The translations under genes and the position numbers were made by a program. A stretch of 64,000 bases of DNA from a virus. How positions within the stretch are numbered: the stretch's first letter is position 1; the number at the start of each line of letters is the position of its first letter. The stretch is from the IMG/VR virus record IMGVR_UViG_3300044620_001904, positions 31,262-95,261 of that record; one strand, given 5' to 3'. Below, piece by piece: positions 1-64,000 of the stretch. A model generated the notes under the pieces. It was not told the DNA's origin. It made no database searches and saw only the letters and a list, made by a program, of their open reading frames with translations.

Positions 1-855
1 GAAAACACCTTTAACTAATTCGTGTAGTAAAATTGGAAAAGAAATACCTCTAGCTATAACAGTCGGTGGATCAGTTTCTGTGTCTATTTCAGATTGTCCC
101 GCTTGTCCTGAACCACCTGCGGCCATCATAGATGACATATCTTCGGGATAAATCCAATATAGGTGGTCTAAAATTGATTGAGACATACCGTATAATCTAA
201 TTAGCTCAGGGTGAATTCTATTTAATTCATCCGCTACTAATTGATACATATAGTGACCCTTTTTTGATGCTCCACCAATTAAAGCGTTAATAAACCTTCT
301 TTTTGCTTTTTGTTGGTCAAATTGTTCCATAGCATCCATAAAGGCCTCTAATTCGTCAGCGTTTTCGTTAGCACTTGCAAAAGCGTCCTTAATTTCTTCA
401 GGTGAAGGTTCTTCAGGTGACCCTTGCATGCCTTCAGACGCTCCCATCATCCCTGAAACTAATTGTGCGTCAAATTGTAAAGATCCTTCAGGTATTGCTA
501 ATTCCTTTTTAACAAGTTCTACCGCCAAATTTTCCAAAAATTCTTTATTATTGGATTCAATTTGAGATATTTTTGGAAATAATCTCATTGCAGATTGCAT
601 CAATCCCATGAGAACTCTTTGTGGAGGTCCTTGTATTGATGATGTATCACCCATAAATCTTCTTACATTTTCTACAGATTGTTTAAACCTCTGAGAGGAA
701 ATTAACTCAACAACATCTCTGTCTAATTTAGGAAGTCCAGGGTGACCTGCGTAAGGAGTAGTTTTAGATGTAATTTTTCTTTCTATACTTGGATCCATTC
801 TCTCTGGACCTTCGTAATCAATTGGTGCTTCTTTGATTGTTCTATATTTTGCCAT
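1..855 (-). CDS. Conserved phage protein, probable virion or assembly component (partial)
   Basis: An open frame runs from an ATG at 855 leftward through the window edge, so the C-terminus is missing. The visible 285 residues begin MAKYRTIKEAPIDYEG and contain a Met/Gln/Glu-rich middle (about residues 130-190) and a helical stretch around KRRFINALIGGASKKGHYMYQLV. There is no signal peptide or membrane segment. It lies 9 nt downstream of the next gene in a minus-strand run with structural-looking genes, so a virion or head-assembly role is inferred from context. I do not recognise the family. Confidence 0.7.
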   Translation of the reverse strand, partial: MAKYRTIKEAPIDYEGPERMDPSIERKITSKTTPYAGHPGLPKLDRDVVELISSQRFKQSVENVRRFMGDTSSIQGPPQRVLMGLMQSAMRLFPKISQIESNNKEFLENLAVELVKKELAIPEGSLQFDAQLVSGMMGASEGMQGSPEEPSPEEIKDAFASANENADELEAFMDAMEQFDQQKAKRRFINALIGGASKKGHYMYQLVADELNRIHPELIRLYGMSQSILDHLYWIYPEDMSSMMAAGGSGQAGQSEIDTETDPPTVIARGISFPILLHELVKGVF

Positions 856-864
856 AACTATTAA

Positions 865-1671
865 TTAAAAATTAAGACCAAGATTATCCCACTTTAACCA
901 TGTCGGTACTGATTTTTTTCCCGCTTTAGGTCTTGGGTTCACACCTGGTTTTGGACTAAATGGTGTTTTAGGTTTAGTAGTTGGTGTTTTTGGTTTTACT
1001 ATCGGCTCTGCAGTTTCTTGCTCATTTGTTTCCTTTTTTGACTTAGCTTTTGGATTTGGTTTAACTCCAGGTTTAGGACTAAATGGCGTTTTTGGTTTAA
1101 CCTTTTCCTTTTCTTTTTCCTTTGGTTTTGCTGGTGCGGTTTCCGTTTCAGAAATCATTTGTAAAAATTCTCCTTTTGTTATTTTTGGTTGAATGTGTTT
1201 TTCAAGCAAAGATATGATTTTTTCTTCTAAAAACAAATTTACGGGATCTTTTCCCTCTTTAATTGATTTTTTAACATCCATAACACATCTCTCATACTTT
1301 TTCTTATCTTTTCTACCAACAGATGCGGTGCAGATAGCCCAAGGATTATATTTTTTTGATTTCTTTTTACCTTCTTTCATTTCACCCTCATTTGGCGTTG
1401 CTGACATAGTACCATCAGTATTTTTTGTCATCGAATACCCTTTAGGTGATGAAGGTAAATTTCCACCTTTAGGTCCTATTTTATAGGAAGGTTTAGACGG
1501 TTCAGTGATTTGAGTGACCTGCTCTTTAGGTTCTTTCTTTCCTTCGTTTAGTTTGTTATATAACAATCTTAATTGAGATTCAGTTAAATTTGCTAATGTT
1601 TCTGCTTTAAGTCCCATGTCAATTAATTTAAATGCTAATTTATTCTTTTTCATAAACAACTTGTTTATCAA
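865..1671 (-). CDS. Lys/Pro-rich phage protein with a WAICTA-type motif
   Basis: A 268-residue basic protein. Residues about 105-140 carry a compact conserved block (NPWAICTASVGRKDKKKYERC) that I recall from many uncharacterised proteins of large environmental phages; its function is unknown. On either side are low-complexity Lys/Pro/Thr linkers with a repeated PKTPFSPKPGV element (twice). The start at 1671 overlaps the end of the upstream gene by 32 nt; an internal Met at 1653 would reduce this. It sits in a tightly packed minus-strand group with probable virion genes. A structural or nucleic-acid-binding role is only inferred. Confidence 0.75.
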   Translation of the reverse strand: MINKLFMKKNKLAFKLIDMGLKAETLANLTESQLRLLYNKLNEGKKEPKEQVTQITEPSKPSYKIGPKGGNLPSSPKGYSMTKNTDGTMSATPNEGEMKEGKKKSKKYNPWAICTASVGRKDKKKYERCVMDVKKSIKEGKDPVNLFLEEKIISLLEKHIQPKITKGEFLQMISETETAPAKPKEKEKEKVKPKTPFSPKPGVKPNPKAKSKKETNEQETAEPIVKPKTPTTKPKTPFSPKPGVNPRPKAGKKSVPTWLKWDNLGLNF

Positions 1672-2053
1672 ATTCTAATACTATATCTCTTTCATATAGT
1701 TTATTTTTTATTGTTTTTTCATCCTCACCAAACCTGAATACTAATCTTTTTTCAATGTCAAAATTAACATCGGAATCTTCACTTTCCCAAGCCAATGCGA
1801 TCACGTCATCTAACGCATCGGTCATAGAAAAAAAATCGGAGTCCTGAATTAACGACAATTTAACTTCGTCATTTTTTAGAACTCCAACCTTTCTAATAAG
1901 TTCTATGTCAGGTGGTAAAGGGTTTCCGTTTGATGGTTTTGATTCCCAACTTTCATCCCAAACATCATCTTTAACATCAGAGAAAATAAATTCATAGATG
2001 TTGTCACCCTTATAATTCGGACCTAAACCATTAACATAAATTAGATAACTCAT
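1640..2053 (-). CDS. Hypothetical phage protein, 137 aa
   Basis: Small acidic protein (starts MSYLIYVNGLGPNYKGDN) with no signal peptide or membrane segment. The start overlaps the stop of the upstream gene by 4 nt and its end overlaps the downstream gene by 32 nt, which indicates translational coupling within one late operon (3474 to 1). The sequence suggests a soluble beta-rich fold, but I recognise no motif. The position between probable virion genes suggests a structural or assembly role. Confidence 0.75.
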   Translation of the reverse strand: MSYLIYVNGLGPNYKGDNIYEFIFSDVKDDVWDESWESKPSNGNPLPPDIELIRKVGVLKNDEVKLSLIQDSDFFSMTDALDDVIALAWESEDSDVNFDIEKRLVFRFGEDEKTIKNKLYERDIVLEFDKQVVYEKE

Positions 2054-3474
2054 AGAATCGCTCCGTCAGGTGTTATTTTATATTGTTTTCCATTAACTTC
2101 AAAAACCAAATTTTTCTTATTTGTTTTTCCGACAAATGAAGCTTTTGAATATCTATCTAAAAATTTGGATGATGTTGATTCTTGAATATAAGTTTCTGAA
2201 AGATTTTTAACTTCTCTCATCGTTTTAATTTTTTTTGCTTTTTCGGTTAAAAATTTTCTTTTATTTTGTTCTTGCAAATATTTTTTTTCCGATTCAGTTT
2301 CAACAAAATAAGATTTTATAATACTATCAACTTTTGATTCTGAAAAAATGTCATCAAATACACCACCTAATCCTTCAATCTCATCTTCTTCCATCATTTC
2401 ACCCATCTTATTTTTGATTTCATTTGAAAACCTTCTTTTAACATAGTTGTTGAAATTCATCTCTTTTGTTTCTGATTTTGGTTTATCACTAAATCCTAAA
2501 TCATATTTACCACCAATTAAACCTTCGTATTGCTCTTCAGTGTCATCTTCATACATTTCCATTTCAGGTAATTGTTCCTCAGACCCTTCCAATCCATCTT
2601 CAGGTTGGTCAATTTCCATATCATCTGATGGTTCTTCCATTTCAGGTTCTTCATCAGATTGCATTTCAGAATCTTCTAATCTACCGATAATTTCTTCCAT
2701 ATCTTCATCAGATAGAACAGACAAATCAAGCGCTGATAAAATAGAATTAATAACATATTTTGTATCATCGGCAGAAATTGGCTCATCACCTTGATTTAAT
2801 TTCCTTAATTTTTGACCCAATTTACCTGTTAATTTTTGAATTGTTTTAAACGTAACAGTTCCTTCTCCATCAGTTTCGTCTTCAGATTTAGAACCCATAT
2901 CGGGTTCATCCATTGATAACTCGTCGTCCGGCATTTCTTCATCTGACGGTTCTTGCATTTGATCGTCCATCGGTGGAACTTCTGATTCAGCACCAGGAGC
3001 TGGTGGTAAATCTTCAGGTACCGGGGCAGAAGGTGTTTCAGCCGGAGCTGGTGATGGTTCAGGCATAGGAGCTGGAATATCAGGCATTTCGGGTTTTGGA
3101 GTTTTTAAAACAAACTTTTTTTGTTCTCCAAACAAAGAAACCCCACCGTCATTTCCTGTTGCGGTATTTATTTCTTTTGCAATTAAATTCAATCGTTTAA
3201 ATGCTTGAGAATATGATGAATAATATTTCCTATTTTTCATAGGCTCTAAATATTCAGTAACACCTTCACTAAGGGTTCTTTTTATTACGTATCCATTTTT
3301 TTCCTTATCAATACGATATACATTACCATCAGTTAATTGAATTGAATACTCGTTTGAAGTGTTTTCATTAACAGAATTTGGTTCAGCAAATCTATATTTG
3401 GATATTTCCAAAATTCGTGCGATTTTATCCTGACCTTCCAATTTTTCACTTCCTATCGGTTTTAATTTTCCCAT
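2050..3474 (-). CDS. Acidic, proline-rich phage protein, scaffold/prohead-core-like
   Basis: A 474-residue strongly acidic protein. Residues 1-110 form a folded N-terminal part. Residues about 125-200 are Pro/Glu/Asp/Met low complexity. Residues about 205-265 form a helical block (TFKTIQKLTGKLGQKLRKL onward), followed by a second acidic linker. The C-terminus (about 440-474) is basic and ends in a small beta element (VFEVNGKQYKITPDG). Acidic helical proteins with several LxE/IxE sites are typical of T4-type prohead core proteins, so that role is suggested but not shown. An ATAAATAT element (ATATTTAT on the coding strand) lies at 3522-3529, 47 nt upstream. Confidence 0.75.
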   Translation of the reverse strand: MGKLKPIGSEKLEGQDKIARILEISKYRFAEPNSVNENTSNEYSIQLTDGNVYRIDKEKNGYVIKRTLSEGVTEYLEPMKNRKYYSSYSQAFKRLNLIAKEINTATGNDGGVSLFGEQKKFVLKTPKPEMPDIPAPMPEPSPAPAETPSAPVPEDLPPAPGAESEVPPMDDQMQEPSDEEMPDDELSMDEPDMGSKSEDETDGEGTVTFKTIQKLTGKLGQKLRKLNQGDEPISADDTKYVINSILSALDLSVLSDEDMEEIIGRLEDSEMQSDEEPEMEEPSDDMEIDQPEDGLEGSEEQLPEMEMYEDDTEEQYEGLIGGKYDLGFSDKPKSETKEMNFNNYVKRRFSNEIKNKMGEMMEEDEIEGLGGVFDDIFSESKVDSIIKSYFVETESEKKYLQEQNKRKFLTEKAKKIKTMREVKNLSETYIQESTSSKFLDRYSKASFVGKTNKKNLVFEVNGKQYKITPDGAIL

Positions 3475-3547
3475 TTTGTTTTTTTTAAAAAAAAGTTGAT
3501 AATCCTTTTAGATTTTTTAATATAAATATATCGTTGTTATCAATTAT

Positions 3548-5512
3548 TTAGTTTGACCTATCATATTGATCTAAAAATTGTTTCGCATACCTTATTCTTT
3601 TTGACATATTAGCTTCAAATATACCCATACGTTCATATTTTCTCGCAAATGTTTTAACCATATCTTTAAGATTATCTTGATTTATAAAATCATTATATGC
3701 ACTTTTTTCTGTAGTTTGTAATTCCTCCCAAATAAATTCCAATTGACCAATTGGATTTGATAATTCATACCCTTTTGATTGCATAAATTGTTTCAAACTA
3801 TCAAAACGTGTTTTATACCATTGAGCGAGTCCGAAAGCTTTTGACCTTTTATTTACCGCTGATGGATTTAGATTTGATTCCTGAAACAAATTTCCAGCAA
3901 TTGCCGCAGAATGTTCTTTAGTTAATCCTTTTTTAACGAAAAAGGAAATGACTTGATTAGAATTTATAGGGCCTGTTTGAGGTATTTCATTATAATCAAT
4001 TTCCTCTTCATATTCTATTTGAGATAGATCACTTTGCTCAAAACCTTTCAAAAGTAACAAGACATACAATTTTTTTAAGTCATCAGGCGCCGCAACGCCA
4101 GTTGCCGAAATATTGTTATTTTCTTGAAATACTTTAACAGCTCTTTGCGTTTCTGGCCCGAACAATCCGTCAACACCCCATCTAGGTAATGAATATCCCA
4201 AAAATTGCAAAGCTATCTGTAATTTTTCAACCTCAGGTTGATAAGGAATTTTTTTTCCTTGTAATTTTTCGTATTTAAATTGTTTTGCTGAGTTTGCAAT
4301 ATCTTTGAATTCATTCATAAATTTGGATCTTTCCGCTTGATCCATTAATTTTTGTAACTTGTCTGATTGAATTCCTTGACTTGAACTAACTGGACTTTTT
4401 TTACCTATTTGTAAATGGAAGTGTGGCGCGGTGGCGTGTTTTGAAGGTCTTGAATATTCGTCTATATAAGTAAATTCTGAATTTTTTTTCTTGTATTCAT
4501 CCATCACTTTAATAAATTTATTTCTTTCTGATGGGGGATCCACAGTTAAGTCAATTGCCAATCCTTTAGGATGTTTGCTATTCATTCCTTGGTGGTATTT
4601 ATCATTACCACCAGTTACTCTAACCTTGGCATTTGGACTTACTTGTTTAAAAGCGGTCAATATCTCAGAAACAGCTGTTGATATTTCCTTACTTATTTCA
4701 CCACCACTGGTTATTTCAGATCCTTTTTCTTCATACCCTAAATTATCTAGTGTTGATCTTAATTGTGATGAGCTTTCTGATAATGATAATTCTTTATCAA
4801 CCTTTTTTGTTTTGAAATCGAACAATTTCTCGATATGCCCACTTCTTCTCAAGTATTTGAATACAAGATTTTCATATGACATCTCACCTTTTTTTTCTAA
4901 ACCTGATTTGCGATATTGCTTTAATTTATCTTTTAATTTATCAATAATTTTCTTTGATTTTTGAAGGTCTTCTTCTTCGTTTGCATCATTTAAAACAGTA
5001 TCTATTTTTGATGCCCATTGGTCAATTTTAGTTTTCAAAATTGATTTATTAACTTCAAATTTTTCTTTTTTTGGTTTTTCCAACCATTCGTTTTTTATTA
5101 ACGAATAAACTCCAGTTGATGTGTGCTCTTCATTTTCATCTTGAACATATAATTCAACGTCATATCCATATATTTTTATGTTTTGGTCAGAATTAAATAT
5201 TGTTTTTTTTAATGTGAAAAGTTCCTTATATAAATCAATTTGTTTTTTTGAAAATTGATTAAAATCAGCAATGATGTGTAAGTCAAAATCCGAATACTGT
5301 GACCAATTATAATTCGCTAAAGATCCGGTAAGATGAACATCAGAAACAATAATATCAACCTTTAAAAATTGAATAAATTCATATGCAATCTCCAAAAGTT
5401 TTTCTCTAACCTTTGCGGATAAAACATAACTATTTTCAGCCGTTTTTTTCCAAATCTTTGAATTTAAATTATCTTGTAACTCAAAACTTTTAAGAATATT
5501 ACTAGTTTCCAT
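3548..5512 (-). CDS. Four-domain cell-wall enzyme: nucleotidyltransferase-like, M15 peptidase, peptidoglycan-binding and tail-lysozyme domains
   Basis: A 654-residue modular protein. Residues about 55-90 contain a nucleotidyltransferase-type signature, GS followed by SDFDLH. Residues about 280-370 contain the M15 D-Ala-D-Ala peptidase zinc motifs SKHPKGLAIDLTVD and PHFHL. Residues about 425-500 form a peptidoglycan-binding repeat (LQIALQFLGY, VDGLFGPETQRAVKVFQ). Residues about 530-650 match the phage tail lysozyme family (AAIAGNLFQESNLNP, KAFGLAQW). It should cut both peptide and glycan bonds during DNA entry or release. An ATATTTAC box sits at 5518-5525, 5 nt before the ATG, as for other late-type genes. 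Why an NTase-like domain is fused to wall enzymes is unclear. Confidence 0.88.
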   Translation of the reverse strand: METSNILKSFELQDNLNSKIWKKTAENSYVLSAKVREKLLEIAYEFIQFLKVDIIVSDVHLTGSLANYNWSQYSDFDLHIIADFNQFSKKQIDLYKELFTLKKTIFNSDQNIKIYGYDVELYVQDENEEHTSTGVYSLIKNEWLEKPKKEKFEVNKSILKTKIDQWASKIDTVLNDANEEEDLQKSKKIIDKLKDKLKQYRKSGLEKKGEMSYENLVFKYLRRSGHIEKLFDFKTKKVDKELSLSESSSQLRSTLDNLGYEEKGSEITSGGEISKEISTAVSEILTAFKQVSPNAKVRVTGGNDKYHQGMNSKHPKGLAIDLTVDPPSERNKFIKVMDEYKKKNSEFTYIDEYSRPSKHATAPHFHLQIGKKSPVSSSQGIQSDKLQKLMDQAERSKFMNEFKDIANSAKQFKYEKLQGKKIPYQPEVEKLQIALQFLGYSLPRWGVDGLFGPETQRAVKVFQENNNISATGVAAPDDLKKLYVLLLLKGFEQSDLSQIEYEEEIDYNEIPQTGPINSNQVISFFVKKGLTKEHSAAIAGNLFQESNLNPSAVNKRSKAFGLAQWYKTRFDSLKQFMQSKGYELSNPIGQLEFIWEELQTTEKSAYNDFINQDNLKDMVKTFARKYERMGIFEANMSKRIRYAKQFLDQYDRSN

Positions 5513-5532
5513 TAATAGTAAATATCCTTTAT

Positions 5533-5775
5533 TTATGATTTTTTATAAGGATATGATTTTGCTATTTTTGAACTAAAGAATTTTCCTTGAGATTCAGACA
5601 TTCTAAACTGAGTATATATTTGATGTGGTACATTTTCATAGATATATTTTAAATCATTATTGAATGTAACCTCTAACAATTTGGTTTCAGTGTCATATTC
5701 AGTGTGTTTGATATTAGATGACTGAATGTCATTTATAATTTTTGTTCCTTTAATTTCTTCTTTTATAATTGCCAT
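5533..5775 (-). CDS. KTSC-domain protein
   Basis: The 80-residue protein is almost entirely a KTSC domain: YDTETKLLEVTFNNDLKYIYENVP, then the S/G/F-rich end SQGKFFSSKIAKSYPYKK. KTSC domains occur alone in many phages and at the end of some lysyl-tRNA synthetases; their role is unknown. An ATATTTAT box lies at 5794-5801 (coding strand), 18 nt upstream of the ATG. The gene ends 20 nt before the four-domain wall enzyme and is probably co-transcribed with it. Confidence 0.85.
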   Translation of the reverse strand: MAIIKEEIKGTKIINDIQSSNIKHTEYDTETKLLEVTFNNDLKYIYENVPHQIYTQFRMSESQGKFFSSKIAKSYPYKKS

Positions 5776-5801
5776 AATTTTTTTGCAATAAAAATAAATA
5801 T

Positions 5802-5839
5802 GACATAAAAAAAGAAAACCCCTCTTTTTGGGGAGGGGT
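5802..5839 (-). terminator. Intrinsic terminator after the Hsp20 gene
   Basis: On the minus strand the hairpin ACCCCTC/GAGGGGT (5818-5839) is followed by a T-rich run (5817-5802), just past the stop codon of the small heat-shock gene. Confidence 0.85.
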
Positions 5840-5853
5840 CTTGTTTTAAAGTT

Positions 5854-6237
5854 TTAAAGTAAAGAAATTTTCTTTCGGACTTCCTTTTCACTTGGAGTCG
5901 GTATAAAAATGGCTAAAATACCGTCCTCAATTGTTGCTTCAAGTTTAGAAGTATCAACTTTATTTCCTAAATCATAAATTTTATGGAAAACCTTAGTTTT
6001 TTCACCATTTGATGTTTTATAAACCCTTTTTCCGTCAATGGTTAGTTTAGAACCCTCAACCTCTACTTTAAGATTTGATTTGTTAAAACCTGGCACTTCA
6101 AAAATTTGATAAAAACCATCCTCTGTTTTATAAAATTCATAATCCGTAGAAAAATAATTTTTACGTGTCGATTCAAAAAATTCTTTTGATAAGTCCTCAA
6201 AAGTTGTTGGTGTGAATAAAGAAATTGTGTTAAACAT
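5854..6237 (-). CDS. hsp20: Small heat-shock protein (Hsp20/alpha-crystallin)
   Basis: A 127-residue protein with the alpha-crystallin domain over about residues 40-127: YQIFEVPGFNKSNLKVEVEG, LTIDGKR, the late GILAIFIPTP segment (equivalent of the A-x-x-x-n-G-v-L motif) and a C-terminal KKISLL containing an I/L-x-I/L-like tail. It acts as an ATP-independent holdase. It is divergently arranged from the ClpC-like unfoldase, with a 151-bp spacer holding repeated TGACA elements, so shared regulation is likely. Hsp20 genes occur in several T4-like phages of aquatic bacteria. The position beside a Clp ATPase suggests handing unfolded proteins to the unfoldase. Confidence 0.93.
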   Translation of the reverse strand: MFNTISLFTPTTFEDLSKEFFESTRKNYFSTDYEFYKTEDGFYQIFEVPGFNKSNLKVEVEGSKLTIDGKRVYKTSNGEKTKVFHKIYDLGNKVDTSKLEATIEDGILAIFIPTPSEKEVRKKISLL

Positions 6238-6304
6238 ATTTTATAATAATTTAAAAGTTTATTTTGATAAACCGATTAGCAATATCTGTACCAAAATTAA
6301 AAAC

Positions 6305-6340
6305 TGACAAAATGTCATATATGACCTGACAAATTGACAC
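6305..6340. promoter_or_regulatory. Cluster of TGACA inverted/direct repeats between hsp20 and clpC-like gene
   Basis: The divergent spacer contains TGACA-AAA-TGTCA (6305-6317), overlapping a perfect 12-bp palindrome GTCATATATGAC (6314-6325), then two more TGACA copies (6327-6339). Such spacing suggests a regulator site controlling both chaperone genes. The binding protein is unknown, and the site does not match the CIRCE/HrcA sequence. Confidence 0.5.
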
Positions 6341-6388
6341 TGTTGAATTTATAAATCATATTACTATATTTTATAAAAAATTGTAATT

Positions 6389-8428
6389 ATGAACGAGACA
6401 ATGGATGACGGACCGTCACAAAGAAAAAAATCTGAAAACGATCACGGTACTCCTGTACTAGATAACTTTTCAAAAGATTTAATAAAATACGCAGAAGAAG
6501 GTAAATTAGACCCTGTTATTGGTAGAGATAAAGAAATTTTGAGAATCGCTCAAATTTTATCCCGAAGAAAAAAAAATAACCCCATTATAATTGGTGAGCC
6601 TGGTTGCGGAAAGACCGCAATTGTAGAGGGTTTAGCCATGAAAATTCAACAAGGTGAATGTCCGAGAAATTTATTAGATAAAAGGATTGTTCTTTTGGAC
6701 ATGACATCAATTGTTGCCGGAACAAAATATCGTGGTCAATTTGAAGAAAGGATGAAAGTTATAATCGAAGAACTTCAATCGCATCCAAATATTATTGTTT
6801 TTATTGATGAAATACATACAATAGTCGGCGCGGGTAATTCGTCAGGATCAATGGACGCATCAAACATATTTAAACCGGCATTGGCAAGAGGTGAAATACA
6901 GTGCATAGGTGCTACCACACTAGATGAATATCGCAAAAACTTTGAGAAAGATGGAGCTTTGGAAAGAAGGTTTCAAAAAGTCATAGTAGATCCATCAACA
7001 AAAGAAGAAACATTACAAATTCTACGAAATTCAAAATCAAAATACGAAGAATATCACAAAGTGATTTTTTCTGACGAAGTTTTAACATTATGTGTTGATT
7101 TGGCAGATAGATATATAACTGACAGAGAATTTCCTGACAAAGCGTTTGATATTATTGATGAAGTAGGGGCAAGAAGTCAAGTTGATGTAAAGATGCCAGA
7201 ATCAATAGAAAAGTTAAAACAAGAGGCTGCAGATATCAAACAATTAAAAATAGATGTTGTCAAAAGACAAAATTACGAACAAGCTGCAGAATTGAGAGAT
7301 AAAGAAAAAAAGGTTTTAAATAGACTAACCATTGAGAAACAAAAATTTGAGGAGGAAATGAACATAAATAAAAAAAATGTTCAAATTGAGTTGGTTTATG
7401 AGGTGGTTTCCAATATGACAAAAATTCCTGTTGGAAAATTAAACATTGATGACACCAAATCACTTATTAATTTGGAATCAATGATTGAAAGTAAAGTTAT
7501 TGGTCAAACTGAAGCGGTGAGCAAAATCTCAAAAGCTATTAGAAGAAATAGATTAGGAATTAAAGATCCAAATAGACCAATAGGGTCTTTTATCTTCCTA
7601 GGTAGTACTGGGGTGGGTAAAACACATTTGGCAAAACAATTGGCAAGAGAAATTTTCGGAAGCGAAGATTCATTAATTAGGGTTGATATGTCCGAGTTTC
7701 AGGAAAAACATTCAATATCAAGACTAATAGGGTCACCTCCCGGTTATGTTGGTTATGATGAAGGTGGTCAATTAACAGAACAAGTTAAAAACAAACCATA
7801 TTCTGTTGTTTTATTTGATGAAATTGAGAAGGCAAATAAAGACGTATTCTCAACTTTACTTCAAGTTTTAGACGATGGACATTTGACTGATGGACTCGGT
7901 CGTAAAATCAACTTTAAAAATTGTTTGATAATTATGACATCCAATCTTGGTGTAAAAAAAATACAAGATTTTGGAACAGGTATAGGTTTTCAAAAAAAGG
8001 ATTATATTGTTGAAGAACAAAAAAGGGATACACTAAAAAAAGAATTACAGAAATTTTTTGCACCTGAATTTTTAAACCGTATTGATGACATTATCGTATT
8101 TAACACGTTAAAAGAAGAACACGTTAAAGAAATTGTCAAAATTGAAATAGAAAAATTAAAAAGTAGATTATCCAAGATAAAATACAACCTATCATTTGAT
8201 GATACAATTATTGATATGATATCAAAAGTTGGTTTTGATGAAATGTATGGCGCTCGGCCTCTAAAAAGAGCAATACAAGATAAAATTGAGGATCATATTT
8301 CAGAAGAGGTTTTAAAAGGAAATATTTTAACAGATATCCAATATCTTGTTAAATCTGAAGATGATGAAATAAAAATTATTGAAGAAAAAAAACCAAAAAG
8401 GGGTAAATCAAAAAAGGAGGGTGAATAA
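6389..8428 (+). CDS. clpC-like: ClpC/ClpA-type AAA+ unfoldase lacking the N-terminal domain
   Basis: A 679-residue protein with two AAA+ modules. D1: Walker A GEPGCGKT (about residue 70), Walker B VFIDEIHTIVGAG. A UVR-type NYEQAAELRD motif (about 300) marks the ClpC middle region. D2: Walker A GSTGVGKT, Walker B VVLFDEIEKAN, sensor region LNRIDDIIVF and the C-terminal GARPLKRAIQ. An IGF tripeptide in GTGIGFQKKD lies where ClpA/C carry the ClpP-docking loop, so it may dock on host ClpP. The usual 140-residue N-terminal substrate/adaptor domain is absent: the protein starts almost directly at LDPVIGRDKEI. It probably unfolds selected proteins, perhaps those tagged by the phage tmRNA (13.5 kb). 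No Shine-Dalgarno is visible. Confidence 0.93.
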   Translation: MNETMDDGPSQRKKSENDHGTPVLDNFSKDLIKYAEEGKLDPVIGRDKEILRIAQILSRRKKNNPIIIGEPGCGKTAIVEGLAMKIQQGECPRNLLDKRIVLLDMTSIVAGTKYRGQFEERMKVIIEELQSHPNIIVFIDEIHTIVGAGNSSGSMDASNIFKPALARGEIQCIGATTLDEYRKNFEKDGALERRFQKVIVDPSTKEETLQILRNSKSKYEEYHKVIFSDEVLTLCVDLADRYITDREFPDKAFDIIDEVGARSQVDVKMPESIEKLKQEAADIKQLKIDVVKRQNYEQAAELRDKEKKVLNRLTIEKQKFEEEMNINKKNVQIELVYEVVSNMTKIPVGKLNIDDTKSLINLESMIESKVIGQTEAVSKISKAIRRNRLGIKDPNRPIGSFIFLGSTGVGKTHLAKQLAREIFGSEDSLIRVDMSEFQEKHSISRLIGSPPGYVGYDEGGQLTEQVKNKPYSVVLFDEIEKANKDVFSTLLQVLDDGHLTDGLGRKINFKNCLIIMTSNLGVKKIQDFGTGIGFQKKDYIVEEQKRDTLKKELQKFFAPEFLNRIDDIIVFNTLKEEHVKEIVKIEIEKLKSRLSKIKYNLSFDDTIIDMISKVGFDEMYGARPLKRAIQDKIEDHISEEVLKGNILTDIQYLVKSEDDEIKIIEEKKPKRGKSKKEGE

Positions 8429-8440
8429 CCCTCCTTTTTT
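8416..8440. terminator. Intrinsic terminator between convergent genes
   Basis: The perfect stem GGAGGGT/ACCCTCC overlaps the clpC-like stop codon and is followed by seven or more T on the plus strand, ending the unfoldase transcript. Confidence 0.85.
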
Positions 8441-8446
8441 TAAAAT

Positions 8447-9280
8447 TTAAAATGGACTATAAAACCTATCAGGTTTTTCCATTTTGAACCTGTATTTTTG
8501 ATTTCCAAGTCTTTCTATCATTTTCTTGCCGACCTCAATACCGTTATATACATCCTCTACAACAACATATTCATTTTTAGTATGATAATCATAATATCCT
8601 ATAGAAATATTTATGCAAGAAAAATCAAATAATTCCTTCAGTGCGTATACATCAGTATATGGGTGTGAAAAATAAGTTAACTTAGATGGAAATGATTCAA
8701 CCAAAACTTTATTACATTTTGAAAAAAAATCTGAATCTCTTTCAAAAAGGACTGTACCAAAACATCTTTCGGTTATCATCCAATTTTCAGGGGCATCAAA
8801 CTGAATAGCATACCCTACATTACTAAAAAAAGACACATCGGCTTTCCTTGAGCCGTGACATCCAGTTTCTTCTGAAACAAAAAACGCAGCCTTTAAAAAG
8901 GGTAGTTCTTTTAATAGTTCTAAACACGCATACACGCCACATTTATCATCTCCACCTATCCCTGTCGGATTTCCACTGTTATTGTAAGCTTTTAGTGATA
9001 ATTTATATTCACCTTGAGCATTTAGTTTTTGTTCTTCAACAACATTAATTGTGTCTATGTCATGAACAGTGTCTGTGTGTGATACAACGCAAGGGAAATA
9101 AAAATCATCATCAATATGTCCGCTTGTTTTTGTTGCATAAACATTCATATGATTATCAACCACATAATCAATTTTATTTTCGGCAAGCCAATTTACAATA
9201 AATTGAACCATCCTCTCTTCATTATAGGTTTTTGATGGTACCGATAATACGTCCTTTAATAATTGATAGTTTCTTTCCAT
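8447..9280 (-). CDS. M20-type (PepT-like) zinc aminopeptidase
   Basis: The 277-residue protein carries the metal-site series of M20-family exopeptidases: SHTDTVHD (about residue 88), GIGGDDKCG (about 130), the EE pair in VSEETGCHGS (about 160) and a late histidine in YHTKNEY. These enzymes trim di- or tripeptides. The gene converges on the ClpC-like gene and would complete a protein-to-amino-acid route. A TAAATTTG box (9285-9292) ends 4 nt before the ATG, predicting a leaderless early-type mRNA; an ATATTTAC element overlaps just upstream. It is shorter than host PepT (about 400 aa), so the dimerisation insert is probably reduced. Confidence 0.85.
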   Translation of the reverse strand: MERNYQLLKDVLSVPSKTYNEERMVQFIVNWLAENKIDYVVDNHMNVYATKTSGHIDDDFYFPCVVSHTDTVHDIDTINVVEEQKLNAQGEYKLSLKAYNNSGNPTGIGGDDKCGVYACLELLKELPFLKAAFFVSEETGCHGSRKADVSFFSNVGYAIQFDAPENWMITERCFGTVLFERDSDFFSKCNKVLVESFPSKLTYFSHPYTDVYALKELFDFSCINISIGYYDYHTKNEYVVVEDVYNGIEVGKKMIERLGNQKYRFKMEKPDRFYSPF

Positions 9281-9320
9281 TTCACAAATTTAGTAAATAT
9301 TTGTGACAAAAAAAAGTTTT

Positions 9321-10496
9321 TTATGATGGTGATATAGCTTTTGCCAATTTAGAAGTTTTATCAAAAACTTTTACCGCAGTGCCTAATCCAGGTGTTACAT
9401 TGTTTGCCAAATTCGTAGATTTTTTTTCTATTGCTTTAGAAACTTCTTTAGTCGAATACTTTTCTACACCTTTTTCAGCCGCTTTAACAGCAGTTTTACC
9501 ACTAAGAACCTCCAAATAGCTTATCGCCTTTAAGTAAAAATTCTTTAATCCAATTATCAATTCTCCAAAAATTGGAAGCTTTTCTAAAAAAGAAACAACT
9601 TTTCCAATAGTGTTTTTTAAAACCGATTCGAAATTAAATTTGGAAAAATATTTCATAACCTCAGGATTTCTCTTAACCCACAAAGATAGTTCTTGCAAAG
9701 TAGCAGTTTTTGAAATAGGAATTCGTTCGAATAACCCCCAAATATATTTACCTCCAGGCCCGAAAGTTATTACACCTGCAAGATCTGTCAATATATTGAT
9801 TATATCAAAATTACCTTTGCTTGCTTGATAAACATCCCATGATAACAATATACCCCAAACAATTTCAACGGCGATACCACCACCAAATAAATCAATAATC
9901 ACCTGTGAGGCCGCTCCAACACCTGATGTCATCGCCTCTCTGATTGATCTAAATACATAATCCCAACCTTCCTTTTTAATTGTTTCAACAAATCTATCAA
10001 TTTCATCCTTAGCTTTTGGGGTGGTCTTAACTAAATTATACATTTTGGTATAATCGACCGTATTATAGTCTCTAGCCATTACTGAGTAAAAACTATACCC
10101 TTGAGGACATTTCCAAGTTTTGGCTAGTAAGTTACTATTTAAACATATTTTATTATTTTTAATATCTTTACTTAATGACCCTGAAATTGTAGTACTACAA
10201 GCGTTACAAGGTTGTGACCCCCAACCCTTTTGGGATTTAATTAACTCTAATTGATACCCTAAATAAATTGCCGCTTTCTCAATCCAATCTCGTCTATCTT
10301 TTGCTTTCAGATTTGGAAACCCTTGAGGGTAATTAAAAATTTTTAAATCCTGTTGGGTTGGTTTATATCCGCTATATTTACCTAAGTTAGTTGGTATAAT
10401 TTTTTGATCAGGATTATTTTGAATCGCTTGTTGCTCTAACAGCCCATAAAGACCCAAAATATGGTTTTTTTCAGATTCAGAAATAACTAATTTCAT
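9321..10496 (-). CDS. Virion-type protein with capsid-targeting-like leader and hydrophobic middle
   Basis: The 391-residue protein begins MKLVISESEKNHILGLYGLLEQ, a helical leader ending in LLE that resembles the other leader-bearing proteins here. A Cys pair (NACSTT and KWKCPQG-like region, about 95-140) and a long hydrophobic segment (about 215-260: AASQVIIDLFGGG, VEIVWGILLSW) follow; the C-terminus is Lys-rich. It overlaps the upstream gene's stop by 4 nt (same operon). A packaged protein delivered into the host membrane is a possible role. The family is unknown to me. Confidence 0.75.
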   Translation of the reverse strand: MKLVISESEKNHILGLYGLLEQQAIQNNPDQKIIPTNLGKYSGYKPTQQDLKIFNYPQGFPNLKAKDRRDWIEKAAIYLGYQLELIKSQKGWGSQPCNACSTTISGSLSKDIKNNKICLNSNLLAKTWKCPQGYSFYSVMARDYNTVDYTKMYNLVKTTPKAKDEIDRFVETIKKEGWDYVFRSIREAMTSGVGAASQVIIDLFGGGIAVEIVWGILLSWDVYQASKGNFDIINILTDLAGVITFGPGGKYIWGLFERIPISKTATLQELSLWVKRNPEVMKYFSKFNFESVLKNTIGKVVSFLEKLPIFGELIIGLKNFYLKAISYLEVLSGKTAVKAAEKGVEKYSTKEVSKAIEKKSTNLANNVTPGLGTAVKVFDKTSKLAKAISPS

Positions 10497-11131
10497 TTAT
10501 TACTATATCTCTCTTTAGTGAAAAGAATTAATTTTCTAACAAGATAAACTATTAAAAACGCAATCATTGATACTATCAATGATACTGGAGGTGAAACCTT
10601 CAGATTAAATAAAAAATCAGTTAGTACCGATCCAATTAACCCGAAACTTAACACATTAACCCCTAATATTTTTTGTAAAATAGCACCTACCTTTTGCACC
10701 AAACCACCTTCTATTTGACTTATTGGTGTTTCAAACCTTTCCGTACCAGATGAATAATCTTTTTTAAAAAAGTCACTCCAAAAACCTTCTTTCAATGAAT
10801 CAGATTTAAGTTCACTTTTGATTATTGATTCTACCTCTGAAATAGGCATATCTAATACGTTTCCTCCAAAGAAATTATTAACATTATCAATTATCTTACT
10901 TGGGTTAGAAATTTTCATAAGATCTGAAGTTGAAATAGATTCCACCTTATTTTTAAAACTTTTAAATAAATCCTTTACTGTATTTCCAATGTCTTTTGTA
11001 TAATCATCACCCGGATAAAACATAGAATCCATCGGAGCTTCAGAAATTATAGTTTTATACCCCCCCTTTTTATGCATTTCCAAAATTCTTTTTTTCTCAT
11101 TCTCATTAATTGAGTTGTATGTATTTTTCAT
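10493..11131 (-). CDS. Leader-bearing membrane-associated phage protein
   Basis: The start at 11131 (MKNTYNSINENEKK) is preferred over an upstream one because the ATATTTAT box (11147-11154 on the plus strand) lies 15 nt before it. The N-terminal helix ILEMHKKGGYKTIISE is followed by Ala, matching a T4 prohead-protease-type (I/L)xE/A site. Two C-terminal hydrophobic segments (VLSFGLIGSVLTDFLF and VSLIVSMIAFLIVYLV) are probable membrane helices. It is coupled by overlap to the downstream gene. The function is unknown; an internal virion protein that enters the host envelope is an inference. Confidence 0.75.
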   Translation of the reverse strand: MKNTYNSINENEKKRILEMHKKGGYKTIISEAPMDSMFYPGDDYTKDIGNTVKDLFKSFKNKVESISTSDLMKISNPSKIIDNVNNFFGGNVLDMPISEVESIIKSELKSDSLKEGFWSDFFKKDYSSGTERFETPISQIEGGLVQKVGAILQKILGVNVLSFGLIGSVLTDFLFNLKVSPPVSLIVSMIAFLIVYLVRKLILFTKERYSNK

Positions 11132-11166
11132 AATATTTTTTTTTAAATAAATATATTCAAATTGAA

Positions 11167-11202
11167 AAAACCTCACCTATTAATAAAAAAAGATGAGGTT
11201 TT
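11167..11202. terminator. Bidirectional hairpin terminator
   Basis: The stem AAACCTCA...TGAGGTTT lies between two minus-strand genes. On the minus strand it is followed by TTTT, ending the transcript of the zinc-ribbon protein gene. Confidence 0.7.
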
Positions 11203-11224
11203 ATATCCTTGTGATAAATTTATT

Positions 11225-11956
11225 TTAGCTGAATTGTAAGTCCTCTCCGCACGATGGGCAAAATTTCCAAGATGTTTTTTTTATGGTAGAACCACATTCG
11301 GGACAATATTTTTTCAAATCCTTTGACGAATATACTTTTTCAGATATGGGTAATATTTTCCAATACGATTTTGTACAATAAAAAAATTCAAATTGTTTGT
11401 CTGAAAAACTAAATGATTGATCACTATACGAACCTTTTTCCACTGTTCCCGTTTCAATTTTATCACTAAACGTACTAGTGTTATACGAAAGATTGGTTGT
11501 CGTTCCAATATTTCCTGACATATTTAAACCATTGGTTGTAAAAGTATTAGTATTTCCACCCGTTGTTGTTCCAATATGTGGAAAAACAATATTTTTTGGA
11601 TAAACTAAACTTTCATCATAAAATTCAACTTCAACATCACCGTTATTTTGAATTGCTTGTTTTGCTTGATTTGAATTTTTATCGACCTGATAAGTTTCAA
11701 ATTTAAATTTTTTTGGTTGATCCAAAAATCTTTCAATAAAAACTCTTTGACCTGGTTTTAAAACAATTCCACCATTTGAGATGTAATTTCCGTTTAATTT
11801 GATCTTTGCCAACACCGATATATTTTTCGGGTTAAAAAGCTCAATTTCAAATTCATCGTTGTTTGCCAAATAAACACGATCTGAATTTTGTTTTAATCTT
11901 TGTTTTGATTTTGTAATGTAGGCGCAAGGTGCCGCTGTTTGTGTTTGATAATACAT
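11225..11956 (-). CDS. Phage protein with C-terminal zinc ribbon
   Basis: The 243-residue protein has an N-terminal beta-rich region (residues 1-110; FEIELFNPKNISVLAKIKLN, LKPGQRVFIERFL) and a C-terminal double CxxC zinc ribbon (CPECGSTIKK and FCPSCGEDL). The middle is Thr/Asn/Gly-rich linker. Similar beta plus zinc-ribbon proteins occur in large phages and are often virion-associated. A terminator follows (11167-11202). No leader motif is visible. Confidence 0.75.
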   Translation of the reverse strand: MYYQTQTAAPCAYITKSKQRLKQNSDRVYLANNDEFEIELFNPKNISVLAKIKLNGNYISNGGIVLKPGQRVFIERFLDQPKKFKFETYQVDKNSNQAKQAIQNNGDVEVEFYDESLVYPKNIVFPHIGTTTGGNTNTFTTNGLNMSGNIGTTTNLSYNTSTFSDKIETGTVEKGSYSDQSFSFSDKQFEFFYCTKSYWKILPISEKVYSSKDLKKYCPECGSTIKKTSWKFCPSCGEDLQFS

Positions 11957-12067
11957 AATTTCCTTATTTTTTTAAAAGTTTATTTGAACTCCTTTTTGTT
12001 GGGTTTTAACCAACTCAAATGCCTTTAAGACACAAGGACCTCAATCACAAGGTTTAATTTAAAAATA

Positions 12068-13399
12068 TTAAAATAATGATAAATTGTGAATAGTATTATA
12101 AAAATCCTCCAATGATAACTTTCTAGTTCCTGATTCCAAATTTCCACCATACATTCTAACAACAAGTTTTGCCGTTTCCAAATCAATTTTAAGAATCAAA
12201 AATTGTTTGTTTTTATCGGCCGGAAAATCATACCATTTATTGAATTTATATTTTTTGGTTATTTCATCATAAACCTCTCTTACTTCAGCGATATTGTCCT
12301 CCTCTACTTTATCTAAAGCTTTATCAATATAATAACCAACAGAATTATTAAAACTTTCACTATCAAAATCATCTGCATAAGTTTCATATATATAATCATA
12401 CCAATCTGAAACATCTAATGATTTTCCTATTTTTTTTATTAATTCATAAATTGTCAGATCTTGCGAATCCGTTTTTTCATACAATTTAATCAAATTCCAA
12501 ACTGGCGTTTTATAATTGTAAAAACAGTATTTTTTAAAAAAATTAAACTTTTCATATATATCACAATATTCATCTTTGATTCCTTGTTTAGCCTTTTCGT
12601 TTTTTGCTTGATTATCCAAATAATTGTATTGATAAACAGCGTCATCACCAATGTCAGGGTAAAATTGATCCAAAACTTTTGTGATTTGTTCATTTGTATC
12701 ACCTTCTCCGCCAATTTGTAAATGAGGAGCGATAAATTTTAAAATCGTGTTAATTTTTTCTTTATTTTCATCGTTAAAATAATTTAACAAATAACCATCT
12801 TCCCTCCAAGAATAATCATCCGAAAGATCGTTGAATTCAAAACCCTCACCATAGTTGCTCATAATTAAATCAATCACCCAAATACTATCATCACTCATTT
12901 CAAATGTCTCCAAATAATCTTTAACAGAATCAAATTCCAATTCAACAATTGAATTTCTTGGATTTCCTGCAATATATTTGAAATTTTCAATCATACCATC
13001 CGCATGTTGCATAGTCCAATCAGACAAAGGTTTAACCCCATTTGCAATAGCTTTTAAAGCATAATATGACCCCATGCTAAAAGGATTAACTTTATCCATT
13101 ATCGTATCATAAACAAAAGGATATTTTTTTAATAATTCGGTTAATGATAATTCATTATCTTTAAACGTGAAAATTTGTATAGTATTAACAGAAGGTATAA
13201 ATATTGATATAGAATCATCATAATTAATCCTATCAATTATGAAGTATAAGTCGCCGTTTCTATATTTTCTTGACCACGAATCATAAAAATCTTTACCGCC
13301 GAAATACTTTGCGGAGTTTGCGTCCAAGATTTCCATAAAAATAAAATTATTATTTTCAAAAATAACATTTCTTCCTTCATTTATTTCTTCTTCGGTCAT
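12068..13399 (-). CDS. Hypothetical phage protein, 443 aa
   Basis: A soluble acidic protein with many Tyr/Asp residues and no membrane segment. An ATATTTAT box (13413-13420) lies 13 nt before the ATG, putting it in the late-type class. The region around NGDLYFIIDRINYDDSISI loosely recalls the other proteins at 41.2 and 61.7 kb, which also mix a folded N-terminal half with long Asp/Glu/Tyr helices. I recognise no catalytic motif. Confidence 0.75.
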   Translation of the reverse strand: MTEEEINEGRNVIFENNNFIFMEILDANSAKYFGGKDFYDSWSRKYRNGDLYFIIDRINYDDSISIFIPSVNTIQIFTFKDNELSLTELLKKYPFVYDTIMDKVNPFSMGSYYALKAIANGVKPLSDWTMQHADGMIENFKYIAGNPRNSIVELEFDSVKDYLETFEMSDDSIWVIDLIMSNYGEGFEFNDLSDDYSWREDGYLLNYFNDENKEKINTILKFIAPHLQIGGEGDTNEQITKVLDQFYPDIGDDAVYQYNYLDNQAKNEKAKQGIKDEYCDIYEKFNFFKKYCFYNYKTPVWNLIKLYEKTDSQDLTIYELIKKIGKSLDVSDWYDYIYETYADDFDSESFNNSVGYYIDKALDKVEEDNIAEVREVYDEITKKYKFNKWYDFPADKNKQFLILKIDLETAKLVVRMYGGNLESGTRKLSLEDFYNTIHNLSLF

Positions 13400-13429
13400 A
13401 AAACTTTTTTACATAAATATTAGTTTTTT

Positions 13430-13459
13430 TTGGTTTTTACAAAAACTTTCGTATATTTG
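13430..13459 (+). promoter_or_regulatory. Bacteroidota-type promoter of the tmRNA
   Basis: TTG at 13430-13432, a 19-nt spacer and TATATTTG at 13452-13459: an exact match to the Bacteroidota primary-sigma consensus (TTG, N19, TAnnTTTG), 28 nt upstream of the mature tmRNA 5' end. Confidence 0.8.
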
Positions 13460-13487
13460 TAAAAGAAAACAAGTTCTTTAAAATATT

Positions 13488-13877
13488 GGGCCTATAATTG
13501 GAATCGACTGGCGTAGTTAATTATAAAGAGCGTACCGAGGCTGAGTTAACCTTGTAAAACTGACTTATTAATTAGACGGAAACGTTATCAACAAACTTTC
13601 AGCAGTAGGACTTGTTCGTACTTCTGAAAAAGTAGCAGTAGCCTAAGGCAAACCTACAACGGGTCGGCGTACATTAAACCTTGGAACAGAAGTGCTTGCA
13701 AAGGGTGTGGTTTCTATCCAAAAAGAAACAAGTGGAGGATTAGTTCTCAGTAAACCGAACCACTTTAAAAATAAGGGAATTGTGAAGTTTCGGATTGGTT
13801 AGAAAACCAATGTCCTATGTACGTAGAACTTTATACTTAGTATGAGCAGGACGGGAGTTCGAACCTCCCTAGGTCCA
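13488..13877 (+). ncRNA. ssrA: Transfer-messenger RNA (tmRNA, ssrA) encoded by the phage
   Basis: The ends form a tRNA-like domain: GGGCCTA at 13488 pairs with TAGGTCC (13870-13876); the T-arm is GGGAG-TTCGAAC-CTCCC; AATCGAC follows the acceptor as in other tmRNAs. The resume codon is GGA at 13578, directly after TTAGAC, the equivalent of the E. coli TAGTC determinant. The tag frame 13578-13646 encodes 22 residues (begins GNVINKL, ends VAVA, stop TAA), much longer than the usual 8-10-residue Bacteroidota tag ending in LAA. The discriminator A is followed by CA, so the full CCA must be added by the host. Trans-translation would release stalled ribosomes and tag the peptide. Confidence 0.93.
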
Positions 13878-13883
13878 CATTAA

Positions 13884-13914
13884 AACCTCATTCCTTATCG
13901 GAGTGGGGTTTTTT
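13884..13914. terminator. Bidirectional terminator after tmRNA
   Basis: An 11-bp stem AACCTCATTCC/GGAGTGGGGTT with a 5-nt loop and TTTT on the plus strand. It ends the tmRNA transcript and overlaps the stop codon of the convergent gene. Confidence 0.88.
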
Positions 13915-14218
13915 AATTATTAGATATTCGTTTAGTAAAATAATCAATTAAAGGTTTTTCGTATTTTAAATACGATTCCCAATATGATTGTTCATTACCA
14001 TGCTCGTCAATATCAGGAAAATTTTTACTTTTGATAAATTCTCTCACCGCATCATACATTGCGGTATATGGATCAGCCCCATATATTATTAATTCCTCTA
14101 TATCATCCATTATAGAATCTAATTCTTCTTCATTAAATCTTCTTCTAAACCAAGGATCATAATCTTCACTTATCCCCATCATTTCTCTGATCCTTTGTAT
14201 GTTTTCTTGTAAGTTCAT
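13913..14218 (-). CDS. Small leader-bearing phage protein
   Basis: The start at 14218 gives MNLQENIQRIREMMGISED, 101 residues. It is chosen because the ATATTTAT box (14224-14231) lies 5 nt upstream and an upstream start would run into the terminator of the giant RNA. The leader (IQRIREMMG, then ISE) closely matches that of the protein starting at 33886 (LQRIKLMMG). The rest is acidic and helical, without recognised motifs. Probably a packaged small virion protein. Confidence 0.7.
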   Translation of the reverse strand: MNLQENIQRIREMMGISEDYDPWFRRRFNEEELDSIMDDIEELIIYGADPYTAMYDAVREFIKSKNFPDIDEHGNEQSYWESYLKYEKPLIDYFTKRISNN

Positions 14219-14241
14219 ATGATATAAATATTGTATAAACG

Positions 14242-14271
14242 AAAAAAGGGTCATCACCGAAGCGACAACCC
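14242..14271 (-). terminator. Strong intrinsic terminator of the giant RNA
   Basis: A 10-bp stem GGGTTGTCGC/GTGATGACCC (with compensating G-U pairs) closed by a TTCG tetraloop, followed by six T on the minus strand. Confidence 0.9.
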
Positions 14272-14613
14272 TTATTGGCTATTGGTTTGGTGGTTGGGTT
14301 TCCAATAGACCCAAGTTAATTTGTAGTGAGCAAATAACTCGAATACGTTCGACCACTTGACGGATGCGTTAAATAGAAGGCTAATTCTATTTTTTATTCG
14401 TTTTGCTGAACCCCAAACGAAAAGTGTGGTATCACATCTTCTCACACTATAAAAAGGTGGTCTATTTTTTCTGATTTCACGGGTTGGGGTGTGAAACTAA
14501 TAACAAGACCAAGAACATAAACAAAATACCCCCGAACACTATATTTTTTTTGTTTTTAAAACTCCCTAAAAATTAGGTGGCTTCATCCGATTCCACCGTA
14601 AAAGGGTCACTAG

Positions 14614-14689
14614 TTGCGTCGCTCTGGAGTTGAACCAAATTTATGGAGTGCTTATGAGACACCCGCAGATCCGACCTGCCCGCCCGCAA
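14614..14689 (-). tRNA. tRNA-like domain with CAU anticodon loop embedded in the giant RNA
   Basis: This 76-nt stretch on the minus strand has a D-like arm GCAG-GTCGGAT-CTGC, an anticodon-like arm GGTGT-CTCATAA-GCACT with CAT at the anticodon place, and a T-like arm TTTGG-TTCAACT-CCAGA. The outer helix is only TTGCG/CGCAA with mismatches inside, so it is probably not a normal tRNA. It resembles a decayed methionine tRNA. GOLLD RNAs are known to carry tRNA-like inserts, which fits. Confidence 0.55.
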
Positions 14690-15677
14690 TATGGCTTACG
14701 CTGAGATTACACGTTTTATTGGAAATCTTTTATAGGATTATGGGTTCCCTATGTATCCACCATCTTTTGAATGGTAATTTCCAGTGACGGTTAGTTAGAC
14801 TAACCACTCCTTGAGGTACTAGTTACTCTTTTATTACTCAACTCTCCCCGAGAATGCCTCCCCAGTTAATCCTTGCGAGATTAGAGGTATTTCATAAAAA
14901 TCTCATCAAACTTGCGGTTATCAGAGGCAATGAACGGCTCATTACTATGTAGTCACCTTTCACTAATACCTGACGGACACTTTTGCTCTTTTTTAAAAGT
15001 TGAATTTTAAATCGAAGTTACGTGTTGTGGATTATAGAAGTAGTGGTCCGCCACCGACTTAGTAATCTTTTGAATTACCAAATATCAAACTACTCCTTGA
15101 AGTGTCCCCACCTCCATATTTTAAGATTACTTCAAAAAGAGACTTTGGTAAGTCATCTTTAAGGATAATAGCGACACCACTCGTTCTTTATCATACCTTT
15201 GAGGTTGCCCCTTCGGTTTTAAGTATCCTTTCATATTGGAACTCGTAATAATATTATCGGATAATAACATTTTTTACAAAGTTCCTACGGGTTATTCTTA
15301 TTGGTGTTCCCACCTCAACAGGACGACCCACATCGCCCCATCAATAATCCATTTCCCTACGAAGTTATCCTCGGTACTACAGGTTTATTGATATCCCGCT
15401 TGTGTACTCGAGTTCAAAACAACCGAAGTTATTTCAAACCGCAAACCCCTTACACTTGAGGATTCACTTTATCCCACTTTCGTGGTTTATTTAAGGACTA
15501 TACACAGCCCATTATCGTTTACAAGTTATCATCATCCCGAAGGACTACTTTCACTTGATGGATAATCCATTATTTTAAAGAACATAATTCGAAACATGCT
15601 ACCGACTCGCGTAAATGGTGAGTTTCCTCACACTATTTAGTCGGGTTCACACCAGACCTCCTTTTCGAATTGTTTGA

Positions 15678-15707
15678 CAAAGTTACGAAATTTTTTTCAC
15701 TTGTCAA
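15678..15707 (-). promoter_or_regulatory. Promoter of the giant RNA
   Basis: On the minus strand, TTG (15705-15707), a 19-nt spacer and TAACTTTG (15678-15685) match the host consensus. The predicted start, near 15671, is where the first AATTCG helix begins. Confidence 0.8.
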
Positions 15708-15738
15708 GTTTTTTTTAAATTTTTTTTTCACTCGTTCC

Positions 15739-15789
15739 CCCCACCCTATCGAACTCAAATTAAATAACCTAAAAACTGATAGGGTGGGG
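15739..15789. repeat. 12-bp GC-rich inverted repeat upstream of the giant RNA
   Basis: CCCCACCCTATC (15739-15750) and GATAGGGTGGGG (15778-15789) pair perfectly around a 27-nt AT-rich loop. No T-run follows, so it does not look like a terminator. It lies between the two minus-strand promoters and would form a leader hairpin in the longer transcript. Confidence 0.6.
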
Positions 15790-15807
15790 TGACATCTAAA
15801 TCTTTTA

Positions 15808-15838
15808 CAAAGATAAAACAACTTTTTTAATTTGCCAA
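15808..15838 (-). promoter_or_regulatory. Second upstream promoter, minus strand
   Basis: TTG (15836-15838), a 20-nt spacer and TATCTTTG (15808-15815) on the minus strand. It would give a longer version of the giant RNA that includes the GC-rich leader hairpin. Confidence 0.55.
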
Positions 15839-15996
15839 ATTATTTTTAAAAAAAAATTGGAGAAATTGTTTTTCATTTAAAGAACTAATGTTTGACAAAA
15901 TTAGTGAATTCAAGTAAACAAATCAATTTAAAAATCATATTGACTTGTTAAAAAATGTTAATTATCATTAAACTCACAAATAAACAAACTTAATAT

Positions 15997-16164
15997 ATGA
16001 AAAAACTAATTTATTCTTTGGTGGTGGTTGTAGGACTATCATCTTGCGGTGGTTCTCAAAGTGAAACCACTCAAACTGACTCAACTTCAGTTGATAGTTC
16101 TAAAGTTGATACCACAATTGTAGATACTGTATCAGCAGTAATCAAAAAAGATTCGGTTAAATAA
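15997..16164 (+). CDS. Small lipoprotein
   Basis: A 55-residue protein: MKK, a hydrophobic stretch LIYSLVVVVGLSS, then the lipobox cysteine followed by GGS, a typical Bacteroidota lipoprotein signal. The mature part is Ser/Thr/Asp-rich (SQSETTQTDSTSVDSSK). It probably ends up in the cell envelope and could act in superinfection exclusion, but that is inferred. A terminator follows at 16184-16212. The preceding AT-rich stretch 15840-15996 shows no clear gene. Confidence 0.75.
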   Translation: MKKLIYSLVVVVGLSSCGGSQSETTQTDSTSVDSSKVDTTIVDTVSAVIKKDSVK

Positions 16165-16183
16165 TTTTTTATCTAGAATTTTT

Positions 16184-16212
16184 AAAACCTCACCTAATAA
16201 GTGGGGTTTTTT
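16184..16212 (+). terminator. Intrinsic terminator after the lipoprotein gene
   Basis: AACCTCAC/GTGGGGTT stem with a 7-nt loop followed by a run of six T. Confidence 0.85.
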
Positions 16213-16234
16213 GTTTTTTAATGTATTTATCTGT

Positions 16235-17056
16235 ATGAATATTGATTTATATAATGTCGCTAAAAGATTAGTAAGACTACTACCAGATGATCTTAAATTA
16301 AATAAAATATATGGTTATATATTATTGGATAATACTTTCAAACAATTGACAGGCCAATTATCAATAGAACAAAATTTAAAATTGACCTTTTATTTGGACG
16401 CAATAAAAAGAGGTCTTGATAGAAAAACAGTTGATTGGTCTATAAATAATAATTTATATGTCATTGATAAAATTTGTTTTGGTAGGTATCCTGCTGAGAT
16501 AAATTGTCCTGACTGTAATGGAAATGGATATAAAAACTGCGGTAATTGCGGTGGGTCAGGTGATGAATCTTGTAATCAATGCGGTGGTGACGGGACTATT
16601 GAAGGCGATGAAGGTGAAGAAGATTGTGAATACTGTGATGGTTCTGGATATGAATCTTGTGATGAATGTGGCGGAAATGGTTCAGATGATTGTGATACCT
16701 GTAAAGGCGATGGAACGATTGATGATGATGTAAATGTTCCCGAAATTACTGTAACTTCCTATATTTCTTATGATTTAAATTTATTAACTATTGCCGAAGA
16801 ATATATGTCGGAAGTTAAAGACATTTCAGACCAACCTTTTTTAAGTACAAATTATCCAGCAATAATTACACTTGATATGGATTATAATTCAAATCATTTG
16901 GAGGTAGGCTCAATTGATGAAGACTTTTGGGATAAATGTTTTATAAATGATATCTACGATTTTCATTTTGATGATTTTTTAAGTAAAGGCGCGTATGGGT
17001 ATAGATTACATAGAAAAAGACAATCAATACTCAAAATAAACGATAAATTAACGTAA
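16235..17056 (+). CDS. Protein with tandem DnaJ-type CxxCxGxG zinc fingers
   Basis: A start at 16235 (MNIDLYNVAKRLVRL) is chosen because a GTATTTAT box (16223-16230) lies 4 nt before it. Of 273 residues, about 88-160 hold seven Cys-pair modules (CPDCNGNG, CGNCGGSG, CNQCGGDG, CEYCDGSG, CDECGGNG, CDTCKGDG), the zinc-finger pattern of DnaJ. There is no J-domain, so it is not a co-chaperone of the usual kind; it may bind unfolded protein or RNA. The flanking parts are acidic and unrecognised. It converges with the next gene, overlapping it by 9 nt. Confidence 0.85.
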   Translation: MNIDLYNVAKRLVRLLPDDLKLNKIYGYILLDNTFKQLTGQLSIEQNLKLTFYLDAIKRGLDRKTVDWSINNNLYVIDKICFGRYPAEINCPDCNGNGYKNCGNCGGSGDESCNQCGGDGTIEGDEGEEDCEYCDGSGYESCDECGGNGSDDCDTCKGDGTIDDDVNVPEITVTSYISYDLNLLTIAEEYMSEVKDISDQPFLSTNYPAIITLDMDYNSNHLEVGSIDEDFWDKCFINDIYDFHFDDFLSKGAYGYRLHRKRQSILKINDKLT

Positions 17057-17341
17057 AAACCTGTAGGTTATTACTCCTCCTGAAACTGCAAGTCCTACAC
17101 CTACTCCGAAAAATAAATTTCTCGGATAAGTTCTAAAAAAATTTGGTCTATAATATATGGTTGGATAAGGACCGTAAAAATTATAGTCAAACATGGAAGC
17201 TCCTAACATCATAGTTCCAGCCGATATCATAAAAGTTGAAGACTTTAACTTTTTTTGGTATAAAATGGCCTGAGATTTGCCGATTTGACAAATACTCAGA
17301 CCAATTATTAATGATATTAAAAATAATTTAAAGTTTTTCAT
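17048..17341 (-). CDS. Small membrane or secreted protein
   Basis: 97 residues with an N-terminal hydrophobic segment (FKLFLISLIIGLSICQIG) that may be a signal peptide, a second weak hydrophobic stretch (TFMISAGTMMLGASMF) and a C-terminal Gly/Val-rich helix (FFGVGVGLAVSGGVITY). Tyr/Pro-rich in the middle. It overlaps the RNA-ligase gene upstream by 14 nt. No family recognised; an envelope location is likely. Confidence 0.65.
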   Translation of the reverse strand: MKNFKLFLISLIIGLSICQIGKSQAILYQKKLKSSTFMISAGTMMLGASMFDYNFYGPYPTIYYRPNFFRTYPRNLFFGVGVGLAVSGGVITYRFLR

Positions 17342-18389
17342 ATTTTGGTTTAATTAATTTCCATATTATTTGACTATAATCTTTTCTATCCCACATTGCA
17401 AACATTACAGAATGTAATTCTCTTTTATTAATATTAGTTTGAACGAACTTTGCAAATTCAGATTTGGTTGGTTCAGGATCGACATCATTATATTTTCCAT
17501 ATCTGAAATAATCGTGCATTTTACCACAATATTCAGATATTTGAAAATGATGATATTTTAGATTTCCAACATATAATTTTATTTTTTTATAAAATTCGTC
17601 AGGAACATCTTTAAGTAAAGATTCTATATCGTCTCCATTTTTAAGACATTCCCATATTGAGGTGGTCGATATTTGTGTCATTATTTTATGTAATCTCAAA
17701 TATTCATCACCTTTTATTTTTATTCTATCTCCGTTAGAAAACTTAACAACAAAACCTTCCTCATTATCTTTTATCATAGATTTAAGTTCTTTGTAGTCCT
17801 TGATTCCATCGTATTTTTTGGCCAATTTGAACCCCAAATTTTTTATCATATTAGAAAATCTAACGTCATAATTGTCTGAGTATAAATCAACTTCTTGACC
17901 GGTTTTGGTGTTTATCATACCAAGTAGAATGACATCTTCAAAATCATATTGGCACACTATTCTATTTTGTTTGTATATGATTTCAAACAAATAAGTATAA
18001 TCCTTATGTAAGGACGCGAAATCATATTTAAACATCATTTCATACCCCTTAACCGCTTGATCAGAAGTAAATGATCCGCGAGTTGCCATAATCCAACCAC
18101 CGTTATAATAGAAAAAAATACCAAGTGAGCCGTCTAATTTATCATACACATCAAACTTTTCGGTTGCGGAGTGTTTTTGTTCACTAAGATTAAAAAATTT
18201 TTTAAACGGGCGAGCAACAACATTCCCATTGTCATCAGTTACCAAACCACGGCACATTAGAGTAATATCGTCCCACAGATTTTCATATTGAACCTTTTCA
18301 TTATAGTTCCATATAGTTAATGGTAAAGTTGGATGTACTTGTTTATAAAGTAATCCCTCGTTATAATATTTCTCTAAGGTTTCTAACAT
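17328..18389 (-). CDS. rnlA: T4 Rnl1-type RNA ligase
   Basis: The 353-residue protein has the order of T4 RNA ligase 1: an N-terminal lead WNYNEKVQYENLWDDITLMCRGLV (RG-L motif), the lysine nucleotidylation motif KLDGSLG (about residue 88), then ATRGSF, YLFEIIY and a late EGFVVKF-x-KIK motif. It seals tRNA 3'-OH/5'-P ends, classically reversing anticodon-nuclease damage with polynucleotide kinase (a kinase-like gene is at 40.3 kb). T4 Rnl1 is about 374 aa, so the length fits. A second, intein-split RNA ligase lies next door. Confidence 0.92.
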   Translation of the reverse strand: MLETLEKYYNEGLLYKQVHPTLPLTIWNYNEKVQYENLWDDITLMCRGLVTDDNGNVVARPFKKFFNLSEQKHSATEKFDVYDKLDGSLGIFFYYNGGWIMATRGSFTSDQAVKGYEMMFKYDFASLHKDYTYLFEIIYKQNRIVCQYDFEDVILLGMINTKTGQEVDLYSDNYDVRFSNMIKNLGFKLAKKYDGIKDYKELKSMIKDNEEGFVVKFSNGDRIKIKGDEYLRLHKIMTQISTTSIWECLKNGDDIESLLKDVPDEFYKKIKLYVGNLKYHHFQISEYCGKMHDYFRYGKYNDVDPEPTKSEFAKFVQTNINKRELHSVMFAMWDRKDYSQIIWKLIKPKYEKL

Positions 18390-18409
18390 TTTGCTAAATT
18401 ACAAAAAAA

Positions 18410-19024
18410 TTATGACATATACAAAAGGGTGGGATTATCTTTTTGAACCGCAATTTTTTCACCGTGCATTTTTCTAAATTCTTCTAAATTGAAAGGTCTT
18501 GTGATTAGGTGAAAACCATTTTTGGTCGGAATTGTGGTTATAGTATCATCTTTACCGGTTTGAAAAATTAAACTTTGGATGTTTGAAATTAAATTATTGT
18601 AAAATACATGTCTTTTAACCTCGCTCAAATCAAAATCTTTATGGTCAATATCAATAATCCATTTTTTATCTTTTTCATTTGAAAATGAACCGCAGACAGA
18701 TTCGTAAGCCTTTCTAACCGATTTAAAATCCTTATTCATAATTTGATCAGTAACCTTTTTTAAGGTATGAAAAGCGATTTTTTCATATGACCTACGATTA
18801 AGATTTATACAAGCCCTCGCATTATGGAAATTACAAAGATGAATAATTTCATCAATTTTTGAATCCAAATATTCTATTGAATTGATGTAATATGTTTTGA
18901 CCACATAAGAATTTGATCCAAGCTCAGGATTTTCTTTTTTGCGTTTCAAAATCTGAAGATGATAAAAATCATCCTCAGATTCAAAAGTTAGTAAATCTTT
19001 TATTGCAACTATATTATCTATCAT
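18410..19024 (-). CDS. Phage protein of the RNA-repair neighbourhood
   Basis: 204 residues, soluble. It contains an acidic pair in KKWIIDIDHKDFD (about 128) and a late PTKNGFHLITRPF segment. That order (DxD then a G-[FH]-H strand) recalls the archaeo-eukaryotic primase fold, but the match is weak and no biochemical role is claimed. The gene overlaps the C-terminal intein half by 4 nt and lies between two RNA-ligase genes, so a nucleic-acid job is likely. Confidence 0.7.
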   Translation of the reverse strand: MIDNIVAIKDLLTFESEDDFYHLQILKRKKENPELGSNSYVVKTYYINSIEYLDSKIDEIIHLCNFHNARACINLNRRSYEKIAFHTLKKVTDQIMNKDFKSVRKAYESVCGSFSNEKDKKWIIDIDHKDFDLSEVKRHVFYNNLISNIQSLIFQTGKDDTITTIPTKNGFHLITRPFNLEEFRKMHGEKIAVQKDNPTLLYMS

Positions 19025-19689
19025 TTTTCTGAAAGTAAAAATTTGTTTGAGATGACTTTGAATGAAACTGATTTGTCATAAGACCTAATAACGATACCTT
19101 CTCTATCAAAATTTTGATTTAATTGTGATTTATCATCTGCAAAGTTAATTAATTCATCAATAGTTTCAGGTAGTTTGAAATCCTCAGATAATACAGGTAC
19201 GTAACTAAGACCTAAAAAAGCCATAACATAAATAAAATCCGCGAATTCGTAATATTTGAAATTATCAATATCAAATATATTAAAAAATTTAACAGTTTGA
19301 CCGATAACTTTATATGGATTTCCTTGTATACCTTCACCTATAAGTTCACCCTGAAATGAAATATTTTTATTCAAACTTTTCATTTTATTTTCTAAATCCA
19401 AAATTCTTGCAACTCTCCAAAATGTGTTGGTTTCACTTTCTAAAAGTTCCAAATTACGAGAACATATACCAAACTCACCATCTTTGACATAAAATGTTGC
19501 AGAGGAACCATCAAGTTTTTCTGTAACATAGTAGGTATGTTTTTTCATTTCTTCATACTCAGAAGATAAGTTCTGACAATTATGAACAAGCACACCATTA
19601 GCGTAAAAATTATTTACATTTTCAACCCCAACATCGTAACGCTTAGATTTATTTTTTATTTTTTTTATTGTTTTAATCTTATCTAACAT
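19021..19689 (-). CDS. C-terminal split-intein half fused to the catalytic part of an Rnl5-type RNA ligase
   Basis: Residues 1-37 form an intein C-half: RYDVGVENVNNFYANG, then the splice end LVHN followed by Cys+1. From there the extein resumes (CQNLSSEYEEMKK) and gives ligase motif I TEKLDGSSA (about residue 58), a later FQGELIGEGIQGN motif and the final DREGIVIRS-x-FKVIS motifs. The partner N-half is encoded at 20701-21453, with an endonuclease gene between. After trans-splicing the ligase would be about 336 residues, like Deinococcus DRB0094-type RNA ligases. The start at 19689 overlaps the endonuclease stop by 7 nt. Confidence 0.92.
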   Translation of the reverse strand: MLDKIKTIKKIKNKSKRYDVGVENVNNFYANGVLVHNCQNLSSEYEEMKKHTYYVTEKLDGSSATFYVKDGEFGICSRNLELLESETNTFWRVARILDLENKMKSLNKNISFQGELIGEGIQGNPYKVIGQTVKFFNIFDIDNFKYYEFADFIYVMAFLGLSYVPVLSEDFKLPETIDELINFADDKSQLNQNFDREGIVIRSYDKSVSFKVISNKFLLSEK

Positions 19690-20651
19690 AATATTTCTTT
19701 TAATGCATTTAACAATTCAAAGTCACTCATATGATTAATATCACTTTCCCAAAGATAATAAACCTTATAGCCTTTTGATTCGATTAATTTAAGTTTTTTT
19801 TTATCTTTTTCCCAAACATCCTTAACGGTTAACCCATTTAGTAAAATATCAGATTCTTTATATAATTTAGGGCTACCATGCCAGAAGTCCCCCTGAACTT
19901 CAATTATGATTTTATTTTTAAAAATTAAATCCCAATTATAACTATATAAAAAACCATTTGCCGTATAAGTAATATTTAATTCATTTAGAATTGATTGTAT
20001 CCTTAATTCTTGTTTACTAACATATTTTAAATTACCTCTGGCCTTTTCAGTTAAAGATCTTAATTCATCTGTTGATAGTTTAGATAATCTATCTTTTTGA
20101 GATTTTGATATTTTTTCTTTAACCCAACCTAGTTGAGCTGGATTAATTATATTATCGCCATATCTTAACTTTAAAGTTTCTTTACTTTTTTTCAATACTT
20201 CGGTGTAGTTAATTTTTGAAATTGCATATTTTCTTATTGTTTCATTATTAAAATTGTTTTCATATCCATAGTTTTTAAAAAATGTGTTTTTCTTTTTTAA
20301 TTTCACATCTTCGGATTGAGAAGGATTTTTAACACCGTAGCGATCAATTAAAGTTTTTTCAAATTTGTCTTTATATTGTTTAGTTTTTTTACTTTCGCTA
20401 GCAGTTCGTTTAATACCCAATAATAAAATATAATTACCAACACTAACACCATATTTTTTTTTGATATCATCAATAGTACTCCCATCCAAATACATATTTT
20501 TAATATCGATCAAATTAATAGGTATTTTGGTTTCTAATGATTTTAAATATAGAACCTCATTTTCAAGCTTATTATTAGGGTGATGATGATTAATATGTAT
20601 TTTTAAATGATTTTTTTTTATAAACTCTTTTTTACAAATTAGACATTCCAT
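19683..20651 (-). CDS. Free-standing homing endonuclease (Vsr/PD-(D/E)xK-like) inside a fractured gene
   Basis: A 322-residue protein with an N-terminal C2H2-type finger (CLICKKEF, then HLKIHINHHH). Middle: helical repeats like those of phage DNA-recognition modules (YGVKNPSQSEDVKLKKK). C-terminus: an endonuclease core, NKIIIEVQGDFWHGSP followed by WEKDKKKLKLIESKGYKVYYLWE, as in Vsr-like nucleases.  It lies exactly between the split-intein halves of the RNA ligase, the arrangement known as a fractured gene with its own endonuclease family. An ATATTTAT box is at 20669-20676, 17 nt upstream. It would spread the split insertion to intein-free alleles. Confidence 0.88.
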   Translation of the reverse strand: MECLICKKEFIKKNHLKIHINHHHPNNKLENEVLYLKSLETKIPINLIDIKNMYLDGSTIDDIKKKYGVSVGNYILLLGIKRTASESKKTKQYKDKFEKTLIDRYGVKNPSQSEDVKLKKKNTFFKNYGYENNFNNETIRKYAISKINYTEVLKKSKETLKLRYGDNIINPAQLGWVKEKISKSQKDRLSKLSTDELRSLTEKARGNLKYVSKQELRIQSILNELNITYTANGFLYSYNWDLIFKNKIIIEVQGDFWHGSPKLYKESDILLNGLTVKDVWEKDKKKLKLIESKGYKVYYLWESDINHMSDFELLNALKEILC

Positions 20652-20700
20652 AACATATTTATTTACATATAAATATCTAACTTTATATAAAAAACAGAAC

Positions 20701-21453
20701 TTAATCCGTTATTTTTACAACTTCATCACCTAAAAGTTCTTTAACTTCTCTATAACAATTAAGTTCTGGTAACCAAATTCTATGGTTACCTGTTAGTTTA
20801 AGAATTTTACCTGAAATTAATTCAATTTCATACCAATCATTATTATTTTTTTGTACTGAGTGAGAATTTATGGTGTTCATTTCGTTTTTGTTTTCAAAAA
20901 CATTAAAACTCAAAACTTTACCAATATATTTAGTTTCACAAATTTCTTTGATTGTTTTAATACCATCTTCAGTTATTAATTCGGTTTCTTCAGATAAACA
21001 TCTCACCTCGTCGGTTTTAGATATAAATGATGGAAACAAACCTTTTACCTTACCAGCAAGTTCTGCCGGAATTGGAGGCTCGTATTTATTAATCCCCAAC
21101 ATCATAGTTACATCCATACCAACCTTAAAATCTAAGTTAGTGTAATTAATTAACGATAAAGGTAAAATCAAACCTTGACTAACCTGTCCGCGAAGTTTTA
21201 CGGTTCTCAAACGAAAACCTTCAGAACCGTCGGCCATCTTTTTATATGATGATTTTCGCAAAAATTCGAATTCAGGTTTAATAGGTAAAAATGAGTCAAT
21301 TTCGCAATAAACTACTTTGTCACCAACTTTGTGACCTACATCTTTTGCAACAACTACTTTCCATCCATCAACGATGGCCAATTCTATTTTATCAGCACCC
21401 TCAATTGGGCGCAAATCAGATATAATTCTAATACTTGCTAATTTTCTTTCCAT
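20701..21453 (-). CDS. N-terminal part of an Rnl5-type RNA ligase fused to the N-half of a split intein
   Basis: Residues 1-151 are the ligase N-terminal OB-like domain (begins MERKLASIRIISDLRPIEGA; later GLFPSFISKTDEVR). Residue 152 is the intein Cys1: CLSEETELITEDG, with the block B motif TGNHRIWLPE near the end; this half is about 99 residues, as in DnaE-type split inteins, then the frame stops. The extein sequence stops just before the catalytic lysine motif, which is on the partner (19021-19689). Neither half can be an active ligase alone. I know of fractured genes with split inteins in helicase, nrdA and IMPDH genes, but not in an RNA ligase. Confidence 0.92.
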   Translation of the reverse strand: MERKLASIRIISDLRPIEGADKIELAIVDGWKVVVAKDVGHKVGDKVVYCEIDSFLPIKPEFEFLRKSSYKKMADGSEGFRLRTVKLRGQVSQGLILPLSLINYTNLDFKVGMDVTMMLGINKYEPPIPAELAGKVKGLFPSFISKTDEVRCLSEETELITEDGIKTIKEICETKYIGKVLSFNVFENKNEMNTINSHSVQKNNNDWYEIELISGKILKLTGNHRIWLPELNCYREVKELLGDEVVKITD

Positions 21454-21458
21454 TTTTT

Positions 21459-21833
21459 TTAAATTTTTTCAGTAAATAAACCATCTTTTATTGCCAAATC
21501 AAACATCTCTAAGATATCTTTATAAAATAGTTCATATTTCAAAATTTCAAGCTCACCTTCTTTTTCAATATCAATGTCATCAAACCATTCGGGTTTTAAG
21601 TCATATAGATTAATATTATCTTTTACCGCATGTTTTAAAACAGGATAAAACTCATTCAACAACCATTTAGTATTATCCCAAATAAATTCATATGAAAAAC
21701 CACCATTAGAGTTCTTACGATTGACGCAATTAAAAGAACGATTATAAAAATTACCATCATTATCAACCAATGCCGATAATTCAAATTGAATATATTCAAT
21801 TTGTTCTGAGCAATATTTAACTACTTTAAACAT
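21459..21833 (-). CDS. Hypothetical phage protein, 124 aa
   Basis: A soluble acidic protein (starts MFKVVKYCSEQIEYIQFEL) with many aromatic residues and no membrane segment or recognisable motif. It lies 5 nt upstream of the intein-split ligase N-half and so is probably in the same operon. No function can be assigned. Confidence 0.65.
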   Translation of the reverse strand: MFKVVKYCSEQIEYIQFELSALVDNDGNFYNRSFNCVNRKNSNGGFSYEFIWDNTKWLLNEFYPVLKHAVKDNINLYDLKPEWFDDIDIEKEGELEILKYELFYKDILEMFDLAIKDGLFTEKI

Positions 21834-21915
21834 TTTATAAAAAATCGATTTTCATCCCACAAACTAAATATTTGTCGGTTTTTCGGTGGGGTTATATAAA
21901 ATTAATTGATAATTT

Positions 21916-22053
21916 CTAATTATCAAAATCATCTGAACGGAATTTTCCTTTTTTGTCCTGATTTTTTTTGTTTGACTTGTTTTTGTTGTGATTACCGTTT
22001 GAACTCTTAGATTTCGGCATATCACCTTTCTGATTACGATACGTTTTACCCAT
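21916..22053 (-). CDS. Very small basic protein
   Basis: 45 residues, starting MGKTYRNQKGDMPKSKSS and rich in Lys, Asn and Ser, with an acidic end FRSDDFDN. The start codon overlaps the stop of the upstream gene (TAATG). The composition resembles small disordered nucleic-acid-binding phage proteins. Function unknown. Confidence 0.6.
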   Translation of the reverse strand: MGKTYRNQKGDMPKSKSSNGNHNKNKSNKKNQDKKGKFRSDDFDN

Positions 22054-22298
22054 TAGTATTTTGTAACTGAATAATTTCCACAAACAATTTGTTCATTATC
22101 AAATATATCATTAAAGAAAATACAACCACTTTCTTGTTTGATAATGTTTTTTGCCTGATAACACCTTCCTATTTCGTTTGAAGTTATTTCATAATAAGTC
22201 TTGTTTGAACTTATATTTGTATTAAAAATAAAATTCATCGCAAATATTAGAACAATTGAAACTATAACAAATATTGAGTTTTTTTTCAAACCGAGCAT
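22053..22298 (-). CDS. Small membrane-anchored protein
   Basis: 81 residues: an N-terminal membrane helix (SIFVIVSIVLIFAMNFIF) and a periplasm-type tail with three cysteines (RCYQAK, SGCIFF, IVCGNY). The cysteines may form disulfides outside the cytoplasm. It overlaps the next gene as TAATG. Unknown family; an envelope or superinfection role is a guess. Confidence 0.6.
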   Translation of the reverse strand: MLGLKKNSIFVIVSIVLIFAMNFIFNTNISSNKTYYEITSNEIGRCYQAKNIIKQESGCIFFNDIFDNEQIVCGNYSVTKY

Positions 22299-22312
22299 TT
22301 TTTTACAAAAAT

Positions 22313-22534
22313 CTAAAACTTTACCAAAAAGTCAATATGTGCAAAACCTTTATTTGTATGAACTGTAATTTCATTTTCATCAATTCTAGGCTCAAAACTC
22401 AAAATTGTTGCAAAACCAGCTTCTTTATCTTCATGTCTTACAACTTCTCCTACGGTAAAAATATTACCATATGAATTTATAGCTGTGTTATTATCAACAG
22501 ATATGAAATTTTGTCTTTTTGATATATTTTCCAT
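22313..22534 (-). CDS. Small hypothetical protein
   Basis: With the start at 22534 (MENISKRQNFISVDN) the gene lies just after the phosphoesterase stop; an earlier Met at 22549 would overlap that gene by 14 nt. The beta-rich sequence (FTVGEVVRHEDKEAGFATILSF) suggests a small barrel with a conserved-looking TVGEVVRH strand. Function unknown. Confidence 0.6.
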   Translation of the reverse strand: MENISKRQNFISVDNNTAINSYGNIFTVGEVVRHEDKEAGFATILSFEPRIDENEITVHTNKGFAHIDFLVKF

Positions 22535-22535
22535 G

Positions 22536-23204
22536 TTAACCAACAACATTTTTTAATTCATCAGTATGGTGATCAAACTCCATATCTGAAATGATATTAC
22601 GTTTAATCATAATCGGAATAATCTCTTCAATTAAATTATAAGGTCTAAATTCTGTGGAACCATCAATACCAACATCCATTTTGCGACCTTTACCAAATTT
22701 TTTGTGGTTTGGTAAATGAACATGCCCGTGAAGATGGATCACACCTTTATTTAAACCATTCCAAGATGAGAGGGGGTAGTGCATTAAAACAAATTTTTTA
22801 CCACCAACAGATAATTCAACATAATCATTTACGCTTTTAAATAATCCTTTACACCCACCTCTATTTCTTTCAATGTTATGATCGTGATTACCTAAAATCA
22901 AATGTATGTTTTTACAAACAATTCTATCCCAAAAATTACGAATGTTCTCAAAACCTCCAAAAGACCAATCACCAAGATGAAATAAAATATCATCTTGATT
23001 AACAAATTCATTAATATTATTGACAATAGATGCATTCATACTATCTATGGATTCAAAATCTCTAGTCTGATCAATAGGAATTGATCCATCGTTTAACCTC
23101 CAATCTGTAACTCCACGACAAATATTTTTGTGCCCATAATGAGTATCTGAGGTGATCCAAATATTTTGAGATGAACTTGATAGTTCTATTTTAATACTAC
23201 TCAT
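22536..23204 (-). CDS. Calcineurin-like metallophosphoesterase
   Basis: The 222-residue protein has the full metal motif set: ITSDTHYGHKN (D-x-H), HLGDWSFGG (GD), ILGNHDHN (GNHD), LMHYPLS and LHGHVHLP (GHxH). These enzymes hydrolyse phosphodiesters or monoesters. Phage versions often sit with RNA-repair genes, and RNA ligases and a cREC protein flank this one, so 2',3'-cyclic phosphate processing is possible. A TACCTTTG box (23211-23218) ends 6 nt before the ATG, predicting an almost leaderless early mRNA. Confidence 0.88.
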   Translation of the reverse strand: MSSIKIELSSSSQNIWITSDTHYGHKNICRGVTDWRLNDGSIPIDQTRDFESIDSMNASIVNNINEFVNQDDILFHLGDWSFGGFENIRNFWDRIVCKNIHLILGNHDHNIERNRGGCKGLFKSVNDYVELSVGGKKFVLMHYPLSSWNGLNKGVIHLHGHVHLPNHKKFGKGRKMDVGIDGSTEFRPYNLIEEIIPIMIKRNIISDMEFDHHTDELKNVVG

Positions 23205-23242
23205 AGATTACAAAGGTATAAAAAAATTTTAAAAAAACAAAA

Positions 23243-23650
23243 TCAAAATTGAAATTGTTCAAATGCTTTTAAGTATGATGAAATATTTTCAGCCCCTACC
23301 GGATTCATTGAATGGACGACAAATTTTGGTAATTTTAAACTATTATCTAAGCAATAATCAACCAACCATTTGGCACAATCTAAACCTGTTTTTTCTTTAA
23401 AAGATTTTGACATGTCATCATAATTTGTCAAATACAATGATTGATCATAATGTTCGTCAGCAAGATCGTGATCAAATGAAATTAAATAAGGTAATCCATT
23501 TGTTGATATGTAGTTAACAAATTCATCGTAGTTTTTAACCACAATCCATTCTTCTCGGGTATACATTGCAGAATCCTCGGTTCTTAACCTCATATATGAA
23601 ACGCAATGATCAGGATTTCTGAAATCGTCTAAAAATAAGTAAGTTTTCAT
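23243..23650 (-). CDS. Cyclic-phosphate-processing receiver-like (cREC) domain protein
   Basis: 135 residues covering one receiver-like domain: LFLDDFRNP at the N-terminus, ISFDHDLAD in the middle, then TGLDCAKWLVDYC and the end VVHSMNPVGAENI. This signature is that of the cREC family proposed to process cyclic phosphates at RNA ends. Here it stands between a phosphoesterase and the tRNA cluster, near two RNA ligases. TATCTTTG (23655-23662) ends 4 nt before the ATG: a leaderless early-type promoter. Confidence 0.8.
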   Translation of the reverse strand: MKTYLFLDDFRNPDHCVSYMRLRTEDSAMYTREEWIVVKNYDEFVNYISTNGLPYLISFDHDLADEHYDQSLYLTNYDDMSKSFKEKTGLDCAKWLVDYCLDNSLKLPKFVVHSMNPVGAENISSYLKAFEQFQF

Positions 23651-23676
23651 ATTACAAAGATAGTAAAAAAATGATG

Positions 23677-23762
23677 CGGAGAACAGAGGAATCGAACCTC
23701 ACACAAAATTTGTGCGTCATTCTTAGCAGGAAGGCCCCATCGCCATCAGGGATTATTCTCCG
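23677..23762 (-). tRNA. tRNA-Ser (GCT)
   Basis: Acceptor CGGAGAA/TTCTCCG; anticodon loop CTGCTAA; long variable arm CACAAA..TTTGTG; T-arm with TTCGATT. Class II as expected for serine. Confidence 0.9.
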
Positions 23763-23768
23763 TATTGT

Positions 23769-23840
23769 TGTTTAGGAGGGAATCGAACCCCCACCTTAGC
23801 GTCCGTTGCGCTAAATTCTAATCCATTAAACTACTAAACA
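23769..23840 (-). tRNA. tRNA-Arg (ACG), unusual loop
   Basis: Acceptor TGTTTAG/CTAAACA, T-arm GGGGG-TTCGATT-CCCTC and anticodon stem TAGCG/CGCTA are good, but the loop is CAACGGA: position 33 is A instead of the near-universal U. Arg(ACG) is the best reading. Confidence 0.75.
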
Positions 23841-24130
23841 ATAAATCCAACAATTTGGTTTTTTTCACTTTTATATTGTGTTAAAAGCATAAGTTCGGTA
23901 ACTTCATCTTTAGTGCAGTATCCTTGAACATCTTCTTGCCAACTTGTCCAAACTTCAAAAGTGGTTTCACCATCACCATAAAGACCAGTTCCTCCTCCAA
24001 CGACAGATATTGCATGGCCATTTGGAAATTCCATAACCGCATGAATGGCTCCCACATTAAAATAGTTACGATGCGGTTTGAAAACCAAATCATCAAATGT
24101 TTTTACTTTATATTTTTCAAAAAAATCCAT
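23834..24130 (-). CDS. Hypothetical phage protein, 98 aa
   Basis: A soluble protein starting MDFFEKYKVKTFDDLVFKPH, with a Gly-rich turn SVVGGGTGLYGDG and a TFEVWTSWQEDV strand. It resembles small proteins found in several T4-like phages, but I know no function. It is the first gene inside the tRNA cluster and its 3' end touches the Arg tRNA. No special promoter is seen. Confidence 0.65.
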   Translation of the reverse strand: MDFFEKYKVKTFDDLVFKPHRNYFNVGAIHAVMEFPNGHAISVVGGGTGLYGDGETTFEVWTSWQEDVQGYCTKDEVTELMLLTQYKSEKNQIVGFIV

Positions 24131-24164
24131 AATATATTTTTTTAAATTGTTGGTATAATTTTGT

Positions 24165-24246
24165 GAGTAAGGTAGGATTCGAACCTACACGAATTTCTCC
24201 ACCGGCTTCTAAGGACGGCGCGTTCTACCAGTTTCGCCACTTACTC
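24165..24246 (-). tRNA. tRNA-Leu (TAG)
   Basis: Acceptor GAGTAAG/CTTACTC, D-arm with AAACTGGTAGA, anticodon loop with TAG, long variable arm, T-loop TTCGAAT. Confidence 0.88.
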
Positions 24247-24255
24247 AATTTTTGG

Positions 24256-24329
24256 GTGTTGTATGGGATTTGAGCCCATGACCTTCTGAACCACAATCAG
24301 ACGTTCTCACCAACTGAACTAACAACACC
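24256..24329 (-). tRNA. tRNA-His (GTG)
   Basis: Acceptor GTGTTGT/ACAACAC, anticodon arm TCTGA-TTGTGGT-TCAGA, T-loop TTCAAAT-like (CTCAAAT). Confidence 0.9.
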
Positions 24330-24338
24330 ATATTTGGC

Positions 24339-24422
24339 GGAAAAGAGAGGTGTCGATCCCCACACCACGAAGGTGCCACTAGTTTTCAAGACTAGGTTTA
24401 GCGCCGGCTAAATTTCTCTTCC
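24339..24422 (-). tRNA. tRNA-Ser (TGA)
   Basis: Acceptor GGAAGAG with matching 3' strand, anticodon arm CTAGT-CTTGAAA-ACTAG, long variable arm GGCACC..GGTG. Confidence 0.9.
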
Positions 24423-24430
24423 ATTTGTTG

Positions 24431-24504
24431 TGGAACAGAAAAGAATCGAACTTTTATTGCTCGCTCTTCATGCGAGTGCCTTGACCAACTAGGCTACTGT
24501 TCCA
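24431..24504 (-). tRNA. tRNA-Phe (GAA)
   Basis: Acceptor TGGAACA/TGTTCCA, anticodon arm CTCGC-ATGAAGA-GCGAG, T-loop TTCGATT. Confidence 0.9.
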
Positions 24505-24513
24505 TATATTTTA

Positions 24514-24544
24514 CAAATATACAAAAAATATTTCGTACCGCCAA
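24514..24544 (-). promoter_or_regulatory. Internal tRNA-cluster promoter
   Basis: On the minus strand TTG (24542-24544), a 20-nt spacer and TATATTTG (24514-24521), just upstream of the Phe tRNA. It would drive the promoter-distal tRNAs and the genes to 23834. Confidence 0.55.
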
Positions 24545-24608
24545 CAAGAATCGAACTTGTAATTAAACCTTATGAGAGTTCCGTGATAAACCGTTTCACT
24601 ATGGCGGC
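24537..24608 (-). tRNA. tRNA-Met or tRNA-Ile2 (CAT)
   Basis: Acceptor GCCGCCA with 3' TGGCGGT, anticodon arm GAACT-CTCATAA-GGTTT, normal short variable loop. The initiator GGG/CCC stem is absent, so elongator Met or lysidine-modified Ile. Confidence 0.88.
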
Positions 24609-24614
24609 ATTTAG

Positions 24615-24687
24615 AGCACCATGAGAATTTTGAAATCTCGACTTCTAGTTTGGAAGACTAGCGCTCTGCCTCTGAGCTAATGATGCT
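24615..24687 (-). tRNA. tRNA-Gly (TCC)
   Basis: Acceptor AGCATCA with 3' TGGTGCT, anticodon arm CTAGT-CTTCCAA-ACTAG, T-arm GAGAT-TTCAAAA-TTCTC. Confidence 0.88.
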
Positions 24688-24694
24688 TTTATGT

Positions 24695-24777
24695 TACCGG
24701 GGTAGGGTTCGAACCTACACAGGGATTTCTCCCAACAGATCCAAAATCTGCTCGCTTGCCAATTTGCATACCCGGCA
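24695..24777 (-). tRNA. tRNA-Gln (TTG) with class-II variable arm
   Basis: Acceptor TGCCGGG with 3' CCCGGTA, D-stem TGC/GCG, anticodon arm GCAGA-TTTTGGA-TCTGT, T-arm GTAGG/CCTAC. Between anticodon stem and T-arm lie 16 nt with a GGGA-GAAA-TCCC hairpin, a long variable arm never expected for glutamine. The D-arm also looks like those of Leu/Ser tRNAs. Confidence 0.85.
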
Positions 24778-24779
24778 AT

Positions 24780-24922
24780 TTTGATGAGTCACGGACTTGT
24801 GTACCGTATGTCCCCCTTTAAATTATTCACTAACCCAGGGTGTGGGGAAACTCATCATAATAACCCCCTTGATCGGATTAACGGACCGACTGCCATATCG
24901 GAAGTGGGGGTTAGACTCCGTA
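24780..24922 (-). ncRNA. Structured non-tRNA block in the tRNA cluster (1)
   Basis: No tRNA or ORF fits. The minus-strand RNA has AACCCCC/GGGGGTT closing 44 nt, then GATGAGT/ACTCATC closing a second domain with an ACGG..CCGT hairpin. It resembles the stable non-tRNA RNAs of the T4 tRNA cluster in position only. Confidence 0.55.
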
Positions 24923-25007
24923 GTCCTGGTCGGATTCGAACCGACACGGGCTTCTCAGCCCAACAGATTTTAAGTCTGTCGCGTCCTACCAATTTCGCCA
25001 CAGGACC
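24923..25007 (-). tRNA. tRNA-Leu (TAA)
   Basis: Acceptor GGTCCTG with 3' CAGGACT, D-arm AAATTGGTAGGA, anticodon arm CAGA-CTTAAAA-TCTG, variable arm GGGCTGAGAAGCCC. Confidence 0.9.
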
Positions 25008-25210
25008 ATATAAAACACCCTAATTTATCCAACTTACAGGTGTTGCGGTTGTCCTCATTTCTGAGTTAGGAATAGTCATTTGTCCTTACGAGGTCGAGTT
25101 GACTTGCTCTGAAGTTATCCCCCTCCACTCCAATGTAGGTTCCCATACGGCGATCAAACCGTTTTTCATCGTATTGGGCGTACTATCCGTTGTCGTGTTT
25201 CGGAACGTGT
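25008..25210 (-). ncRNA. Structured non-tRNA block in the tRNA cluster (2)
   Basis: About 200 nt with no ORF or tRNA. The minus-strand RNA contains CTCA-GAAA-TGAG (GNRA), ACGG..CCGT and a closing AACACC/GGTGTT helix at its 3' part. Candidate processed small RNA. Confidence 0.5.
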
Positions 25211-25315
25211 AGTCAGGACAGGATTCGAACCTGTATGGGTTTTTGAGACATCACTTCCTCTCGGTGTTCCACCCAGTTTATTTCAACTTGCGTCTACCAA
25301 TTCCGCCACCTGACT
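25211..25315 (-). tRNA. Aberrant tRNA-like element 1 (Leu-type ends, no anticodon arm)
   Basis: Acceptor AGTCAGG/CCTGACT, Leu-type D-arm GCG-GAATTGGTAGA-CGC and T-arm ACAGG-TTCGAAT-CCTGT are perfect. In place of the anticodon arm is AGTT-GAAATA-AACT with no readable anticodon, and the variable region is some 40 nt (GGGT..ACCC with an inner GAGA..TCTC). Total 105 nt. Either a decayed tRNA-Leu or a tRNA mimic. Confidence 0.6.
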
Positions 25316-25320
25316 ATTCG

Positions 25321-25464
25321 TTATTTCATTTTTTGTACTTCTTCAATTAACTCAATAAACATTGATTTTGTTATATGTTCCTGCTTTACCCACATATAAA
25401 TTACCCCCATTCTTTCGTGGTAATCTTTTTTAACTTGTAATTTTTCAATCAAATCTTTTATCAT
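25321..25464 (-). CDS. Small hypothetical protein between tRNAs
   Basis: Start 25464 gives MIKDLIEKLQVKKDYHERMG, 47 residues, helical and basic. An earlier in-frame start would lie inside the neighbouring tRNA-like element, so it is rejected. No function is known. Confidence 0.55.
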   Translation of the reverse strand: MIKDLIEKLQVKKDYHERMGVIYMWVKQEHITKSMFIELIEEVQKMK

Positions 25465-25484
25465 AACCTCGTATTTTATTTTGT

Positions 25485-25597
25485 AGTCAGGACAGGATTC
25501 GAACCTGTAATGATATGCCCCGCACATATCTGGATGGTCTAGAATTAGTTGTATAATTCGGAATTCACCACAATGTTACCAATTACACCACCTGACT
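25485..25597 (-). tRNA. Aberrant tRNA-like element 2 (extended anticodon arm)
   Basis: It shares acceptor AGTCAGG/CCTGACT and T-arm with elements 1 and 3. D-arm GTGT-AATTGGTA-ACAT. The anticodon arm is replaced by a long arm, GTGGT-GAATT..AATTC-TAG-ACCAT, with a 15-nt loop, and the variable arm is GATATG-TGCGGGG-CATATC. 113 nt. No isotype can be assigned. Confidence 0.6.
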
Positions 25598-25601
25598 ATT
25601 T

Positions 25602-25687
25602 GAGGATGAGAAGTCCTCTGTGTTGTAAGTTTTAGAACCAAAGGAACCGCACTCATCCATCCTTTCTCAAGGGAACAACAAATTAGT
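25602..25687 (-). ncRNA. Structured spacer RNA in the tRNA cluster (3)
   Basis: The minus-strand RNA has GTTGT/ACAAC closing about 57 nt and then an anticodon-arm-like hairpin GAGGA-CTTCTCA-TCCTC. No ORF and no complete cloverleaf. Confidence 0.4.
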
Positions 25688-25760
25688 AGTCAGGATTGGA
25701 CTCGAACCTGTTTTTCCTCCTTCCCTTTGTCGGAAGTTGTGCTCCTTACACCACCTGACT
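25688..25760 (-). tRNA. Aberrant tRNA-like element 3
   Basis: Acceptor AGTCAGG/CCTGACT as in elements 1 and 2; D-arm GTG-TAAGGAG-CAC; anticodon stem CTTCC/GGAAG with loop GACAAAG lacking U33 (the triplet would be CAA). The T-stem ACAGG/CCAAT has two mismatches. Probably not a working tRNA. Confidence 0.6.
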
Positions 25761-25976
25761 ATTCACCCCACCTTGAGATTTGAGGTGAGTAGTTATTTCG
25801 GTTTTCTATTTCTTAAAAACCTGCGGGGCGTCCCCCATTAAAACAGCCAACACTACTGGGAGAGATTGTGTCAGTCCCTTTATCCCACGATGTCCCACTC
25901 TAGCCGTAGACATTCTGCTAGTCCATTGTTAAATGAGTCTTGGACAAAAGACTGCTGAGTATCTCTTACTCATTGT
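25761..25976 (-). ncRNA. Structured non-tRNA block in the tRNA cluster (4)
   Basis: 216 nt without ORF or tRNA. Minus-strand hairpins: GAGTA..TACTC, GTCTT-TTGTCC-AAGAC, CATT-TAAC-AATG, GGGG-GACG-CCCC, GGTTTT..AAAACC and CACC..GGTG. The density of good hairpins suggests a stable RNA. Confidence 0.5.
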
Positions 25977-26063
25977 GGGTAGGGAGGGACTCGAACCCCC
26001 GATGTTGTGTCTAAAGACCTTTGATTTACAGTCAAAGCCGTTCGCCGCTACGGTAACCTACCC
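25977..26063 (-). tRNA. tRNA-Tyr (GTA)
   Basis: Acceptor GGGTAGG/CCTACCC, anticodon arm TTTGA-CTGTAAA-TCAAA, long variable arm, T-loop TTCGAGT. Class II as expected for bacterial Tyr. Confidence 0.9.
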
Positions 26064-26170
26064 GACGATAAAATAGGAAAATAGAAGATGGGCGCGTGGA
26101 CATCTATTTTTATGATTAGCATTACTATAAACACCTCCACCAAAATGGTATTCCCTAATCAACCTATTGT
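26064..26170 (-). ncRNA. Structured spacer RNA in the tRNA cluster (5)
   Basis: 107 nt. Minus-strand hairpins: GATTAG..CTAATC enclosing ACCA-TTT-TGGT, and GATG..CATC flanked by AATAG/CTATT. No ORF. Confidence 0.4.
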
Positions 26171-26243
26171 ACCCCCTCTAAGAATCGAACTTAGGACATA
26201 TTGCTTGTAAAACAATCACTCTTAACCACTGAGTTAAGGGGGT
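26171..26243 (-). tRNA. tRNA-Val (TAC)
   Basis: Acceptor ACCCCCT/AGGGGGT, anticodon arm ATTGT-TTTACAA-GCAAT, T-loop TTCGATT. Confidence 0.9.
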
Positions 26244-26250
26244 GTATTGC

Positions 26251-26322
26251 GTACCTCCAAGGATTCGAACCCTGAACAAACGGGTTGGAACCGTTTATGA
26301 TAAACCATTTCACCAGAGATAC
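26251..26322 (-). tRNA. tRNA-Trp (CCA)
   Basis: Acceptor GTATCTC/GAGGTAC, anticodon arm AACGG-TTCCAAC-CCGTT, T-loop TTCGAAT. Confidence 0.9.
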
Positions 26323-26329
26323 GTATTGA

Positions 26330-26402
26330 GAGCAGTGAGGGATTCAAACCCCCGTGTTTCTCCTTTGCAGGGAGTTGCCTAATCGCTCGAGCCAACTGCT
26401 CT
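26330..26402 (-). tRNA. tRNA-Cys (GCA)
   Basis: Acceptor GAGCAGT/ACTGCTC, anticodon arm ACTCC-CTGCAAA-GGAGA, T-loop TTTGAAT. Confidence 0.87.
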
Positions 26403-26407
26403 TATGT

Positions 26408-26481
26408 CTTCAGGGGCGGGCTCGAACCGCCGACCTCTTGGATATCAGCCAAGGATTCTAAACCAACTGAACTACCTGAAG
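26408..26481 (-). tRNA. tRNA-Ile (GAT)
   Basis: Acceptor CTTCAGG/CCTGAAG, anticodon arm CTTGG-CTGATAT-CCAAG, T-loop TTCGAGC. Confidence 0.9.
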
Positions 26482-26488
26482 ATTATGT

Positions 26489-26561
26489 AGTGAGGATGGG
26501 ACTTGAACCCATGACTGCATGTGTATAAGACATGTATTCTAACCAACTGAATTACCTCACT
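26489..26561 (-). tRNA. tRNA-Ile (TAT)
   Basis: Acceptor AGTGAGG/CCTCACT, anticodon arm CATGT-CTTATAC-ACATG. A UAU anticodon reads AUA directly, which is uncommon in bacteria but suits an AT-rich phage. Confidence 0.87.
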
Positions 26562-26572
26562 ATAATTAAGTG

Positions 26573-26644
26573 ATTCCGGTGGGATTCAAACCCACGTTTA
26601 CCATTTTAAAAGAATGGTGCCTACAATCACTCGGCCACGAAATC
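26573..26644 (-). tRNA. tRNA-Lys (TTT)
   Basis: Acceptor GATTTCG/CGGAATC, anticodon arm CCATT-CTTTTAA-AATGG, T-loop TTTGAAT. Confidence 0.88.
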
Positions 26645-26680
26645 ATTTTTTATACCAACAATGTCAAAGAACCTTGTTCT

Positions 26681-26736
26681 AATCTTTCACAAAGGTAAAT
26701 CAAATTTTTTAATCCAACAAATCTATGTGAAAGATT
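26681..26736. promoter_or_regulatory. tRNA promoter enclosed by a 10-bp inverted repeat
   Basis: AATCTTTCAC (26681-26690) and GTGAAAGATT (26727-26736) flank a minus-strand promoter (TACCTTTG at 26690-26697, TTG at 26718-26720). It could be an operator for the tRNA operon downstream, or a plus-strand terminator, since six T follow. Confidence 0.45.
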
Positions 26737-26743
26737 TTTTTGA

Positions 26744-26824
26744 GGAAAGGGTGGGAATCGAACCCACGTTGAGAATTAACTCGCAGATTAACAGTCTGCT
26801 GCCTGGCCTCTAGGCTACCAATCC
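26744..26824 (-). tRNA. tRNA-Asn (GTT) with class-II variable arm
   Basis: Anticodon arm GCAGA-CTGTTAA-TCTGC, D-stem GCC/GGC and T-arm GTGGG/CCCAC are good. The acceptor GGATTGG with 3' CCTTTCC has two U-U mismatches. The variable region is 15 nt with GAG..CTC, long-arm type, not expected for Asn. Confidence 0.83.
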
Positions 26825-26840
26825 ATTTTATATTGTATTA

Positions 26841-27389
26841 CTAAGTGTTTTTTTTCAAAAAATTGTCCCTAAACATATCAACAATTCCAATAATTTCATT
26901 TTTGAATTTTGAATGTATATATAGATGATGTGTTGGACACAAAGGAATCAAATTTTCCGGTGAGTTATTTTTTTTATTACAATCATAATGGTGGATTGCC
27001 ACTATTTTAGATTCACCACATACCACGCATCGTTTTTGGTGATGTTCAAAACCTATTCTACGGTATCCATTTCTTTCTCTATTTTCAACAGAACCGACCC
27101 AATTAGGGTTATTAGGACCACTTCTGAAAAAACTATTTGAGCAAGAATAAGAACAAGTTGTTTTTTCATGTTTATGATTTGTAATAGTAACGAACACATT
27201 ACCACAAATTGGACATTTTTTTTCCAAGTAATCGTATTTAGTTTTTTTCTTTTTCAAATGTGAAATATCTACACTATGAAGTTCTATAAACTCAAAAAAT
27301 TTTTTTCTAGTTTTACCATTATCATAACCATAAATTGATTTTATTGCGTCAGTAATAGTTTGAGAATTTTTTATTATTTCTGTTTCCAT
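26841..27389 (-). CDS. HNH homing endonuclease inside the tRNA cluster
   Basis: 182 residues. C-terminal HNH core: RCVVCGESKIVAIHHYD, then NSPENLIPLCPTHHLYIH. An extra CPICG..CSYSC zinc pair and the NWVGSVENRERNGYRR motif precede it. Such free-standing HNH genes commonly invade phage tRNA clusters. An ATATTTAT box (27394-27401) sits 4 nt before the ATG. Confidence 0.9.
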   Translation of the reverse strand: METEIIKNSQTITDAIKSIYGYDNGKTRKKFFEFIELHSVDISHLKKKKTKYDYLEKKCPICGNVFVTITNHKHEKTTCSYSCSNSFFRSGPNNPNWVGSVENRERNGYRRIGFEHHQKRCVVCGESKIVAIHHYDCNKKNNSPENLIPLCPTHHLYIHSKFKNEIIGIVDMFRDNFLKKNT

Positions 27390-27452
27390 ACATATAAATA
27401 TGTTAGAAATCGTAAAAAACTAATTTGGTCAAACTTTTTCAATACGACAAGT

Positions 27453-27524
27453 AGAGTAGACAGGACTCGAACCTGCACGCACTTGCTCCCAAAGCAAGGG
27501 ACCTTCCAATTGGTCAACTACTCT
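27453..27524 (-). tRNA. tRNA-Pro (TGG)
   Basis: Acceptor AGAGTAG/CTACTCT, anticodon arm CTTGC-TTTGGGA-GCAAG, T-loop TTCGAGT. Confidence 0.9.
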
Positions 27525-27587
27525 ATATGAAAAACATAATTTTGTAATTACAACACTTAATAACCAATATTTCAAAGAACAAAAAAA

Positions 27588-27620
27588 AACCCCGAACTTT
27601 TTACGGTTCAGGGTTTTTAT
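27588..27620. terminator. Hairpin terminator
   Basis: AAACCCCGAAC..GTTCAGGGTTT stem with flanking A/T runs on both strands, between a tiny gene and tRNA-Pro. Confidence 0.75.
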
Positions 27621-27644
27621 ATGATAATTTTAACTATATCAACT

Positions 27645-27743
27645 TTTAACTACTGAACCAATGAATGTACGAAACATCCCAGGATACCAACAATTACCTT
27701 GTGGTTTCGAACTAATGACGTTATGTAAATTTATTGTTTTCAT
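27645..27743 (-). CDS. Tiny hypothetical protein, 32 aa
   Basis: MKTINLHNVISSKPQGNCW and so on, with a TACTTTTG promoter box at 27764-27771 and a terminator right after it, so a one-gene unit. Function unknown. Confidence 0.45.
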
Positions 27744-27803
27744 AGTTTGTTATATAAGTATTACAAAAGTAGTAAAAATATCAATACAAGTCAAATATTT
27801 TTT

Positions 27804-27950
27804 TCACCACCTAAAATAAATTGTTGCTATTCCTATCGCAAATGTTAAGACTCTACGTTTTTCAGGATGATAAGGAGTTTTTTGATATGAAATACCAATA
27901 TCAAACCACCATTCGCCATCAAAATTGTTCCAAACAAATTCTGTTTTCAT
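27804..27950 (-). CDS. Small hypothetical protein, 48 aa
   Basis: Trp/Tyr-rich (begins MKTEFVWNNFDGEWWFDIG) with a short hydrophobic end. No motif recognised; it is in a run of tiny minus-strand genes. Confidence 0.55.
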   Translation of the reverse strand: MKTEFVWNNFDGEWWFDIGISYQKTPYHPEKRRVLTFAIGIATIYFRW

Positions 27951-27966
27951 GTCTTATCGTTTAATT

Positions 27967-28146
27967 TTAAAACATTAAAGTTCTAACCAAGTATCCAATT
28001 AATTCATTAAGTAATGCAAAAAAACCAACTATGGATCCAATTCCAAATACCGACATCAATATAAATTGTGTCATAATTGCAAAAGTTGATGGTTCCCTTT
28101 TGAATTGGTTTTTCTTGTAAAATTTTGAAAAAAAAGATGTTTGCAT
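27967..28146 (-). CDS. Small single-span membrane protein, 59 aa
   Basis: A basic N-terminus (FSKFYKKNQFKREP) then one membrane helix (TQFILMSVFGIGSIVGFFALL). Unknown family; an inner-membrane location is likely. Confidence 0.6.
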   Translation of the reverse strand: MQTSFFSKFYKKNQFKREPSTFAIMTQFILMSVFGIGSIVGFFALLNELIGYLVRTLMF

Positions 28147-28158
28147 ATGGTTTTATTT

Positions 28159-28371
28159 TTAGATTTCGCTCAAATATGATTTCAGGTTAGCAAGTTCAAT
28201 TTTTAATCTTACGATTTCATCGTTTTGCAATTTTATATCTTCCAGTCTTTCCTTTAAAACCTCAAAAGAATAATCGATAATTTGTTGTTCAATTTCGGTC
28301 AAATCTTCTTTTTTTACAAGAATTTTCTCCAAAATAAACTCACAATATTTGTCTTTTTGAGATTTAAACAT
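28159..28371 (-). CDS. Small coiled-coil protein, 70 aa
   Basis: Glu/Lys/Leu-rich helix with heptad-like spacing (VLKERLEDIKLQNDEIVRL). TATCTTTG at 28388-28395 could be its promoter, 16 nt from the ATG. Function unknown. Confidence 0.6.
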   Translation of the reverse strand: MFKSQKDKYCEFILEKILVKKEDLTEIEQQIIDYSFEVLKERLEDIKLQNDEIVRLKIELANLKSYLSEI

Positions 28372-28424
28372 TTTGTTTTTTGTTGGGCAAAGATATAACT
28401 TTTATCTATCTCTGCCAAATTTTT

Positions 28425-28658
28425 TTAAAAAATCGTGTGATCCCCAAAGTTATCGTCCCAAGGACAAGGGATGGACTTTCTATCATCATCACGAGTTGGT
28501 TGGATGATATCAGAAATTTCAGATAATATCTGTAAAGCATCCGTTTGAGCATTATCAGATTGGAAGATAGTTTCAGCATAAGGATATTTTTTGAAATAAT
28601 CATCAAGAACATTGATAACTTCAGATTTTTTTTCGGGTGTCCAATTTATTTTATACAT
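28425..28658 (-). CDS. Hypothetical protein, 77 aa
   Basis: A soluble acidic protein (MYKINWTPEKKSEVINVLDD) with a CPWDDNFGD end. This frame is preferred to an overlapping one because of its codon use and its spacing to neighbours. No family known. Confidence 0.55.
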   Translation of the reverse strand: MYKINWTPEKKSEVINVLDDYFKKYPYAETIFQSDNAQTDALQILSEISDIIQPTRDDDRKSIPCPWDDNFGDHTIF

Positions 28659-28673
28659 ATTCTATTTTTGTGA

Positions 28674-28758
28674 GCCAAGGGCCGGATTCGAACCGGCGTG
28701 TGAGTAAACTCATCCTCATTACAAGTGAGGTGCAATCGACCATCTATGCGACCTAGGC
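28674..28758 (-). tRNA. tRNA-Thr (TGT) with class-II variable arm
   Basis: D-arm GCA..TGC with a large loop, anticodon arm CCTCA-CTTGTAA-TGAGG, 16-nt variable arm with TGAG-TTTA-CTCA, T-arm GCCGG/CCGGC. The acceptor GCCTAGG/CCTTGGC has one mismatch. The body resembles a serine tRNA carrying a threonine anticodon. Confidence 0.85.
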
Positions 28759-28769
28759 AAATTGTTGGT

Positions 28770-28841
28770 GACCCTGGCACGATTCGAACGTGCGACTGAT
28801 TGCTTAGAAGGCAATTACTCTATCCTCTGAGTTACAGGGCC
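28770..28841 (-). tRNA. tRNA-Arg (TCT)
   Basis: Acceptor GGCCCTG/CAGGGTC, anticodon arm ATTGC-CTTCTAA-GCAAT, T-loop TTCGAAT. Confidence 0.9.
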
Positions 28842-28847
28842 TTATAA

Positions 28848-29024
28848 TTATATTTTCTTCACTTCATATCTATGACCACTGTCAGAATTTATCTCCATTA
28901 ATTTTCTTGTGTTTTCTGCGTCTTCAAAAGTTTCAAACTCTAATACTTCCTCATGAGTGTCCAATATAATTACCGGCATCTCTACATTTCTGTCATTTTT
29001 TACAAATTTTACAATTACATACAT
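28848..29024 (-). CDS. Small hypothetical protein, 58 aa
   Basis: MYVIVKFVKNDRNVEMPVI and so on: a compact alpha/beta sequence (VEMPVIILDTHEEVLEF, then FEDAENTRKLMEIN) typical of small phage proteins between tRNAs. Function unknown. Confidence 0.6.
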   Translation of the reverse strand: MYVIVKFVKNDRNVEMPVIILDTHEEVLEFETFEDAENTRKLMEINSDSGHRYEVKKI

Positions 29025-29045
29025 AATAATTAGTTTTTTTTTGGC

Positions 29046-29116
29046 GGTCTATAAGGGAATCGAACCCTTACCATATCATAGACAGTGATATATCCTTGCC
29101 GTTAGACGAATAGACC
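29046..29116 (-). tRNA. tRNA-Asp (GTC)
   Basis: Acceptor GGTCTAT/ATAGACC, anticodon arm TATCA-CTGTCTA-TGATA, T-loop TTCGATT. Confidence 0.9.
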
Positions 29117-29128
29117 AATTTTGTTTTA

Positions 29129-29159
29129 CAAAGGTAGTATAAACTTTTCAATTATACAA
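29129..29159 (-). promoter_or_regulatory. tRNA promoter
   Basis: Minus-strand TTG (29157-29159), 20-nt spacer and TACCTTTG (29129-29136), just upstream of tRNA-Asp. Confidence 0.6.
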
Positions 29160-29177
29160 CACATTTATTTTTTTTGT

Positions 29178-29252
29178 GGAGAAGATGGGAATCGAACCCA
29201 CCACAAAAACATTGCAAGTGTTTCTCGCCAAAGCCTTGGTACATGCTCCCCC
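29178..29252 (-). tRNA. tRNA-Ala (TGC) with atypical D-arm
   Basis: Acceptor GGGGGAG/CTTCTCC (with G-U pairs), anticodon arm AAACA-CTTGCAA-TGTTT and T-arm GTGGG/CCCAT are fine. The D region is CCAA-GGCT-TTGG, with no normal GG-containing D-loop. Confidence 0.8.
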
Positions 29253-29265
29253 AAATTATTTTGTA

Positions 29266-29350
29266 GTGCCGATGGGATTCGAACCCACGATTATCCTTTC
29301 GGATTCCAGATTGAAAGTCTGGTAGCCTAAACCACTAGCCGACGGCACCA
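29266..29350 (-). tRNA. tRNA-Glu (TTC) with class-II variable arm
   Basis: Acceptor GGTGCCG with 3' CGGCACT, anticodon arm CCAGA-CTTTCAA-TCTGG, T-arm GTGGG/CCCAT. The variable region is 17 nt with ATCC-GAAA-GGAT, a long arm not expected for Glu. Confidence 0.85.
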
Positions 29351-29397
29351 TTTATGATACAAAATTACAAAATATATTTCAAAGAACCAAAAATAAA

Positions 29398-29422
29398 AAA
29401 CCCACCTTTTTGGGGTGGGTTT
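29398..29422 (-). terminator. Intrinsic terminator
   Basis: AAACCCACC/GGTGGGTTT stem with T-run on the minus strand, after the tiny gene at 29446-29523. Confidence 0.8.
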
Positions 29423-29445
29423 CAATATTTTAGAAAACTACAATA

Positions 29446-29523
29446 TTATACCACACCCCGTAGAGTAAGTTCTGCTTCCGTTCTATCGGCAGTGGTGATA
29501 TATATGTAGTTCAAATTTTTCAT
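29446..29523 (-). CDS. Micro-ORF with leaderless promoter, 25 aa
   Basis: MKNLNYIYITTADRTEAEL and so on. It is too short to judge by sequence alone, but TATCTTTG (29528-29535) ends exactly 4 nt before the ATG, as in the clear early genes, and a terminator follows. Probably expressed. Confidence 0.5.
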   Translation of the reverse strand: MKNLNYIYITTADRTEAELTLRGVV

Positions 29524-29569
29524 AACACAAAGATACAAAGAATTTTTATAAAATCAATACCCTTATCCT

Positions 29570-30091
29570 TTATTTTCTTAATTTAGGTTTAGATTTCATT
29601 TTATCATATATCCTAACGAAATAATAAGGATCTTCCATCACATAACAAAATTCATTCCTTGTTGTCGCGTTAAGGATTTTAACTTCTTTGATCGGATATT
29701 TTGACAATAAATCCATATCTTTGTCGTTATATCTAAACCACATATCAATTCTACATGAAATACCAGGTCTAATATTCCACAAAGCAACGGAATCATTTTC
29801 TAAATAGAATGTAACACGACTTATTCTACTGCAAAAATGATCGTCTTTGTAGGTTAACCTAAATTCGTGTAAATATTGATATTTTTTATCCATATCAACA
29901 TTTGTTATTACCGGTTGGATTTCAAATAACGAATCCGAATGGATATACGGCTTTGGTTGAAGAGGATCGGTCTCGGATCTTTCTTCGTACTTAGCGATGT
30001 GCTCACAGTGAGGACATGGTTTGTCTGTTTCAAATGGTGTGAAAGCCATAAACACCAATAAACAGATTGCGATAATTATAGAAGTTTTCAT
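29570..30091 (-). CDS. Exported or membrane-anchored hypothetical protein
   Basis: 173 residues starting with a hydrophobic segment (SIIIAICLLVFMAF) followed by a CPHCEH cysteine motif. The rest is a soluble domain with Trp/Cys residues. It may be a signal peptide or a membrane anchor. An ATATTTAT box (30096-30103) sits 4 nt before the ATG, placing it in the late-type class. No family known. Confidence 0.7.
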   Translation of the reverse strand: MKTSIIIAICLLVFMAFTPFETDKPCPHCEHIAKYEERSETDPLQPKPYIHSDSLFEIQPVITNVDMDKKYQYLHEFRLTYKDDHFCSRISRVTFYLENDSVALWNIRPGISCRIDMWFRYNDKDMDLLSKYPIKEVKILNATTRNEFCYVMEDPYYFVRIYDKMKSKPKLRK

Positions 30092-30276
30092 ATCTATAAA
30101 TATTTGATTATTTTTAATATTTACATTTTTAAAAAAATATTTATTCTTCTAAATTTTTAATTTCTTTACATTAAAATTACATTAATTTAAAACTAAAAAA
30201 AAGTTATTTGATATTTATTATAGTGACTTTAATTTTTTTTTATTGAAAATTTTATTATATTTGTATCTAATTTGTA

Positions 30277-30789
30277 ATGATTATTAACATGGAAAGAGTT
30301 TTAGTTTTAAATTCTGATTATAGTCCTTTGAACGTAACGACTGTCATTCGTGGTTTTAACTTAGTTAATAAAGGAAAGGCCGAGATATTAAAATCGGGCG
30401 AAAAACCGATAAGTGCTGGTTCATTATCATTTGCTCGCCCTTTGATAATAAGACTATTGGTTTATGTTAAATACAGGGTTAAAAACTTAAAAGTTAATAG
30501 GGCTAGAATTTATAAACGTGATGGTCATAAATGTGTATATTGTGGGGCGAATAAAAATCTTACAATAGACCACGTTTTACCAAAATCTCGTGGTGGAACA
30601 AATAGATGGACTAATTTGGTTACATGCTGCGGTACTTGTAATAGAAAAAAAGGTGATAGAACTCCATATGAAGCAAATATGACTTTAAGTGTAAAACCTT
30701 ATGAACCATCATTGTTTTCTGATGTATTTCATAATCACATAAGTGATCTGTGGGATGAATTCAAACAAACGATGGGGTTGAATTATTGA
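30277..30789 (+). CDS. HNH endonuclease
   Basis: 170 residues of a widespread HNH family: N-terminal VLVLNSDYSPLNVTTVIRG, then CVYCGANKNLTIDHVLPKSRGG, NLVTCCGTCNRKKGDRTP. Two CxxC pairs bind a structural zinc; H and N of the core are present. Two Met (30277, 30289) are equally likely starts. A TATATTTG box lies upstream. Genes of this family are common in Bacteroidota and their phages; DNA nicking or defence/counter-defence roles are possible. Confidence 0.9.
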   Translation: MIINMERVLVLNSDYSPLNVTTVIRGFNLVNKGKAEILKSGEKPISAGSLSFARPLIIRLLVYVKYRVKNLKVNRARIYKRDGHKCVYCGANKNLTIDHVLPKSRGGTNRWTNLVTCCGTCNRKKGDRTPYEANMTLSVKPYEPSLFSDVFHNHISDLWDEFKQTMGLNY

Positions 30790-30810
30790 TTCACAAATAT
30801 ACCAAAAACA

Positions 30811-30840
30811 AAAGAGAGTCCGAAAACTCTCTTTTGTTAG
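30811..30840. terminator. Terminator between convergent genes
   Basis: AAAGAGAGT/ACTCTCTTT stem with a 6-nt loop and T-rich tail after the HNH gene. Confidence 0.8.
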
Positions 30841-30904
30841 ATTTGGAACACCCCCTTTTTTTAGATGTTTATACTAAACAGGACTCTCGTCCCGAAAAGT
30901 CAAT

Positions 30905-32545
30905 TTACTTACTTAAAGCCTTTGATTTCATTTCTTTAGCTTTATTTTCCATTTTATCTTTAATACCTCCTAATATTGAACATACACTTCCTGATATTGA
31001 TGATTGTATGCTTTTCATAAATGATTGCTCATAAAGTAAATCTGTTAAAGAGTTTCTAACAGCATCAGGAACGATACCACTTGCAACATACTTATCACCT
31101 AAAGAACCAATAATCGATTCTACGATGCTTTTTGAAAGTAACTCGCTTACATAATTGCAATCTGTAAATAGTTTTGGTATATCAGAAAAAGATTGAATGT
31201 TACCTAAAGATGTAATGAATAATCTTCCAATAGCGCTTTTTGGATTTAAACCTAGTTTCGATAATAGAGTTTTAACCGCAAATTCAACCAAAGTACCTCT
31301 TAAAGTACCCATTAGATTTTTTTTAACACCTGATCCACCAAATATACCACTCAATAAATTAACAAAAGACTCCATCTCACTTAATATTACCTTATTATCA
31401 AAACCAACTTCACGTAACTTTATTGTCTCTACTAAAAAATCTAAAAATGAAATTTCAATATTATTATGTAATTTTGAAGATTCTATAATTAAATTAAAAC
31501 GGTTTTTAATTATTGATTGCTCAACCAAAAATGATTTTTTATTTTCTTTCATTTCCAAAAGATTTTTCTTCACGGTTTTTGATAAATTTGATTCTTGCAA
31601 TGAATATTTTTTATTTGAATCTTTACTCAAATTATTTATAATTTCTAAATTTTTTAATGTACCAAAAGAAAATTTGTGAATTTTATCGCATCTTTGAATC
31701 AATTGTTTGGCCGTCAATAACATTGCAGAATTTCCAACCGGATAATCGTTACTAATCGCATTTGCATAATTATTAATTAATTTGCGACAATATGATTTCT
31801 GTGGATTTGCCAGATTTTTCCGAAAATTATCCTTCTCAGTATTAAGATAATCATTCCATTGATTAGAATTTCCTGATTCACTGAAATCTATTTTTTGTAC
31901 TAAACAAAAATCTGTAGTAAATACTGATGGATATTTTTGTTTTAGATTAACAATAGGACCCGCAAAATCATCAGTGTCTTGAGTTTTACAATCTATTACA
32001 GTATAACCGGCACCTGTAAATTTGGCGATAATAGGATCTTGTTCAGAAGAAATTGGTGTCAATTCTGTTTTTTTTAAATAAAGAAAATCTTTTCCTGGTT
32101 GTGGAAATGCGTCAGGGTTTCCATATTCAGGATGTGAATTAAGGTCTATTTTTTCATATTTTCCTGCTCTGATATCCACCTCTGACACATTTTCAGGACT
32201 TACGATACCCTGATTTCTTTTCATCACCGCGGCAATATGTTGGTTTTGTTTTTCTTTTAAAGGTGTTATTTTATTTTGATCGGTAACATCAGGAGTGGTT
32301 AAAGCTTCGCAAGACCATCTTTTTTTTACTTTTGTTACTGCGTTTATAACTATTCCATCATCAAAAAACAATATACTTTCGTTTTTTCCATTCTTACCCG
32401 ATATAACCAATTTACCTGATTTAGTTTTTTTTGGTTGTCTTCCAGTATCTTTGGTAAACCATTTGTAGTTATCGAAACATTTTTTTTGGTCGGCAACCAC
32501 TAAATCTATTTCTTTTTGTGACTGCTCATTAATATTTTTTTTCAT
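30905..32545 (-). CDS. Large late-type protein with multiple protease-like sites
   Basis: 546 residues, starting MKKNINEQSQKEIDL. The N-terminal half is a beta-rich soluble region. The C-terminal half has several (I/L)xE positions (LLEM, LSEM, LVE) and a Gly/Ser-rich helical end. Overlap with, or close spacing to, the leader-bearing gene upstream (15 nt) puts it in the same late operon (33886 to 30905). Probably a virion-internal protein. Family unknown. Confidence 0.7.
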   Translation of the reverse strand: MKKNINEQSQKEIDLVVADQKKCFDNYKWFTKDTGRQPKKTKSGKLVISGKNGKNESILFFDDGIVINAVTKVKKRWSCEALTTPDVTDQNKITPLKEKQNQHIAAVMKRNQGIVSPENVSEVDIRAGKYEKIDLNSHPEYGNPDAFPQPGKDFLYLKKTELTPISSEQDPIIAKFTGAGYTVIDCKTQDTDDFAGPIVNLKQKYPSVFTTDFCLVQKIDFSESGNSNQWNDYLNTEKDNFRKNLANPQKSYCRKLINNYANAISNDYPVGNSAMLLTAKQLIQRCDKIHKFSFGTLKNLEIINNLSKDSNKKYSLQESNLSKTVKKNLLEMKENKKSFLVEQSIIKNRFNLIIESSKLHNNIEISFLDFLVETIKLREVGFDNKVILSEMESFVNLLSGIFGGSGVKKNLMGTLRGTLVEFAVKTLLSKLGLNPKSAIGRLFITSLGNIQSFSDIPKLFTDCNYVSELLSKSIVESIIGSLGDKYVASGIVPDAVRNSLTDLLYEQSFMKSIQSSISGSVCSILGGIKDKMENKAKEMKSKALSK

Positions 32546-32560
32546 TTTATAAGAAAATTT

Positions 32561-33886
32561 TTAAAGTCCGTTATCAGTATTAACTTCAGGATCTAACTCA
32601 AGATCAGGGTCTTTAGTTGACAACCCTTGACTCAAATATTCATTTTTATGAGATTTCCATGCTTTTTGTGTTCTAGGTCCGAACCTACCATAACCTTTAC
32701 CTCTCTCGACTTTACCTGTAGGATAAATTGAACCATAGGCCCAACCCGCATGGTTACTATCTAACCAATCTTGGAATTTCATAACACCAGTTGCATCTTT
32801 TAATTCTGGCGGTATCGGAACTTTTATTCTAACAGGTTTCGATCTGTCAGATCCACCACCTGATGATGAGTCACCACCATCAGATACTCGCTCAGTATTA
32901 AAACTTTTACTAAGATTAATACCTCCAATCGTCATCTCACATAAAATGTCTTTAGAATATAGTTTATTTTCATTTATATAAGTTTTATATTTTTTAATAG
33001 ACAATTTACCACCAGAACAAGAATATTCACCAGCACCTTGAGGTTTTTTATCATTAGTCATACACCAAATTTTACCACTATCAAATGTTTGGGTTCCCGG
33101 ATTGCGGTCAAAATAACAATATCCACCACCGTCTTCGCTAGGCGCTACCGCCCTTGTATTACCAGACCCCTTAATACCAGTTAATTTCGAGAGGCATAAA
33201 AATTTATTATTTGTCTCCGATTTAGCCTTTTCCGATTTAGCCTTTTCAATTTGACTGGAATACTGTTGTAATAATGATTCGGTCTTATCTAGAATTTCGG
33301 ACCACTCATTTGTCTCAAGCTCGTATTGTAAAGCGTCAGATAATCTAACACCAGGTTTTAATTTTTCCCTGAAATATTTATCAACCAAATACAAATCGAC
33401 TAAACTATTTATACTATCCATTGCGGTCCTAATTGCCGATTCGTCAGTCCCAAAACCCGTCCCAAAAAAATTTTCATACATTGCGTCATAAAGTGTTCTA
33501 GCCACAATTTTAGGGTCGAATCCGGGTGTTTGTTCAAATTTAAGTCCTTTTATACCTGATGTTAAGCTAGAACCCATGTTTACGGCTCCTTGGAATTTTT
33601 TTGATGGTTCATCAGTCCTTAATGAACTAACTAATAAATCTTGGAGATGAGCGTATACTGCGGCGCATCCTACGGCCGCTGGAACTGCGGCGAGACCCCA
33701 ACTAGCGATACCTGCGGCCGTTCCACAGACAGCTCCAATAATTGTTGCTCCTACCGTTCCTTCAGAAGACTGACTCTCTTTTAATATATTATCCTTATTT
33801 TCACTTAAAGTTTTTCTTGAGTCGTAACCCATCATAAGTTTAATTCTTTGTAAATCCTCTAATGGATTATAATTTTGTATTTTCAT
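32561..33886 (-). CDS. Leader-bearing protein with hydrophobic stretch, GTDE motif and peptidoglycan-binding-like end
   Basis: 441 residues. The leader LEDLQRIKLMMGYDSRK matches the one at 14218. A Gly/Ala-rich hydrophobic segment follows (about 45-85). Around 135 is FGTDESAIRTAMDSI, an annexin-repeat-like GTDE motif also present in the lysozyme at 58.7 kb. The C-terminus (FQDWLDSN, GRFGPRTQKAWKSHK) resembles a peptidoglycan-binding module. An ATATTTAT box (33894-33901) lies 7 nt before the ATG. A packaged envelope-penetrating factor is a plausible role. Confidence 0.75.
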   Translation of the reverse strand: MKIQNYNPLEDLQRIKLMMGYDSRKTLSENKDNILKESQSSEGTVGATIIGAVCGTAAGIASWGLAAVPAAVGCAAVYAHLQDLLVSSLRTDEPSKKFQGAVNMGSSLTSGIKGLKFEQTPGFDPKIVARTLYDAMYENFFGTGFGTDESAIRTAMDSINSLVDLYLVDKYFREKLKPGVRLSDALQYELETNEWSEILDKTESLLQQYSSQIEKAKSEKAKSETNNKFLCLSKLTGIKGSGNTRAVAPSEDGGGYCYFDRNPGTQTFDSGKIWCMTNDKKPQGAGEYSCSGGKLSIKKYKTYINENKLYSKDILCEMTIGGINLSKSFNTERVSDGGDSSSGGGSDRSKPVRIKVPIPPELKDATGVMKFQDWLDSNHAGWAYGSIYPTGKVERGKGYGRFGPRTQKAWKSHKNEYLSQGLSTKDPDLELDPEVNTDNGL

Positions 33887-33907
33887 ATCACATATAAATA
33901 TATTGGT

Positions 33908-34153
33908 TTATAGTAAAGTATTCGCTTTACCACGATTTAATTTTACAATATCTGACCATTTTGTATTACCAATTTGGTTGGCAGGTCCTCTTGTTAATCC
34001 TGTCTCCCACTTTGTTATTGTAGGGTAAGGTGGTTTTGCCCCACCACCACCTGTTGAAGCCCCACCACCGGCAGCGTCCTGCTCGCCAAGTTCAGAATCA
34101 ACCGAATTTGACCCTTTCATAATAGAAATTAACTTATCAATATCAAAATTCAT
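33908..34153 (-). CDS. Small Gly-rich late-type protein, 81 aa
   Basis: A helical N-terminus (MNFDIDKLISIMKGSNS), then a poly-Gly/Ala linker and a short tail. The ATATTTAT box (34158-34165) is 4 nt before the ATG. Divergent from the zinc-site protein upstream. Function unknown. Confidence 0.65.
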   Translation of the reverse strand: MNFDIDKLISIMKGSNSVDSELGEQDAAGGGASTGGGGAKPPYPTITKWETGLTRGPANQIGNTKWSDIVKLNRGKANTLL

Positions 34154-34199
34154 TTCAATAAATATTTGTATTTGTCAAATTATTTCGTAACTTTGTGAT

Positions 34200-34463
34200 A
34201 TGGAAACAATGGAACTTTATCAAAGTCCAAATTTTGACAAAAATGGAGATCTTTCAAAGAAAGGACACACGGAAAGATGTGTTTGTTGTAATAAACCAAT
34301 GAAACCTGAACAGGTTAAATTTATGGTTCATATGACAACAGATTGGCTCATGACAGACGCCATAGATGAAAATCTTATAGATAACTCCCAAGGACTTTTT
34401 CCCGTTGGTTCAGAATGTAAGAAATTTTTACCCAAACAGTTTGTATTCACAACTAAACAATAA
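34200..34463 (+). CDS. Small CxxC protein, 87 aa
   Basis: Contains CVCCNKPMKPEQ and a late SECKKFLPK, a probable zinc knuckle. TAACTTTG (34188-34195) ends 4 nt before the ATG: leaderless early type. Family unknown. Confidence 0.7.
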   Translation: METMELYQSPNFDKNGDLSKKGHTERCVCCNKPMKPEQVKFMVHMTTDWLMTDAIDENLIDNSQGLFPVGSECKKFLPKQFVFTTKQ

Positions 34464-34468
34464 TCATA

Positions 34469-34702
34469 ATGAAAAATTATCCAGTTCTTTACAAAAAAAA
34501 TGAAATCGTAAAAAAAGAAGAAAGTTCTAATCTTAGAACTATGAAAAATAATAAGTATAAAACTTTGAAATTTTTGATTTTCATATTTTTATGGTTTTCT
34601 ACTCTTTTAACTGTATCAGGTATTTATAATTGGTATAAGTCCAGATTAGATTATGAACAAATTAAAAAAGAACTTAATCTAAAATATCACAATGATAATT
34701 AA
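34469..34702 (+). CDS. Small membrane protein, 77 aa
   Basis: One membrane helix (FLIFIFLWFSTLLTVSGI) in the middle, with basic flanks and a charged C-terminal helix. In one plus-strand unit with its neighbours (spacing 5 nt). Unknown. Confidence 0.6.
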   Translation: MKNYPVLYKKNEIVKKEESSNLRTMKNNKYKTLKFLIFIFLWFSTLLTVSGIYNWYKSRLDYEQIKKELNLKYHNDN

Positions 34703-34703
34703 T

Positions 34704-35204
34704 ATGAAACATATATTTTTTATTTTTCTGGTTTTATTTTTCACGGGATGCGAAAAATTTGAAACCCCCAACGCAGAAAACCTTAGAGGTGAATATATTA
34801 TTGATATTATTACCTTCAAAAAAGTGGATAATACGGTAAATTCTGAGGATACCACATATTATCCCGGATCAGTTTATATTAACCCATATGATGTTTTCCC
34901 AATGGATAGCATTAATTTAGGTTCAACAACTTGGAGATTTGACTATAATATTATTTCTATGGAACCTGTATTGGATGGTTCAGGAGGTAAAATTTGGACA
35001 AAACAATATTATATTGATGTTACAAGTTATTCAGGTTGGGAGAATGGTTATTTAACTTTTAACTGTGAGGGGACTAAAAGGGTTTTTAGAGTTATTGATA
35101 GACAACTTGAAAGTTTAACTTTGAGGTCTTCAGGTCAATGGCCATTTGGAAACGCTGGTTCAAAAAGTGAGATTACATTACAGTTATCTCGTGTTGGTCC
35201 TTGA
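34704..35204 (+). CDS. Lipoprotein
   Basis: Start 34704 gives MKHIFFIFLVLFFTGCEKF: a signal peptide with lipobox FTGC. The following 145 residues are beta-rich (YIIDIITFKK, WRFDYNIISM). It resembles Bacteroidota envelope lipoproteins of unknown function, perhaps acquired from a host; superinfection exclusion is possible. It overlaps the upstream gene's frame slightly if an earlier start is used. Confidence 0.75.
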   Translation: MKHIFFIFLVLFFTGCEKFETPNAENLRGEYIIDIITFKKVDNTVNSEDTTYYPGSVYINPYDVFPMDSINLGSTTWRFDYNIISMEPVLDGSGGKIWTKQYYIDVTSYSGWENGYLTFNCEGTKRVFRVIDRQLESLTLRSSGQWPFGNAGSKSEITLQLSRVGP

Positions 35205-35226
35205 ATGAAAATATATTTTTAAAATA

Positions 35227-35760
35227 ATGAAAACAATCTTTTTTATCGTATTTTCACTGATTGTAAGTTCAGTTTTTTCTCAAGATACTAAATTGATTGA
35301 ATATGAAGTGTATAAATTATATGATCAGTACTCTAAAAAGAGGAAACACATAATTAAACCGAGAACTGAACTTGATAGTCTCGCCTTTTGTCAATTAAGA
35401 TATTTAAAAACTTTGGATCACGTTAATAGTATTACTCATGAAAACCCTGATCCTAAATTAAAAACTTTTTCTATGAGAGTTAATAATTATTTTATTAACA
35501 CTATGGATGAAAGATTTTCCGAAGTTATTTCAGGTTATTGGATAGGTAGCGGTAAGTATATAGATGAAAAAAATGTATCTCGAATCTTATTTCAATCATT
35601 ACTCGAATCTCCTCCACATAAAAAAATATTAGATAACAGACGATTCGTAAACTGTTCATTTAAAGTATGTAGAATCGATAATGGTGGTTTTATTTTAATT
35701 GGAGTTTTCTCAACTAATGAGGTATTTTTCTTCTTCAGTTATAATAAATTTTCTCATTAA
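35227..35760 (+). CDS. Secreted protein, CAP/SCP-like (tentative)
   Basis: 177 residues: a signal peptide (MKTIFFIVFSLIVSSVFSQ) with a signal peptidase I type end. The domain has SITHENPD, then SPPHKKILDNRRF and a late VFSTNE strand, the order seen in CAP/SCP proteins (HxN, S-P-x-H..IL). The metal/active-site set is not complete enough to be sure. A probable envelope or secreted factor, next to the lipoprotein gene. Confidence 0.6.
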   Translation: MKTIFFIVFSLIVSSVFSQDTKLIEYEVYKLYDQYSKKRKHIIKPRTELDSLAFCQLRYLKTLDHVNSITHENPDPKLKTFSMRVNNYFINTMDERFSEVISGYWIGSGKYIDEKNVSRILFQSLLESPPHKKILDNRRFVNCSFKVCRIDNGGFILIGVFSTNEVFFFFSYNKFSH

Positions 35761-36077
35761 AATAACTCCTTTCCAGGTAATTGATCAGGATAAACCAAAT
35801 AATATTCGTTTAAAAACTGTGTCAATTCATAAAGATCGATTGATTCGTCAGATGAATCTAATTTACCAAAAATATCATCATCAGAGTCATCATCATCAAA
35901 CATTTCTAAAATCTGAGAATCCCCTTTCGCAAAATCATAACCAAAAGCGGTAATTTCAACCATCGGAATTTCTGCCGACCTTAATTCATTTTCATCATCA
36001 TCTATTGTCCTAAAACTTACCTCTAAAGATTCATTTGAATGATTCAAATAGTGAGATACAATTTCCTTAATTTCCAT
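35757..36077 (-). CDS. Hypothetical acidic protein, 106 aa
   Basis: Very acidic (FDDDDSDDDIFGKLDSS). It converges with the CAP-like gene by 4 nt and lies 2 nt after the next late gene. Unknown. Confidence 0.65.
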   Translation of the reverse strand: MEIKEIVSHYLNHSNESLEVSFRTIDDDENELRSAEIPMVEITAFGYDFAKGDSQILEMFDDDDSDDDIFGKLDSSDESIDLYELTQFLNEYYLVYPDQLPGKELF

Positions 36078-36079
36078 AG

Positions 36080-36532
36080 TTAGTTATAATTTGATAATCT
36101 TTTAAACCAAGATAAACTTTCATTAACTTGAGATTTAACACTTTCATTAACATCTTGGTCGCTATCTAATTCATCGTAAAAATCAACATCAATCTCAAAA
36201 GAAGGTTTTTCATTTTCTTGATCATCTATTTGAATTTCATCTTCTGAAATTTCTTCGTCAAAAACACCTGCTTCTAAATCCATAGGACCGTCACCGATAT
36301 TGTCCAATTGCATTTCGTCAATTTCTTCGTTAATATTCAAATTTGTATATTTTTTTACCTCACCTTTATTATTCACGGTGACACCTTCTTTATCATTAGC
36401 AAAATCTTGAACATATAAAGGTTGTTCTGATGGTTTTGCATAATTTGTTGTATAACCATCATAAACGTGTTTATGTTGGTTTAGTATGTTTTCTTTTTCC
36501 TCGTTTGGAATGTTTAAAAAGTAAGCTTTCAT
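36080..36532 (-). CDS. Leader-bearing acidic phage protein, 150 aa
   Basis: Begins with a helical leader (PNEEKENILNQHKHVYDGY), close to that of the protein at 11131 (NENEKKRILEMHKKGGY). The rest is Asp/Glu-rich with many ExxI and ISE sites. An ATATTTAT box (36548-36555) is 15 nt upstream. Fits a small packaged or scaffold-related protein. Confidence 0.7.
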   Translation of the reverse strand: MKAYFLNIPNEEKENILNQHKHVYDGYTTNYAKPSEQPLYVQDFANDKEGVTVNNKGEVKKYTNLNINEEIDEMQLDNIGDGPMDLEAGVFDEEISEDEIQIDDQENEKPSFEIDVDFYDELDSDQDVNESVKSQVNESLSWFKRLSNYN

Positions 36533-36563
36533 AATTTTGTTTTTTATATAAATATGCGACCTA

Positions 36564-37175
36564 TTAATAAACTTCCATTATGAATTTAACTATTTGAGAA
36601 GCTTTGTTTTTCATCATCCTTTGAACGTTCTCTAATGATATTTCCTTGTTATCATCTTCTAAAGTTTTTATTGACCCTTGAATTAATAAATCCCTAATAT
36701 GATCTGCACTGTCTAAAACCTTTTCAAACTCTTCAGCCCTTTGGTCATTCATCTCTTCATAAAAATGTTGGTGAGAAATTCTATCTTTACCCATATAAAA
36801 ATATGGAGCCGCTCCAAACATATTTGTAACCCCACTACCTCTTAGCGCATTATAAAATTTATGCATCTCATTCATTTTAAAATCTCTAACCAAATTTCTA
36901 TTTTTTCTTGCAAAATCAGGGTCAATAGATTCATCAACTTTTTTTCTTCTTGATTTTAATCTTAACCAATCCTCCTCTTTCATCCATTTATCTACATCTG
37001 ATAATAACTGTAAATTAGATCCGTTTTCCCAATTAACCTCATACTGCTTTATACCAAATACAACAGCAATTCTTTTTACCTCTCCTGCAATACCAGGTTT
37101 AATTCCTGTTTCACCGCTCATGTCCATTAAAACGACGCGATCACCAACTTTTAATTCGGGATTTAATAATGACAT
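36564..37175 (-). CDS. Hypothetical late-type protein, 203 aa
   Basis: An N-terminal beta-barrel-like part (KVGDRVVLMDMSGETGIKP, KQYEVNWENGSNLQL; SH3-like) then long helices. The ATATTTAT box (37191-37198) lies 15 nt before the ATG. Likely a virion-assembly protein by context. Confidence 0.7.
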   Translation of the reverse strand: MSLLNPELKVGDRVVLMDMSGETGIKPGIAGEVKRIAVVFGIKQYEVNWENGSNLQLLSDVDKWMKEEDWLRLKSRRKKVDESIDPDFARKNRNLVRDFKMNEMHKFYNALRGSGVTNMFGAAPYFYMGKDRISHQHFYEEMNDQRAEEFEKVLDSADHIRDLLIQGSIKTLEDDNKEISLENVQRMMKNKASQIVKFIMEVY

Positions 37176-37218
37176 ATTTTTTTTTTAACAATAAATATAT
37201 TGGAAGTATTTATTAGTT

Positions 37219-37848
37219 ATGAAAATGAACATTTTAATAAACGAAAACCAAAAAAGATTTCTAATCGTGGAAGGTATTAGTGATAATTTTGCAAAAGACA
37301 CCAAAAAATTATTTGATATCACCAAAAAGGTTTTGTCAGATTCCTCAAAACAACTTAAAATGAATTTGGAGTTTTTATTAACTTGGGGAGCATCCATTGG
37401 TGGTTTTATGGGACCACTTAATCAGTTTTTGGAAGGAAAATATCCCGAATTATCTTCAACAGATGTTTCACTTATTCTTACAGGTGTTATTTCAATTTTA
37501 TACTACGACAATAAAGATACCATAAAAAAAATATTAGAACTGATAAAAGATAAAAATCTATCAAAACAGTTTAAATCAACATTACAAAAGGGTAATGAAC
37601 TTAAAAATGTATTTTTTGATTTTGTTAGTTCTCTAAATATGAGTGTTCATAAAATATCAAACATAATGTCTTATACATTTATTGTTCCGTTATTACCGAT
37701 GATATATCAAATGGCACAATCTGGTGCGATATCGCCTGATGATACTATAAAAATTGTAAATAGATTGTTGGGATTTGGTTTTCTTACAGTTTCAGGGGTT
37801 ACTTTAAAGGAACTTATTGAAAGAATTATCAAAAAATTTTCAAATTAG
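37219..37848 (+). CDS. Leader-bearing membrane protein, 209 aa
   Basis: Leader MKMNILINENQKRFLIVEG, with an IVE/G cleavage-like site. Two or three hydrophobic segments follow (FLLTWGASIGGFMG, VSLILTGVISILYY, and a C-terminal MSYTFIVPLLPMIYQM). A GTATTTAT box (37206-37213) is 5 nt before the ATG. Divergent from the previous late gene. A membrane-acting packaged protein is plausible. Confidence 0.7.
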   Translation: MKMNILINENQKRFLIVEGISDNFAKDTKKLFDITKKVLSDSSKQLKMNLEFLLTWGASIGGFMGPLNQFLEGKYPELSSTDVSLILTGVISILYYDNKDTIKKILELIKDKNLSKQFKSTLQKGNELKNVFFDFVSSLNMSVHKISNIMSYTFIVPLLPMIYQMAQSGAISPDDTIKIVNRLLGFGFLTVSGVTLKELIERIIKKFSN

Positions 37849-38297
37849 AGATCTCCAGCACCCTCTACAGCAATTGTTTCATAATCAATATAAAGATCAA
37901 TTTCTAAAAGATTATTTGACCATTCAACCTTTGAAAGCATTGGCAAATGACTATGATCTAAACGATTTGGGTCTTTGATAATATCTAAAAATTGATCAAT
38001 ACCTATTTTTGCAAAAATTTTGTCATAAGATTTTTGTAGTGTTTTTATAAAATATGATAATTCGTCTAATATAGGATCAACTTCAACTTTAATATTAATA
38101 TAAATTTCTAAATCCCAAACATCCACAAATTTTTCTGATTTTTTTGATTTATGAAATCTTGGTACTATATCAATACTAATACCATCTTTTGGGATGGAAA
38201 GATAATCATACATCAAATATTTTATCTGATTTAATCTTCTTTTCACAAAAGTTTCATTATTGATGTTATTGATTTTTTCTTCAAAATTCATTTTCAA
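37845..38297 (-). CDS. Hypothetical protein, 150 aa
   Basis: A mixed alpha/beta protein (IDIVPRFHKSKKSEKF, DLEIYINIKVEVDP) without recognised motifs. Its start overlaps the upstream gene by 17 nt and it converges with the membrane-protein gene by 4 nt. It belongs to the operon 39074-37845. Confidence 0.65.
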   Translation of the reverse strand: MKMNFEEKINNINNETFVKRRLNQIKYLMYDYLSIPKDGISIDIVPRFHKSKKSEKFVDVWDLEIYINIKVEVDPILDELSYFIKTLQKSYDKIFAKIGIDQFLDIIKDPNRLDHSHLPMLSKVEWSNNLLEIDLYIDYETIAVEGAGDL

Positions 38298-38649
38298 CTA
38301 AATGTATATTGTTTATATCAACGTAAAATTCGCCAAGTAATCCCATCTTTGAGAATAATTCGTTTAATTTATTTTTCATCAAAAATTTAAATGAATCTGA
38401 ATTATATAATCTATCGAATAAGGTTGCAAAAACACCTTCATAATTTTTTATATAAACATCTAAAAATAGATAGTCTGTTGGTTCTCCGATTCTAATCATT
38501 TTTTTTTGATCTACAATTCTTATGGTATAATCAAATTCAATTGCGGGTTCAGGTGAATGTTCGCTAAACGCGAGAACAGCTCCGCTATATCTGAAAGTCT
38601 TTCTTTCAAAAACCCTATTTAAAGATTTTATTAAAGATTGTTCAATCAT
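38281..38649 (-). CDS. Hypothetical protein, 122 aa
   Basis: Beta-rich (AIEFDYTIRIVDQKKMIRI, FLDVYIKNYEG). Overlaps both neighbours (ATGA upstream). It resembles its downstream neighbour in layout, perhaps distant paralogues. Unknown. Confidence 0.65.
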   Translation of the reverse strand: MIEQSLIKSLNRVFERKTFRYSGAVLAFSEHSPEPAIEFDYTIRIVDQKKMIRIGEPTDYLFLDVYIKNYEGVFATLFDRLYNSDSFKFLMKNKLNELFSKMGLLGEFYVDINNIHLVENEF

Positions 38650-39074
38650 TTTTTAACCCTTCTTATGGAAATAATCTCAACATCTTTCCCTTTATTTTTT
38701 AATGTTATTTCGTTCTCATTTGGATATAATATGTTATTTTCTAATGTTTGCATCTTATCAACTTGTGATTTTTTTGCTTTTACGGTAACCAAAAAATAAT
38801 TTTCATTTCCAGAATCAACAAAATAATGTGATGACATTAAATCCTTTTTTTTATCAGAAAAGTGAGAACCTAACTCATCTGTATTAATATCTTTTTTATC
38901 ATCAACATTCAATATCCTATATAACGTTAATTCTGGTGGTAAATTTTTAATTTTTTCCAAATGATATTCCAATTCCTTTTGAGCGTCTTGATCACTAAAA
39001 CCCATATCGATTTTTAGTAACTTTAACAACCTTTTTTTGTTAATTTGTTCAGATAAAACGCTGATTAATTTCAT
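38646..39074 (-). CDS. Leader-bearing protein, 142 aa, possible toxin-like fold
   Basis: Leader MKLISVLSEQINKKRLLKLL (LSE/Q site), then LPPELTLYRILNVDD and DELGSHFSDKKKD, which loosely recall ADP-ribosyltransferase-like R-x-S..G-x-x-F patterns. T4 packages such enzymes with capsid-targeting leaders, so this deserves a structure check. The ATATTTAT box (39080-39087) is 5 nt before the ATG. Confidence 0.65.
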   Translation of the reverse strand: MKLISVLSEQINKKRLLKLLKIDMGFSDQDAQKELEYHLEKIKNLPPELTLYRILNVDDKKDINTDELGSHFSDKKKDLMSSHYFVDSGNENYFLVTVKAKKSQVDKMQTLENNILYPNENEITLKNKGKDVEIISIRRVKK

Positions 39075-39093
39075 AAATAATAAATATTATGAA

Positions 39094-39252
39094 TTATTTT
39101 TTTGTTTTCACGTTGTTATCATATAACTCAAAATAAAATTCTTCCATTGAGAAATACAATCTTTTAGCCTTTTTATCTCTAACAAGATAACTTAACTCAA
39201 CTAACTTGTCATGGTTAGTCAGTGGAACCGAAATAATTTTAGATTTTCCCAT
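39094..39252 (-). CDS. Small protein, 52 aa, early-type promoter
   Basis: MGKSKIISVPLTNHDKLVE then a helix KKAKRLYFSMEEFYFELYD. TATCTTTG (39259-39266) lies 6 nt before the ATG. Unknown function. Confidence 0.6.
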   Translation of the reverse strand: MGKSKIISVPLTNHDKLVELSYLVRDKKAKRLYFSMEEFYFELYDNNVKTKK

Positions 39253-39273
39253 ATTAGGCAAAGATACGAAAAA

Positions 39274-39405
39274 TTATCTTCCTTGTCCCCTATATTTTTT
39301 TGGTTTTTCCGCTTTTGGTCCGTATTTTTTTTTGAATTTCCCTGTTCTTTTGGAACCGAACGACACTTTTCCTACGTTAGCGTTTGTTTTTGTTTTAGTT
39401 GCCAT
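39274..39405 (-). CDS. Very basic small protein, 43 aa
   Basis: Begins MATKTKTNANVGKVSFGSKR and is Lys/Gly-rich to the end (KKYRGQGR). It resembles small basic phage proteins that bind nucleic acid. An ATATTTAT box (39420-39427) is 14 nt before the ATG: late type. Confidence 0.65.
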   Translation of the reverse strand: MATKTKTNANVGKVSFGSKRTGKFKKKYGPKAEKPKKYRGQGR

Positions 39406-39439
39406 AATCTTTTTATTTTATAAATATGCAACAAATAAA

Positions 39440-39468
39440 AAAAGGGACAGTAGCGAATTGTCCCTTTT
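39440..39468 (-). terminator. Intrinsic terminator upstream of the small basic gene
   Basis: AAAAGGGACA/TGTCCCTTTT stem with a 9-nt loop and T-run on the minus strand. It ends the transcript from the 40050 gene. Confidence 0.85.
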
Positions 39469-39522
39469 AAATAGCCGTCCTTCAAAACGGTCCTAAGACC
39501 CCTATACAAAAAAAGGGGAATA

Positions 39523-40050
39523 TTATTTTCCTTTAATCAACATAAGACACCTTTTAAGGTATTCTTTTGTTCTTGGGGAAGGAGTTATTTCATCGTTTCT
39601 TGATTGTAAAGTTAATACCTTTTCAATGTCTTTAACCAATTCATCACCGTGTTCATTTTCCTTATAAAGTTCAATGATTTTTTCTATCGCCGGCTGACAG
39701 ATACTAGAAGTTTCATCATAATAATTTTTATTACGAAATTTATTTAGGTGATTAAGCAAGTCAAAAGACAAATGTTCTCCACCATCTTTGATGTGTTTGT
39801 TTAATCTTATTGTTTTAAGAAGGTCTAATGTATCAATAATACCAGTTACACCACCATTTCTTTTGGTTATTGAATCTGAATATGGTCTGAAACTATCAGA
39901 ATCACCATTAATTTCGTCTAATGAATATGTATTTGTCGTAAGACATCTTTGTTTTACCTCATTTCTTTCAGCTTCAGATTTTTCTTCTTCAGAAATAACT
40001 CTTTGGACAATACGTCTTAAATCGCTTTCTTTTAGTTTAATTACTTTCAT
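39523..40050 (-). CDS. Leader-bearing protein, 175 aa
   Basis: Clear leader: MKVIKLKESDLRRIVQRVISEEE, a basic amphipathic helix ending in ISE. I have seen very similar leaders on unrelated proteins of large environmental phages. The remainder is helical. The ATATTTAT box (40068-40075) lies 17 nt upstream. Probably packaged in the head; function unknown. Confidence 0.7.
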   Translation of the reverse strand: MKVIKLKESDLRRIVQRVISEEEKSEAERNEVKQRCLTTNTYSLDEINGDSDSFRPYSDSITKRNGGVTGIIDTLDLLKTIRLNKHIKDGGEHLSFDLLNHLNKFRNKNYYDETSSICQPAIEKIIELYKENEHGDELVKDIEKVLTLQSRNDEITPSPRTKEYLKRCLMLIKGK

Positions 40051-40097
40051 AAAAATGCACTTTGACTATAAATATTCAGATAAGTGCAAATTTCAAA

Positions 40098-40322
40098 TTA
40101 ATTTTCATCTTCTGAATTTTCAGAATTTGAGGTAAACTTGTTAAACTTGAAATCTAACCATATTTCCCAAATGAAAAAATAAACAAACCATTGTAATTTT
40201 TCTAACGGATATCCCTGAGGGTTTTTTAGATTTGCTATTAAATATATTATAAAGTATCCTGCGATTAATATATTTACGAGTATTATTACTAATCCAACGA
40301 TAAAATTTAAGGTTTTGTTCAT
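40098..40322 (-). CDS. Small membrane protein, 74 aa
   Basis: N-terminal membrane helix (FIVGLVIILVNILIAGYFIIYLI) and a second aromatic hydrophobic stretch (WFVYFFIWEIW), then an acidic tail. Coupled by ATGA overlap to the kinase gene. Unknown. Confidence 0.65.
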   Translation of the reverse strand: MNKTLNFIVGLVIILVNILIAGYFIIYLIANLKNPQGYPLEKLQWFVYFFIWEIWLDFKFNKFTSNSENSEDEN

Positions 40323-40705
40323 AATTTGATATTAAATCTGTTTTTCATTCTGTTTAGTGATTCCTGTGGTACGTTATGGATATCTTTTCCATCGTGTCTA
40401 TTTTCTACGATCAAAGATATGACCATATATCCATATTTTTCAGCTAATTTATAATAATGTTCCATTTCCCACTCTTCTGTGAACGTGTTAGCCACCGCTA
40501 ATTTGGTTATCCCTTGTTCCATAACAAATTTAACCCTATCTTGACAAGACTTATGAGCGTCTTTTAATTTTGAAGGATCAAACTTATATTCACCATCAAC
40601 GATAAAATAATCGTCCGCTTCAAATGTCGGTAGACCTAATTTTTTAGCTACTGTTGATTTACCTGAGCCAGGGCATCCTCTTAAAAGCACCAATGTTTTA
40701 TTCAT
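40319..40705 (-). CDS. P-loop polynucleotide-kinase-like protein
   Basis: 128 residues: Walker A RGCPGSGKSTVAKKL at the N-terminus, then EADDYF, the LxxAHxxCQ helix, VANTFTEEWEM and a C-terminal R-rich lid (NRMKNRF). This is the small P-loop kinase family related to the 5' kinase domain of T4 Pnk and N4BP2. It could phosphorylate RNA 5'-OH ends for the two RNA ligases. It lacks a fused phosphatase; the HAD protein at 53.6 kb might supply it. TAAATTTG (40710-40717) ends 4 nt before the ATG: leaderless early type. Confidence 0.85.
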   Translation of the reverse strand: MNKTLVLLRGCPGSGKSTVAKKLGLPTFEADDYFIVDGEYKFDPSKLKDAHKSCQDRVKFVMEQGITKLAVANTFTEEWEMEHYYKLAEKYGYMVISLIVENRHDGKDIHNVPQESLNRMKNRFNIKL

Positions 40706-40777
40706 AATACAAATTTACATTATTTATTTTTAATAAACAAATCAAAGTTGATGAATATTTATAATAAAATTAAAATT

Positions 40778-41155
40778 ATGAATGATTATCTGAGCCAACT
40801 TATTAAAAGAATTATTATTGAAGAATTTGAGAATGATAATACTAAAATGCCGATTTTGGAGGGTAAATTAATTCACGAAGACGAATATGGTTCTGTAGAG
40901 TTAATTAACGAAGCCAAATACAAAGGTAAAAAAGTTACCCTTAACAAACCATTCTATACACCAGGTGGTCCTAAAAAAAGATCGGTATATGTTAAGAATG
41001 AAAAGGGTAACGTGGTTAAAGTAAATTTTGGCGATCCGAATATGAAAATCAAAAAAAGTGATCCTAAAAGAAGAAAATCTTTTAGAGCTAGACACAATTG
41101 TGATAATCCAGGCCCCAAGACTTCTGCGAAATACTGGAGCTGTCGTGCGTGGTAA
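40778..41155 (+). CDS. Leader-bearing basic protein of a widespread phage family
   Basis: Start 40778 (MNDYLSQLIKRIIIEEFEND) is chosen over upstream codons because the ATATTTAT box (40755-40762) lies 15 nt before it. The leader helix is followed by ILE/G and INE/A sites. The C-terminal block (NFGDPNMKIKKSDPKRRKSF, then RARHNC and YWSCRAW) is a motif I recall in many large-phage virion or prohead-associated proteins of unknown function. Likely packaged and processed by the prohead protease. Confidence 0.8.
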   Translation: MNDYLSQLIKRIIIEEFENDNTKMPILEGKLIHEDEYGSVELINEAKYKGKKVTLNKPFYTPGGPKKRSVYVKNEKGNVVKVNFGDPNMKIKKSDPKRRKSFRARHNCDNPGPKTSAKYWSCRAW

Positions 41156-42136
41156 TTAAGATCGATTCATAATCCAGTCAGGAAAAATATCATTCATAGT
41201 TAAACTTATTTCTCTATTTTGAACTACTTCTTCAGCAACATCCTCATAATTTTGAGGTATAGCTTCATTAATTATCCCTATCGCCGCATTAGGTCTATCT
41301 ACCATAGGTAACTCTAAAGTAACTAACTCATTTTCATATCGATATTCGTTTTCTAGACTTTTCAAGTCATCGGGTACCAGGTCATAATTTGATTTACCGA
41401 GTATAATTTCTCTTTTGATTACATCAATACATTCTTCATCCAAACCTGAAAATATGGAGTCAATCCTAATATCTTCACTATTCCAAAAACTTACTTCCAT
41501 GCCATCTAAATGACAATGCATTGCGACTTTTTTACCGCTTTTTCTGTTTATACAATAAATTAAAACTCCTCTATAATATTTGTAAAAATACTCGGGATTA
41601 TTTTTATTTGTGGTACACCATTTTGTTGTTGATCCATATTTCTTTGATGCTTCATAAGTTAAAGGTTTTATCAAAAACCAACCTGTTTGATTATTATCAA
41701 GTAAAACAATTGATTGAGATTCAAGTTCTTTGCTCCAAGATTTAATTTCAACTAATGAAACTATATTATTAAGTTGCTCAAATGATTTAATTTTTGTTAT
41801 ATCATTTTCTTCAATTAAATTTCTTTCATTATATTGTGCAAACTCTCTAATCAATTTGTAATCATCTCTTTCAATGAAGCCCCCAACAAATCTAGTAAAA
41901 AATAATAATTCTTGATCTGACATCTTTTCTATAATATCTAAAGGGACGCCATATGAAATTAATTCATTTTTAAATTCTTCATAAATAAATCTTTGATTAG
42001 ATATTTTGTTTTTAATCAAATTTAGAAATAACTCGTAATACTTTGGTTTAAAATCACAAAGCATAATTTGAATATAATCTAAAACACTTTTATCAAATGC
42101 TGGATTTTGTTTTTTGAGTTCGTTAATTCTTGACAT
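41156..42136 (-). CDS. Hypothetical phage protein, 326 aa, with KWCTT motif
   Basis: Around residue 175 it has TTKWCTTNKNNPEYFYKYYRG followed by LIYCINRKSGKKVAMHCH, a block that recurs in uncharacterised phage proteins; the protein at 61.7 kb has a related region (HCGRTGSNNNLYSL). The N-terminus is helical and Leu-rich. No catalytic role is known. The gene sits 4 nt after the IMPDH/GMP reductase gene. Confidence 0.7.
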   Translation of the reverse strand: MSRINELKKQNPAFDKSVLDYIQIMLCDFKPKYYELFLNLIKNKISNQRFIYEEFKNELISYGVPLDIIEKMSDQELLFFTRFVGGFIERDDYKLIREFAQYNERNLIEENDITKIKSFEQLNNIVSLVEIKSWSKELESQSIVLLDNNQTGWFLIKPLTYEASKKYGSTTKWCTTNKNNPEYFYKYYRGVLIYCINRKSGKKVAMHCHLDGMEVSFWNSEDIRIDSIFSGLDEECIDVIKREIILGKSNYDLVPDDLKSLENEYRYENELVTLELPMVDRPNAAIGIINEAIPQNYEDVAEEVVQNREISLTMNDIFPDWIMNRS

Positions 42137-42140
42137 ATCT

Positions 42141-43181
42141 TTATTTATTAAATCTTTTAAGTGCGTTTTCGGTTATTTTAACGTAGTTTGAATTTTTGAA
42201 GGTTTCTAAGGTAGATGAATTTGTGTATGACATTGCGGATGATAAATAATCGTTAAAATTTGCAACCCACTGTGATACCGTGTATTCAACTTTATTAAAT
42301 TTAACAATTCCTTCTGAGGTTTTCAATACCTGCCGACCCCATTTTTTTTGAACCTGTTTGGTTGACATACCTCTAAATGATTTATAAAGATTTTTTCTCA
42401 AAAATGGAATGTTGTTCCAAATATATTCTGATATATTCTGCGATAACCTAAAAAATTTGAATAGATAATTTTTACCGCACGATTCCAAGGACTTGTTTAA
42501 AATTCCGCCTAACATTACATAATCAGCACCTAATGCCAAGGCTTTAATAATATCATCATAATTTTTGAATCCTCCATCTGCAACTATTTTGGTGGTATAT
42601 CCTTCGTCTTTTTTATGTTGATAACATTCATTAATCAATGACGCCATCGGATAATGAACTCCTGTGTTTGCCGATGTTAAACATCCTGATCCCCCACCAA
42701 TTCCTACTCTAATATAATCAACCCCTAATTTGGCGTAAGCTTTAAATGCTGCCGGGTTTGCAATATTTCCAATCATAATTGTGTGACCTAAATCCTTTCT
42801 TTGAAATGACACAAATCTTTCAACCAAATCATATAATCTTCGCATATGACCGTTCGCGATATCAATTAAGATATTTGGTTGATATTTCGGATAAATTCCA
42901 ATTGAATAATCTTCTAAAAAACTTTCAAACTCATCTAGTGACAATGATGTAAATATTTTTCCTTTTTTTGAATTTACTTTTACACCTCTTGGTAGACAAA
43001 CAATCGTCGCATTGTCTTCAAATATCTTATAATTGTCTTTATCAACTACGGTATCCATTGGTGATACCATAATGGGTAGATAATGTTCCTCGGTAAAAAT
43101 ATCTACTTCTTTTCTTGAGGAAATTTCTGTTAAAGGTTCAGGCACAAGGACTATATCCTTGAAATCAAACTTGTTTGTCAT
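42141..43181 (-). CDS. guaB/guaC-like: IMP dehydrogenase / GMP reductase family enzyme
   Basis: A 346-residue TIM barrel of the family: N-terminal FDFKDIVLVPEP, the PIMVSPMDTVVD strand, IANGHM, then the flavin-independent catalytic loop GGGSGCLTSANTGVHYP (Cys about 180) and VADGGFKNYDDIIKALALGADYVMLG. There is no CBS domain. The TGVHYP ending is nearer GMP reductase than IMPDH, but the reaction (IMP/XMP/GMP balance) cannot be settled by eye. Probably adjusts purine supply for phage DNA. Confidence 0.88.
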   Translation of the reverse strand: MTNKFDFKDIVLVPEPLTEISSRKEVDIFTEEHYLPIMVSPMDTVVDKDNYKIFEDNATIVCLPRGVKVNSKKGKIFTSLSLDEFESFLEDYSIGIYPKYQPNILIDIANGHMRRLYDLVERFVSFQRKDLGHTIMIGNIANPAAFKAYAKLGVDYIRVGIGGGSGCLTSANTGVHYPMASLINECYQHKKDEGYTTKIVADGGFKNYDDIIKALALGADYVMLGGILNKSLESCGKNYLFKFFRLSQNISEYIWNNIPFLRKNLYKSFRGMSTKQVQKKWGRQVLKTSEGIVKFNKVEYTVSQWVANFNDYLSSAMSYTNSSTLETFKNSNYVKITENALKRFNK

Positions 43182-43182
43182 T

Positions 43183-43635
43183 TTAAGATTTTTTTGAAAG
43201 GGTTTCTAACTCTTCAAAAGATAATAAACCTCTTCCAAATTGTCCAATTCTTTGACTATATCTTATTTTAACTCTTTCTGAAATTGGTAATGATTGTCCA
43301 TCATCATCAATTCTAACAAATTTTATTTCTGTTTTTGTTACAACTTCCTGTTCTCCTGTATAAACATTATGTTTTCTAACTTCAATATTTAAAGTAACAG
43401 AAGTTCTTCCGAAATCTTTTACTTCTCCATAAATCTTTATAAGATTTCCAACTTTTATTGGTCTTTTGAAAATCAATTCATTGATTTTAACTGTCACCAT
43501 TCTTGGCGTATCGCAAATTTGACAAGCGTAAGCGGCGGCGGCTTCATCTATCCATCCCATCATTTTTCCACCAAATAAATTACCGTGAACTCCAATATCA
43601 GGTGACATACATATTTTTGTTGTAATCAATTCCAT
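43183..43635 (-). CDS. yciA-like: YciA-type acyl-CoA thioesterase (hotdog fold)
   Basis: 150 residues. The hotdog core helix motif GNLFGGKMMGWIDEAAAAYA is diagnostic, followed by VTVKINELIFKRPIKVGN and KTEIKFVRIDDDG. Such enzymes hydrolyse acyl-CoA. This is unusual in a phage genome and may affect host lipid synthesis during infection. It lies 1 nt upstream of the IMPDH-family gene in the same direction, so probably co-transcribed. Confidence 0.87.
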   Translation of the reverse strand: MELITTKICMSPDIGVHGNLFGGKMMGWIDEAAAAYACQICDTPRMVTVKINELIFKRPIKVGNLIKIYGEVKDFGRTSVTLNIEVRKHNVYTGEQEVVTKTEIKFVRIDDDGQSLPISERVKIRYSQRIGQFGRGLLSFEELETLSKKS

Positions 43636-43724
43636 AATTATTAATTAATACGAACCACTTATATTTGTTTAATTTTTTCTGTGGTATTGTGGTAAATATA
43701 TGTAGTTTTTTTGATTTATTCAAT

Positions 43725-43957
43725 CACTAATAATTACTAAATTTGTAAGCGTCTTCCAACTGTAGCAGGTAATCCTTGTGCACCGGTAAGGTGTAACACC
43801 CTTCAATTTGTAAGCTTCTTCCAACAAAATATGTGATGTATCCGACGAATCCTATGGTGTAACACCCTTCAATTTGTAAGCTTCTTCCAACCATTTGGTC
43901 AACCATATCCCGAAGCTTGTTGGTGTAACACCCTTCAATTTGTAAGCTTCTTCCAAC
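43725..43957 (-). CRISPR. Orphan mini-CRISPR array, Cas13b-like repeat
   Basis: Three identical 36-bp repeats (43790-43825, 43856-43891, 43922-43957) and a fourth, degenerate one (43725-43760, last 20 bp nearly identical) are separated by unrelated spacers of 29, 30 and 30 bp (43761-43789, 43826-43855, 43892-43921). The degenerate copy marks the trailer, so transcription is on the minus strand; there the repeat starts GTTGGAAG and ends GGGTGTTACACC. 36/30-bp geometry, GTTGG start and GAAGGGT near the 3' end resemble Cas13b (type VI-B) repeats of Flavobacteriia. Spacers are richer in G+C than the phage. No cas gene lies in the window. Confidence 0.82.
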
Positions 43958-44214
43958 CAATCCTTTATAATTAACTGAATATCATCATAATTAAGGTAAA
44001 AATACCGTTCCAATTTTGACCAAATATCTTTATGACTTACCCGAACCCTCTCATTTTTCTTATCGTATTCCATAAATATATGATTTTCGGAATCAGCATA
44101 AAATAATGAATTTGGATATTCTGAACTAATTTTTGGTGTTAAATTTCCAAATGATTTTGTTAAATATAATTTAACGACTCTAACTAATTTTGGTCTATCG
44201 ATTATTATGTTCAT
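43852..44214 (-). CDS. Hypothetical protein whose C-terminus runs into the CRISPR repeats
   Basis: 120 residues; the first about 85 (MNIIIDRPKLVRVVKLYLTK onward) form a soluble alpha/beta domain of a phage family unknown to me. The last third is encoded by CRISPR repeat, spacer and repeat, giving WLEEAYKLKGVTP twice and a stop inside the next spacer. The degenerate terminal repeat downstream would read LEDAYKFSNY and a stop, which may be the original gene end before the array arose or inserted. Overlaps the upstream gene by 4 nt. Confidence 0.65.
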   Translation of the reverse strand: MNIIIDRPKLVRVVKLYLTKSFGNLTPKISSEYPNSLFYADSENHIFMEYDKKNERVRVSHKDIWSKLERYFYLNYDDIQLIIKDWLEEAYKLKGVTPTSFGIWLTKWLEEAYKLKGVTP

Positions 44215-44690
44215 TTTTTATTTAACAACTTCTTTAACAAATCTTCTTTCGTTAAATAATCAGAATTTTGTCTACTATTCTTAACAATTTTTTTAGTTTC
44301 TTGTAGTTTTGGTTTGTCCTCAACTTTTACCAAAGAAATTTCATTCATAACAATTTTTGGTTTGTCATTTTCTTTTTGTTCTTGAACCACAACATTAACT
44401 TTCTTATCGGCACCAACAACAAACTCAGAATTCCAAGGTTCGAAATGAACATCATCTGCAATTATTTCAAGTTTCAATAACCCTTTATCCCCTTCATTTA
44501 ATATACCCTTCAATTTAGGTAATTCAAATTCGCAAACTCCGTTATCAAAGATTTTACCCTTAAAAAGATAGGCCATTTCATCGTTTATTTCCAATATTAC
44601 CCTAGCTTGAGATTTTTCTAAAGATGTTCCTTCTACTTGTATAGAACACTGAAACTTATTGATTTTATCTGTAAATAATTTGTAACTCAT
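44211..44690 (-). CDS. Phage protein with prohead/virion context, 159 aa
   Basis: Beta-rich N-terminal domain (FQCSIQVEGTSLEKSQARVIL, then LKLEIIADDVHFEPWNSEFVV), a linker rich in Lys/Glu, and a helical C-terminus (LTKEDLLKKLLNKK). I recall this layout from T4-like environmental phages near capsid-assembly genes; the function is unknown. Operon with its neighbours (4-nt and 1-nt junctions). Confidence 0.75.
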   Translation of the reverse strand: MSYKLFTDKINKFQCSIQVEGTSLEKSQARVILEINDEMAYLFKGKIFDNGVCEFELPKLKGILNEGDKGLLKLEIIADDVHFEPWNSEFVVGADKKVNVVVQEQKENDKPKIVMNEISLVKVEDKPKLQETKKIVKNSRQNSDYLTKEDLLKKLLNKK

Positions 44691-44691
44691 A

Positions 44692-45006
44692 TTATAATAT
44701 AACTTTAACGTTTATTTTTTGAACTTCTTTAATAAATAGTTCCATTTCTTTTATTGTCACTTTTGTTTTTTTATTTTTTACTTTATTTGATTTTACTTCA
44801 ACTTCATAACCATTTTGTTTTTTTAACTTAACAATTAGACTTATCAGAATTTTTTTTTCGTCTTCTGTTAATTTTTTTAAAACTTTTGACGGTCTAACCG
44901 CGCCCCCTTCTTGTATTTTTTGAATTAAACAACCTTCAATCCAAGTAATAGGAGCGGTATCCCAACTAAAATCAGCATCATCCCATGCGTAACAAATTGT
45001 TGCCAT
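44692..45006 (-). CDS. Hypothetical protein, 104 aa
   Basis: Short Trp/Asp-rich N-terminus (YAWDDADFSWDTAPITWIEG) then a Lys-rich helix (LKKLTEDEKKILISLIVKL). The first gene of the operon that also carries the CRISPR array. TATAAATA-like DNA lies upstream in the divergent spacer. Unknown. Confidence 0.65.
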   Translation of the reverse strand: MATICYAWDDADFSWDTAPITWIEGCLIQKIQEGGAVRPSKVLKKLTEDEKKILISLIVKLKKQNGYEVEVKSNKVKNKKTKVTIKEMELFIKEVQKINVKVIL

Positions 45007-45059
45007 AAACTATATTATAAGTATTTATAAACATAACAAAACAATTATCATTTTTTTGA

Positions 45060-46451
45060 ATGTCAAATATTTCGGGACAATTAATAAAAGATTCATTTAA
45101 CTATGTCCTACAATCTGATTTAGTATCAGGTGTGGTATTTAGAATCGGGGGATCTGTTCCTGTAAATCCAAAATTCACATCAGGTCTAACAGTAAATGCA
45201 AATTTTACATATTCTGATGGTTCTGAATTTCCTGGATATGTTTTGACATGCGATGCTTTGGGAAATGCTGTTTGGGCTCCTGTTTCGGGAGCAACATCAG
45301 GTGTTGTGATCACAGGTGGAACTTTCGATTATTCGGTTGGAACCTTACAATTAAGAAATTCTAATGGAACAAGTGTAACAATAACAGGTTTAACTGACAC
45401 TTATGTTACAGGTGGCACAGTTTCAGGAACATCTATTATTTTTAGTTATAACGATACAAATACTTTTCAGGTTACGGGTATTACTCCTTATAATTTATTT
45501 TCATCTTATACCGCATCTACTCAAGTTACAATTAATAATAAATTAGATGTAAGCGGATTTACCGCATATACAGCTACCACGCAACCATTAATATTAAATT
45601 CTGTAACGGGCGGAACTTATTCAGGTGGAACACTTTTATTAATCAATAACTCAGGTACAACGATACCGATTACAGGTTTCACAACAGGAGGAACATCAAC
45701 AACAGACACATTTGTGACGGGGTTTAGTTATAATAACAATCAAATTATACTAAGTCAAAATAGGACTGATACTTTTTCATCATTCACAGTCACACTTTCA
45801 GGTCTAGTACAGAATGATGTATTCTCATCTTATACCGCATCCACTCAAGTTACAATTAATAATAAATTAGATGTAAGCGGATTTACCGCATATACAGCTA
45901 CCACGCAACCATTAATATTAAATGCAGTTACAGGTGGAACATATTCGGGTGGAACACTTTATCTAATTAACAATTCTGGAATAACAATCTCCATCACAGG
46001 ATTTTCAAATTTGCAATATTTTATTTCAGCAACAACACCAACACAAATTGTAAATTCGGGGGATAGATGGTTTAACACAACAACAGGTATTGAATTAGTT
46101 TATATTGATGATGGTGATTCAAAACAGTGGATACAACCATTTTCTGTACCAGGACCCGAAGGGCAAAACATTCACTCAACAACAGGGATCACGTCATCAC
46201 AAACAATAACTTGGGACAAAACATATTGGGGAATAAGTGCAAATACTCAAGTCAATTTAACATTACCTACAACTTCATCAAAGGATGGTTATTATTTAAT
46301 TATCAAAGACGAATCCGGTTTTTGCGGTAATTATAGAATAAGATTGACACCTTCAGTGGGATTAATAGATGGTAATAATTACGTTGATATGAACATAAAC
46401 TATATGTCTCTGACTTGTATGGTTAGAAACGGAAATTGGTATTTAATATGA
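45060..46451 (+). CDS. Tail-fibre protein 1, Thr/Gly-rich repeats
   Basis: 463 residues of beta-rich Thr/Gly/Ser sequence with repeats (GGTYSGGTL, TQVTINNKLDVSGFTAY twice). A short collagen-like PGPEGQ and a compact C-terminal domain (ITWDKTYWGISANTQVNLTL) end the protein. This is the composition of phage fibre shafts. First gene of a plus-strand block running to 53.6 kb. Two 99-bp near-identical DNA repeats lie inside (45501-45599, 45825-45923). Confidence 0.8.
   Translation: MSNISGQLIKDSFNYVLQSDLVSGVVFRIGGSVPVNPKFTSGLTVNANFTYSDGSEFPGYVLTCDALGNAVWAPVSGATSGVVITGGTFDYSVGTLQLRNSNGTSVTITGLTDTYVTGGTVSGTSIIFSYNDTNTFQVTGITPYNLFSSYTASTQVTINNKLDVSGFTAYTATTQPLILNSVTGGTYSGGTLLLINNSGTTIPITGFTTGGTSTTDTFVTGFSYNNNQIILSQNRTDTFSSFTVTLSGLVQNDVFSSYTASTQVTINNKLDVSGFTAYTATTQPLILNAVTGGTYSGGTLYLINNSGITISITGFSNLQYFISATTPTQIVNSGDRWFNTTTGIELVYIDDGDSKQWIQPFSVPGPEGQNIHSTTGITSSQTITWDKTYWGISANTQVNLTLPTTSSKDGYYLIIKDESGFCGNYRIRLTPSVGLIDGNNYVDMNINYMSLTCMVRNGNWYLI
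45501..45923 (+). repeat. Pair of 99-bp direct repeats in fibre gene
   Basis: 45501-45599 and 45825-45923 differ at one base and are 324 bp apart, in frame. They can drive shaft-length changes by recombination. Confidence 0.9.
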
Positions 46452-47671
46452 GTTTTATATATAACAATGAGGTAAAATATTCTGATAGTTCGAATTTAGA
46501 TGCTTTCGGTAGATTAAGAACAAGTAATGTAACTTCACTTCTTGAGTATAAACACGTATATGATAAATTACCAATTGTTATCAATGAGGTAACGGCAGGA
46601 ACTGCAACTTCAATATTTGATAAACCAAACTCTCAAGTTGTAATGAGCGTTTCAACCACAAATGACTATGTGATAAGACAAGGAGTTGCAAGGGGTATTT
46701 ACCAACCAGGTAAAGGACAAATTTTTGAAGCGAGTTTTAGTAGTTTTCAACTACAAACTAATGTTATAAAACGAGTTGGGTATTTTACGACTAGTAGCAC
46801 AGCTCCTTATAATTCAGTAATAGATGGTTTTTTGTTGGAATCAAATGGTCAAACAAATATAATATCATTTCAAATATGGCAAAGTGGAACAACGACATTT
46901 AGCGCCGCAACTTCATCTTGGTCAACAACAGATTACGATGTTACAAATATAAATTGGTCTAAAACTCAACTTATGTTTGTCGATTTTCAATGGCTAGGTG
47001 TTGGTAGGGTCAGATTTGGACTCGTTATAGACGGTCAATTTAAATTATTTACTGCCGCTACTGGCACAAATAATTTAAATAATGTTTATATGAAATCTCC
47101 TAACCAACCGATCAGGTATGAAATAAGAAGCGTCTCTGGTGGAGCGGCGGGAACATTTAATATGATATGTTCTCAAATATCATTGGAGGGGTCTATAAAC
47201 TCGCTTCAAAAATCATCGTCAGTTACCGCATTTACGGCACAAACTAAATCTACGGCATATGTTACATATCCTATTTTAGGTTATAGATTAAATAGTAATT
47301 ATGAAGGCGCTAATATAACATTAAGTGATATTCAAAGTTTGAATATCACTAACCCATCAAAGGCTGACTATCTAATAACGGTTCAATACAATCCTACGTT
47401 AAGTTCATCGTCTTCTTGGACGGATATTTCTAATACGCCTATTCAGTATGCGTTATCGACAGGTCAAACAATTACCACTGAAGGACATATAATAACCTCT
47501 TTTTTAGGTTCAGGTTCAGGAACACAAGTAGATAATTTCGAGTTCAAAGATAATATGATTAAACCAGGTATTAAAGTTAACGGTACTGCCGACGAAATTT
47601 GGATTTGTGTAAAATCTACACTTGCCAGTCAAGATTTCAGAACATCAATAAATTTAAGTTATTTTGACTAA
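46448..47671 (+). CDS. Virion protein with DAFGRLRTS-type domain
   Basis: 407 residues starting MSFIYNNEVKYSDSSNLD; the ATGA junction with the previous gene supports this start. The motif LDAFGRLRTSNVTSLLEYKH is one I know from virion proteins of several large phages. It has a beta-sandwich-like middle and no membrane segment. Probably a tail or baseplate-distal fibre component. Confidence 0.75.
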   Translation: MSFIYNNEVKYSDSSNLDAFGRLRTSNVTSLLEYKHVYDKLPIVINEVTAGTATSIFDKPNSQVVMSVSTTNDYVIRQGVARGIYQPGKGQIFEASFSSFQLQTNVIKRVGYFTTSSTAPYNSVIDGFLLESNGQTNIISFQIWQSGTTTFSAATSSWSTTDYDVTNINWSKTQLMFVDFQWLGVGRVRFGLVIDGQFKLFTAATGTNNLNNVYMKSPNQPIRYEIRSVSGGAAGTFNMICSQISLEGSINSLQKSSSVTAFTAQTKSTAYVTYPILGYRLNSNYEGANITLSDIQSLNITNPSKADYLITVQYNPTLSSSSSWTDISNTPIQYALSTGQTITTEGHIITSFLGSGSGTQVDNFEFKDNMIKPGIKVNGTADEIWICVKSTLASQDFRTSINLSYFD

Positions 47672-49779
47672 TGCCAATTAATTTTCCAAATAATCCGTCA
47701 TTAAATCAATTATACGACTACGATAATAAAACGTGGGAATGGAATGGTGTATATTGGGAAGTTTATTCGGCACTTACAAGTTATGTTTCAACTTCAACAT
47801 TTAATAATTATACAGGTGTAACTCAACCTTTAATTTATAATTCAATTACAGGTGGAACATATTCAGGTGGAACACTTTATCTAATAAATAATTCGGGAGC
47901 AACAATCCAAATAACAGGGTTTACCGCAGGTGGATTATCAGGAGATTATTTACCTTTAAGTGGTGGTACAGTTTCAGGCGGAACTAGATTTACAAGTGGA
48001 TTGAGTGCAAACACAATATCGGCAACAACTTACCTTAATTTACCTGTTGATGTTTTTGTAACGGGTGGAACTTATACAAGTGGTGAAATAACATTTAGGA
48101 ATATAACTGGCGGAACTTTTACCGTAACAGGAATACCAAGTGGTAATGGTGGTGGAGGTGGTATTGTTTACTATTTGAATTTATCTAATTCACAAACTCC
48201 TTATAGGGAATTTAGCCCAATACCAACAACCGCCGCACAACAATCAAGTGGTGTTAGTATTTCAAATGGATCTACCGCAACTATATCAGAATTTTTAACT
48301 CCGGTTGGATATCCGAACGCTTTAATATTACCCGGTGGTATTTGGTCTTTTTATTTACATTCTAATAAGTCAAACTCAAACGCAATTTTTCAAATATTTG
48401 CAGAAGTTTATATAAGAACTAGTGGAGGAACTGAAACTTTCTTATTCCAAACTGACTCTGAAAGTGTTTTATCAACTAGTCCGGCAATTGAGATGCAAAT
48501 TTGTGACGCATATTTTAGTGGGACTCCACTAAATGTGAGTGATAGGTTATTAGTAAAAGTAAGAGCAACAAACACATCTAATCAAACACATACGATTACC
48601 CTATTTACCGAAGGATCACAACAGTATTCATATGCAACGACAACCTTTTCAATATTAGGATTAACTTGTGATACTTTAAGTGGTTGTAGTATAATTCAAA
48701 CAATACAGAGTGATATTTCAAACAAATACGATAAAAGTGGTGGAACAATTAATGGGAATGCGTTTATAGATGGGGGATTAACTGCAAATACTATAAGTGC
48801 AACGACATATCAGAATTTACCTACAGATATAAGAGTGACAGGAGCTACATATTCTGACAATACATTTACTTTTATTAACAACACTGGTAGTACCTTTGAT
48901 GTTTCATTTAATACCGTTACAGGATTAACTGCAAACACAATATCGGCAACGACATATCAGAATTTACCTACAGATATAAGAGTGACAGGAGCTACATATT
49001 CTGACAATACATTTACTTTTATTAACAACACTGGTGGTACATTTGATGTTTCATTTAATACCGTTACAGGATTAACTGCAAATACTATAAGTGCAACGAC
49101 ATATCAGAATTTACCAGTAAGTGCCGTCACATCAGGTTCAGGTATATCAGCAGTAACAAGTAATGGTGTAGTAACTGTTACAAATTTATCACCAGACCAA
49201 ACTGTTACAATTACAGGTGGAACAAACATACAAATAGAAGGAACCTATCCGAATTTTGGTGTTAATTTTACGGGAACTACCGGTGGTGGAAGTTTTACAG
49301 GTGGAACTGTTAGTGGGGCAACAAATTTTACAGGTGGATTGAGTGCAAATACTATATCGGCAACAACTATCAGTGGCAATACATTATTCGGTGATGGTGC
49401 TAATCTAACGGGAATACCAAGAACAGGACAAATAACATCAATATTTGATGGTCTTGGCGGTGTGGTTCAAACAGGCATAGGAAGAAATTATATCACAATT
49501 CCATATACCGGAACTTTAACAGGCTGGACAATCTTCTCAAGTGTTGTGGGAACAATAGATATTGATTTTTATGATGATAATTATGCAAATTTTCCTCCAA
49601 CAAGTGCCGATACTATTTTCACTTCGATAAATAGACCTAAACTCACCAATACAAATAAAAATCAGGCAACTGGTTTGAATATTCCTTTAACATCTGGTGA
49701 TATATTAATACCTGAAGTTTTAAGTGTTACAGGATGCACAAACGTTGTTGTTAATTTACAAATTATTAGAACGACATGA
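47671..49779 (+). CDS. Tail-fibre protein 2, long repetitive
   Basis: 702 residues. N-terminal YDYDNKTWEWNGVYWEVY element (found at the start of many phage fibres), Thr/Gly-rich shaft and a repeated TANTISATTYQNLPTDI unit. A C-terminal globular part (YTGTLTGWTIFSSVVGTIDI) may bind receptors. It shares GGTYSGGTLYLINNSG with fibre protein 1. Starts on TAATG overlap. Confidence 0.82.
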   Translation: MPINFPNNPSLNQLYDYDNKTWEWNGVYWEVYSALTSYVSTSTFNNYTGVTQPLIYNSITGGTYSGGTLYLINNSGATIQITGFTAGGLSGDYLPLSGGTVSGGTRFTSGLSANTISATTYLNLPVDVFVTGGTYTSGEITFRNITGGTFTVTGIPSGNGGGGGIVYYLNLSNSQTPYREFSPIPTTAAQQSSGVSISNGSTATISEFLTPVGYPNALILPGGIWSFYLHSNKSNSNAIFQIFAEVYIRTSGGTETFLFQTDSESVLSTSPAIEMQICDAYFSGTPLNVSDRLLVKVRATNTSNQTHTITLFTEGSQQYSYATTTFSILGLTCDTLSGCSIIQTIQSDISNKYDKSGGTINGNAFIDGGLTANTISATTYQNLPTDIRVTGATYSDNTFTFINNTGSTFDVSFNTVTGLTANTISATTYQNLPTDIRVTGATYSDNTFTFINNTGGTFDVSFNTVTGLTANTISATTYQNLPVSAVTSGSGISAVTSNGVVTVTNLSPDQTVTITGGTNIQIEGTYPNFGVNFTGTTGGGSFTGGTVSGATNFTGGLSANTISATTISGNTLFGDGANLTGIPRTGQITSIFDGLGGVVQTGIGRNYITIPYTGTLTGWTIFSSVVGTIDIDFYDDNYANFPPTSADTIFTSINRPKLTNTNKNQATGLNIPLTSGDILIPEVLSVTGCTNVVVNLQIIRTT
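48775..49115 (+). repeat. 147-bp tandem repeat in fibre gene
   Basis: Copies at 48775-48921 and 48922-49068 (a few synonymous changes) and a partial third at 49069-49115. In frame, 49 codons each. Confidence 0.9.
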
Positions 49780-49952
49780 TTAAATTTGCTGAAATAATTA
49801 ATTACGGAAACTCAATAAGAATAGTTACTCAGGATAGTGATTCTAGTGAATATAACGAACCTATAAAGTTTGAACACACTGAAGAAATTGAAACTATTGA
49901 GCAATTAATTGAGGTTATACAGAATCATTTTAATAGTGGTTCACAATTATAG
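49776..49952 (+). CDS. Small acidic protein, 58 aa, between fibre genes
   Basis: MIKFAEIINYGNSIRIVTQD and on, ATGA-coupled to the fibre gene. Possibly a fibre chaperone or attachment factor by position only. Confidence 0.6.
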   Translation: MIKFAEIINYGNSIRIVTQDSDSSEYNEPIKFEHTEEIETIEQLIEVIQNHFNSGSQL

Positions 49953-49971
49953 TATAATAGAATAGACTAAT

Positions 49972-52023
49972 ATGGCAACATATACAGCAGTAGCAGGTGG
50001 TGGTAATTGGAACTCAGCGGCAACATGGGGTGGAGCTGGATTTCCTATTGCAGGAGATACTGCCATACTCAACGCTACTTCAGGTCAAGTTACAGTAACC
50101 GCAAATGCTACTTGTTTAATATTAGATTGTACAGGGTATGCCAATACACTCACAATCAATAATGGTATTACATTAACAGTTAATGGTGTTGGAGCCACTA
50201 TTTCTCTTGGTGGAACTATTGCCACAGGCACCACTGGCGTAATATCAACAGTCGGAACAAACACGGCTGTAACTATAAATTTCAATGGAATTACAATACC
50301 AAGATTAACGGTTGGATATAATAATGGGGTTACAACTCCGGTTCAAACAATGACAATTAACGGAACAAATCCAACAGTTCAAAATTTTACTTTTGGGAGT
50401 ATTGGACGTGTAGTATTATCTGGCACTGAATTAACTATAACAAGTTCATTTACCTCTAATGCGAGTGGGGTTCCACATCTTTTAAGTGGGACAACATTGA
50501 AATTTTCCGGAACGGTTAGTTATCAAGCAAACGCAGGTCAAAGACTTGCAATTAATATGACTGTAACAAGTGGTAGTACTTTAATATTAAATAGTAATTT
50601 TTTAACAGAATCAAGTGTAATTACTTTTCAAACGGGCAGTTTCTTAACTCATAATAATTTTACGCTCACTCCAAGAGCGACAGTCACATTAGACACATCA
50701 CCAATTGAATGGTATAATATAACACTTGTTGTTGATTTTACTACTCTTAATTTAACAAGTGATTTAAACATTGCTAATAAAGTAGAAGTCAATACAAGCG
50801 CCTTTGGTACTATATTTAGAATACAATCATCTGGTGGAACAAGAAATGTAAATATAAAAGGTAGTTTAATATCAACAGCTGCAGCTACATCAGCTGATGG
50901 GCTATTCTCTAATTCCACCACAAATTTTAATTTAATAGGTACTGGAACTTTAAGAGGTAGGTTTAATAATGTTTTGATTAATATTAACACCACAAATCCA
51001 TTGGGTTATACAATAGGTGATAATACTTTAAATAACTTATTGTTATTTGTCAATAGTGTTTTAACTTTAGTAGGTACTAGCGTCGCTCAAGTATTTAACT
51101 CGTCAAGTTTATTAAGAATCGGTGGTAATCCAGTTACTTTAGATACCAATAGGACATCAACTGGCGGAAACCAAATATTTTGGGCTAATGTAGATCAATT
51201 CATTGTTACTTCTGTATTAGTTTTAAACACAGAAACAACCTTTATAGGAAACGCCACATTTAGTAATACCTTCACATTAAATGGGTCTAAGTGTTTAATT
51301 GAGGGTAGTTTTTCAGCACCAAATAGTAGTATTGGTGGAACAAGTATAATAGAATTAGCCGGGTCAAATAATTCAAATTGGAATAGTGGAACAACTACCA
51401 CCGCAACTTATCAAAATAATATCATCGTTAATAAATCTGGAGGTGCGACCGTATCAATATTAAATTCATTAACTTGGGGATTAGCAGGTAGAACTCTACA
51501 AAGAACAGCGGGAAATATTAATCCAGGATCATCAACTGTAACAATACCAAATGCGGCGGTGACAATTAATAATATGGTGTTTAATAACCTAACAATAACT
51601 GCAGGTCCTACAATAACTCAAAATAGTGGAAATACAGTTAATGGAAATTTAACTTGTAATGGTACAACAACATTCTCAGGTACTGCAGGATTTACAACAG
51701 GGGGATTTATTTGTACAACAGCAGCATCAACATTAACCTTACAATCAGGTGTAACCTACAGTGTAACCTCCAATTTAGATTTATTTGCAACTTTAGCATC
51801 TCCTATAATACTAACAAGTAGTTCGGCAGCGGCTAATACCAAATTAACTTTATCAAATAACGCAACTCAAAGAGTTTATTTTGTAAGAGCGACAAGAATT
51901 GACTCAGGAGATGGACAGACAATTTGGAATAGTTACTCTACTTTATCAACTCCTCTTACAAATACGATAAATTGGAATCCAGGTGTAAAGCCTGCACCAT
52001 ATAATTTAATATTTATAAGCTGA
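49972..52023 (+). CDS. Adhesin-like tail-spike protein A
   Basis: 683 residues of beta-helix-like Thr/Asn/Ser/Gly repeats. The N-terminus (GGGNWNSAATWGGAGFPIAGD) and the C-terminus (YFVRATRIDSGDGQTIWNS, then INWNPG) match its neighbour, spike B, so the two are paralogues. The W-N-x-A-x-x-W opening is common in Bacteroidota and autotransporter-like adhesins. A host-binding or polysaccharide-degrading role is likely. Confidence 0.8.
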   Translation: MATYTAVAGGGNWNSAATWGGAGFPIAGDTAILNATSGQVTVTANATCLILDCTGYANTLTINNGITLTVNGVGATISLGGTIATGTTGVISTVGTNTAVTINFNGITIPRLTVGYNNGVTTPVQTMTINGTNPTVQNFTFGSIGRVVLSGTELTITSSFTSNASGVPHLLSGTTLKFSGTVSYQANAGQRLAINMTVTSGSTLILNSNFLTESSVITFQTGSFLTHNNFTLTPRATVTLDTSPIEWYNITLVVDFTTLNLTSDLNIANKVEVNTSAFGTIFRIQSSGGTRNVNIKGSLISTAAATSADGLFSNSTTNFNLIGTGTLRGRFNNVLININTTNPLGYTIGDNTLNNLLLFVNSVLTLVGTSVAQVFNSSSLLRIGGNPVTLDTNRTSTGGNQIFWANVDQFIVTSVLVLNTETTFIGNATFSNTFTLNGSKCLIEGSFSAPNSSIGGTSIIELAGSNNSNWNSGTTTTATYQNNIIVNKSGGATVSILNSLTWGLAGRTLQRTAGNINPGSSTVTIPNAAVTINNMVFNNLTITAGPTITQNSGNTVNGNLTCNGTTTFSGTAGFTTGGFICTTAASTLTLQSGVTYSVTSNLDLFATLASPIILTSSSAAANTKLTLSNNATQRVYFVRATRIDSGDGQTIWNSYSTLSTPLTNTINWNPGVKPAPYNLIFIS

Positions 52024-53639
52024 TGCCGATCTGGAGAGGAACAACAAATACTGATTGGAATACCGCATCTAACTGGGTTATAGATGGTTCTGGGAATAGT
52101 GGTGTACCAACCGCTACAACTGATGCTATTTTTGATTCAGGTTCTACCAATCCCTGTGTTATGGGTGCGAATAGAAGTTGTAGGGATTTAATTTTTTCGT
52201 CATTTACAAGCACACTCACAGTTGCAACATTTACGCTGCAAGTAAACAGAAATGTAACCCTTCAGTCAGATATTTCAAGTAGAATATCAGGCACAACTGG
52301 TACCCTAAGAATGGCATCAACAACAGGTGGGCCTGCTTTAAGTGGTACTTTAACATCAAACGGTGGTACTTGGCCTCTTAATTTCTCAGCAGGAGCGGCC
52401 TCGATAACAATTACCCTTGCAGATGCTTTTACTTGTACGGGCAACGCATCAATAGCCACGGGGCCAACATACAGCGGCAGTACATTCAGTGTTAATGGCA
52501 ATTTCACATCAGCAGGAGGCGGCTCATTAGTTGCAAGCAGTACAAACTTTATAATGACAGGAACAGGCACTCTGTCATTGGCGGCAGCTTGCAACATGGA
52601 ATTGAATACTACTGGAACAATTACAATTTCAGGAAATATAACCGCTGGTAGAAGATTCATAATTACAGCAGTTGGCAGTTTGGTTGGATTGTCAACTGCA
52701 AATTTAACATTTATCAGCGGTTCATCAGAAGGTATAATTGATTTGGGCGGCAGAACAGTTCAGGATTTTAACACAAGCACATCAGTCAACACTTATACAA
52801 TTCGTTCATCTTTTACTTGTCGTAATATATCTTTACTTGCTGCTACTTACAACGGACCTATTGCACCATCAACGGCAACTATAACAGTTGAGGGTAATTA
52901 CAATTTTGCCTCAGTAACTACTACAAATGGAAGACTTGATATTGTTATGAACGGTGCTACTGGCACTGCTACGATTGTTAACGGTGCTATGTTTTCAGGC
53001 ATACGAGTCACAATAAATGCAGGGTCTAACACAATAACTTATGCTGGAACTATAAATTTTAGAGAGGGATGTTCTGTTACCCGAACATCAGGGCTAATCA
53101 ATGCAGGCTTAACGACATCATCAATTATAAATCCTGCAACAGTAGTAACTATTAGTGGAATGATATTTAATAATTTAACGATAGGCCCGACATCAATTAC
53201 CATTACGCAAAATGCCCAAAATACCATTAATGGTGTGCTTTCTATGGGCGGAACAGTAACATTTGCAGGCACTCACGGATTTGATACTCGTGACTTTGTT
53301 TGCACCACAGCAGGTTCAACAATTACATTACAATCAGGTGTAAATTATACCGTAACTTCAAATTTAAGGTTATTAGGAACAAATGCGTCACCTATCCTAT
53401 TATCAAGTTCATCACCTACAACAAGAGCTTTCCTTACTTTAAATTATGGAGCTTCGATGTTGTCAGGTGATGGTTTAGTGTCACACGCCGTATATTTCGT
53501 AAGAGCAACTAGAATTGATAGTAGTTTAGGTCAGACAATATGGAACACATTTGGTTCAATTTCCACACCACTTGTAGATACAGTAAATTGGAATCCAGGT
53601 TCAAGACCAAATCCAACTTCTTATACGTATATCACTTGA
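52023..53639 (+). CDS. Adhesin-like tail-spike protein B
   Basis: 538 residues, paralogue of spike A: N-terminus TDWNTASNWVIDGSGNSGVP and the same C-terminal cap (VYFVRATRIDSSLGQTIWN). The DNA of the middle part (about 52.3-53.3 kb) is visibly richer in G+C and uses rarer codons than neighbours, a sign of recent exchange of the receptor-binding region. Overlaps spike A by 1 nt (TGATG). Confidence 0.8.
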   Translation: MPIWRGTTNTDWNTASNWVIDGSGNSGVPTATTDAIFDSGSTNPCVMGANRSCRDLIFSSFTSTLTVATFTLQVNRNVTLQSDISSRISGTTGTLRMASTTGGPALSGTLTSNGGTWPLNFSAGAASITITLADAFTCTGNASIATGPTYSGSTFSVNGNFTSAGGGSLVASSTNFIMTGTGTLSLAAACNMELNTTGTITISGNITAGRRFIITAVGSLVGLSTANLTFISGSSEGIIDLGGRTVQDFNTSTSVNTYTIRSSFTCRNISLLAATYNGPIAPSTATITVEGNYNFASVTTTNGRLDIVMNGATGTATIVNGAMFSGIRVTINAGSNTITYAGTINFREGCSVTRTSGLINAGLTTSSIINPATVVTISGMIFNNLTIGPTSITITQNAQNTINGVLSMGGTVTFAGTHGFDTRDFVCTTAGSTITLQSGVNYTVTSNLRLLGTNASPILLSSSSPTTRAFLTLNYGASMLSGDGLVSHAVYFVRATRIDSSLGQTIWNTFGSISTPLVDTVNWNPGSRPNPTSYTYIT

Positions 53640-54249
53640 AAACATTCTCATCATAATAATCATTATCTGTGTGGTAATATAGGTCAATAAGACTACTATT
53701 CAAAATTTTTATTGATTTTTGCGATAATTCCAAAGTAAGACCTTCTTTAGTATTTGTCTTAACAAAATGTTCTTTTTGATTTAATAACATATCGCTATCA
53801 TCATCTAATATAACGTAGTTTTTAATATTACTACTCTCTAAGTATTCTAACTGTCTTTCTTTTGACCAATTGATTCTTCGGAAACCATTTTCTTTCAAAA
53901 AATATTCTATTTCACATCCCCTCGGAATTGTGTAACTATTTTTTATTCCTTGTGCAGAATGTATACTTGGAGTTTTACCAATTACTTCACCTGAAATACC
54001 AACAGAATCAAATAATTCTTGCAATCCTTTGATATCATATCCCCTTCTCCAAGTGGATGAAACAACTATTTTAGCTCCAGTATTTTCAATAATTAAATTA
54101 AGATTAGAAACTAAGGTGGGAGAAAACTCCCACCTTTTATAGTCCTCCTTAGTCATATTATTAGGATCCCAATTAGGATCCTCTGATCTTTGCAAATACC
54201 AATCCTGAGAGTTTAAAACACCATCTATGTCCAAAAAAATTATTTTCAT
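53632..54249 (-). CDS. HAD-family phosphatase of the RNA-repair (SAK) type
   Basis: 205 residues from the start at 54249 (MKIIFLDIDGVLNSQDW). HAD motifs: D-x-D in FLDIDGVLNS, VVSSTWR, and the late YVILDDDSDM. The FLDIDGVLN..SSTWR form is that of the HAD domain of Swiss-army-knife RNA-repair proteins. It could remove 2' or 3' phosphates before ligation, complementing the 5' kinase-like protein. It lies next to a phosphoesterase gene and converges with the spike gene. Confidence 0.85.
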   Translation of the reverse strand: MKIIFLDIDGVLNSQDWYLQRSEDPNWDPNNMTKEDYKRWEFSPTLVSNLNLIIENTGAKIVVSSTWRRGYDIKGLQELFDSVGISGEVIGKTPSIHSAQGIKNSYTIPRGCEIEYFLKENGFRRINWSKERQLEYLESSNIKNYVILDDDSDMLLNQKEHFVKTNTKEGLTLELSQKSIKILNSSLIDLYYHTDNDYYDENVFK

Positions 54250-54251
54250 GT

Positions 54252-54932
54252 TCAATGAGTTATTATGTCCCAATTTTTAGTTTCAAAATCATATTCAATT
54301 GTTATCGGAGCATTTTGATATTTATAATCCTCACCCAAGCAGCATGCATTTACAAAAACAGTCTCATCTACTTGTTTTATGTGCCTTGCGTAATGTATGT
54401 GACCACAAGCGTGAATTTTTGGTTTAACATCCATAACCTTTTTGTAAAGTTCTTCACAACCAGCCCTTTGTCCGGTGTATGTTTGATCTAAAATACCAAA
54501 AACAGGTCCGTGAGTCAATAATATATCAGTATCATCAGGTATTGTTTTCCATTTTTCGGCAATCGCCTCACCCCTTTCAACATTAAATGCCCAATCATAA
54601 AACCGAGGTTGCCAAGGAGTGCCATAAATCTTTATACCATCAATGATGTACGCCATATCTTGCAAATAAGTTACCGTAGGATAATTTTCCAACATAACAG
54701 CACATTCTTGCGGATTATCTTGAAATCCGAAATCGTGATTCCCTGCAATAAACACTTTGTGTTCGTACCCTTTAATACCATCAAACCAATCAAGAAATTG
54801 TTTGATTTCATTCATATACCCCTGATTACTGATATCACCACAATGAATCAGAATATCACCACCAGGTAAATAATCTGTAACTTGTTTATGTTTTGTGTGA
54901 GTATCGCTTATAAATGTTATTGTCTTTTTCAT
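54252..54932 (-). CDS. Calcineurin-like metallophosphoesterase 2
   Basis: 226 residues with FISDTHTKH, IHCGDIS, IAGNHDFGF, LLTHGPVFG and ACGHIHYA: all metal motifs present, of the MPPED/239FB type. It may process cyclic nucleotides or RNA ends. TATATTTG (54938-54945) ends 5 nt before the ATG, a leaderless early-type promoter. Only 2 nt separate it from the HAD gene, so one operon. Confidence 0.9.
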   Translation of the reverse strand: MKKTITFISDTHTKHKQVTDYLPGGDILIHCGDISNQGYMNEIKQFLDWFDGIKGYEHKVFIAGNHDFGFQDNPQECAVMLENYPTVTYLQDMAYIIDGIKIYGTPWQPRFYDWAFNVERGEAIAEKWKTIPDDTDILLTHGPVFGILDQTYTGQRAGCEELYKKVMDVKPKIHACGHIHYARHIKQVDETVFVNACCLGEDYKYQNAPITIEYDFETKNWDIITH

Positions 54933-54950
54933 AGTTGCAAATATACAAAA

Positions 54951-55616
54951 TTAATCCCACCAGTATTCAATTTTTCTTTCTAAAATCATAAAAATAAGTT
55001 TTTTTGCTTGCTCGTGTTTAGCTTGACCTATTTCTCTTGCTTTATCTTCATCATCCATGTTTTTAAATTCAGGATTACTTTTTGAAAGTAACCTTGCTTT
55101 TGAAGGATTTAATTTTACGTACTTATAGGTTTTATCATATACCACCCTTGAGTTAAGTTCATAAAGATTCCCACCATTTTCATCTTTTTCATCTACAAGG
55201 TCAAAGTTGTGATGTTTTTTGATGTATTTGAAGTATTCTACCGAATATTCTTCATTTTTAACTGCGTCAATCAAATTAAGAACAACTGTCATCCAATAAT
55301 TTGAAGCTTCAACTCCTGTGTGACGATTGTTTTTAACTATATGATCACGAGTAAATTGAATTTTTCTTTGGAGCATTTCGTAAATGAAATTATAGTCCCA
55401 ATCTCTATCTTTATAGGTGTAAGGCATCCATTTTATTATGGTTTTTACACCTTTGATGAAGTTTTCAATCGAACTGAATGCTCGATAAACGTAATGCCCG
55501 ATATATGCGTTTCTATATTTGTAGATCCAATTTAATAAAAGGGTAAAAGGATTATAAATCTTTCTATCCCATTTGATGTCCGCAGGTATTTGAACTTTTT
55601 TATAATTTGATTTCAT
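54951..55616 (-). CDS. Hypothetical phage protein, 221 aa
   Basis: A helical protein with many aromatic residues (NPFTLLLNWIYKYRNAYIGH, YKDRDWDYNFIYEMLQRK). I recall similar ones in T4-like phages without known role. TAACTTTG (55621-55628) ends 4 nt before the ATG: leaderless early type. Confidence 0.75.
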   Translation of the reverse strand: MKSNYKKVQIPADIKWDRKIYNPFTLLLNWIYKYRNAYIGHYVYRAFSSIENFIKGVKTIIKWMPYTYKDRDWDYNFIYEMLQRKIQFTRDHIVKNNRHTGVEASNYWMTVVLNLIDAVKNEEYSVEYFKYIKKHHNFDLVDEKDENGGNLYELNSRVVYDKTYKYVKLNPSKARLLSKSNPEFKNMDDEDKAREIGQAKHEQAKKLIFMILERKIEYWWD

Positions 55617-55649
55617 ATTACAAAGTTAAGAAAATTTTTTTGATAAAAA

Positions 55650-55677
55650 AAACCCAAGAATAAATTTCTTGGGTTTT
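55650..55677. terminator. Intrinsic terminator
   Basis: AAACCCAAGAA/TTCTTGGGTTT stem with a 5-nt loop and flanking A and T runs. Confidence 0.8.
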
Positions 55678-55752
55678 GTATATATTGTGACAACCTATAA
55701 GGAGGTCGGAGATTAATAAATATATTATAAAATAAAAAAATAATCAAGAACC

Positions 55753-56169
55753 TCAAAAAAATTTGTCTGACACCCTTTGCAGCAAAGATTTTTTGAAATT
55801 GATATTGTGCCTATTTTCAAAATTATCCAATAAAATTTGAATTGAATTTGTAAAATTTGAATTTTTAAGTAAAATATATGCTCCTAAATCAGCATCCATT
55901 TCATCTTCGGGCACCCTTTCTGTGGTATGTCCTAAAATAATATGTGAAACCTCGTGAGCCTCTATAAATCTTAACACATCTTCATCTATTTGGTCTTGGT
56001 CAGAAAAAACCTCACCATCCAAAATAACCAAATTATCATTTGGTGATACAAAACCGTAACCGTATTCTTCAAATAAAGGTTCAAAATCTTTATATCTAGG
56101 GTTTTGCTCAAAAAGTATGATAACATCAACTTTTGGGCTAAAAATGCTTTTATAAGTAATAATATCCAT
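55753..56169 (-). CDS. HExxH metallopeptidase-like protein, 138 aa
   Basis: Contains IEAHEVSHIILGH (HExxH plus a third H) followed by DEMDADLGAY, the zincin pattern with a downstream Asp/Glu. Small free-standing zincins of this kind resemble ImmA/IrrE peptidases. A second HExxH protein lies just upstream (56172), 2 nt away. Confidence 0.75.
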   Translation of the reverse strand: MDIITYKSIFSPKVDVIILFEQNPRYKDFEPLFEEYGYGFVSPNDNLVILDGEVFSDQDQIDEDVLRFIEAHEVSHIILGHTTERVPEDEMDADLGAYILLKNSNFTNSIQILLDNFENRHNINFKKSLLQRVSDKFF

Positions 56170-56171
56170 AA

Positions 56172-56558
56172 TTAAATAAGTTTTCTTCTCTGTAAATATC
56201 TAAGACAATTACGATAATGCTTTTTTTCTGAATTTACAGCATCAATTTCCATAGGATGTTGTTCATAACCGTATTTTTTGTAAAGTTTATGATACTTCCC
56301 CATGTCATAAAGTTTTGGCATTTGAAGAAAATGGGTATATTCGTGAATTACCGTTCTGATAATACCTGATACACTTTTGTGATATACGGTATTAATGGTA
56401 ATGATCCTTTCCCAATAAAGACCAAGGTCGTTTGAATACCTATTGGATACCAACTCAATTTGAGGTAACTCACCTGATTTAAGTGGGGAACCAAAAGTAT
56501 CACAACACCACTGATACGCCAATAAAGCTATACGTTTTTTATTTCTTACCCGTTTCAT
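56172..56558 (-). CDS. SprT-like HExxH metallopeptidase, 128 aa
   Basis: Start 56558 (MKRVRNKKRIALLAYQW) is set by TATCTTTG (56563-56570) ending 4 nt before it. IRTVIHEYTHFLQM is a zinc-site HExxH; MEIDAV may provide a further ligand. The order resembles SprT-like proteins. Coupled to the next zincin gene. Confidence 0.75.
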   Translation of the reverse strand: MKRVRNKKRIALLAYQWCCDTFGSPLKSGELPQIELVSNRYSNDLGLYWERIITINTVYHKSVSGIIRTVIHEYTHFLQMPKLYDMGKYHKLYKKYGYEQHPMEIDAVNSEKKHYRNCLRYLQRRKLI

Positions 56559-56623
56559 ACCACAAAGATACTTCAATAAAACGAGTAAAAAAAATCGTAT
56601 TTAATAACTAACTGATTGTTAGA

Positions 56624-56908
56624 CTATTTTTTTATAGGTTGGAAATTAATCGAACCTTCATCAAATACATGATGATATAACTCTTGTATTTTCAATAAGT
56701 TATCCCACCACTTATTGATTTTTGACGCATACGGTTCGTTATCAAAATAATATGTTGGTATTACAATATCAACTATAATATGTTTGTCATGAATAACATT
56801 AATTTCACCTACTTCATATTCTATAGGTTCATCAAACATTTTTGACAAATACTTTTTATCAACAATTTCAAACAATTTGTTTATTTTTTTGTAATCTACC
56901 ATTTTCAA
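56624..56908 (-). CDS. Hypothetical protein, 94 aa
   Basis: Mixed alpha/beta (VGEINVIHDKHIIVDIVIPT). Overlaps the upstream gene by 4 nt. It resembles the 37.8-38.6 kb proteins in style (IDIVP-like strand). Unknown. Confidence 0.65.
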   Translation of the reverse strand: MKMVDYKKINKLFEIVDKKYLSKMFDEPIEYEVGEINVIHDKHIIVDIVIPTYYFDNEPYASKINKWWDNLLKIQELYHHVFDEGSINFQPIKK

Positions 56909-57237
56909 AAATCAGTTAAATTGATCATATCAAGATATTTTTTGATTGTTCTCCTTTTAACCTCATCTGAGACATCCAAAAATAGATCTCCAATTTCAAT
57001 ATAAATTTTATTCACCAAATTTTTCTTATTTGATTCAACAAAAAAATTTTTTTCATCTATAATAATAAAAGGAATATTAACTATCTTATAAGAATCTGAC
57101 ATTTTGTCATACCTTTCAATTGGATATGATGTAACGGGGAAGTTACGTCGTAAATATACCAATAATTTATCTGACGTATTGTCAGAGTATTTTGATAAAA
57201 TATCCTCCTTTTCTGAATTTTCAATGATTAACCTCAT
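56905..57237 (-). CDS. Leader-bearing protein, 110 aa
   Basis: Start 57237 gives MRLIIENSEKEDILSKYSDN, a leader of the ExEKxxIL type. The ATATTTAG box (57242-57249) is 4 nt before the ATG, which supports this start. The remainder is beta-rich (YKIVNIPFIIIDEKNFFVES). Probably a small packaged protein. Confidence 0.65.
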   Translation of the reverse strand: MRLIIENSEKEDILSKYSDNTSDKLLVYLRRNFPVTSYPIERYDKMSDSYKIVNIPFIIIDEKNFFVESNKKNLVNKIYIEIGDLFLDVSDEVKRRTIKKYLDMINLTDF

Positions 57238-57251
57238 ATTGCTAAATATCA

Positions 57252-58139
57252 TTAATAATATTTTAAAACTGAACCATCTTCAAAAATCAATATTTTAAGA
57301 CCACCATAATTAACATCAACAATATTTCCCATAATATCAAAAATTTTAACAGGTTTTTTTTGAATTGTATTAACATATATTGGTTCATATATTTTAAACG
57401 ACCCATTAAGATCAACTTGAGTTAATCTATAATATGAAATACCATCAAAAGGAAATTTGTCAAAATATTTATATTCCTTTTTAGTTGTGCTATAAACAGA
57501 GGTTTTGATTTTCGTTAGATATGCAAAGGTAACTAAATCTTTTGATTTTTCCAAAATAAAATAATCGGAGTTTGTCTCACTCATTGTAACCCACTTAGTT
57601 ATAACTCCACCATATGTTGGTGTTGCTTCAAATGAGGATAATTCAACAGGTAATTGCGTTGACTCAACCCAATATGGACATATTGATGATATCCCCTGAC
57701 AAAAAAAACCTCCAGATGCACTTCCAGTAACACACCAAGAATATTGATGCCCTATAACTAAATTTGCAAAAAATTGACCATCTCCAACCGTATAATCATC
57801 CGTTTTATCACAAAGCGTTAATTGACTGAAAGATACATTATTGCAACCCAAAGATGTGAACGCAAAATTTAAATAAACACCATTACTTTGTGCCGTAAAA
57901 TCAAAACAAAATGTAAATGTTTTTTCAGGTTTTGGTAACAAATAACAATATCCCTTTTGTAACAAAAAATCATATGTTGGTATTGGATTTTCTATGAATT
58001 TTACAGAACCTATTAATGTATCACATATATTTGACTGCGAACCCGACGACAACATCTCAATGTCAAAAGTTTGCCCTTTTTGTGCTAAAATAGAATTAGA
58101 AAAAGTAAATAGTAATATAAGTAAAAATAGGAATTTCAT
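57252..58139 (-). CDS. Secreted protein with Bacteroidota surface-protein domain
   Basis: 295 residues from 58139. Signal peptide MKFLFLLILLFTFSNSILAQ; a Cys-rich beta domain (LGCNNVSF, QYSWCVTG); then LPVELSSFEATPTYGGVITK, SETNSDYFILEKSKD and SYYRLTQVDLNGSF. This second part is a hallmark of Bacteroidota exported (often type IX-secreted) proteins, so it was probably gained from a host. The end (GGLKILIFEDGSVLKYY) is short of a full sorting domain. An ATATTTAT box (58144-58151) lies 4 nt upstream. Phage use is unknown. Confidence 0.82.
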   Translation of the reverse strand: MKFLFLLILLFTFSNSILAQKGQTFDIEMLSSGSQSNICDTLIGSVKFIENPIPTYDFLLQKGYCYLLPKPEKTFTFCFDFTAQSNGVYLNFAFTSLGCNNVSFSQLTLCDKTDDYTVGDGQFFANLVIGHQYSWCVTGSASGGFFCQGISSICPYWVESTQLPVELSSFEATPTYGGVITKWVTMSETNSDYFILEKSKDLVTFAYLTKIKTSVYSTTKKEYKYFDKFPFDGISYYRLTQVDLNGSFKIYEPIYVNTIQKKPVKIFDIMGNIVDVNYGGLKILIFEDGSVLKYY

Positions 58140-58203
58140 ATCAATAAATATCAAAATTTAATGTAATTTATGTAACCTAACAAAATATTATTATCTTTGC
58201 AAC

Positions 58204-58662
58204 ATGAATATTTTCGTATTAGATACCGACATCGAGAAGTGTGCTAAGGATCACTGCGACAAACATTGTGTTAAAATGATTTTGGAGTCCTGCCAAATTT
58301 TATGTGGTGTGCATTGGTCAACCGGTGGTGACGCTCCTTATAGATTGAGTCATAAAAACCATCCTTGCTCTATTTGGGCTCGTACTTCTTATTCAAATTA
58401 TGTTTGGTTAACTGATTTAGGACTTGAACTGTGTAAAGAATACGAGAGAAGATACGGCAAAATACACAAAACTAAATCAGTATTAGAATGGTGTTTAACA
58501 AATAAACCTAACATACCTGATTTAGGATTAACTCCTCATGCAAAAGCGATGCCTGACGAATATAAGGTTGATGATGTTGTGCAGTCATATAGAAATTATT
58601 ATAAAGAAGGTAAGAAAGATATTTTGAAATGGAAAGATGGTTATAAACCTGAGTGGCTGTAA
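58204..58662 (+). CDS. Pyrimidine-dimer DNA glycosylase-like family protein
   Basis: 152 residues with the family pattern MNIFVLDTDIEKCAKDHCDK, HCVKMILESCQ, SHKNHPCSIWAR, GLTPHAKAMPDEYK and SYRNYYKEGK. Related proteins in phages and bacteria are assigned to the pyrimidine-dimer glycosylase superfamily (T4 DenV relatives), which would cut UV-damaged DNA. TATCTTTG (58192-58199) ends 4 nt before the ATG: leaderless early type. Confidence 0.85.
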   Translation: MNIFVLDTDIEKCAKDHCDKHCVKMILESCQILCGVHWSTGGDAPYRLSHKNHPCSIWARTSYSNYVWLTDLGLELCKEYERRYGKIHKTKSVLEWCLTNKPNIPDLGLTPHAKAMPDEYKVDDVVQSYRNYYKEGKKDILKWKDGYKPEWL

Positions 58663-59526
58663 TTAAGCACAACCCCCTTCTTTACAGAACATTTGTTTTT
58701 CCTTTTCTCTTCTTGTTTTTAGACCAGAAAATCCCGGCTTATCACTTTTAAATGATAATATTTTATTTGCAGCACTTTTAAAATCACCCTTTTTAACATA
58801 ATCAATTACTTCATTTTCAGAACTACCACCTCTTAATGAACCGCAACCGGCATTAAATGCTAATGATGTTAAAGTGTCAAACATACTTTGGGTTATTGGT
58901 CTATTAATATTCTTAGATTGCCAATCTGAGAATATTCTTTTAACACAATCAGATGCCGATTGAGCATCTTTTCTTAATATTTTTTCAGCCGTTGATTGGT
59001 TTATTTTATTTTTGGGTTTCGCGTATTCACCCGTATGACCCCACCCTATTGTCCAAACATCACCCGGAACTTTATATGATTGTAAAACAGGTTGGCATTT
59101 TGATCCGGCTTTACCTTCTTCACATTTTAAAAAATTAATTAATTGTTCTGACGGTGATAAATTTGTTGGATTTTGTAAATTCAAACTTGGTTTGCTATAT
59201 TGAATATCACCTTCTTGATTAATTGTATGAGGAATATTTTTTTGATTTAATAGTTTTACGATCTCATTTTTTTCTGACTCAGTAAATTCCATAAAAGAAT
59301 TAACAATATCATAAAAATTTTCCTTATATTTTGTTTCTAATTTCTTATTTAACAATAAAAACATGTTTTTATTAGCAATTTTGTTAATTGCATCATAAAC
59401 TTTTTCTTCATCAGTTCCAACACCCGAAGTTGCGGTATATATTTGGTCGGCTAATGACTCAATTTTATCTGTCTTTACTTGCTCAATTAATCTTTGTAAT
59501 TGATTTTCTTTGATGATTAATTCCAT
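58663..59526 (-). CDS. T4-type (GH24) lysozyme with leader and GTDE domain
   Basis: 287 residues. Leader MELIIKENQLQRLIEQVKTD with a LIE site, then GVGTDEEKVYDAINKI (annexin-like GTDE repeat, about 35-95). The catalytic part is GH24: the Glu in LKCEEGKAGSK, GWGHTG (Thr), INQSTAEKIL and the FNAGCGSLRGGSS end. ATATTTAT box at 59542-59549, 15 nt upstream. The leader suggests it may be packaged rather than act only at lysis. Confidence 0.87.
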   Translation of the reverse strand: MELIIKENQLQRLIEQVKTDKIESLADQIYTATSGVGTDEEKVYDAINKIANKNMFLLLNKKLETKYKENFYDIVNSFMEFTESEKNEIVKLLNQKNIPHTINQEGDIQYSKPSLNLQNPTNLSPSEQLINFLKCEEGKAGSKCQPVLQSYKVPGDVWTIGWGHTGEYAKPKNKINQSTAEKILRKDAQSASDCVKRIFSDWQSKNINRPITQSMFDTLTSLAFNAGCGSLRGGSSENEVIDYVKKGDFKSAANKILSFKSDKPGFSGLKTRREKEKQMFCKEGGCA

Positions 59527-59577
59527 ACGATTTTATATATTATAAATATGTGTTGATATTAACTTATTTTATTCATA

Positions 59578-59585
59578 TATTTTTG
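59578..59585 (+). promoter_or_regulatory. TAnnTTTG box before the FKBP gene
   Basis: TATTTTTG at 59578-59585, 12 nt before the ATG; a TTG lies roughly 20 nt upstream in the AT-rich spacer. Confidence 0.4.
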
Positions 59586-59597
59586 AAAAATTAAATT

Positions 59598-60023
59598 ATG
59601 AAAAAAATTCAAGACGGAGATACCGTAAAAGTTAATTACACAGGTAAATTTGAAGATGGTTCAGTTTTTGATTCATCATTGGTTGAAGGAAGACAACCAC
59701 TTACAGTAACATTGGGTCAAGGACAACTTATCCCTGGATTTGAGAAGGGTCTGATTGATATGGCGGTCGGAGAAACCAAAACTATTGAGATCCAACCAAA
59801 CGAAGCTTATGGTGAAGTGAATGAAGATATGTATCAAGAAGTTGAAAAATCGGTTTTACCCGAGGATTTACAAGTTGGTATGATGTTGCAAGCTAGCGGT
59901 CCGCAAGGTGTTTTTAATGTCTTAGTTAAAGAAATTAAAGAAACAACTGCTGTTTTAGACGCTAATCATCCATTGGCTGGTAAAAAACTATTTTTTGATT
60001 TAGAAGTAGTAGAGGTAGCTTAA
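59598..60023 (+). CDS. slyD-like: FKBP-type peptidyl-prolyl isomerase, SlyD-like
   Basis: 141 residues: VKVNYTGKFEDGSVFDSS, LGQGQLIPGFEKGLIDM, then the IF-domain insert (YGEVNEDMYQEV and VGMMLQASG) and NHPLAGKKLFFDLEVV. That is a SlyD-type FKBP without the His-rich tail. It folds proline-limited proteins. Phage copies are rare, so it is probably host-derived and may help fold phage fibres. A terminator follows. Confidence 0.93.
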   Translation: MKKIQDGDTVKVNYTGKFEDGSVFDSSLVEGRQPLTVTLGQGQLIPGFEKGLIDMAVGETKTIEIQPNEAYGEVNEDMYQEVEKSVLPEDLQVGMMLQASGPQGVFNVLVKEIKETTAVLDANHPLAGKKLFFDLEVVEVA

Positions 60024-60028
60024 ATCAA

Positions 60029-60052
60029 AAACCCCGATTTTGGTCGGGGTTT
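60029..60052 (+). terminator. Intrinsic terminator after FKBP gene
   Basis: AAACCCCGA/TCGGGGTTT stem followed by seven T. Confidence 0.9.
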
Positions 60053-60069
60053 TTTTAAAAATATAAAAC

Positions 60070-60225
60070 ATGAAAGTTACAGTTTTAGAAAAATTAGGAG
60101 AAGATCTCTATCTTGTTATGTCCGATGATGGACAAACTGCAATTGCCACTCAAACAGATATTGATAATCTTAAAAAAATAGGTAATCTACATACACCACA
60201 AAACGAACAAATATCAAATGATTGA
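60070..60225 (+). CDS. Small hypothetical protein, 51 aa
   Basis: MKVTVLEKLGEDLYLVMSDD and on. The ATATTTAT box of the next gene overlaps its stop codon. Unknown function. Confidence 0.6.
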   Translation: MKVTVLEKLGEDLYLVMSDDGQTAIATQTDIDNLKKIGNLHTPQNEQISND

Positions 60226-60245
60226 TATTTATCATCATATATTAT

Positions 60246-61397
60246 ATGATGAAATTACAAAAAAAATTTATAAATGAGGTATTAGGAGTTCCTTCTAATA
60301 TTGAAAATGTCTCAAAAAGATTATTTAATTTCTTTTCTAAAAAAATAGAAGAAGAAGGTCAGAATATTATAGACCCCAATGAAAATTACCAATTTGAACT
60401 TCAGGGGAGATTTAAAATTGCTGATTTTAATTTTAATACTATTGATTTAAAATTGGGATTTATAGAGACTGAAAATGTTGATGAAATTACCATAATTAAT
60501 ATGGCGTTAGGTATTCAGGCAAGAATGGATCCCACATCTTTAAAGTTAATATCAAGAAAAACTAAAGGAATTAATTTAAGTGTCCGTTTTGCACTACCTA
60601 AATCAAAACAAACCAAATTCTCAGAACTACTTGATTTTGTTCAAATAGAAGAGTTAGAACTTCAATCTTCGTTCTCACATGAATTAATGCACGCATTTGA
60701 AGATTACAAAAAACCTTATGAAACTCCTGAAGGGAGGGCAAAATACTCTGCGTTACAAAATGTAAGTTTTGGCATTCCACCTTTAAATGAATTTATTTAT
60801 TATCTTTATTTTGCATCAGCAACCGAAAATGCTGTTAGACCTTCTGAAGTTAATTCAATAATGAAAAAAGGAGATGTCAGAAAAGATATGTTTGTTAATT
60901 TTTTATTGTCAAACAGAGTGTATAAAATGTATAAAGAGATAAGTAATTTTTCATTAAATAATTTAAGAAATGAAATGTTAAATCTTATGCCAAGAATTAA
61001 TGAAATATTAAGTATGTTCAATGAGCAAGATAATTTTGAAAATGATATTGATAAAGTGGATAGAATATTAGAATTATATTACATTAATTTAAGTAATGAG
61101 ATGATTGAACAATATAAAAATTTACTAACTACTGATTTTAATGAAATGTTTATTGGTTTTTCTGGTGATAAACGAAAATTGTATAACGATTTTATAAATG
61201 AAACTCAAAGATTTAAAAATAACCCTTTAAAATTTTTTGAATATCAGGAGAAAAAAATAAGAAACGTTTCAAATTATATGTTAAAAAAATTATCTAAGTT
61301 GTACGCCCTTATTGAAGATAAAAAATCAATTAAGAATTGGGATCTTCATACTAAAATAAATAAAAAAACTCAGATTGAATCAAAATACAGGTATTAA
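60246..61397 (+). CDS. Leader-bearing HExxH protein, 383 aa
   Basis: Start 60246 or 60249 (MKLQKKFINEVLGVPSN), preferred because the ATATTTAT box (60225-60232) lies 13 nt upstream. INE/V may be a processing site. Around residue 150 SFSHELMHAFEDYKK contains HExxH, so a zinc metallopeptidase is possible. The rest is helical and Lys/Asn-rich. It starts a plus-strand late unit of three genes. Confidence 0.72.
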   Translation: MMKLQKKFINEVLGVPSNIENVSKRLFNFFSKKIEEEGQNIIDPNENYQFELQGRFKIADFNFNTIDLKLGFIETENVDEITIINMALGIQARMDPTSLKLISRKTKGINLSVRFALPKSKQTKFSELLDFVQIEELELQSSFSHELMHAFEDYKKPYETPEGRAKYSALQNVSFGIPPLNEFIYYLYFASATENAVRPSEVNSIMKKGDVRKDMFVNFLLSNRVYKMYKEISNFSLNNLRNEMLNLMPRINEILSMFNEQDNFENDIDKVDRILELYYINLSNEMIEQYKNLLTTDFNEMFIGFSGDKRKLYNDFINETQRFKNNPLKFFEYQEKKIRNVSNYMLKKLSKLYALIEDKKSIKNWDLHTKINKKTQIESKYRY

Positions 61398-61715
61398 ATG
61401 AAAAGGTTGGAACCGTTAATTGAAAAAATAATTTATTATTCGTATAAAGATAACATATTTAACGTAGAATTTAGAAATAAAGAAGTTTATTTGGGATCAT
61501 CTCCTGAACTGCCTGAAGAGGAAAGAACAATAAACCAAACGGTGATTATCATAACTCTTAATAATTTGGATTCCAAATTCCAAAATTATGAATTGAAAAA
61601 TATGCGTAGAGAGATTATAAATAAAATAGATAGTATTTTTAGTCTTAATTATATGTATTATGGTTCAAAGTGGGACTTTGAATTTAAAGTCGCTGAAATA
61701 AATAATTTACTATGA
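61398..61715 (+). CDS. Hypothetical protein, 105 aa
   Basis: Starts right after the previous stop. Alpha/beta (YKDNIFNVEFRNKEVYLG). It resembles the small partner proteins at 37.8-38.6 and 56.6 kb in style. Overlaps the next start by 4 nt. Confidence 0.65.
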   Translation: MKRLEPLIEKIIYYSYKDNIFNVEFRNKEVYLGSSPELPEEERTINQTVIIITLNNLDSKFQNYELKNMRREIINKIDSIFSLNYMYYGSKWDFEFKVAEINNLL

Positions 61716-63340
61716 AAAAATTAGATTCAAATATAGTCAAAATACAAAAGATAATGAGGGTCTCTAATTTGATTACTGAAGCATCCAAAAAGGATGTATT
61801 GGTTAATAAAATTGGATTATCAGAAGAACTCGCCAATTATTTTGATGAAAAATGTGGAGGTTTAGCGGTTATAATGTTTAAAAAAATGATGTCATATCTA
61901 AAAGATAGATTTAGAGATTTTAATACCAATTACAACGATAAGGATATAATTGACATTATGAATAAAAATAAGGGTCCTGGTTATACAGAAAAAGAAAGAT
62001 TGCAATCTATCATGGATTGGGTTAGAGTTGGTCTTAATGGAAGATTAAATCAATATCAAGATTTAGGTTTTTATGAATTATATGAAAAATCAAAAGAATG
62101 GCATGATTCATTAAATTTAGGACAAGGAGATATTAATTACAAAGAAGAAAATGATATTATAAAAGATTTCAGAGATGAAAAAGGTAATGGATTTTATTGG
62201 GCTGACTTAAATACAAATTCTTCAGATGAAGAATGTAAAAGAATGGGTCATTGCGGAAGGACAGGTTCAAATAACAATTTATATTCATTAAGAGAGCAAA
62301 GGCAATTACCTGGTGGTAAATTTTCATTGAATAAAAGTCATTTAACCGCATCTATAGGTAATGATGGAACATTATATCAATTAAAAGGACCTAAAAACAG
62401 TAAGCCTCAAGAAGAATATCATAAATACATTTTACCTTTATTTTTTGTTTTGGGTGGAGGTGGAGAACAAGAAGACTATTTAATACAAGGGTTTGGTTCA
62501 GAATACGCCTCAAATTTGGATTTCAAAATAACCGACTTACCTGACGATACAATAAAGGAACTTTATACTCAAAGACCCGAACTTTTTAGTGGTTACTCTT
62601 TAAGAAAAAAACTTAGAGATATGGGTCTTATAGAGATGCCTTCTTTTGGTGAATTTATACTTGAAATTCCAACCAAATATATAGACAACTATGTTGACGG
62701 AGATTTTGTGACACATACAAGAAGATGGACGGATGAAAATGGAAATAAAAGAGAAAAACGTACATATTTTTTTGAGGCGTTATTAACTGACCCTTGGGAT
62801 TTTTGGGATAATTGGGACAATCAAGATTGGAAATCCGCATTGGAATATTATGTAGATAAAGAAAATGAAAAAAAGATTAGAGATTATCTTATGAGCTTAG
62901 CAGAAAATCCTTCGGAATATGAAGACATATCATTGGAGGAAATGGTAGATGAATTAGATGATGATAACCAAGTTCAGAATGCTTTAATGTCAGCTGCGAA
63001 TGATTGCGAACGCGATGATTATGTCAATGCTTTACAAGAACATATGAAAGAACTTTTAGAACTGTATGGCGATGTAATAAAATTAGATGATCAAGGTGCT
63101 GAAATCAAAGTTGATTTAGAAAACTTTATTGATAACAACGTAGAAAATGATGAATGGTTATTTGAAGTTATTGATAATTGTGGTGAAAAAAGTTCAGAAT
63201 GTATATTTTCAGAGATAATTTCAGATTATGGTTTTGATAAACCAAAATGGAATTTTGATGATAGGTTCATTCCAGATGTAGATGAAAGATTGTTTAATGA
63301 GGTTTTGTCAGATAGATTGAGCGATTTCATTAAAAATTAG
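61712..63340 (+). CDS. Large leader-bearing phage protein, 542 aa
   Basis: Leader MKKLDSNIVKIQKIMRVSNL followed by ITE/A, a clear prohead-protease-type site. The middle contains CKRMGHCGRTGSNNNLYSLRE and HLTASIGNDGTLYQLKG, related to the KWCTT block of the 41.2-kb protein. The C-terminus is acidic and helical. Probably a head-internal or virion protein of a phage family without known function. Confidence 0.75.
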   Translation: MKKLDSNIVKIQKIMRVSNLITEASKKDVLVNKIGLSEELANYFDEKCGGLAVIMFKKMMSYLKDRFRDFNTNYNDKDIIDIMNKNKGPGYTEKERLQSIMDWVRVGLNGRLNQYQDLGFYELYEKSKEWHDSLNLGQGDINYKEENDIIKDFRDEKGNGFYWADLNTNSSDEECKRMGHCGRTGSNNNLYSLREQRQLPGGKFSLNKSHLTASIGNDGTLYQLKGPKNSKPQEEYHKYILPLFFVLGGGGEQEDYLIQGFGSEYASNLDFKITDLPDDTIKELYTQRPELFSGYSLRKKLRDMGLIEMPSFGEFILEIPTKYIDNYVDGDFVTHTRRWTDENGNKREKRTYFFEALLTDPWDFWDNWDNQDWKSALEYYVDKENEKKIRDYLMSLAENPSEYEDISLEEMVDELDDDNQVQNALMSAANDCERDDYVNALQEHMKELLELYGDVIKLDDQGAEIKVDLENFIDNNVENDEWLFEVIDNCGEKSSECIFSEIISDYGFDKPKWNFDDRFIPDVDERLFNEVLSDRLSDFIKN

Positions 63341-64000
63341 TCGGTTTCCTTTGAAGCGTATTTAACACCCATTATTGTTCCTATAATACTAAAAGCATTT
63401 GTAAGTAATATACCAAACATATTAGACCAAGTAGAACCGATTATTTGAGTGTCTTTATTATTATATAAAGCGATACCATACATTATTGTGGTCACCAATC
63501 CAACTGTTATAATAACACCTAAAGAAACCTTAACTATTCTTTCAATCAATCTAGTTTGTGTCTTTTTTTGAAGAACATCTAAATCACTTTCAACTATTTT
63601 TTTTGCATTTTCAGCTTCAATTCTAGCCTGTTCAGATTTTAACATTTCCTGCTGTAATTCCAAACTTATTTTTTCATTTTCATCTCTCCATAAAATTAAT
63701 TCTCTGTTTTGATGCTCAAGTTGTAATTTTGTGTCCTCAACAGATGATAAACTTAATTTAAGTTCGTCCAAAATTCTTTGATTTTCTAAATTTAAAGATA
63801 CTAACTCCTCGTTTTTAAATTGGATCTGTTTTGTAATATCTAATCTTTTTCTTCTATGTTCTTTATCCTTTTCTAAACAAGTTTTAATATACTCCTCAAA
63901 TTGTGTGTCACCAGAATAATCAATAACTCTAATAATATTTCCCTCAAGACATATGTTTTTTGTCTCACAGAGATTTATTAGTTGTTGCCTTACTTGTTTG
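63337..64000 (-). CDS. Coiled-coil membrane protein (N-terminus beyond the window)
   Basis: The frame is open from the right edge to a stop at 63337, so at least 220 residues. The visible part begins QQLINLCETKNICLEGN, then a long coiled coil (about 75 to 155: NLENQRILDELKLSL, EHQNRELILWRDENEK). Two C-terminal membrane helices follow (VSLGVIITVGLVTTIMYGI and FGILLTNAFSIIGTIMG). An anchor or sensing role is possible. Converges with the 542-aa gene by 4 nt. Confidence 0.7.
   Translation of the reverse strand, partial: KQVRQQLINLCETKNICLEGNIIRVIDYSGDTQFEEYIKTCLEKDKEHRRKRLDITKQIQFKNEELVSLNLENQRILDELKLSLSSVEDTKLQLEHQNRELILWRDENEKISLELQQEMLKSEQARIEAENAKKIVESDLDVLQKKTQTRLIERIVKVSLGVIITVGLVTTIMYGIALYNNKDTQIIGSTWSNMFGILLTNAFSIIGTIMGVKYASKETD

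Follow-up and report, generated by a model that had tools for sequence, protein, structure and literature searches.

A CRISPR-like array in the coding tail of a phage gene, probably formed by host-type Cas1-Cas2 integration

A short series of direct repeats and unrelated spacers in a phage genome raises the question of whether the phage carries a working CRISPR array, intended for the Cas proteins of its host, or whether such a structure can arise from the phage's own sequence. The locus considered here lies in a stretch of 64,000 nucleotides (the window), which makes up bases 31262-95261 of a virus record of 95,261 bases. An earlier, sequence-only reading had described it as a mini-CRISPR array with Cas13b-like (type VI-B) repeats and no cas genes.

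Anatomy of the array and of the gene that carries it

As that reading held, three exact 36-bp repeats (GTTGGAAGAAGCTTACAAATTGAAGGGTGTTACACC) and one degenerate copy lie on the minus strand (Table 1). The distances between repeat starts (66, 66 and 65) set the length of the spacers. Four matches to the repeat were observed in the window against none in its dinucleotide-preserving shuffles, and neither a second array of this kind nor a further copy of the repeat was present in the whole 95,261-base record. The locus thus has the near-identical direct repeats of 21-48 nt and the unrelated spacers of uniform length by which CRISPR arrays in general are recognised. The spacers also have a higher G+C content than the phage, again as first described (43, 33 and 48%, compared with 31% for the window).

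The sequence-only reading had overlooked that repeat 1 is the protein-coding 3' end of an open reading frame on the minus strand. Translation from position 44214 gives MNIIIDRP...KDWLEEAYKLKGVTP-TSFGIWLTK-WLEEAYKLKGVTP-stop, and the degenerate last repeat, read in the frame of the gene, gives LEDAYKFSNY-stop, which is likely to be the old end of the gene. A degenerate terminal repeat of the same architecture is found in the related phage sequences L004, L011, L014, L082 and L084. The gene product is predicted to fold as a small alpha/beta protein (pLDDT 91), and a fold search with it matched only uncharacterised proteins of uncultured Caudovirales, with no function. The array is not explained by tandem protein repeats, a reading that was rejected on account of its unrelated spacers and its mixture of 65-nt and 66-nt units.

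Across the phage gene copies, synonymous sites in the repeat are as variable as those in the gene body, and this comparison found no nucleotide-level constraint on the repeat. Codons 61-70 show few synonymous changes (observed/expected approximately 0.5) in copies with and without arrays; this stretch was rejected as a leader element, since array-less copies are equally constrained. Other features of the window, including its structured RNAs and the unusual metabolic genes beside the array, are also listed in Table 1. An SmpB-like protein, recognised by eye only, is encoded just downstream of the array in the L011 contig.

Table 1. Positions of the array, its gene and other features in the window.
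Feature	Positions	Strand	Remarks
Gene carrying the array	43852..44214	(-)	From translation: orphan phage family with about 98 conserved residues, followed in frame by repeat 1, spacer 1 and repeat 2; stop in spacer 2
Flank directly upstream of repeat 1	43958..43971	(-)	Coding, ATTATAAAGGATTG; presumed leader side of a leader-repeat junction (putative role)
Repeat 1	43922..43957	(-)	36 nt; codes WLEEAYKLKGVTP at the gene 3' end
Spacer 1	43892..43921	(-)	30 nt; gene-proximal, presumed newest
Repeat 2	43856..43891	(-)	36 nt; same sequence as repeat 1
Spacer 2	43826..43855	(-)	30 nt; the extended ORF stops here
Repeat 3	43790..43825	(-)	36 nt; same sequence as repeat 1
Spacer 3	43761..43789	(-)	29 nt; gene-distal, presumed oldest
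Degenerate terminal repeat	43725..43760	(-)	Retains 22 nt at its start, with 2 mismatches; remainder lost at the 3' end
Codons 61-70 of the gene	~44034-44005	(-)	
IMP dehydrogenase/GMP reductase-like domain protein and 4HBT thioesterase	42141-43635	(-)	Adjoin the array; unusual phage metabolic genes
GOLLD RNA	14698-15097	(-)	Rfam RF02032; 330 bits, E 5.9e-94
Phage tmRNA	13488-13880	(+)	RF00023
24 clustered tRNA genes	23676-29349	(-)	Most amino acids
ORF with HNH domain	30277-30786	(+)	170 aa

Recurrence, growth and spacers in related phages

Relatives were gathered from IMG/VR by means of the protein encoded by the gene, and more were added with two DNA patterns. This gave 50 distinct copies of the family in related phage contigs, forming 18 clusters at 90% nucleotide identity. 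At least one array unit of 65 or 66 nt was found in 25 of the 50 gene copies and two or more units in 8 of the 50, with a repeat length of 36 nt (35 in L027). The units are restricted to this family: interspersed repeats of 65/66 nt were absent outside it in 0.6 Mb of these phages, where the other repeat matches had periods of 54-84 and came from coding repeats. One phage record of 261 kb (L096, L097, L098 and L101) holds 12 scattered copies of the family, most of them lacking arrays. Some of these copies stop right after the equivalent of the repeat (e.g., WLEETYKLSGVTPDYA-stop) and are candidate empty sites.

Homologous phages carry arrays at the same site with spacers that differ from those of the window, and differences of this kind at a single site are seen upstream of a gp32-like gene in L032, L033, L082 and L083. 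The sequence-only reading had named conservation of the spacers as coding sequence in homologous phages as one observation that would speak against an array. The spacers of the window are not shared in this way; for other, older copies the objection applies in part, as one single-unit spacer is common to the divergent phages L011 and L028 (copies L011 5648 and L028 660).

New units lie at the end next to the gene. L012 and L015 have one spacer, while L011 and L013, which are 97% identical to them in the gene, have that spacer (with one mismatch) and a new gene-proximal one. A second pair, L033 gene 1 and L084, shows a similar pattern with a shared array end and flank, with the caveat that the gene bodies are only 74% identical and recombination between paralogues is therefore involved. 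A pair alone cannot separate the gain of a unit from its loss, and variants within the repeats help here. The repeats of L004 array 1 read GGC, GGC and then GAC, and those of L027 have AAA in repeats 1-3 and AGA in repeats 4-5; in both, the variant of the gene tail occurs only in the gene-proximal repeats. Polarised growth at the leader end (L012/L015 compared with L011, and the variants of L004 and L027) and a degenerate terminal repeat, both typical of CRISPR arrays in general, are thus found in this family. The terminal repeats of several lineages lack their 3' part from about the same place, so the unit originally duplicated may be shorter than 36 nt.

Every one of the 35 unique spacers is 29 or 30 nt long, and their G+C content is 0.39 compared with 0.32 for random 30-mers of the phages (z = 4.3). 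None was found to be copied from elsewhere in 0.8 Mb of these phages. Protospacer searches of annotated phages, of plasmids (13 spacers) and of IMG/VR (3 exact cores) returned no convincing match, only weak ones at the level of chance, from a limited sampling; spacers 1 and 3 of the window had zero matches in the phage, plasmid and IMG/VR searches. Open frames in the target orientation had been taken as a sign that the spacers target mRNA, but they are no evidence of it, as all three sense frames of the spacers are about equally open. Across the family, first spacers lack stops more often than their shuffles (17/22 against 11.7, P = 0.016), with 17, 16 and 16 of the 22 stop-free in the three sense frames. 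Since the spacers are alike open in all sense frames, neither mRNA targeting nor the coding of a protein tail is favoured.

The Cas13b question and the likely host

The assignment to Cas13b could not be sustained, given the lack of a hairpin, the coding-like drift of the repeat and the failure to find a matching host repeat. Type VI-B repeats have a central hairpin and GTTG/CAAC ends. The repeat of the window folds at -1.1 kcal/mol, worse than 198 of 200 shuffles, compared with approximately -11 for a genuine VI-B repeat, and 14 related phage repeats yielded no consensus structure. A pattern scan of approximately 85,000 species genomes recovered one real array, the VI-B array of Bergeyella cardium (L067), whose repeat is clearly different and forms a hairpin; the pattern fits the repeat of the window but was picked after that repeat had been seen, and thus provides a weak link only. 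VI-B arrays of Flavobacteriia such as that of Bergeyella cardium share with the phage arrays repeats of about 36 nt, spacers of 30 nt, the GTTGG start and a late GAAGGGT/GGAGGGT, whereas the phage repeats have no central hairpin and drift with their gene, and no cas13b was seen in the phage. Among 395 Bacteroidota genomes, none had a repeat that differed from the phage consensus at 3 or fewer positions, although the host may be unsampled.

The claim that the phage array has no cas genes was supported: no Cas1 was found in 21 phage records and no Cas2 in five, a search that took in 261 kb from one phage. No Cas effector was seen in the phage; for the 261-kb phage, PADLOC was applied to ORFs from roughly 300 aa upwards, and the negative holds among the best 25 of 81 families. 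The small ORF of the window that PADLOC scored as Cas9 (E 2.3e-12) was rejected, as only its HNH domain matches.

Promoters of the Bacteroidota type are in excess in the window (28 matches against 7.6 expected), which suggests that the host is likely a member of the Bacteroidota, placed at phylum level only. In this phylum, new spacers of 30 bp enter the array at its leader end in the type II-C system of R. anatipestifer (PMC6008519), and in F. columnare the adaptation genes of a II-C system act in trans on behalf of a type VI-B array (PMC8092290). By analogy with these two systems, an integrase of the host acting in trans is what we can best infer for a phage with a Bacteroidota host.

Proposed integration, possible function and related systems

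Fixed-length, gene-adjacent units that copy the tail of the gene are the signature of Cas1-Cas2 integration. The boundary in array-bearing copies has the common motif ATTATNAAGGWNTG/GTTGGA (the slash marks the boundary), and its upstream flank is coding. G occupies position +5 in all 24 array-bearing copies and in 7 of the 15 array-less ones, a comparison that ignores the kinship of the copies. For the Cas1-Cas2 of type II-A, recognition spans no more than 10 bp on the leader side and 5 bp on the repeat side of the leader-repeat junction; the off-target sites of this enzyme look like that junction, and the repeat length, or far cut, is set by a ruler (PMC6895254). With such short recognition and a ruler, coding sequence could serve as a repeat while it drifts.

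We propose that the array is an outgrowth of the 3' end of the phage gene. A Cas1-Cas2-type integrase would read TG/GTTGGA near the gene end as a leader-repeat junction and insert 29-30 nt of foreign DNA, after which gap filling would duplicate the 35-36 nt gene tail. Repeated insertion would displace older units from the gene, leaving the outermost, degenerate repeat with the old gene end. Most likely, the Bacteroidota host would supply this integrase in trans from its own adaptation machinery. To this reading, a CRISPR-like array born in a phage gene by host-type Cas1-Cas2 integration and mainly a by-product or decoy, we assign a probability of roughly 0.6; what we infer in it is which enzyme acts, that this enzyme belongs to the host, and where the spacers come from.

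Because the repeats evolve as ordinary coding sequence without a conserved RNA fold, we see the arrays less as working guide-RNA arrays than mainly as a by-product of integration, or as a decoy that takes up the spacers inserted by the host. This is the weakest step of the argument. A stronger version, in which the phage uses the gene family as an anti-adaptation device whose many copies, such as the 12 of the 261-kb phage, offer decoy junctions and divert the insertions of host Cas1-Cas2 from the host CRISPR array into the phage genome, is a tentative suggestion that we would not expect to hold.

It is possible that the arrays yield working guides, but a by-product or decoy is likelier. In such a case the mRNA of the gene would carry the array, from which host Cas proteins would make guide RNAs against competing phages. 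The array, lying downstream of the gene in the sense direction, would be transcribed, and its anatomy, the lack of cas genes, the foreign G+C of the spacers and their turnover at one site match known virus-borne arrays (PMC6858448, PMC7162821). Known mini-arrays, however, carry the repeat of their host (PMC11656645), and no such host repeat was found here; the lack of a shared fold, synonymous sites that vary like the gene body and the zero protospacers found also make guide function unlikely. RNA anti-CRISPRs (Racrs), in which phage-borne mimics of host crRNA repeats poison Cas proteins (PMC10651486), are hardly credible as an explanation: both the sequence and the structure of Racrs are like those of host repeats, neither a host match nor a conserved fold was found here, and the spacers and the growth of the array would be unexplained.

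The insertions could instead be kept because the protein gains a different C-terminal tail with each new spacer. The translated spacer is always the gene-proximal one, many copies have a single in-frame unit, and the retention of one old spacer between L011 and L028 and the scarcity of stops in first spacers would fit. That scarcity is equal in the three sense frames, which argues against selection on the frame; moreover, the frame is not preserved, given that 65-nt and 66-nt units both occur commonly, and some tails end within a few residues (L004 2008). Selection for tail diversity is thus very improbable. Marginally less so, though still improbable, is a phage-encoded and as yet unrecognised integrase, independent of host CRISPR. 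It would account for the restriction of the units to one gene family, and the phage records may be fragments, but the searched records, with 261 kb from one phage, hold no Cas1 or Cas2 homologue. We know of no non-Cas integrase that yields a fixed insert of 29-30 nt with a duplication of 35-36 nt.

We file the locus with virus-borne mini-arrays and off-target integration, which are among its closest counterparts, and not with VI-B. The arrays of SPV1 and SPV2 of Sulfolobales (PMC6858448) and those of phages and huge phages (PMC11656645, PMC7162821) likewise have few spacers and no cas genes; relatives carry different spacers at the same place, and adaptation by host machinery is presumed. Known mini-arrays are intergenic and lie behind a host-like leader with the repeat of the host, whereas in these phages coding sequence makes up the first repeat and the flank upstream of it, the repeat of each lineage follows its own gene, and no host-like repeat was found in approximately 85,000 species genomes and 395 Bacteroidota genomes. 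Off-target Cas1-Cas2 integration (PMC6895254) similarly places a spacer-size insert outside the CRISPR locus at a site resembling the leader-repeat junction, and a spacer-length insert with a repeat-length duplication at such a junction is found here; unlike those events, insertion has taken place repeatedly at a single gene family, across many lineages of phages, and has given arrays of several units that persist in nature. Solitary repeat units and RNA anti-CRISPRs share the presence of CRISPR-like repeats in phages (PMC10651486), while the present repeats are not solitary, lie in coding sequence and gave neither a match to a host repeat nor a conserved fold. The SRUFinder survey of such units masks ORFs (PMC10651486), so sites in coding sequence are passed over and may be common and overlooked.

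Should this reading be right, spacer insertions are recorded in a phage genome as well as in that of the host, and the roles of leader and first repeat can fall to a protein-coding gene. The locus would be a natural case of a CRISPR array starting from ordinary sequence, and would make it possible to test directly if phages exploit the spacer acquisition of their hosts or divert it.
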